A stretch of DNA of 23,696 nt, taken from NCBI GenBank assembly GCA_900617975.1, contig UZAE01013226.1, forward strand, positions 1-23,696. The letters are read 5' to 3'. Shown here piece by piece: positions 1-23,696 of the stretch. The DNA is from Rodentolepis nana (Eukaryota > Platyhelminthes > Cestoda > Cyclophyllidea > Hymenolepididae). The stretch's first letter is position 1; each line of letters begins with the position of its first letter. Under the pieces are notes generated by a model. It did no database searches, was not told where the DNA came from, and saw nothing but the letters and a program-made list of their open reading frames with translations. The translations under genes and the position numbers were made by a program.

Positions 1-133
1 GAAATAAATTGGATGGGAGGTGGGGGTAGGTTTGGTGAACTTTACTGCACGGGAAATTAGAATCTGTAACTTGTATTCATGAGGTTAAATAAAATCTTTA
101 TAAATTTGGGTTGGGCCTAATCTGCATCAAACA
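1..133. other. Left flank of retrotransposon copy A
   Basis: AT-rich sequence before the first retrotransposon copy. I see no gene here. It holds no convincing match to the sequence just after the 3' end of copy A, so a target-site duplication for that copy is not visible. Confidence 0.5.
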
Positions 134-205
134 ATGGTGCGCAATAGACTCACCTCCATGTGGTGCACCCTGGACAACGTATCTAAGTACGGCAAAAATG
201 TCTAT
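134..205 (+). ncRNA. HDV-like self-cleaving ribozyme, copy A (partly degraded)
   Basis: A 72-nt nested double pseudoknot at the 5' end of the retrotransposon. P1 is 134-140 with 165-171, with one mismatch at 135/170 because the first two bases are AT rather than GG. P2 is ATAGAC 144-149 with GTCTAT 200-205. P3 is ACC 152-154 with GGT 162-164, closing loop TCCATGT. P4 is 178-182 with 187-191. The strand after P1 reads GGACAAC (GGGCAAC in the other copies), and the presumed catalytic cytosine is C193 in the GGCAAAAA joining strand. Known HDV-like ribozymes at LINE 5' ends cleave just before the first P1 base. The P1 damage probably weakens this copy. Confidence 0.85.
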
Positions 206-303
206 CACTCGGCATTCGAATTGAATTCGATTTATTATGATTAGCTTGAAAAAAAGACTATAAGAGAAATCGCGATCGTCAGGGCGAATTACAACGTCTT
301 CAG

Positions 304-1199
304 ATCCTCCAGTGGAATGGTGGAGGGATGTCACAAAACAAAAAGGTCCAAGTCAAAAAATCCTACATATCTCTGACGTAGACATATTCACAATTATGGA
401 AGCAAAAATTTCGGATGAAAAACTGAAGTACTACCGATTTCCAGGTTACACCCTGTACCTTCTACCTAAATACCGGCATGTTGCAAGTGGAATTCTAACT
501 GGAGTAAAAGAAGGCCTCACCTCACACTACGATCTAATCAAGTGTATGGGCTCGACACAAGACATATGTGAAATAATCAGATTAAGTGTTTGGAAATGTC
601 AAAACCACTTCAAGATATATGCAGTCTATAATCCACCCCAGAATTGTCCCAACTTTGATTTTCTGAACATCTCACACAAAACTATAGTATTAGGAGACTT
701 CAACGCCCATTCCACCATATGGGGCTACAAGGATACAAACATAGCTGGAAAGGAAATTAAAGACATGCTAAACGGCAACCCCCTGGAACTTATTTACAGC
801 AATGAGGATTCGGCTACATATTTGCACTACAATGGAACCAGAACAACTCCTGACTTACTCCTGGCTTCAAGCGACATCAGCGAACATACACGCCGAAAAA
901 TAATTGACGATCCTGGTTCTGGTCACAAACCAGTCATTGCTAGTATTACCTTCGGCAGCAAAAGCATGTTAAAGAAAGTGCCAACTAAGCTATCATGGAA
1001 CTTCAAGAAGGCTGACTGGTCTAGATTCACTAACCCTTTAGATAATGAACTTCACACAAGTCCCCTAAACCTTAACCAACTCCTGACCAACTTTACAATG
1101 ATATCACGAATATTATGGTCAGATGTGCAAATAAAACTATTTCTAAAGGCAAGACTAAGCACTATCGAGTATTTTGGTCTAGACACCTTGAGAAACTGA
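304..1199 (+). pseudogene. Retrotransposon endonuclease (APE type), copy A, frameshifted
   Basis: This domain nicks target DNA for target-primed reverse transcription. The N-terminal motif ILQWNGGG, whose Asn is part of the active site, is read from 304. A one-base deletion relative to copy C near 352 shifts the frame, and the rest is open in the other frame to a stop at 1199. Visible motifs are IMEA (catalytic Glu), VLGDFNAH at about 687-710, TPDLLLASSDI, and GSGHKPV at about 914-934 (the SDH-type His motif, here GSGH). The first in-frame ATG is at 328, after the WN motif, so the natural start is unclear. The frame starting with GTG at 312 is only an artefact of the frameshift. After 1199 the original frame continues through a helical linker with a nonsense TAG at about 1276. 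Confidence 0.88.
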
Positions 1200-1800
1200 A
1201 AAGAAAACGGGACGCCCTTCGCAACACTGCTGATCAGACTGGAAGAACGGAAGACGTACAAGCCTGGAGACGGTAGTCAGCTGTCCTAAGGCAAACCATC
1301 TTACAAGTCAAACGGACTTCCTTCGACAAGTTTATCTCAAATATCAACTATCAAAATGATAGCCAACGCACTTTCAATTTTCTGAGAAACCTGCAAAACA
1401 ACAGAGAAAGACCCAAGAAGGAACCAATCACTTTCAAATTCCTGGGTAACCTCCAAAACAACGGGGAAAGACCCAAGAAAGAACCAATACGCTTTAAAAC
1501 ACACAAAAAAGAACCAATACGCTTAAACAGCAAATTGCTTACCTAACGAAATAGCTAACTGCTTTGCGAGGTTCTATTCCCATAACAAATACGTTTAAAA
1601 AACAAACTGCTTACCACCGACTCCGAATTTAAACAGCAAATTGCTTACCACCGACACCGAAATAGCTAACTGTCAGAAAATCTTCAAGAGATTTAAAGAT
1701 ACAAGTAAGACAGGTTGGGGAAATTAAGGAAGACGCAACACCAAATGATGTGGGGAAATTAAGGAAGACATAATAACACCAAATAATGTACTTATTGAAC
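1200..1800 (+). pseudogene. Retrotransposon linker region with nested duplications, copy A
   Basis: Between endonuclease and reverse transcriptase the reading frame can be followed as a basic, probably helical linker (residues such as KHYRVFWSRHLEKLKRKRD, from about 1156). From about 1375 to 1660 the same short blocks recur two to four times: the 'ggaaagacccaagaaagaaccaa' type block, the 'aaattgcttaccaccgac' type block and the 'gaaatagctaactg' block. Copy C carries each of these once over 19375-19510, so copy A has expanded by local duplication. The region is not translatable as it stands. Confidence 0.75.
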
Positions 1801-1809
1801 CATTCAGAA

Positions 1810-3060
1810 CTTGAGAACTTAATGCTGCGATAAAACGGCTAAAGTGCAAGAAGTCTTCTGGCCAAGACGGTATTCATCCGGAATTTCTAATGAGAATGGG
1901 ACCAACAGCCAAGGAAACCATGCTGACGCTTTTCAACAAAATCTAGGAGACCAGTCTCGTACCTAACCAACGGAAAGTTGCCATAGTAATACCAGTACTA
2001 AAAAAAGGCCAAAGACCCTAGCAACTTTGACAACTATAGGCCTATCTCTCTCACAAGCGTGCTGGCTAAACTTAATGAAAGAATAGTTAACAGGAGGCTG
2101 ACCTGGTTCCTTGAGACCAACAGTGTTTTTTAGGAGTGAACAAGCAGGTTTTTGGCCACAAAGATCAACGAACCAACAAGTAGCCACTTTCTCCCAACAC
2201 ATCAAAGATGCCCTTAATGCAAGAAATACCCTTACGGCGGTTTTCGTCGATTTCAAATCAGCATATGACTTAGTAAGGAAAGAGAAGCTAATTCTAAAAT
2301 TGGCAAAGATTGGTATTAAGCATAATATGCTAAACTGGATATATGCATTCATTGGACAAAGATCATGTAATGTCAGATACGGAAATGCTCTATCAAAATC
2401 CTTAAAGTCAGATACGGAAATGCTCTATCAAAATCCAATCCTTTACAAACAGGCCTTCTTACAAACAGGCCTTCCACAGGGAGCTGTCACAAGCTGCATA
2501 CAGGCCTTCCACAGGGAGCTGTCACAAGCTGCACTCTTTTAATGTCTTCATCAATGCAGTCACGGGCATCAAGTGCTTACTTTGTGCAGACGATCATGTT
2601 CTATGGTATTCCGCCCCTAAGAAAAACGCTCAGGAGAGCTATGGTATTCCGCCCCTAAGAAAAACGCTCAGGAGAGGACCGAAAGTACCCTTAATGTTGC
2701 ACTTAAACTACTAGCAAACTGGTAATCAACACCGCGAAAACTGCATTCCAAACTTTTTCTTTAGACCATCACAGCATAAACCCGCATTTAAGGCACAAGG
2801 ATACTACCATAGAAAAAACCAATGAGTTCACATTTCTCGGAATGACGTTTGACACTAAGCTAACGTGGAAAAGTTACATCAATAAAATTGAAGAACGAGT
2901 CTCCAATAGACTGAATGTACTGAAGCGTCTTGCTGGTAACGTATGGGGCTGTGCACGCTCAACTCTCAACAACACTTACAAGATGTTTATTCAGCCAATA
3001 ATATTGTATTTCTGTGAGCCACTCATTACAGCCACAGAGGTGACTCTCAAACCACTCGAA
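1810..3060 (+). pseudogene. Retrotransposon reverse transcriptase, copy A, disrupted
   Basis: The polymerase that copies element RNA into the nicked target. Finger motifs can be read at about 1830-2100 across stops (KSSGQDGIHPEFL, NFDNYRPISLTSVLAKL). EQAGFWPQRST follows at about 2140. Motif A, VFVDFKSAYD, is at about 2240-2269. Motif B, TGLPQGAVTS, at about 2460-2490 lies in a region duplicated several times (2395-2540). Motif C reads CADD at 2583-2594 instead of YADD; copy C keeps YADD. The thumb starts in an open frame at 2842 (MTFDTKLTWKSYINKIEE) that continues into the RNase H region. Between 2395 and 2680 short segments are repeated in tandem and destroy the frame. The result is a non-functional relic. 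Confidence 0.9.
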
Positions 3061-4260
3061 AAGGCACACAACCAAGCATTACGACTAATTACTGGAGGGA
3101 TAAAATCAACACTCATTGATGCAATGTTCCTAGTTACAGGAAACACCACAATATGTTCCCTTATGAAAGAAAAGGCCTTGTTCCTGTATGAGAAGCTACT
3201 GCGCATTCCCGTGGACAAATTCTTCAGCACCTATGAGAATAGACCAAGGCATCTGAAAACGCAATCTGGTCTAATACAAAAAGCCAGAGAATTGGAGAAA
3301 GAATTACAAATCGATGACAAACCAAAAAGCCTCTCTCTCCCCATGAACCCATTGGCAGACACTGATGTTGTGTTTTGCACCCAACTGCTCGACTTCTTCA
3401 GGAATTCAAACACTCCTCCAGAGCAAATGCGCTCACTGGCCCTTGAGACAATCAATGTCAACTACCCTGTAGATCAATGGCTCCAAGTCTTTATAGAAAG
3501 CCAAACAAACATTGGTGCAGGTGTCTTTTCAGAACTCTTCTCTTTCTACGCAGCATCAGGACTCACTAGCTCCGCTTTTGAAGGAGAAATAGAGGCCATT
3601 AGGAAAGCACTATGCCAATTATGTTGCCTGGATACGAAATTCACCAAAGCGGTGATACTTTCTGACCCACAGTCACCAATAAACTCAATTGGACTTTCGA
3701 ACTCACAGTCAGCAATAAACTCAATTGGAAGTAGATTTCGAACTTACAGTCAGCAATAGACTCTATTGGAAGCAGAGATACTCACAGGCAACAATAAACT
3801 CAATTGGAAACAGAGAGCGTGATACTTTCGGACTCACAGTCAGCAATAAACTAATGTGGAAACAGAGATAAACAGCTGAGATATACGAATGTAAAAAACT
3901 CTATCAGCTACTGAGAGAGAATGAGATAAAGGAATGTAGAAAACTCTATGAGCTGCTGAGACGAAAAACAAAACAGTGGAAAACGCTATGAGCTGCTGGG
4001 AGAGAAAAACAAAACAGTGGTTCTATCTATGAACAGCTGAGATAAACGAATGTAGAAACCTCTATCAGCTGTTGATGAGATAAAGGAATGTAGAAAACTC
4101 TATCAGCTGCAGAAAACAGCTGAGATAAGGAATGTAGAAAACTCTATGAGCTGCTGAGACGAAAAACAAAACAGTGGTCCTACAATGGATTCCTGGTCAC
4201 TGTGGCATTAAAGGCAATGAGATTGCTGACACACTTGCTAAGAAGGGGACAACGGTTTTG
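3061..4260 (+). pseudogene. Retrotransposon connection and RNase H domain, copy A
   Basis: The open frame from 2842 runs to 3759 and ends in the first half of an RNase H domain: VFIESQTNIGAGVF at about 3490-3530 where a TDGS-type first-Asp motif would be expected (apparently lost), then GEIEAIRKAL at about 3580-3610 (catalytic Glu), and VILSDPQS at about 3650-3670 (catalytic Asp). The centre, 3655-4170, is expanded into diverged repeats of two blocks ('actcacagtcagcaataaactcaattgga' type and 'ggaatgtagaaaactctatgagctgctgag' type). The domain end resumes at 4174 with LQWIPGHCGIKGNEIADTLA, carrying the conserved His and last Asp. This RNase H is of the kind found in I, Jockey-related and ingi elements. 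Confidence 0.85.
3655..4170 (+). repeat. Diverged nested tandem repeats inside RNase H, copy A
   Basis: About 0.5 kb of imperfect direct repeats made from two adjacent segments of the RNase H coding sequence. The 5' part repeats a block containing 'cacagtcagcaataaactcaattgga' about five times. The 3' part repeats 'agctgagataa(a)cgaatgtagaaaactctatgagctgctgagacgaaaaacaaaacagtgg' in whole or part about five times. Unit ends differ, so this is not one clean tandem array but successive partial duplications, each with its own point mutations. Confidence 0.85.
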
Positions 4261-4623
4261 CAATGCATATACTGGCCGATGTCTTTCCACGCAATGAAGT
4301 CCTTAATCAGGAGAGAATTTCAGACCTCAAGGTGCAATGTACTTAAAGCACGAACAAAGGAGAAACAGTGGTCAGTGACACTCTCCGACATAGCTGACTG
4401 GTCAAGAATCGAAGATGTTGCTGAGTTTAGACTACGTACCGGACACGATTGCTTGACAAAACACCTACACAGATTGGGAGTGTACACTCAACTCACATGC
4501 CCCCTATGTAACCTACAGGAGGAAATGGAGAAGACCAACCTGATTCGGTGTCCAGCCCTAAAGACAAGGATGGAAAGCCAGAGATACTGGGAAGCAAGAA
4601 GACTGCTAATGAACTGCTATTAA
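4261..4623 (+). pseudogene. Retrotransposon C-terminal Cys-rich domain, copy A
   Basis: Continuous with the frame open from 4174. It reads DWSRIEDVAEFRLRTGHD at about 4400-4450, then KHLHRLGVY, then the block TCPLCNLQEEMEKTNLIRCP, ending in a stop at 4621-4623. This C-terminal region follows RNase H in many arthropod-type I/Jockey-superfamily proteins (family knowledge from memory, not a search). The usual CxxC...H...C arrangement has Asn in place of His in both copies of the element in this window. Confidence 0.85.
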
Positions 4624-4641
4624 TTAACTGCTATAAATGTA

Positions 4642-4728
4642 CCCCCCACCCTTGGGGGAAGCTGAAGTCAAAGTTTAAGGGCTAATGATAAATATCACAA
4701 AGCCTGCCATTAAAATAATAATAATAAT
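4642..4728 (+). promoter_or_regulatory. Retrotransposon 3' end: hairpins and AAT tail, copy A
   Basis: A C5/G5 hairpin is visible (4643-4647 with 4654-4658). It is followed by a two-part hairpin, GGGC 4679-4682 with GCCT 4702-4705 enclosing TGATA/TATCA (4686-4690 with 4693-4697), and then a short AAT-repeat tail. The second hairpin block also ends the other three elements in the window, so it is the likely recognition site for the element's reverse transcriptase (inference from how LINE/SINE pairs share 3' ends). Confidence 0.6.
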
Positions 4729-5770
4729 TTCGATTTTCTTCAAGAACCGATTAATCTCAAACTATCCCCAATCAAGTGATCTGAATTATAGAGATTTGCC
4801 ATTCCTGAATCGACCGTGTTCTGCAATCCTCTCAATTGTCTTTTAATTTGTCAATGTCATTTTACCCCTTCATGCATTTTACATTTTAGATTTGGTCAAT
4901 TAACAGTGACTAGTATTATTTAAAAATTATTGTTGCACAACTTTGTTAATTCAGTCGAAGACCCATATTGTCTACCTCTTTAAAATCATCTGATGTGTAT
5001 CCACAGAGGACTTTGGATATTCAATCAAATGCTGCATACCTGCCCATTAGCTTTCAAAAGTAGACGCTTCAGTTAGATTATAACATCCACGCATTTCCTC
5101 TGAACTACAAGAAATGCAAGCATTCAAATTTACATCACAACTTGATTATCTTTTTATGTCAATCTCTCTCTACTTGGCGGTTCGCCTTCCTTTCTCATCA
5201 ACACCCGTTTCTCCTAACTTGATCCATGCCGAAACTTGAAAGGTGTTAGAAGAATTGATACTCAGTTAGACACTATCTACCTGTATATAATGGGACATGA
5301 AACTACTACTCGCATTCGACAGCTATTCGGTCTTTGGCACATGGACTGCAATGAGCATTAGTCATCATTGGAATAATATTCCACTTGGAAGGGGCCTTTG
5401 AGACCAAGTTTGTGAAAGATCGGTCATCTGCAATAATATTTTTACAGTTGATGACACTTTAAATTCTCTTAGTTCAGCAATTCAACAACCGAGAAATCAG
5501 TAAAAGTTCGGCCAACTGACGCCTTTTCTAATTCACCCTTTGCATTCCTACTCACGTCATTACGGGAGACCAATTCTGTGTGTACAAGATCACCAAAATG
5601 CAAGTGTACGCGAATTATTCTATAAAGCCAAAAGTTGTTAGTAGATGGTGATTTGAACATTGCTCACATAAAGTCCAATCAAATTTTTCGTGGATCTGTT
5701 GAGGAGTAATCAGCGTTATTTCACAGAAGTGGTTGAGTAGTGTATCATTTTAAACTAGTGTCTATTTTAG
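4729..5770. other. Non-coding stretch between retrotransposon A and the eIF1-like gene
   Basis: AT-rich sequence without a credible gene. A TATA-like string (TGTATATAA, about 5282-5290) lies some 490 bases upstream of the eIF1-like ATG, too far for a confident promoter call. A short minus-strand frame at 5469-5660 has no recognisable motif. The stretch ends with the 3' splice-like sequence TCTATTTTAG at 5761-5770. Confidence 0.5.
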
Positions 5771-5775
5771 GAAGG

Positions 5776-6141
5776 ATGAAAGAAGATTCAAACTTCAGAT
5801 TCGATAGTAAGTATTTGACGACTTTGAGTGATTTTCCTTCTGCAGATGGCCATGTTGGTGACACAATTGAAGAGCCGGATGATGGGTTGGTTCATATCAG
5901 AATCCACTCGCTGGCGATTCACAAACTGGTAACAACTGTGTCTGGACTTCCTGAGAAATATCACCTTGGAAGCATTCTCAAGTGCTGCATGAGGACATTC
6001 GGTTGCAAAGGTGGGATTAAGCAGAATAACGAATTCAGTGAAGTGATGCTATTACAGGGTGACACTCGAAGTCAAGTATACGAATTCCTTACTAAGAACA
6101 GTCTAGTCCCTCCAGAGTGTATTCGAGTGCATGGAAGCTGA
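5776..6141 (+). CDS. Diverged eIF1 (SUI1-domain) protein
   Basis: A homologue of translation initiation factor eIF1, which binds the 40S subunit near the P site and monitors start-codon choice. Coding exons are 5776-5806 and 5846-6141, about 108 residues after splicing, close to eIF1's usual 113 or so. The SUI1 signature is clear: GLVHIRIH, TTVSGLPEKYHLGSILK, TFGCKGGI, SEVMLLQGDTRSQVYEFL and a terminal VHGS. The basic loop that in eIF1 reads QRNGRKTLTTVQG is replaced by HSLAIHKLVTTVSG, so key rRNA-contacting Asn/Arg residues are missing. ATG 5776 is the first ATG and lies 5 nt after the acceptor-like TCTATTTTAG, suggesting a 5' leader intron or trans-splicing. It is probably a paralogue of the housekeeping gene. 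The 39-nt intron keeps frame, so an unspliced reading is also possible. Confidence 0.82.
   Translation: MKEDSNFRFDSKYLTTLSDFPSADGHVGDTIEEPDDGLVHIRIHSLAIHKLVTTVSGLPEKYHLGSILKCCMRTFGCKGGIKQNNEFSEVMLLQGDTRSQVYEFLTKNSLVPPECIRVHGS
5807..5845 (+). other. 39-nt intron of the eIF1-like gene
   Basis: Donor GTAAGT at 5807 and acceptor CCTTCTGCAG ending at 5845 are both close to consensus. The length is a multiple of three and contains no in-frame stop, so the frame stays open if it is retained. Splicing gives FRFDNGHVGD, nearer to the length and layout of eIF1 N-termini than the unspliced product. Confidence 0.7.
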
Positions 6142-9100
6142 AGTCTCTCGCGTTTGCCTCAGTGTAGTTACTATTTTGTTGCTAGTCATTACCTTTGCCA
6201 TTAAATCTAATTTATTCTACTGATTCACAACTTTCAGATGATCGACATTTTCCTAGAAATATTTCCATCTATTCTCAAAGTTCACTTAGCCTACATATAC
6301 GACCCACGTTCGAGTCATGGATCGTAGAGTGTTGTTGAGATACAAGTTAGCAAGTTAGCTATGTGGGAGAAATGACAGGTGACTAAATGTGTTCTTTGTG
6401 AAACAACAAGATTGAGACTGCCATTTTGGCCTAGGAATATTGGTGATTATTCAAAAAGAAACTGATCTATGATACAGTTGGGCTTAGTCTATAGCTTGGA
6501 GAAGGAGGGAAAGATCTTCGTCCAGAGCGCTTTTTTCAAATTTTGAGAGGAATCACCTGTAATTAAATGAACAAAGTCGTGTGGAGTGCACTATTTAACC
6601 AAGTGTAATCAATGGAAATTTATTCACATAGAACATCCCAGAAAGTGTGTCGTGCGTGCACCAACCAGTCTGCCAATCCGATATCCTTTGAAGCCAGCTA
6701 GAATAACAATGGTTGTAGTTAATGACTAAAGATGTAGGTGGATTGCTCGAAACCGTTGAGAGAATACTGTTGAAGTTCAGTTAAAGATCATTTGTATTAA
6801 TTTTAAACAACCCTCTCTCCTTCATCATTTTCAGCAGTTTCGGATTTTGCGGTTGTACGTCTTCTCTTTAAATGTCACCACTAAAACTAATGCGTCAATA
6901 TAACACCAATTAGCCTGTTTTAGAGCAACACGATAAATGAAATTTTCCACAAGACGCACCAAGTCAAGTTAAACCAGAAGGTGCAGAAGGTTCATGTTTG
7001 GTCACAGTGAAAGAAGAGAAGCCAACAGTTTAGCCAACGAAATGTGGAAAATGTAGTTTGAATTTGATTTTGCACTTTTCATGGGATCAAACGACTGCCA
7101 TCCTTATTTCAGTAACTGAAACACGATTCCCTGAATTTGGTATTCTGTTCTAACTCATTCCTTTTTGGGAATACAACAGAGGCTTATCAGAATGTAATCA
7201 CAATTTGAATGTCCATGGAAGAGAAGTTGAAGATGGAAGTCTATTGAAATGTGAGCTCTTGAACTTTTATTGTGATTTGTTAAGATGATTGTTTTTAGGA
7301 CAACAAAGAGAAAAGTGAGTAAGCGTGGTGATGGAAGGTGTGGCGGAGGGAGGGGGGGGGGCGATGGGGAGGTGCATATACATTTATACAGAGTTGATTG
7401 ATAAGAAGAGAGATAGTTGGTGGATTGTTGATGTGTTTTTACCTTCACACTCCATAATTCAAATCATATTATTGAGTACTCTGATGCATTCTAAAAGAAG
7501 TATAATTCGAAGTTGCCCAATGTTGCAGTCTGCTGGAGTGCTACCAATGCACAGAAGGATTTCCTTTCAAGATCCTTTCTAAAGTGCTCGCGTATCAGAC
7601 ATTATTCCTATGTTTGGTACGATCTGAGTAATTGGGTAGACAAAGTTTGATCTTTATGTTTCAATCCCAACCCCATCGTTTATGGGTTTGCACTTGGATT
7701 GCCGATATTCCACAATGAAGCTCTTCTTTTACACTGGAACGCTTGCCCAAACCTCTTTGCTTTGCCATGGTGACATATCAACTATTGACTTGCAGTCGGT
7801 CTTGCCTATCCATATTTCAAGGTGCCTCTTTCGATTTATTAATGTTGACTTATATTAACTTAAAATAGGAATCACTTTTTCGTAGGCTGGAGATTCCTAA
7901 ACAGAATATATGCCTAGTTCATGTGAAGCGACTTGTATGTGATGCATATTAATGAAGACTTACTTTTACTGTGCAGCAGTATAAAGCAGACGATAAGTTT
8001 ACTTAAACACCAGATCCACTCAAATTTATCAAGGATTATTACACGCACACTAAATCAGAAAAGTGAAACTAGCCTCCCATTCAATTTAGGCAACTCCCCT
8101 TCCCCCCCCCCCTTCCCACTAGGATGGAGGCAGAACTTGACTTCTTTCTCTGACATATCTTGAAGGGAGCCAACCTGGATTATGCTAGACTGCATTTTGT
8201 GATGCAAGTACAACAATTCACTTAAATTTTCCCGTAGACGCAAAGAACAAGTGATCTGATCATGCAGACTGAGTACAAGTGACCTAGCATAAGGCATCAC
8301 ACGATCTATCAGGTTGCCATTAGAGAGAATTCAAATTAATTTATGCTTATTTGACCTCTATGGCGCTTTGCACAAAATTTCAAAGCCTTATGAAATATAA
8401 TTTATCTTATCACTATCTTGCTAATTCTTTCTTAAACTCGAGATTATCACCTTGAGTCATCATGTTACATCAAAATATCTGAAAGTTGGATGCCAATTAA
8501 TTGAGTTCTAAGAAGTAACCTCTCGAGTTACTAGTGTAATTTGTCAATTATCTTAGAGAAAGATATTCTGTATGTCACATCCTTCAATTATAATTAATTC
8601 CAATTAATATGACACTGTATAGTCACCAATATCAAGTTTATAATATGCCTCACCCCATAGGTTTAGTGTGTTTAATGCAGGAGACGACATAATCTAAGTT
8701 TCTCACCAGGACATTCAATGGTGCCATCCCACATATCCAAGACAATTATTCTTACTATTACGCAGAAGTCATTTGGAAGAATTCCAACACCACAACATTG
8801 AATGGTTGAAAGCGAATTGGTACGTGGGCGTTGAGTAGTGAATTTTTGTCTTCTTTCAATTATGCAAGTATAATAACAGCCAATTTATTTGTTTTTTGAA
8901 TTACAGCTAAACGTTCAAGGTTGACGACGACATTCAGCCAAACGTCCAATATTCGTTTATAGTTAAAAAGGAACTTAACTATAAGTGGGCAACACTACAA
9001 CCCCTCCTTATGCTACTGAGCTGCATTTTCATCGTTGAGCCAACAGATTTGGCAATGTCAAATTCATTGTAGAAATTCATGACATCAAGATTCGTCTTAG

Positions 9101-9491
9101 TGATGCATGGTATTTCACATGGAGGACCTAGTTCGTGAAGGCAACTTAAAAGGAGCTAAATCTTCTCTTCGTGGTTGCCTGAAACATCTCCACTTCTTCA
9201 GAAAATCCTTGTTCAATTACCTTAATGGATTATTCTTCATATAATCTGCACATAGAATGGCACAAGAAAGTAGAGAATGTGGCTTTAGTTGAAGAAATTG
9301 CTGCAATAGTTTAAGGTCTCATGACAGAAACGATCCAAAGGGTCACCCAGATGGGATATATGTAGGCGCGTTACATTGTAAACAGCATTAGAGTCACTCA
9401 AGCCCACTATTTCACTGTACTACGATGAGTTAGATGAAGTTTACTTGAAGTATTTCTATCTCTAATGTCACCACTTTTCTTATTTTTTTAG
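6142..9491. other. Long non-coding stretch before the prominin-like gene
   Basis: About 3.3 kb without a gene I can support. It contains a 10-base G run at 7352-7361 in a G-rich context and an 11-base C run at 8102-8112. Short open frames at 7155-7448, 7325-7582, 7933-8163 and 8055-8300 are low-complexity or featureless. No copy of the retroelement 5' or 3' ends is visible here. The stretch ends with a T-rich acceptor at 9478-9491. Confidence 0.5.
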
Positions 9492-9495
9492 AATG
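9478..9495 (+). promoter_or_regulatory. 3' splice acceptor directly before the prominin-like ATG
   Basis: A pyrimidine-rich TTCTTATTTTTTTAG ends at 9491, one base before the ATG at 9493. An acceptor this close to the start codon must either end a 5' leader intron or receive a trans-spliced leader, as is common in flatworms. The eIF1-like gene shows the same arrangement (acceptor 5770, ATG 5776). Confidence 0.55.
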
Positions 9496-12400
9496 TACAC
9501 TCTGGGGCTCCTATTGCTAGGAATTGTATCAGTGTCGGTGAAGTGGATGGTTCGTTCAGAGAATGGAGGTCTCTTGAATGTCATATTTCAAATCAAGAGC
9601 CAAAATCCAACTCACTTTCAACTTGCCCCAACATCGGACTTCGATTTTTACATAAATTTGATTCTTTTCAAACCACAATCTCTTCCACTACTTGATGCTA
9701 TTCCAGAGGAAATGGGGGGAGGGCAAAAGGGTGTGAAGCATTCCCACGACAATCCCAATCTCGAAGCTATTACTCTGTGGTTGACGATCGGCTCCTTTTC
9801 GCTCCTTTGCATTTCACTTCTCTTGGTGCTGATGAGGCCTTGCTGTCGTAGTCACCAGGTTAGTGAGGAGGAAGCAATTTATCGGTTGACTTTTATTAAA
9901 GTTGAACCTTAATTAGTAAAGTAAGAATTAATGACATGTGGATTTAATAGGGGGAAGAGGAGGTGGACTCTGTGAAGTTGCCAAGACAAAGAAATCAGTC
10001 CTCGAGAAAAATACTAATTGGAGCATCAATTTGCATGATTCCTGGCCTACTATGTCTCCTGTTCTTTTACTTCTCAAGTATGAATCTGCTGATTGAGGCT
10101 CTGGGTACTAGCGCACGAGATCAGACTAATGGATCAGATTCCGTGTCTGTTGCCCTGTTTGATGTGCCCAAAAGTACACACAGACATGCTGACTCCTTTT
10201 TACAAGAGAGCGTTAAATCCGGAGACGATTTCATTCACAACGACATATCGAAATTATTAAAATCAATAAAAGTAAGTCAGACTATTGTCAATCTCTTGAA
10301 TCCTATCATGTGTGGCTGAGTGAACTAATTAATTGATTGGCTAATTTATATACAAAATTAAATGCACACGAGAGTGTTTTTTTATGAATTCGCATTCTGA
10401 TACAACACCAAAATGTTAGTTGTTGTAGAGAAATGTTCTCGAAGTAGTACTTGTTCAGGTTTTGATTCTCCATGAAGTATAGAACACTGCAACTCTAAAC
10501 TTAACAATTATCCTCTTCATTGCTTACGATTTTCTGTACATAGAAAGCGAAAACGATGGCATTTGGTCTGGGAGGTTGATAGGGTGCAATAGGGATATTC
10601 AAAGGCGTTTGTTCGAAACCACAATTTGTTAATTTCTACAAAAACATTCAAATCATGTCCGGCACGCACATGAACAAAATTACTCTGTCAATCAGTTCTC
10701 TTAAGAGTCACCTTCGTGATACCCAAGTGTACAGTTGAAGAGTTTGTTTCGATAGTTGAAATAGAAACGTCGAATCACAATGAGAGTACTAGCAATGATG
10801 AGGTGTTCATGATGTGCTGTGATCAACTTCCAGAAGTCTAGCCTTAAATGTCTCTGGATCAATGCTCGTTAATGCCTGATCGAAGATGGGGTTAGCCAAT
10901 TGCCCTGGTTAGTTCTGGTTAACACAACAGTTGCGGACATTCTAGTTTCCCTCAAGTGAGTCATCGTGACTCAAGCCCAGACTCAAGTCATTTGTTTCAA
11001 ATACTTAGTATTTTAGGGCTTGTCAAAATCAATAATGTGTTATTTCTTTTGTTTCCTTTGTCCTTTGCCTAATGATCAGAATAGTAAAAGGTCAGCATCT
11101 GTTTATGTGTGAGTTTTGTCCCTCTCTCCTTGTTGCGAATATATTTCAAGGACATGATCACTAGATGGGTGCTAAGGAATTTTACTCATTGACCTTGGCA
11201 CAGATGGTAGGCTCCATTTAGGTGAATTTGGGTAAAGTAACGTCTCGAGTGTAATCGTGATGTGCACTTCGACAAAGGAATGAAATATGCACGTCTGATA
11301 GGATTATTATTAGAAGTTAAATGTCTCATGAGATCTGTTTCGGTGTCATCAATTAAAGACATCTCTGGTTGAGAGACGCCAGCACGCAGAGTTGGTGTGC
11401 AAGGTAGCATTTAGGGTTTCTATTTCTCAACCTGACGACACACAGGAAACGTGGTGCTTGCTGTAGGCTCTTTTTCATTTTCGTATCCAACCATTTTCGA
11501 GTAATCTTAACAAATTTTGATTGGTTAGAGTCATTTTCAGAGCGTTCACAATGACATGCCATGACATTTCTTGCTTTTGTTACAAGATAAATGGCACTAC
11601 ACTTTCCCATTATCTTGACAATTTTGCTCTAGGTCCTGCCAAAGTAGTTCTAGTAATCGCGATAAGGCAATGTGAAGTAGCAGTCATGTCGACATTATTC
11701 TCGAAACTACTATAAATAACAAAAGAAAACTCTCTTTATTTATTTACATTTCAGCAAAAATCCAAAGACCTAGCAGTTCAAGAAACAATTAACGCCTTCA
11801 ATTTACCTTTAATTCGTCATCTGATTCAAACAACAGTTAATTCATCCAGGAATCGCATTGATAGCTCGGATTGGCGTAAGTTGAAAGAACTTTATCGTGA
11901 TATGATAGCATCTCTCTTAGCATTCCGAAGTTCTATCAGAACCGTTTTGGAAAATTTACAAAGCTGTAACAATAACACCTGCAACTCCACTCAAGTAAGC
12001 CCAATTAATTTAATGTGTGTGAATATTTGTCCATAACAAGCAACCAAGAACCTTTCAGTTGTTTGTTCTTGGAATAGGAGGAGTGATTGTGGCGAAATGT
12101 GACAGGGTAAAGGAATAAAAGTTTGGGTAGGAAATCGGAATTTTTCGGATTTCCGTCTTATTAGTCAAAATTTATACATCATCGTAAACTTAAAATCATA
12201 GAATGTCATATGAGAATTGAATTTTATCAACAAATCTTTTTTTATTGTAGGCCAATTTGAAGAGTCTATATAAGAAAGACGAAATATATTCTAATAGTTT
12301 AGGAGATTTCCTACAGAAAATGCAAAATTTGACAGATGTTCAACGAAAAACTGTTGATTACTTAAGAAAACCTAATAGATAATAGATAAACTCGAAGAAT

Positions 12401-14054
12401 TTGTATATCACGTTGTGAACTCAACACTTGATCAGACTGCAGAAAATAAGATTATAAGTGATTTAGATAGGAAATGGAAGAATTTGAGTACCTATGCAAA
12501 TACAACTCTGCAGTACGCAAATACTCACGTGGTCAATTCGATTAAATCTGACTTCAAAAAATTTGTTCCACCGGCCAAAACCACCTTGTTCTCCATTGGA
12601 GTACTTTTAGTGCTTACACTATTGGTGTTCATTGGTTTGGTCGTGAATTCAATTACACAGGCCTCACGAATTCACAATCAGTCAGATAATGGACTCTATT
12701 CAGAGACTGGAAAACATGGTTATTGTGTGGTCTACTGCCTTTCTGTGCTATTTCTCCTGATGAGTGTAGCAGTATCCATTGTGGTTGGCATGAGTCTTTT
12801 CGGATTGAGTGTGCTTTTAGGTGAGTCTATTTTGCTTGGAAATCCACCCCATCCTCCTATGTGTGGTATTAGTCAACCGCACTCTCGTTGACAGGTGAAG
12901 GTTGTACATACGTCATGAAAGAAACAGCCTATAGCAAAACAGACCATATATTGAACGGACTTGGAGAGGACTACTGGGAGACACTATTGATGAAGTACTC
13001 GGACAAGTGGCTGAATAAGTCAATTTTCCCGCCTCCCAAGAACATAATCAGAGCTCTCTCGAAAGTTTGCAAAACTGAAAACGGAGACATTGATAAAAGT
13101 CTGCTATTTGCCCTGGGATATCGGAATACTTCCATCGACTTTAAAACTCTACTGGCCAATCCGAAGGTGGACGAAATGGTCAAAGGTCTTTGGAAGTAAG
13201 ATAGCACTTAGAATCCTATATTACATGCCTGTTGTCTATGCACTTAATATACTGAAATTACACCTCTCAGTTTTAAAGAAGCGAGCAGACAGATAATCAC
13301 AACAGGCAATGTCTCGAACCTCGACAAGTTCATTACTTCACTTGAATCACTAGACACAATAGACGAACTTTACAATAAGCTTAACATGACTGTAAGTTTT
13401 CACAGAAAATTCCTAATATTTCTATTATTTGTTAATCTCCTCACAGTCCTTTCTTAAATTTAGTCGTACAATAGTTCTTTTTCAATTGCGCCTTCCGAGT
13501 CTGAACAACTTTTAAACCATTTCCATGGAGAAGAGTTAAACAATCTTAACTCTACAATTCAGTATATAAAAGCTAGTGCTGTAAACATGGATCAAAGAAT
13601 TTTGCAAATTAAAGAGAAATCGAATGAACCCTGGCAAGGCGTTGAGAATGTATTGCAAGCAGTTAGTGAATTTCGTTCAGTGAGTACATTCAACAACTAT
13701 TGAATTTTTCGTTTGAATCGATTCTTCATTTCATTTGTTAATTTCTAGTTGATATCAGATACGAAGAAATTGGAGAGGAAGTTTGAAGGAATATCTGACA
13801 AAACTGTGTTGAAAATAAAATCCTGGTTGGCTGTTCAAGCCCCAGCATACCTAGACGAACTTACAAAGAGGCTGATTCCTTGTGGAGAAGCACATAAAGC
13901 ATTCTACGTTGTCACTGAAGCAACATGTGGTGAAACCGGTCTTCTACATCGATTCACGGCTTACGTTTGCATTCTCGGTATAAATGTCTTCTGCCAAGCC
14001 CTCTTTGCCCTAATATTCCTCCTTCTTAACTCTCCCAAAACCACGAGGGGATGA
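9492..14054 (+). CDS. Prominin-like five-transmembrane protein (multi-exon)
   Basis: Prominins are glycoproteins of plasma-membrane protrusions with five membrane passes and two large extracellular loops. Exons supported by splice sites and frame: 9492-9858, 9951-10271, 11755-11994, 12251 to about 12373, about 12382-12820, 12895-13195, 13271-13391, 13464-13679, 13749-14054, about 810 residues. The start ATG 9493 begins a signal-like stretch (MYTLGLLLLGIVSVSVKW). TM1 is about residues 93-114, followed by RPCC; TM2 about 143-165. A large Asn/coil-rich loop follows. TM3 (LFSIGVLLVLTLLVFIGLVV) and TM4 (YCVVYCLSVLFLLMSVAVSI) precede a second loop containing GEGCTYV and PCGEAHKAFYVV...C. TM5 is about 13962-14030, with a short tail ending in TGA. 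The topology and loop sizes match the family; overall sequence divergence is high. One frame break at 12380 (separate entry) leaves open whether this allele is intact. Confidence 0.82.
10272..11754 (+). other. Long intron of the prominin-like gene
   Basis: Donor GTAAGT at 10272 and acceptor TTTACATTTCAG ending at 11754; both flanking exons are in phase 0. At about 1.5 kb it is much longer than the other introns of this gene. It contains an inverted pair of TGAGTCA/TGACTCA heptamers at 10957-10963 and 10967-10973, but no transposon copy that I recognise. Confidence 0.75.
12340..12400 (+). other. Frame break in the prominin-like gene
   Basis: The exon starting at 12251 is open until an in-frame TAA at 12380-12382. 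The downstream frame (IDKLEEF...) begins within a few codons but is offset. A direct repeat AATAGAT x2 sits at the break (12374-12380 and 12381-12387). A 7-base duplication plus one extra A in the run at 12367-12370 would explain the shift. Alternatively a 26- or 41-nt intron ending at TAG 12382-12384 or just before would bypass it, though its donors are poor. The coiled-coil-like character continues on both sides, so the two parts belong together. Confidence 0.6.
12821..12894 (+). other. 74-nt intron in the prominin-like gene
   Basis: Donor GTGAGT at 12821 and acceptor GTTGACAG ending at 12894. Splicing joins LSVLLG to GEGCTYV in frame (phase 1), directly after TM4. The short introns at 13196-13270, 13392-13463 and 13680-13748 are similar in size and also restore frame. 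Confidence 0.8.
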
Positions 14055-14437
14055 ACTTCCTCCCATTCATTCTCGATGATCATCATCCTGACTTGTTCAA
14101 TGAAATTAGACTAATAGAGATCGTAGTAATGTGGACCCATTCTTTGTGTTGGTATGTTTGCTGTGGTCGTGGTGTCTATGGGTATCGACGGGAGCGGTAC
14201 CGTCCTACGATCGTTTGAACCGATTGGTGTTGACAGGAGGAAAAAGGAAGGTGGAGAAAAGGAAGTGGGGTTTTTATTGCGAAGGGAATGGGTGAGGATT
14301 AGCTACTTGGTTTGCCTATAATTCAACATCTTCAAACCACTTTGTGAGAAGGGGAACTCAGACTTCACCCAGACAAAGTAAGATAAGGTCAAATTCCGAA
14401 CACGCTGAACCTTGTCTCCAAATTATTTCATTTCGTC
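14055..14437. other. Region downstream of the prominin-like stop
   Basis: Probable 3' untranslated and flanking sequence. I see no AATAAA between the stop codon and the short retroelement at 14453. The first AATAAA strings on this strand are in that element's 3' tail (about 14716-14729), so the retroelement may provide the polyadenylation signal. Confidence 0.4.
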
Positions 14438-14452
14438 AATATTTATGCCTTC
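14438..14452 (+). repeat. Target-site duplication, left copy (short element B)
   Basis: AATATTTATGCCTTC, repeated exactly at 14729-14743. The duplication ends at the base before the ribozyme begins. Confidence 0.92.
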
Positions 14453-14524
14453 GGGGTGCGTGATAGACTTACCTCCACGTGGTGCACCCTGGGCAACGTA
14501 TACTCATACGGCAAAAAAGTCTAT
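14453..14524 (+). ncRNA. HDV-like self-cleaving ribozyme, copy B (best preserved)
   Basis: All elements of the HDV fold can be paired. P1 is GGGGTGC 14453-14459 with GCACCCT 14484-14490 (7 pairs, one wobble). P2 is ATAGAC 14463-14468 with GTCTAT 14519-14524. P3 is ACC 14471-14473 with GGT 14481-14483. P1.1 can form between CC in loop TCCACGT and GG at 14491-14492. P4 is CGTAT 14497-14501 with ATACG 14506-14510. The candidate active-site base is C14512 in GGCAAAAAA. The strand GGGCAAC after P1 is the same as in HDV itself. Predicted cleavage is between 14452 and 14453, exactly the edge of the target-site duplication. Confidence 0.92.
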
Positions 14525-14680
14525 TAACTGGCGATTGACTTCTGGCGCAGTACTTATCCTACCTTTTCTCTGCCTTCATGTCTGTCTCTTTACATCTTTA
14601 AATTACTCTTCTGTTTCCCACCCCTCGATTTTCTGTTACTTTGATGTTCCTCCCCCCTGTGAAGTCCGAAGTCAGCTAAA

Positions 14681-14728
14681 GGGCTAATGATAAATATCAA
14701 AACGCCTGCCATTTGAAATAAATAAATA
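14681..14728 (+). promoter_or_regulatory. Shared 3' hairpin and AAAT tail (element B)
   Basis: GGGC 14681-14684 can pair with GCCT 14704-14707 around a TGATA/TATCA stem, as at the 3' end of the large element. The tail contains overlapping AATAAA strings and ends at the target-site duplication. Confidence 0.65.
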
Positions 14729-14743
14729 AATATTTATGCCTTC
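14729..14743 (+). repeat. Target-site duplication, right copy (short element B)
   Basis: AATATTTATGCCTTC, identical to 14438-14452. Confidence 0.92.
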
Positions 14744-17700
14744 CCATGTCCGAAAAGTATGAAGTATCTGTCATTAAGTTAGAAGAGGTCTATCAACTTG
14801 ACAATGGTTGTGTCCTCTCTCAGTTCCAGGACGCAGATTATGTCCAAGAAACTCCGCCTTCCTATTGTTAATTGTCAGCCAAAAGCTATGTAATTTTGCG
14901 TTTAATACCTCACCCGAATGGGAGCATTCAGGGACTTGCCATTCACCCCACTTCTGCATTCAACAGGATCGACAATTTAGCAGCGTTGGATGGAGATTAT
15001 TGTCAGTGGTTTAAGAGTCTGGTCGCGTTGCTGTCGATTGAGTAATTTCTCCCTACAGGCTCCCTTGCGTTTTCCTACCTCACTTATGACAGAACTGAGT
15101 AGGTGCTTCATCAATGTCATTCACCACATCACACTTAATTCGGTATTCTCACATTTTGTGGAAATTTTGATTCTACCTCTTCAAATTATGGTGGGGATCT
15201 ATTTATCTCCAATTGGAATAGGCCTTAACATTTAGTCATATCAATTTCTGTTGCTGGATCTCCTTCTTGTTGAACTCATTTGGCGTAGTTTATTTTCTAA
15301 AGTTTCAAGAAATTTTGAGCACGATGAACTAGGTGACAAATGAAATCACCCGTTAAGTTGACACTAGGTCTTACGTCTCTCAAAACAACAATGACAAGTT
15401 TTGTAATGAAGCTATCTCTTGGTATTGAGATGAATAATCAGCTGATTCATAATAACTTCTTATACTGTAGTTGTTGAGGTTAATCCAGAGATGCATCATG
15501 GAGTTCACACTTTTTAAGAATGCTGTGATTATAAGTTGATCTGAATAAGAGATACGGCGATGCTTTAATCATGACAATCGAAAATAAAAAGCCTGAGGGC
15601 ACATCATAGCTTTCGTGCGAATTTATGTTAACAACAGGGAGAATAGTTGTCACTTTGGTGAGGTTCTGTGTAATGACCTATCTGTGGTGAGCATGGGTAA
15701 CATTGACTTGGTTGGTAAAAGATTAAACTCACAACAGGCAGCCAAAAAGGACCAAGTAGTAATATCAACAACCAATGAGAATACAATTGGGTTTCTGAAT
15801 GACCCCTCACGAATTTATCAGCAAAATGGTAACGACACTTGAGCAGAAAGTGGAAAGGTATTGCAAAGCGACTTTGATGAAGAAATGGTAATCTGTCAGA
15901 ATTAACATCTTCTTTTACTGTGCACAAGTGGAAATTGCTTTATTGGTCTCTGATTAAGAAGGCGTGAATGCCGAATCGTGTGGCTTGGCTTGACTTCTTA
16001 AGCCATACTCCATAATACTTGATTCAATCAGCTTTCATTTCATCAACTGTGACCAAGGGTGTAAAGCTTTTAAAATTCAAGGAGCATCCAAGGATCAACA
16101 ATAATGCAATGAAACTGTTATTCGAAGAGGGTAACTAGAAGTATCTGACTACAATTAATATTTTGATACCTATAGAACAGTTTTTAAAATGCTAAATTCT
16201 TTTTATACCATGACGATTGTAGGTTTAAAGTTGATTTCCCACCTTATTGCATGCATTCCAACTTCAGTAGGTAAGCGACTCTCTGTTTGTATGGCTCTTA
16301 GCTGTGAAAGGGAGAAAGATGCATCACCAATATGACCAGGACTCCTTCAACAACAACGGTTACTTGATTTTGAAAACCTCTCCGTTTAAACCGGTTATAT
16401 TTAGAAAGTTCGAGTTGTGGACGGTACAAGTCTGCTTTAGTGATGACATGATTAAGGCTGGTCTACTCGGTATTAATAGAGTCAAAAAGATTCAAGTTCA
16501 AAATTCTCCTGTTGTCAATTTTTATGAAAATGGGTTTGCATTTGCTTGTCTGTTCATACTTCAGCTTGTGACAAATCACTTAACGTCAATATAATAGCCA
16601 ACTAATGTGGACATCCAAATGACAAACTTTAGATAACTAAGAAGAACAGCATCTTCCATTCTTAAAAGAGAGATTCCACTTGGTATCAACAACCAATAAC
16701 TAAACCGTTTTACTTGGTCACGTTGAATCTGGTTCAAGTGGCTCAAGCATTAATGACGACAAAGCCAACTCACATTTATTGGAGAATCTTCAGCTTAGTG
16801 CAAGCCAATGTGTGATAGGGAAAAATAAGCAGGCCCGTATTCCTTCGACCCGTACTTGAGAAAATCTCCCTGTTGAAAGCAGAGTATCACCTTTACATAC
16901 TAATGCATCTTGTCATTACTCATTTGTAGTACTTCCAAAGGCAAGCAAATTGTGGGCTGTTGACTGATAGGTTTTAAATTAAATTTGGCATCAAAGCAAC
17001 TCAGAAGATCAGCAATGAATAGTCACGCCAAATTCGGAGTAGCCAGAGATGTATTGATTGGCTAAACTCCAAGCCAGTGACACACGACTCAAATCGACAT
17101 GTTCCACGCCATAGGTCCGTTCAACCTTTATCCTTGAGGCAACTTATCTCTCTTCGGAAGACTTTCTATACGGGGGAATCTTGCAAGAGAGATTAGTGAG
17201 GTTGAGGAAAGGATTATGTGAGCGTGGTAATCCTACACAGGTTGGAATAAAGTGGGATTGCGTAACCAATCAGATAATTAATTAAGCTAGCCCTGAATGC
17301 AGAATTCAATTGATGAGAGGTGTTAACGTTCTGTCTGTTAAATTCCATCACATCAAATGGAATTTGTAACTACTGCCTCCTCAGTTGCTTTCCCACCAAT
17401 TGGAGTTAAAGCTGTGGAATGAGAAATACTGGAAACGAAACATGATCCAATTCTCTGTATTTCGAACCACTTAGGAACTGATAGTAATCAGTTCAAATCT
17501 CAGTTGTTTACCGAAAGTGCAAGAATTGAATTTGTAGAATTGACTTGCATTCTACTGATAACTTAACAGTAGTAAATTTATTTTTCAGACATTAATAGTA
17601 CACAACTATGCGAGCTGGAGTATGACATGAGAGAAGATTGGATTCATAATTTATAATTGATGATCTATTTTAATAAGAACGTTTAGAACTCGAGGATTTG

Positions 17701-17910
17701 GGTCTATTGTGGATGGCCACAAGTAAGGAGTGTTTTCGATATAATGGTGAGGAGAGAGATGTCCATAAAGTAGTCGTTCCATAGAACAAGTCATGTGGAA
17801 AAATTTAACAGTTGAATAAAGTTTATTCATAGCAGTTGAACTGCTTAGACTCATACCAGTGAAGACATCATAGACCCACAGTCAAGCAACCACCTTTACT
17901 TCGATTCTCT
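14744..17910. other. Non-coding stretch between element B and retrotransposon copy C
   Basis: About 3.2 kb with no gene I can support. Open frames at 14808-15014, 14990-15235, 15615-15842 and 16304-16594 have no recognised domain, no clear splice partners and ordinary intergenic composition. No ribozyme or shared 3' block is visible on either strand. Confidence 0.5.
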
Positions 17911-17982
17911 GGGGTGCGCGATAGACATACCTCCACGTGGTGCACCCTGGGCAACGTATCTTCGCACGGCAAAAAAGTCTAT
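17911..17982 (+). ncRNA. HDV-like self-cleaving ribozyme, copy C
   Basis: P1 is GGGGTGC 17911-17917 with GCACCCT 17942-17948. P2 is ATAGAC 17921-17926 with GTCTAT 17977-17982. P3 is ACC 17929-17931 with GGT 17939-17941 and loop TCCACGT. The joining strand after P1 is GGGCAAC. P4 is CGTAT 17955-17959 with GCACG 17964-17968, with one A/C mismatch and a G-T wobble. Candidate active-site base: C17970. Same 72-nt length as copies A and B. The predicted cleavage site at 17910/17911 marks the element's 5' end. Confidence 0.9.
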
Positions 17983-18045
17983 CACTCGGCATTCAATTTG
18001 ACTTCGATTTATTATGATTAGCTTGAAACAAGGCTATAAGAGAAA

Positions 18046-18063
18046 TCGCCCTCGTCAGGGCGA
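18046..18063 (+). promoter_or_regulatory. Leader hairpin between ribozyme and ORF, copy C
   Basis: TCGCCCT 18046-18052 pairs with AGGGCGA 18057-18063 around a CGTC loop. In copy A the equivalent stem (270-276 with 281-287) has two mismatches. It sits about 17 nt before the endonuclease motif, in a leader with no in-frame AUG, so a role in translation is conceivable but unproven. Confidence 0.5.
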
Positions 18064-18079
18064 ATCATAACGTCTTCAG

Positions 18080-18373
18080 ATCCTCCAGTGGAATGGTGGA
18101 GGGATGTCACAGGACAAAAAGGTCCAAGTTCAGAAAATCCTAAAAATCTTTCATGTAGACATATTCACAATTATGGAAGCAAACATTTCGGATGAAAAAC
18201 TGAAGTACTACCGATTCCCAGGTTACACCCTGTACCTTCTATCTAAATACCGGCAAGTTGCAAGTGGAATTCTAACTAGAGTAAAAGAAGGTCTTACATT
18301 ACATTACGATCTAAACAAGAGTATGGGCTCGACACAGAATATATGTGAAATAATCAGATTAAGTGTTTGGTAA
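18080..18373 (+). pseudogene. Retrotransposon endonuclease N-terminal part, copy C
   Basis: ILQWNGGGMSQDKKVQVQKI is read in one frame from 18080, showing that the WN motif precedes the first ATG (18104). The frame continues through IMEANISDEKLKYYRFPGYT to a TAA at 18371-18373, where copy A has GGA AAT. An in-frame TAA at 18068-18070 means only 11 codons separate a stop from the first ATG. Confidence 0.85.
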
Positions 18374-18660
18374 TGTCAAAACCACTTCAAGATATATGCA
18401 GTCTATAATCCATTGTCAAAACCACTTCAAGGTATATGCAGTCTATAATCCAAAACACAAGACATATGTGAAATAATCAGATTAAATGTTTGGAAATATC
18501 AAAACCCTTCAAGATATATGCAGTCTATAATCCTCCCCAGAATTGTCGAAATGCAGTCTATAATCCACCCCAGAATTGTCCAAAATTTGACATAAATATT
18601 TAGAAATGTCAAAACCACTTCAAGATATATGCAATATAATCCACCCCAGAATTGTCCCAA
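18371..18660 (+). repeat. Nested partial duplications inside endonuclease, copy C
   Basis: The block 'tcaaaaccacttcaagatatatgcagtctataatcca' occurs four to five times in whole or part, with one copy also carrying the upstream segment 'acatatgtgaaataatcag'. Copy A has this sequence once (598-640). Each unit has private substitutions, so the duplications are not recent identical copies. Confidence 0.85.
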
Positions 18661-19126
18661 CTTTGATTTTCTGAGCATCTCACACAAAACGGTAGTATTA
18701 GGAGACTTCAACGCTCGTTTCACCAGATGGGGCTACAAGGATACAAATATAGCTGGAAAGGAAATTGAAGACATGCTAAACAGCAACCCTCTGGAACTTA
18801 TTTACAGCAATGAGGATTCGGCTACATATTTGCACTACAATGGAACCAGAACAACTCCTGACTTAATCCTGGCTTCAAGCTATATCAGCGAACATACACG
18901 CCGAGAAATAATTGACGATCCTGGTTCTGGTCACAAAGCAGTCATTGCTAGTATTACCATCGGCAGCAAAAGCATGACAATAAAAAACCCAACCAAGCTA
19001 TCGTGGAACTTCAAGAAGGCTGACTGGTCTAGATTCAATAACCTTTTAGACAATGAACTTCACACTAGCCCCTCAACTTCAACCAACATCCTGACAAACT
19101 TTGCATTGATACCACGAATATTATGA
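18629..19126 (+). pseudogene. Retrotransposon endonuclease C-terminal part, copy C
   Basis: The frame resumes in YNPPQNCPNFDFL and carries VVLGDFNARFTRWGYKD, TPDLILASSYI and GSGHKAVIASI. These are the Asp-Asn and terminal His motifs of APE-type endonucleases. It ends at a stop at 19124-19126, where copy A reads TGG. The linker follows to about 19620. Confidence 0.85.
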
Positions 19127-19637
19127 TCAGATGTGCAAAGAAAACTATTTCCCGAGACAAGACTAAACATTATCGAGTGTTTTGGTCTAAACACCTTGAG
19201 GAACTGAAAAGAAAACGGGACGCCCTTCGCAACACTGCTGATCAGACTGGATGAACGGAAGACGTACAAGCCTGAAGACGACAATCAGCTGTCCTAAGGC
19301 AAACCATCTTACAAGCTAAACGGACTTTCTACGACAAGTTTATCTCAAATATCAACTTACAAAGTGATAGACAACGCACTTTCAAATTCCTGGGTAACCT
19401 CTAAAACAACAAGGAAAGACCCAAGAAAGAACCAATACCATTAAACAACAAACTGCTTACCACCGACTCCGAAATAGCTAACTGCTTTGCGAGGTTCTAT
19501 TCCCACAAGCAAAAGAAAAACCCTTTTGTCAGAAAATCTTCAAGAGATTTAAAGATACAAGTAAGACAGTTGGGTGAAATTAAGGAAGACATAGCAATAC
19601 TAAATAACGTACTTACTGAAGAATTCAGAACTTGAGA

Positions 19638-19638
19638 N
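19638..19638. other. Undetermined base at a join lacking about 440 bp
   Basis: A single n occurs where the sequence jumps from the equivalent of copy A position about 1815 to about 2253, cutting into RT motif A. This may mark an unresolved assembly join rather than a true deletion. Confidence 0.8.
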
Positions 19639-19639
19639 A

Positions 19640-20375
19640 TCAGCCAATGACTTAGTATGGAAAGAGAAGCTAATTCTAAAATTGGCAAAGATTGGTATTA
19701 AGCATAACATGCTAAACTGGATAAAAGCATTCATTGGACAAAGATCGCGTAATGTCAGATATGGAAATGCTCTATCAAAATCCAATCTTTTACACACAGG
19801 CCTACCACAGGGAGCTGTCACAAGCTGCACTCTTTTCAATGTCTTCATCAATGACATAGCTGAATTAGTACAGACAGTCACGGGCATCAAGTGCTTACTT
19901 TATGCAGATGATCATGCTCTATGGTATTCCGCCCCTAAGACAAACGCTCAGGTGAGGACAGAAAGTGATCTTAATTGTGCACTTAAACTACTAGCAAACT
20001 TAAACTACTAGCAAACTGGTGCGACAACAATGGAATGATAATCAACACCGCGAAAACTGCATTCCAAACTTTTTCTTTTGGCCAGTCACAGCATAAACCC
20101 ATTTCTAAGGTACAAGGACACTACCCTAGAAAAAACCAATGAGATCATTTAACTCGGAATGACGTTTGACACAAAGCTAACGTGGAAAAGTCTCGTAGTT
20201 AAAATAGCAGAATCAATCTCCAAGAGACTGAATATATTGAAGCGTCTTGGTGGTAGCGTATGGGGCTGTGCACGCTCAACTCTCCACACCACTTACAAGA
20301 TGTTTATTCAGTCAATAATGTTTTATTGCTGTGAGGCACTCATTACAGCCACAAAGGTGACTCGCAAACTACACA
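19640..20375 (+). pseudogene. Retrotransposon reverse transcriptase core and thumb, copy C
   Basis: The frame contains ANDLVWKEKLILKLAKIGIK, then motif B in TGLPQGAVTSCTLFNVFIND (about 19795-19855) and motif C as LLYADDHALW with an intact YADD at 19901-19912. It ends at 20011 after a short duplication of 'cttaaactactagcaaact' (19981-20018). The thumb is open from 20159 (MTFDTKLTWKS) to about 20370, where it runs into the 1.2-kb deletion. Motif A is truncated at the 19638 join. Confidence 0.88.
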
Positions 20376-20711
20376 CACACAATGAAGGCCTTAATCAGGA
20401 GAGAATTCTAAACCTCAAGGTGCAACGAACTTAAAGCTCGAACAAAGGAGAAACCGTGGACAGTGGCACTCTCCGTCATACCCGACTGGCCAAGAATCGA
20501 AGCCGTTGCTGAGTTTAGACTACGTACCGGACACGATTGCTTGCCAAAACACCTTCACAGATTGGGAGTATACACTCAACCTACATGCCCCCTATGTAAC
20601 CTACAGGAGGAAATGGAGAAGACCAACCTGATTCGGTGTCCAGCCCTAAAGACAACGATGGAAAACCAGAGATACTGGGAAGCAAGAAGACTGCTAATGA
20701 ACTGTTATTAA
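20376..20711 (+). pseudogene. Retrotransposon C-terminal Cys-rich domain, copy C
   Basis: After the deletion the sequence resumes in the segment corresponding to copy A from about 4290. The open part 20463-20711 reads DWPRIEAVAEFRLRTGHD, KHLHRLGVYTQPTCPLC and EKTNLIRCPAL, ending in a stop at 20709-20711. The Asn in the CxxC...N...C arrangement is shared with copy A. Confidence 0.85.
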
Positions 20712-20766
20712 TTAACTGATATAAATGTACCCCCCACCCTTGGGGGAAGCTGAAGCCAAAGTTTAA

Positions 20767-20809
20767 GGGCTAATGATAAATATCATAAAACCTGCCATTT
20801 GAAATAAAT
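20767..20809 (+). promoter_or_regulatory. Shared 3' hairpin block, copy C
   Basis: GGGCTAATGATAAATATCA followed by ACCTGCCATTT and an AAATAAAT tail. The outer stem has lost one pair (ACCT instead of GCCT). A C-run/G-run hairpin lies just upstream at about 20730-20748, as in copy A. Confidence 0.6.
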
Positions 20810-22411
20810 CAATATTTATTAGAATTCAATCAAGTGCAAGTATTCGTTGAATGAAAATAATGTAGTTTTCATGGTCATTTATGAGGAAAATTCAGATTCA
20901 ATACTGGGGGGATTTTATGACGAGTGATAATTTAATTGCCATTTATTAATTCAATTTAAAATTAATATCAATTGCTCCTTTAGGCAGACATGAGGTAACT
21001 TATATAATTTGCATAAATTTCGATATTTGCAGGACTTATATTTCAACAAAATTGAACCGCATAAATCAGGATTCTGATTCTATTGAGTGGCATTTCTTCT
21101 TAAAACCCGAGTAGTAAATGAGCTCATTTTATTACCAAAATCTTCCTAATTTGGGATATTTGGAACAGTTAATGTTATGATCATTAAATTTAGAATCAGA
21201 CTTAATGCCGTTTTTATAAATAACTTTAAAAATCGTCTTTGCATTGATATATGTTGCGAGTATCTTTGCAACGGGTTTTTGATTTGCTCTTTAGAGAGGT
21301 CAGATAAACAATGCACATTAACTCCGCGATGTTTACTAACCTACGGTGAACTTTTGATATACTCATCTTTAAAACCCTCTTTAGCTGCCTGCTGCTCTGT
21401 CAAAGTTAGCATTCGTTCATTTTGGTTTGGAGTCCTTTGATTCGCTAATTTGCGCCTAAATTGTTGTTCAACTCGGTACTTTCAAATTTTGTTGAACGAT
21501 CCTCTCTTGTTTTTGCACCGTAGTCGAGACACAATTGGTATCGTTCTCTCTCCTTAAGTGGTCAAGATAGGAAAAAAAGATTGACAACACAATTTCACTA
21601 TCTACCACGCCTTTTCTAGGTAATTGCTTCTTTTGCATTTCTTTACTAAGGGCTAAATGGAAGTATCCACAATAACACTGAAATCTTGACTTGTTCATTT
21701 CGTAGACCAGTTCGGTGGTTTTAGAAATTTTACTAGCTTTTGCCATCTTCTGCTTCCATTTGGAATGTGAGCTATCAAAATGATCCCATTTAAATACAGT
21801 TTAAATAGTCTCATATCGATTAGATCTTTAAGGGCATTCGGTACTTTTCAATAATGCTGCAAGATCCAGATTTTTGAAAAGGAGTGGGAAACTTTGAACC
21901 AATGAATTAAGAATTCTAATTCAGTCGTTATTCACTTCAGATTATAGTGGTGATTAGTAATATCAGATCGTGCAACCTTCAGAAGCTAATCAACGTTACC
22001 CCGAAGCTATATTGACGTTGCATTAACGCCCTCATTTTAATTATTTAAATCCTACGCAGATTGAGGTACTTGAGTTAACCGCTGAGTATCACATTGTGGC
22101 GTAGGCGAAATCTCTTCAATAGTTAAAAGTGCTCTTTTAATTCTATAAACATTCGCAATCATATGACAGCCATGCATTACAGTGCTCTTATTAGATTGGC
22201 ATTAAAATGCGTTTTCGTGATCGGTGTAATTTTTGCCAATCATGTTTTGAGTTAAATGCATAGAGGAGAGCGATCTTCTATGTCACCACTAAATCAATCG
22301 CCATGAAAAGGTTTGGGCTTGTCATACGAGTTGCTGGGGTTGTAACTACTACGACTCTTGTCGCATATCCATTGGCTTAAAAAAATACTTGCTAATCACA
22401 CTAAAAGTATA
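20810..22411. other. Non-coding stretch downstream of retrotransposon copy C
   Basis: AT-rich with no gene I can support. A plus-strand frame (21177-21440) and a minus-strand frame (21746-21468, starting MAKASKISKTTELVYEM) have no domain I recognise and no convincing splice partners; the latter could be part of an unrecognised gene. Confidence 0.4.
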
Positions 22412-22432
22412 CTTTATGTGGTCCATAAAATA
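22412..22432 (+). repeat. Target-site duplication, left copy (short element D)
   Basis: A 21-bp string beginning CTTTATGTGGTCC, repeated at 22611-22631 with a single difference (G to A at the seventh base). Confidence 0.85.
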
Positions 22433-22610
22433 CATCATCACCTTTTTTCTAAATTTTCAACCTTCGTATTTGAAACACTCTTTAGTTCCCCTCCTCTTGA
22501 CTTTTTTTCACTTTGATGTTTCTTCCCCTCTGTGAAGCCTGAAGTCAACTAAAGGGCTAAAGATAACCATCAAACCGCCTGCCATTTTATATAATTTAAT
22601 AAATATTATT
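22433..22610 (+). mobile_element. Short non-autonomous retroelement, 5'-truncated (element D)
   Basis: A 178-bp insertion flanked by a 21-bp near-perfect duplication. Its body aligns with the pyrimidine-rich body of element B ('ctttgatgttcctcccc', 'tgtgaag..tgaagtca'), and it ends in the same 3' block (GGGC 22554-22557, GCCT 22577-22580, then GCCATTTTA). The ribozyme is missing, as expected for a 5'-truncated LINE-driven insertion. The diverged 3' hairpin (AGATAACCATCA) suggests an older insertion than B. Confidence 0.82.
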
Positions 22611-22631
22611 CTTTATATGGTCCATAAAATA
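22611..22631 (+). repeat. Target-site duplication, right copy (short element D)
   Basis: Matches 22412-22432 at 20 of 21 positions. Confidence 0.85.
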
Positions 22632-22799
22632 GCATACACTAACCCTCACTGGGAGAATGTAAATGAATAACTTCATTTTACCTCTTGAAGCATTGAAAAA
22701 CCCCTCGTGAAAGTATAATAGTAAGATCAAAAAATTAATGGAAAACAGTATGTAAAGGAATGGGAGCAAAACAGTTTTTAAAATTTGTGGGCATGGGAA

Positions 22800-22805
22800 T
22801 TTATT
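22800..22805 (-). terminator. Polyadenylation signal of the Ly6-like gene
   Basis: TTTATT on the plus strand reads AATAAA on the minus strand, about 86 bases after the stop codon of the Ly6-like gene. Confidence 0.5.
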
Positions 22806-22890
22806 TCAAAATTGGAATTAACTCGACTAAAATCGCCACACACGAATTCACGACTATACAACATTGCCTTCTCCAAACTCAGTTTCTGCT

Positions 22891-23365
22891 CTAAGAGAAG
22901 TAGTTAATCATGAGCACGAAAGCGGCAATGAATCCAGAACCCGTCATTATTGCTATCTTCCCAGCAGGATTACATCCATCTATATTGCATTTGTGGTACC
23001 GAGTTGTGGTGATAGCTCCAGGTACCGATTCCAGTATTACAGTGACCTCTTTACTAAGGTCATCAGTTGAGCATCCACGAAAGTAAAGCACTATTGGTTC
23101 CCTTTCTTCACCCGTCGTCGGTTTGAATTTGATTGTCTAAAATACATGCATGAATTAAAACAAAACGCGGGAAAGAACATACTATCTTGTAGAACTCGCA
23201 GGACAATGCTTCGGGAGGGCATTCATTTAGTGGAACTAAGGTTGTGTTCAACGGGTAGCAGCCAGGTTGCGTTGAGGAATGGCATTGATAGCATTTTATG
23301 GCCTCAGCAATGGCGAGTGTTGAAAGAAGGAGGCAAATGGAAAGCACAACCTGTCTGCAATTCAT
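22891..23365 (-). CDS. Ly6/uPAR-type GPI-anchored protein
   Basis: A small cell-surface protein with one three-finger (Ly6/uPAR, CD59-like) domain. Exon 1 is 23365-23183 and exon 2 is 23136-22891, joined in phase 0 across a 46-nt intron (GTATGT donor, GTATTTTAG acceptor), giving about 141 residues. A signal peptide (MNCRQVVLSICLLLSTLAIA) precedes IKCYQCH, the CxxC opening of the domain. Further Cys follow in GCYPL, NECPPEALSCEF and FRGCS, and the domain closes with the diagnostic CNIDGCN. The C-terminal hydrophobic tail (GFIAAFVLMINYFS) is typical of GPI-anchor addition. ATG 23365 is chosen because the signal peptide starts there; the upstream open frame lacks signal character. Flatworms carry many such genes. 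The ligand is unknown. Confidence 0.88.
23137..23182 (-). other. 46-nt intron of the Ly6-like gene
   Basis: On the minus strand the donor is GTATGT and the acceptor TGTATTTTAG. Removing it joins CEFYKI to TIKFKPTTG in frame, and brings the first and last Cys of the three-finger domain into one protein. Confidence 0.85.
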
Positions 23366-23433
23366 GCTTTCATCAACTATTTTTACCAAAGTATGAGCAG
23401 ACTTCCAATCAGTGAAATTAACCAATGAGACAG

Positions 23434-23443
23434 TATATTATAA
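23434..23443 (-). promoter_or_regulatory. TATA-like box and CCAAT-like motif upstream of the Ly6-like gene
   Basis: TATATTATAA (plus strand) reads TTATAATATA on the minus strand, about 70 bases before the ATG. An ATTGG motif (complement of CCAAT, about 23421-23425) lies between the box and the start codon, which is an unusual order, so only the TATA-like string is a reasonable call. Confidence 0.4.
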
Positions 23444-23696
23444 GATGTGGTTGGTGTAACTTGGTGCCGCTGATAAGACATTCATCACGTGCACCTTTAA
23501 ATCAATAACGGGTGTCTAAAAATGTCACCCTATTTCGAATAGCACCAGTCATTAATTTAAAATAGATTTCAAGTAGAAATCACATGTAAGATTGAATTAA
23601 TTCAATCTACTTCAAATACTGACTTCTGTGACTCCTAAAAATTACTTAAGTGTGAAATAGTGATACCGGTTAAAAGCACTCTAACATTAAGAGTAA

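Follow-up and report, generated by a model that had tools for sequence, protein, structure and literature searches.

HDV-like ribozymes were reportedly described in animal genomes and retrotransposons by Webb et al. in 2009 and Ruminski et al. in 2011, and animal retrozymes are of the hammerhead type. The closest described counterparts of the element analyzed here, a short repeat of the cyclophyllidean dwarf tapeworm Rodentolepis nana referred to as element B, include elements that carry such ribozymes at their 5' ends. In the available text of PMC4035085, the short NARTc/RIME elements and the LINEs L1Tc/ingi have in common a 77-nt 5' end that is an HDV-like ribozyme (Pr77), with cleavage reported in trypanosomes just upstream of the ribozyme. 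That text describes NARTc/RIME as truncated LINE versions and Pr77 as a promoter as well, whereas element B lies in a tapeworm host and has a body that matches neither of the two LINE copies beside it. The R2 SIDEs and the R2/R1 hybrid SIDE of Drosophila likewise join a 5' ribozyme to the 3' end of an autonomous element, and the accessible part of PMC3414825 describes R2 SIDEs as cut from a co-transcript, rare and inserted in rDNA; in contrast, the element B family is dispersed, far above its LINE in number, and flanked by duplications with a median of 14 nt. R2 retrotransposons resemble element B in carrying an HDV-like ribozyme at the element's 5' junction but are autonomous and site specific, and in many R2s the cut falls outside the element, as far as 36 nt upstream (PMC3774820, portion available), which differs from the edge of the element B family. 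Among flatworms, the SMalpha-type elements of Schistosoma are SINE-like repeats with a self-cleaving ribozyme, although that ribozyme is a hammerhead and so of a different class (PMC8490949, available excerpt). Animal retrozymes are non-coding, ribozyme-bearing and likened to SINEs, yet are reported as expressed circular RNAs (PMC7761336, accessible text). SINEs account for 0.9% of the repeats of Echinococcus canadensis in the available part of PMC5327563.

The design of a ribozyme joined to a LINE 3' end is already on record for NARTc/RIME and R2 SIDEs, as far as the available portions of those reports go. What is new within the literature searched is that the host is a tapeworm, that the copies are dispersed and numerous in an animal genome, that the body is unmatched by two LINE copies, and that a predicted cut site is read at genome scale; no report of HDV-like ribozymes in tapeworms was found in that literature, with most subscription papers outside its reach. 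In our judgement, element B is very likely a SINE-like copy moved by a LINE, with a 5' end produced when the predicted ribozyme cleaves a longer read-through transcript.

Element B and its family

Element B lies in a 23,696-nt stretch of R. nana DNA (contig UZAE01013226.1), all of which was analyzed and is called the window. An earlier note, made from the letters of the window, had delimited a 276-bp element between copies of a perfect 15-bp duplication, and its coordinates hold. The parts of the element are as follows.

14438 to 14452, + strand: left target-site duplication AATATTTATGCCTTC, a 15-nt exact match ending at offset 0
14453 to 14728, + strand: element B, 276 bp, between perfect 15-bp duplications
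14453 to 14524, + strand: HDV-like ribozyme (RF02682), bases 1-72 of element B, with predicted cleavage between 14452 and 14453
14525 to 14643, + strand: body of element B, with no match to LINE A or C, tRNA or another Rfam family, and with TTTT runs
14644 to 14728, + strand: LINE-like 3' block with AAATAAATAAATA tail, from BLAST to LINE A and LINE C
14729 to 14743, + strand: right target-site duplication, second copy of AATATTTATGCCTTC, read from the sequence

The body gives no sign of coding: frames started by ATG in element B reach at most 11 codons on the + strand and 40 on the - strand, and one + frame is open over 77 codons without an ATG.

Copies were counted in an assembly of 107,105,815 bases in 4,701 contigs, which may be incomplete and in which the window is contig C3400. 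With up to 3 mismatches allowed, the junction of SINE ribozyme and body has 18,734 matches, and the 28-nt ribozyme core has 4,127 exact ones; the reversed control gave 0 in both cases. The 3' block common to SINE and LINE, with 1 mismatch tolerated, yields 12,407 matches against 10 for its control. Since 13 of the 100 junction matches listed, all perfect and from the first contigs, are by eye extra members of tandem clusters, SINE loci are fewer than 18,734, perhaps 16,000 by a rough estimate. When up to 2 mismatches are allowed, the LINE 5' junction is found 688 times (control 7), a figure that overstates LINE 5' ends because 12 of 20 fetched junctions are compound and one array junction recurs at 87 places (72 in + and 15 in - orientation relative to the contigs). 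A stretch near the LINE 3' ORF end gives 1,210 matches at up to 3 mismatches (control 0), some of them in short tandem clusters. The short element far outnumbers the LINE despite the differing stringency of these short patterns, as the earlier note had expected, and element B has thousands of family matches in the assembly rather than standing alone.

Two samples of the family were drawn. The core set began with 128 ribozyme cores (up to 3 mismatches) in 98 loci, from which 30 rows in arrays or beside another core, 13 without a 3' block within 400 nt and 4 near an edge were dropped, leaving 81; being picked by exact core or BLAST to element B, it is biased to intact ribozymes. The 3'-block set is free of ribozyme bias but requires an exact 16-nt block. 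Alignment of the 40 loci fetched by this block reveals a ribozyme at the 5' end of 37, with homology starting in the first 5 bases. Merging the 81 core copies with these 37 gives 118, of which 113 are unique and 112 were scored.

Most copies in the 3'-block sample are old and decayed, and element B is a member of a younger subfamily. In BLAST, 39 other near-full-length copies are 94-99% identical to element B (40 scored among 4,292 candidates). The subfamily is short, measuring 240 nt to a point that lies 247-447 nt into the 3'-block-sample copies (37/37 longer); some 45-55 nt present in two longer copies are absent from element B, and the family body varies in length. The start GGGGTGC that had been proposed for full-length copies is that of element B's subfamily, whereas most other copies begin GGGGTGT (position 7: T.73, C.23).

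The predicted ribozyme and the search for a SINE head

The Rfam covariance model RF02682 scores element B at 49.3 bits (gathering 44, E 1.6e-6), and RF00094 reaches 40.5 bits, under its gathering score of 50. The predicted structure is laid out as follows.

14453 to 14459, + strand: P1 5' strand GGGGTGC, pairing with GCACCCT at 14484-14490, first pair G.U (Rfam alignment, centroid fold)
14463 to 14468, + strand: P2 5' strand ATAGAC, predicted to pair with GTCTAT at 14519-14524 (read from the sequence)
14471 to 14483, + strand: P3 with loop L3, P3 being 14471-14473/14481-14483 (Rfam alignment)
14497 to 14510, + strand: P4 hairpin, 14497-14501/14506-14510 (Rfam alignment, fold)
14512, + strand: C60 of element B, the cytosine predicted to be catalytic from where it falls in the Rfam alignment

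By analogy with HDV, we take 14475-14476 / 14491-14492 to be P1.1, and C60 is presumably the counterpart of HDV C75, with its catalytic role. Across 114 distinct ribozyme rows, C60 is a C in 107; the two P1.1 pairs are standard in 95.6% and 98.2%, most rows being core-picked and so biased for P1.1, and J1/4 and most of L3 are well conserved in these same largely core-picked rows. In the 3'-block sample, which is not ribozyme-picked, pairwise identity is 0.861 for the ribozyme against 0.752 for the body, the ribozyme is the better conserved in 36 of 37 copies, upstream flank identity is 0.28-0.34, and all seven P1 pairs are present in 21 of the 37. Rfam reaches E<=0.01 in 19 of the 40 loci sampled by the 3' block and the gathering score in 2; the corresponding counts for 20 LINE-junction loci are 16 and 1. 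The exact ribozyme core has 0 matches among viral sequences and 0 among bacterial/archaeal ones in the collections searched.

Among the marks of an HDV-like ribozyme, the match to a curated covariance model and the conservation of P1.1 and the catalytic C are thus present, and compensatory changes are not. No helix pair among the 114 distinct rows beats all 300 shuffles in covariation, the best pair being reached by 14 of the 300, and covariation has little power in this family because its copies descend from few masters. In P2, four of the six pairs are present in just 63-71% of rows, which may reflect misalignment of A runs, and the single-strand fold is no stabler than shuffles (z 0.34) under a model that leaves out pseudoknots. 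The predicted fold draws its support from the Rfam match together with the conserved bases.

An ordinary SINE would share with element B its length, copy number, LINE-type 3' end and target-site duplications, and a Pol III head might merely resemble a ribozyme. However, ARAGORN detects no tRNA in 20 loci, Rfam scans contain no tRNA, 5S or 7SL match, and no Rfam family besides the HDV one appears at E<=0.01 in 40 loci. A B-box-like site is found in 1 of 37 copies, and 35 of the 37 contain TTTT (27 contain TTTTT), runs that would stop Pol III. A Pol III head is therefore unlikely, and with an Rfam ribozyme above gathering in element B we consider a chance resemblance to be extremely improbable. 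In the strict sense, which calls for a Pol III head from tRNA, 5S or 7SL, element B is not a SINE; in the wide sense of SINE or SINE-like it is one, being short, non-coding, abundant, flanked by target-site duplications and provided with a LINE 3' end.

LINEs of the window, short derivatives and arrays

Two LINEs lie in the window.

134 to 4735, + strand: LINE A, member of the candidate mobilising family, with separate open frames for its EN, RT and RNase H pieces; 3' limit approximate
134 to 205, + strand: ribozyme match of LINE A, 46.3 bits (Rfam)
17911 to 20822, + strand: LINE C, shorter than LINE A, with a GGGG start at 17911; 3' limit approximate
17913 to 17982, + strand: ribozyme match of LINE C, 37.8 bits, below gathering

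BLAST aligns element B to LINE C at 91.7% over bases 1-72 and 92% over 227-276, and to LINE A at 87.3% over bases 3-72 and 79.8% over 192-269, such that what it has in common with both is 72 nt at the start and the last 50-85 nt only. The 5' homology stops at the last P2 base, and the common 5' part is thus the ribozyme alone. For bases 73-191, BLAST against LINE A and LINE C yields nothing better than E 3, so a wholly LINE-derived element B is not established. The earlier description of a retroelement that has kept only the two functional ends of the LINE is therefore apt for the ribozyme and the 3' end, which are common to the LINE, but not for a body that matches neither LINE copy. That wording suggests internal deletion, and judging from the alignments a chimeric origin of element B may be just as possible.

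Element B resembles a SIDE in joining a ribozyme 5' end to a LINE 3' end, and differs in that bases 73-191 do not match LINE A or C, where a SIDE would be LINE-derived throughout. A short LINE derivative at locus L118, in which the ribozyme and ~40 nt from the LINE 5' region are joined to the LINE 3' end, appears to be a SIDE in both respects; a near-perfect duplication (15/16 nt, by eye) abuts its ribozyme, and its structure points to loss of the middle as the way in which short forms of this kind originate here.

LINE A contains a PF14529 endonuclease domain. Its open frame at window 2707-3759 is 100% identical to an R. nana protein over 92% of its length, with numerous further proteins of R. 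nana and of Hymenolepis microstoma among the matches of this frame. The closest named relatives of the LINE frame outside tapeworms are spider and psyllid proteins at 30-43% identity, which raise horizontal transfer as a question. LINE copies start at the ribozyme base too, the eight non-compound junction loci comprising six with GGGG, one with GGAG and one without. No target-site duplications were found for LINE A or LINE C, the LINE on contig C125 has just a weak 8-nt candidate by eye, and the stretch fetched for the LINE on contig C380 did not reveal its 3' end.

Head-to-tail duplications riddle the LINE copies of the window (1369-4639 and 18374-20727), mostly of 30-41 nt and 14-60 nt overall, with several 97-100% identical, and all 17 TRF rows of the window fall inside the two LINEs. 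Spacings of ~39 nt also occur in contigs C84, C120, C318 and C853. Either misassembly of repeats or a genuine duplication process could account for these duplications. Between the LINEs, an open frame with a SUI1 domain (PF01253) at window 5737-6141 is probably a host translation-factor gene.

Ribozyme cores themselves form tandem arrays with ~40- and ~82-nt periods (L029, L044, L058, L102, L107, L109-L113, L115 and L117). Such arrays would fit a retrozyme-like element spread by circular RNA from ribozymes in tandem copies, and animal non-LTR retrozymes are called a possible kind of SINE in the available text of PMC7761336. Typical copies, however, have a single ribozyme at the edge with abutting duplications, and Rfam scans of the window, 40 SINE loci and the LINE-junction loci contain no hammerhead, the ribozyme by which a retrozyme was to be recognized. 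The P1 5' strand, which a cut would require, is moreover missing (1 mismatch allowed) from 25 of the 26 cores that have another core within 190 nt upstream, compared with 11 of the 101 other cores, and is kept in the remaining 1 and 90, respectively; the one in-array exception is L047. Spread by circular RNA is thus, in our view, very improbable. Loss of P1 from inner array units would be suggestive of selection against internal cuts, though we do not count it for cleavage because the arrays are interrelated and tandem duplications also run through LINE copies.

The left edge and a proposed route of mobilization

The central observation of the earlier note, that the last duplicated base (14452) adjoins the first ribozyme base (14453), is borne out by Rfam, which independently places the ribozyme at 14453-14524, and this agreement of insertion boundary and folding boundary extends beyond element B to tens of independent insertions. 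Across 113 copies, G stands at +1 in.87 and at +2 in.88, with.88-.93 from +2 to +4, and position -1 is A.24, C.19, G.19 and T.39. Duplications were sought at a score of at least 10 with an end within 6 nt either side of the ribozyme start, using flanks swapped between copies as control. They are found in 66 of 112 copies versus 5 of 335 shuffled, with a median length of 14, and 42 end exactly before G1; by source, they are present in 15/36 copies of the 3'-block set and 51/76 of the core set. Perfect duplications that measure 12 nt or more and contain a G or C number 48; 34 end exactly before G1 and 14 miss it by 1-3 nt (offsets to 6 searched). In BLAST to element B, 34 of 39 non-self near-full-length matches start no more than 1 nt from G1 (40 scored of 4,292 candidates), and the five close relatives that start elsewhere do so 3-10 nt into the duplication of element B (four) or 5 nt inside the element (one). 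Of 55 duplications, 84% begin with A, and their first bases are rich in A and T, the pattern expected of an APE-type endonuclease; LINE A carries a domain of that type (PF14529).

The 46 of 112 copies without a clear duplication were searched farther upstream, where no exact match reached 12 nt (the longest was 10, against 11 among shuffles) within up to 220 nt of flank, 86 of the 113 copies having less (median 176). Within the flank examined, then, no 5' extension inside a duplication is seen, that is, none of the longer 5' sequence that would have spoken against the proposed boundary. The three remaining loci of the 3'-block sample (L129, L145 and L149) have a different sequence at the 5' end, and two of the three show candidate duplications (15 and 9 nt). 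In L129 and L145, a SINE 3' half is joined to unrelated 5' sequence within a candidate duplication, the kind of product expected from template jumps. The window itself holds one further copy.

22433 to 22610, + strand: second SINE copy, 5'-truncated and without ribozyme, with its 3' block at 22547 and duplication TGGTCCATAAAATA at 22419-22432 / 22618-22631

Because family copies start at the first base of the predicted ribozyme, their left edge was likely set by RNA self-cutting. The same DNA edge would arise if the ribozyme stretch were a DNA-level promoter from which RNA starts at G1, with cleavage secondary or absent, since an edge cannot tell a +1 start from a cut. Cap-derived additions might enrich G at -1, and G is found there in only.19 of copies. 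The Rfam match and the conserved catalytic bases need no promoter explanation, and a bare promoter role leaves unexplained why homology to the LINEs ends at the last P2 base. Precedent for a promoter comes from Pr77 of L1Tc and NARTc, reported as both internal promoter and HDV-like ribozyme in the part of PMC4035085 available. Taken together, we regard a promoter start as unlikely.

Self-cutting by the predicted ribozyme may be placed in a route of four steps. A copy would first be transcribed from outside, within a host transcript, whereupon the ribozyme would fold and cut just before G1 to leave a defined 5' end, two steps suggested by the edge and the fold. The LINE reverse transcriptase would then recognize the common 3' block, as the presence of that block suggests, and copy the RNA at a nicked A/T-rich target. 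Target-primed synthesis would usually reach the RNA 5' end, as the edge and the duplications suggest, and new copies would consequently be mostly full length, with the ribozyme again at the edge. In this way the ribozyme would take the place that a promoter-bearing head has in an ordinary SINE.

Every dispersed insertion independently records where an RNA 5' end lay, and thousands of natural cut-site read-outs per genome may therefore be possible, each of which would sit next to random upstream sequence. We put forward only tentatively, and with some doubt, that a promoterless ribozyme-headed SINE has flooded the tapeworm genome, excised from any host transcript and leaving thousands of self-cleaving cassettes that sever host pre-mRNAs in which they lie in sense orientation. 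With this family one could test directly whether co-transcription and self-cleavage alone are enough to sustain a promoterless non-LTR element, and what effect thousands of self-cleaving sites would have on host transcripts.
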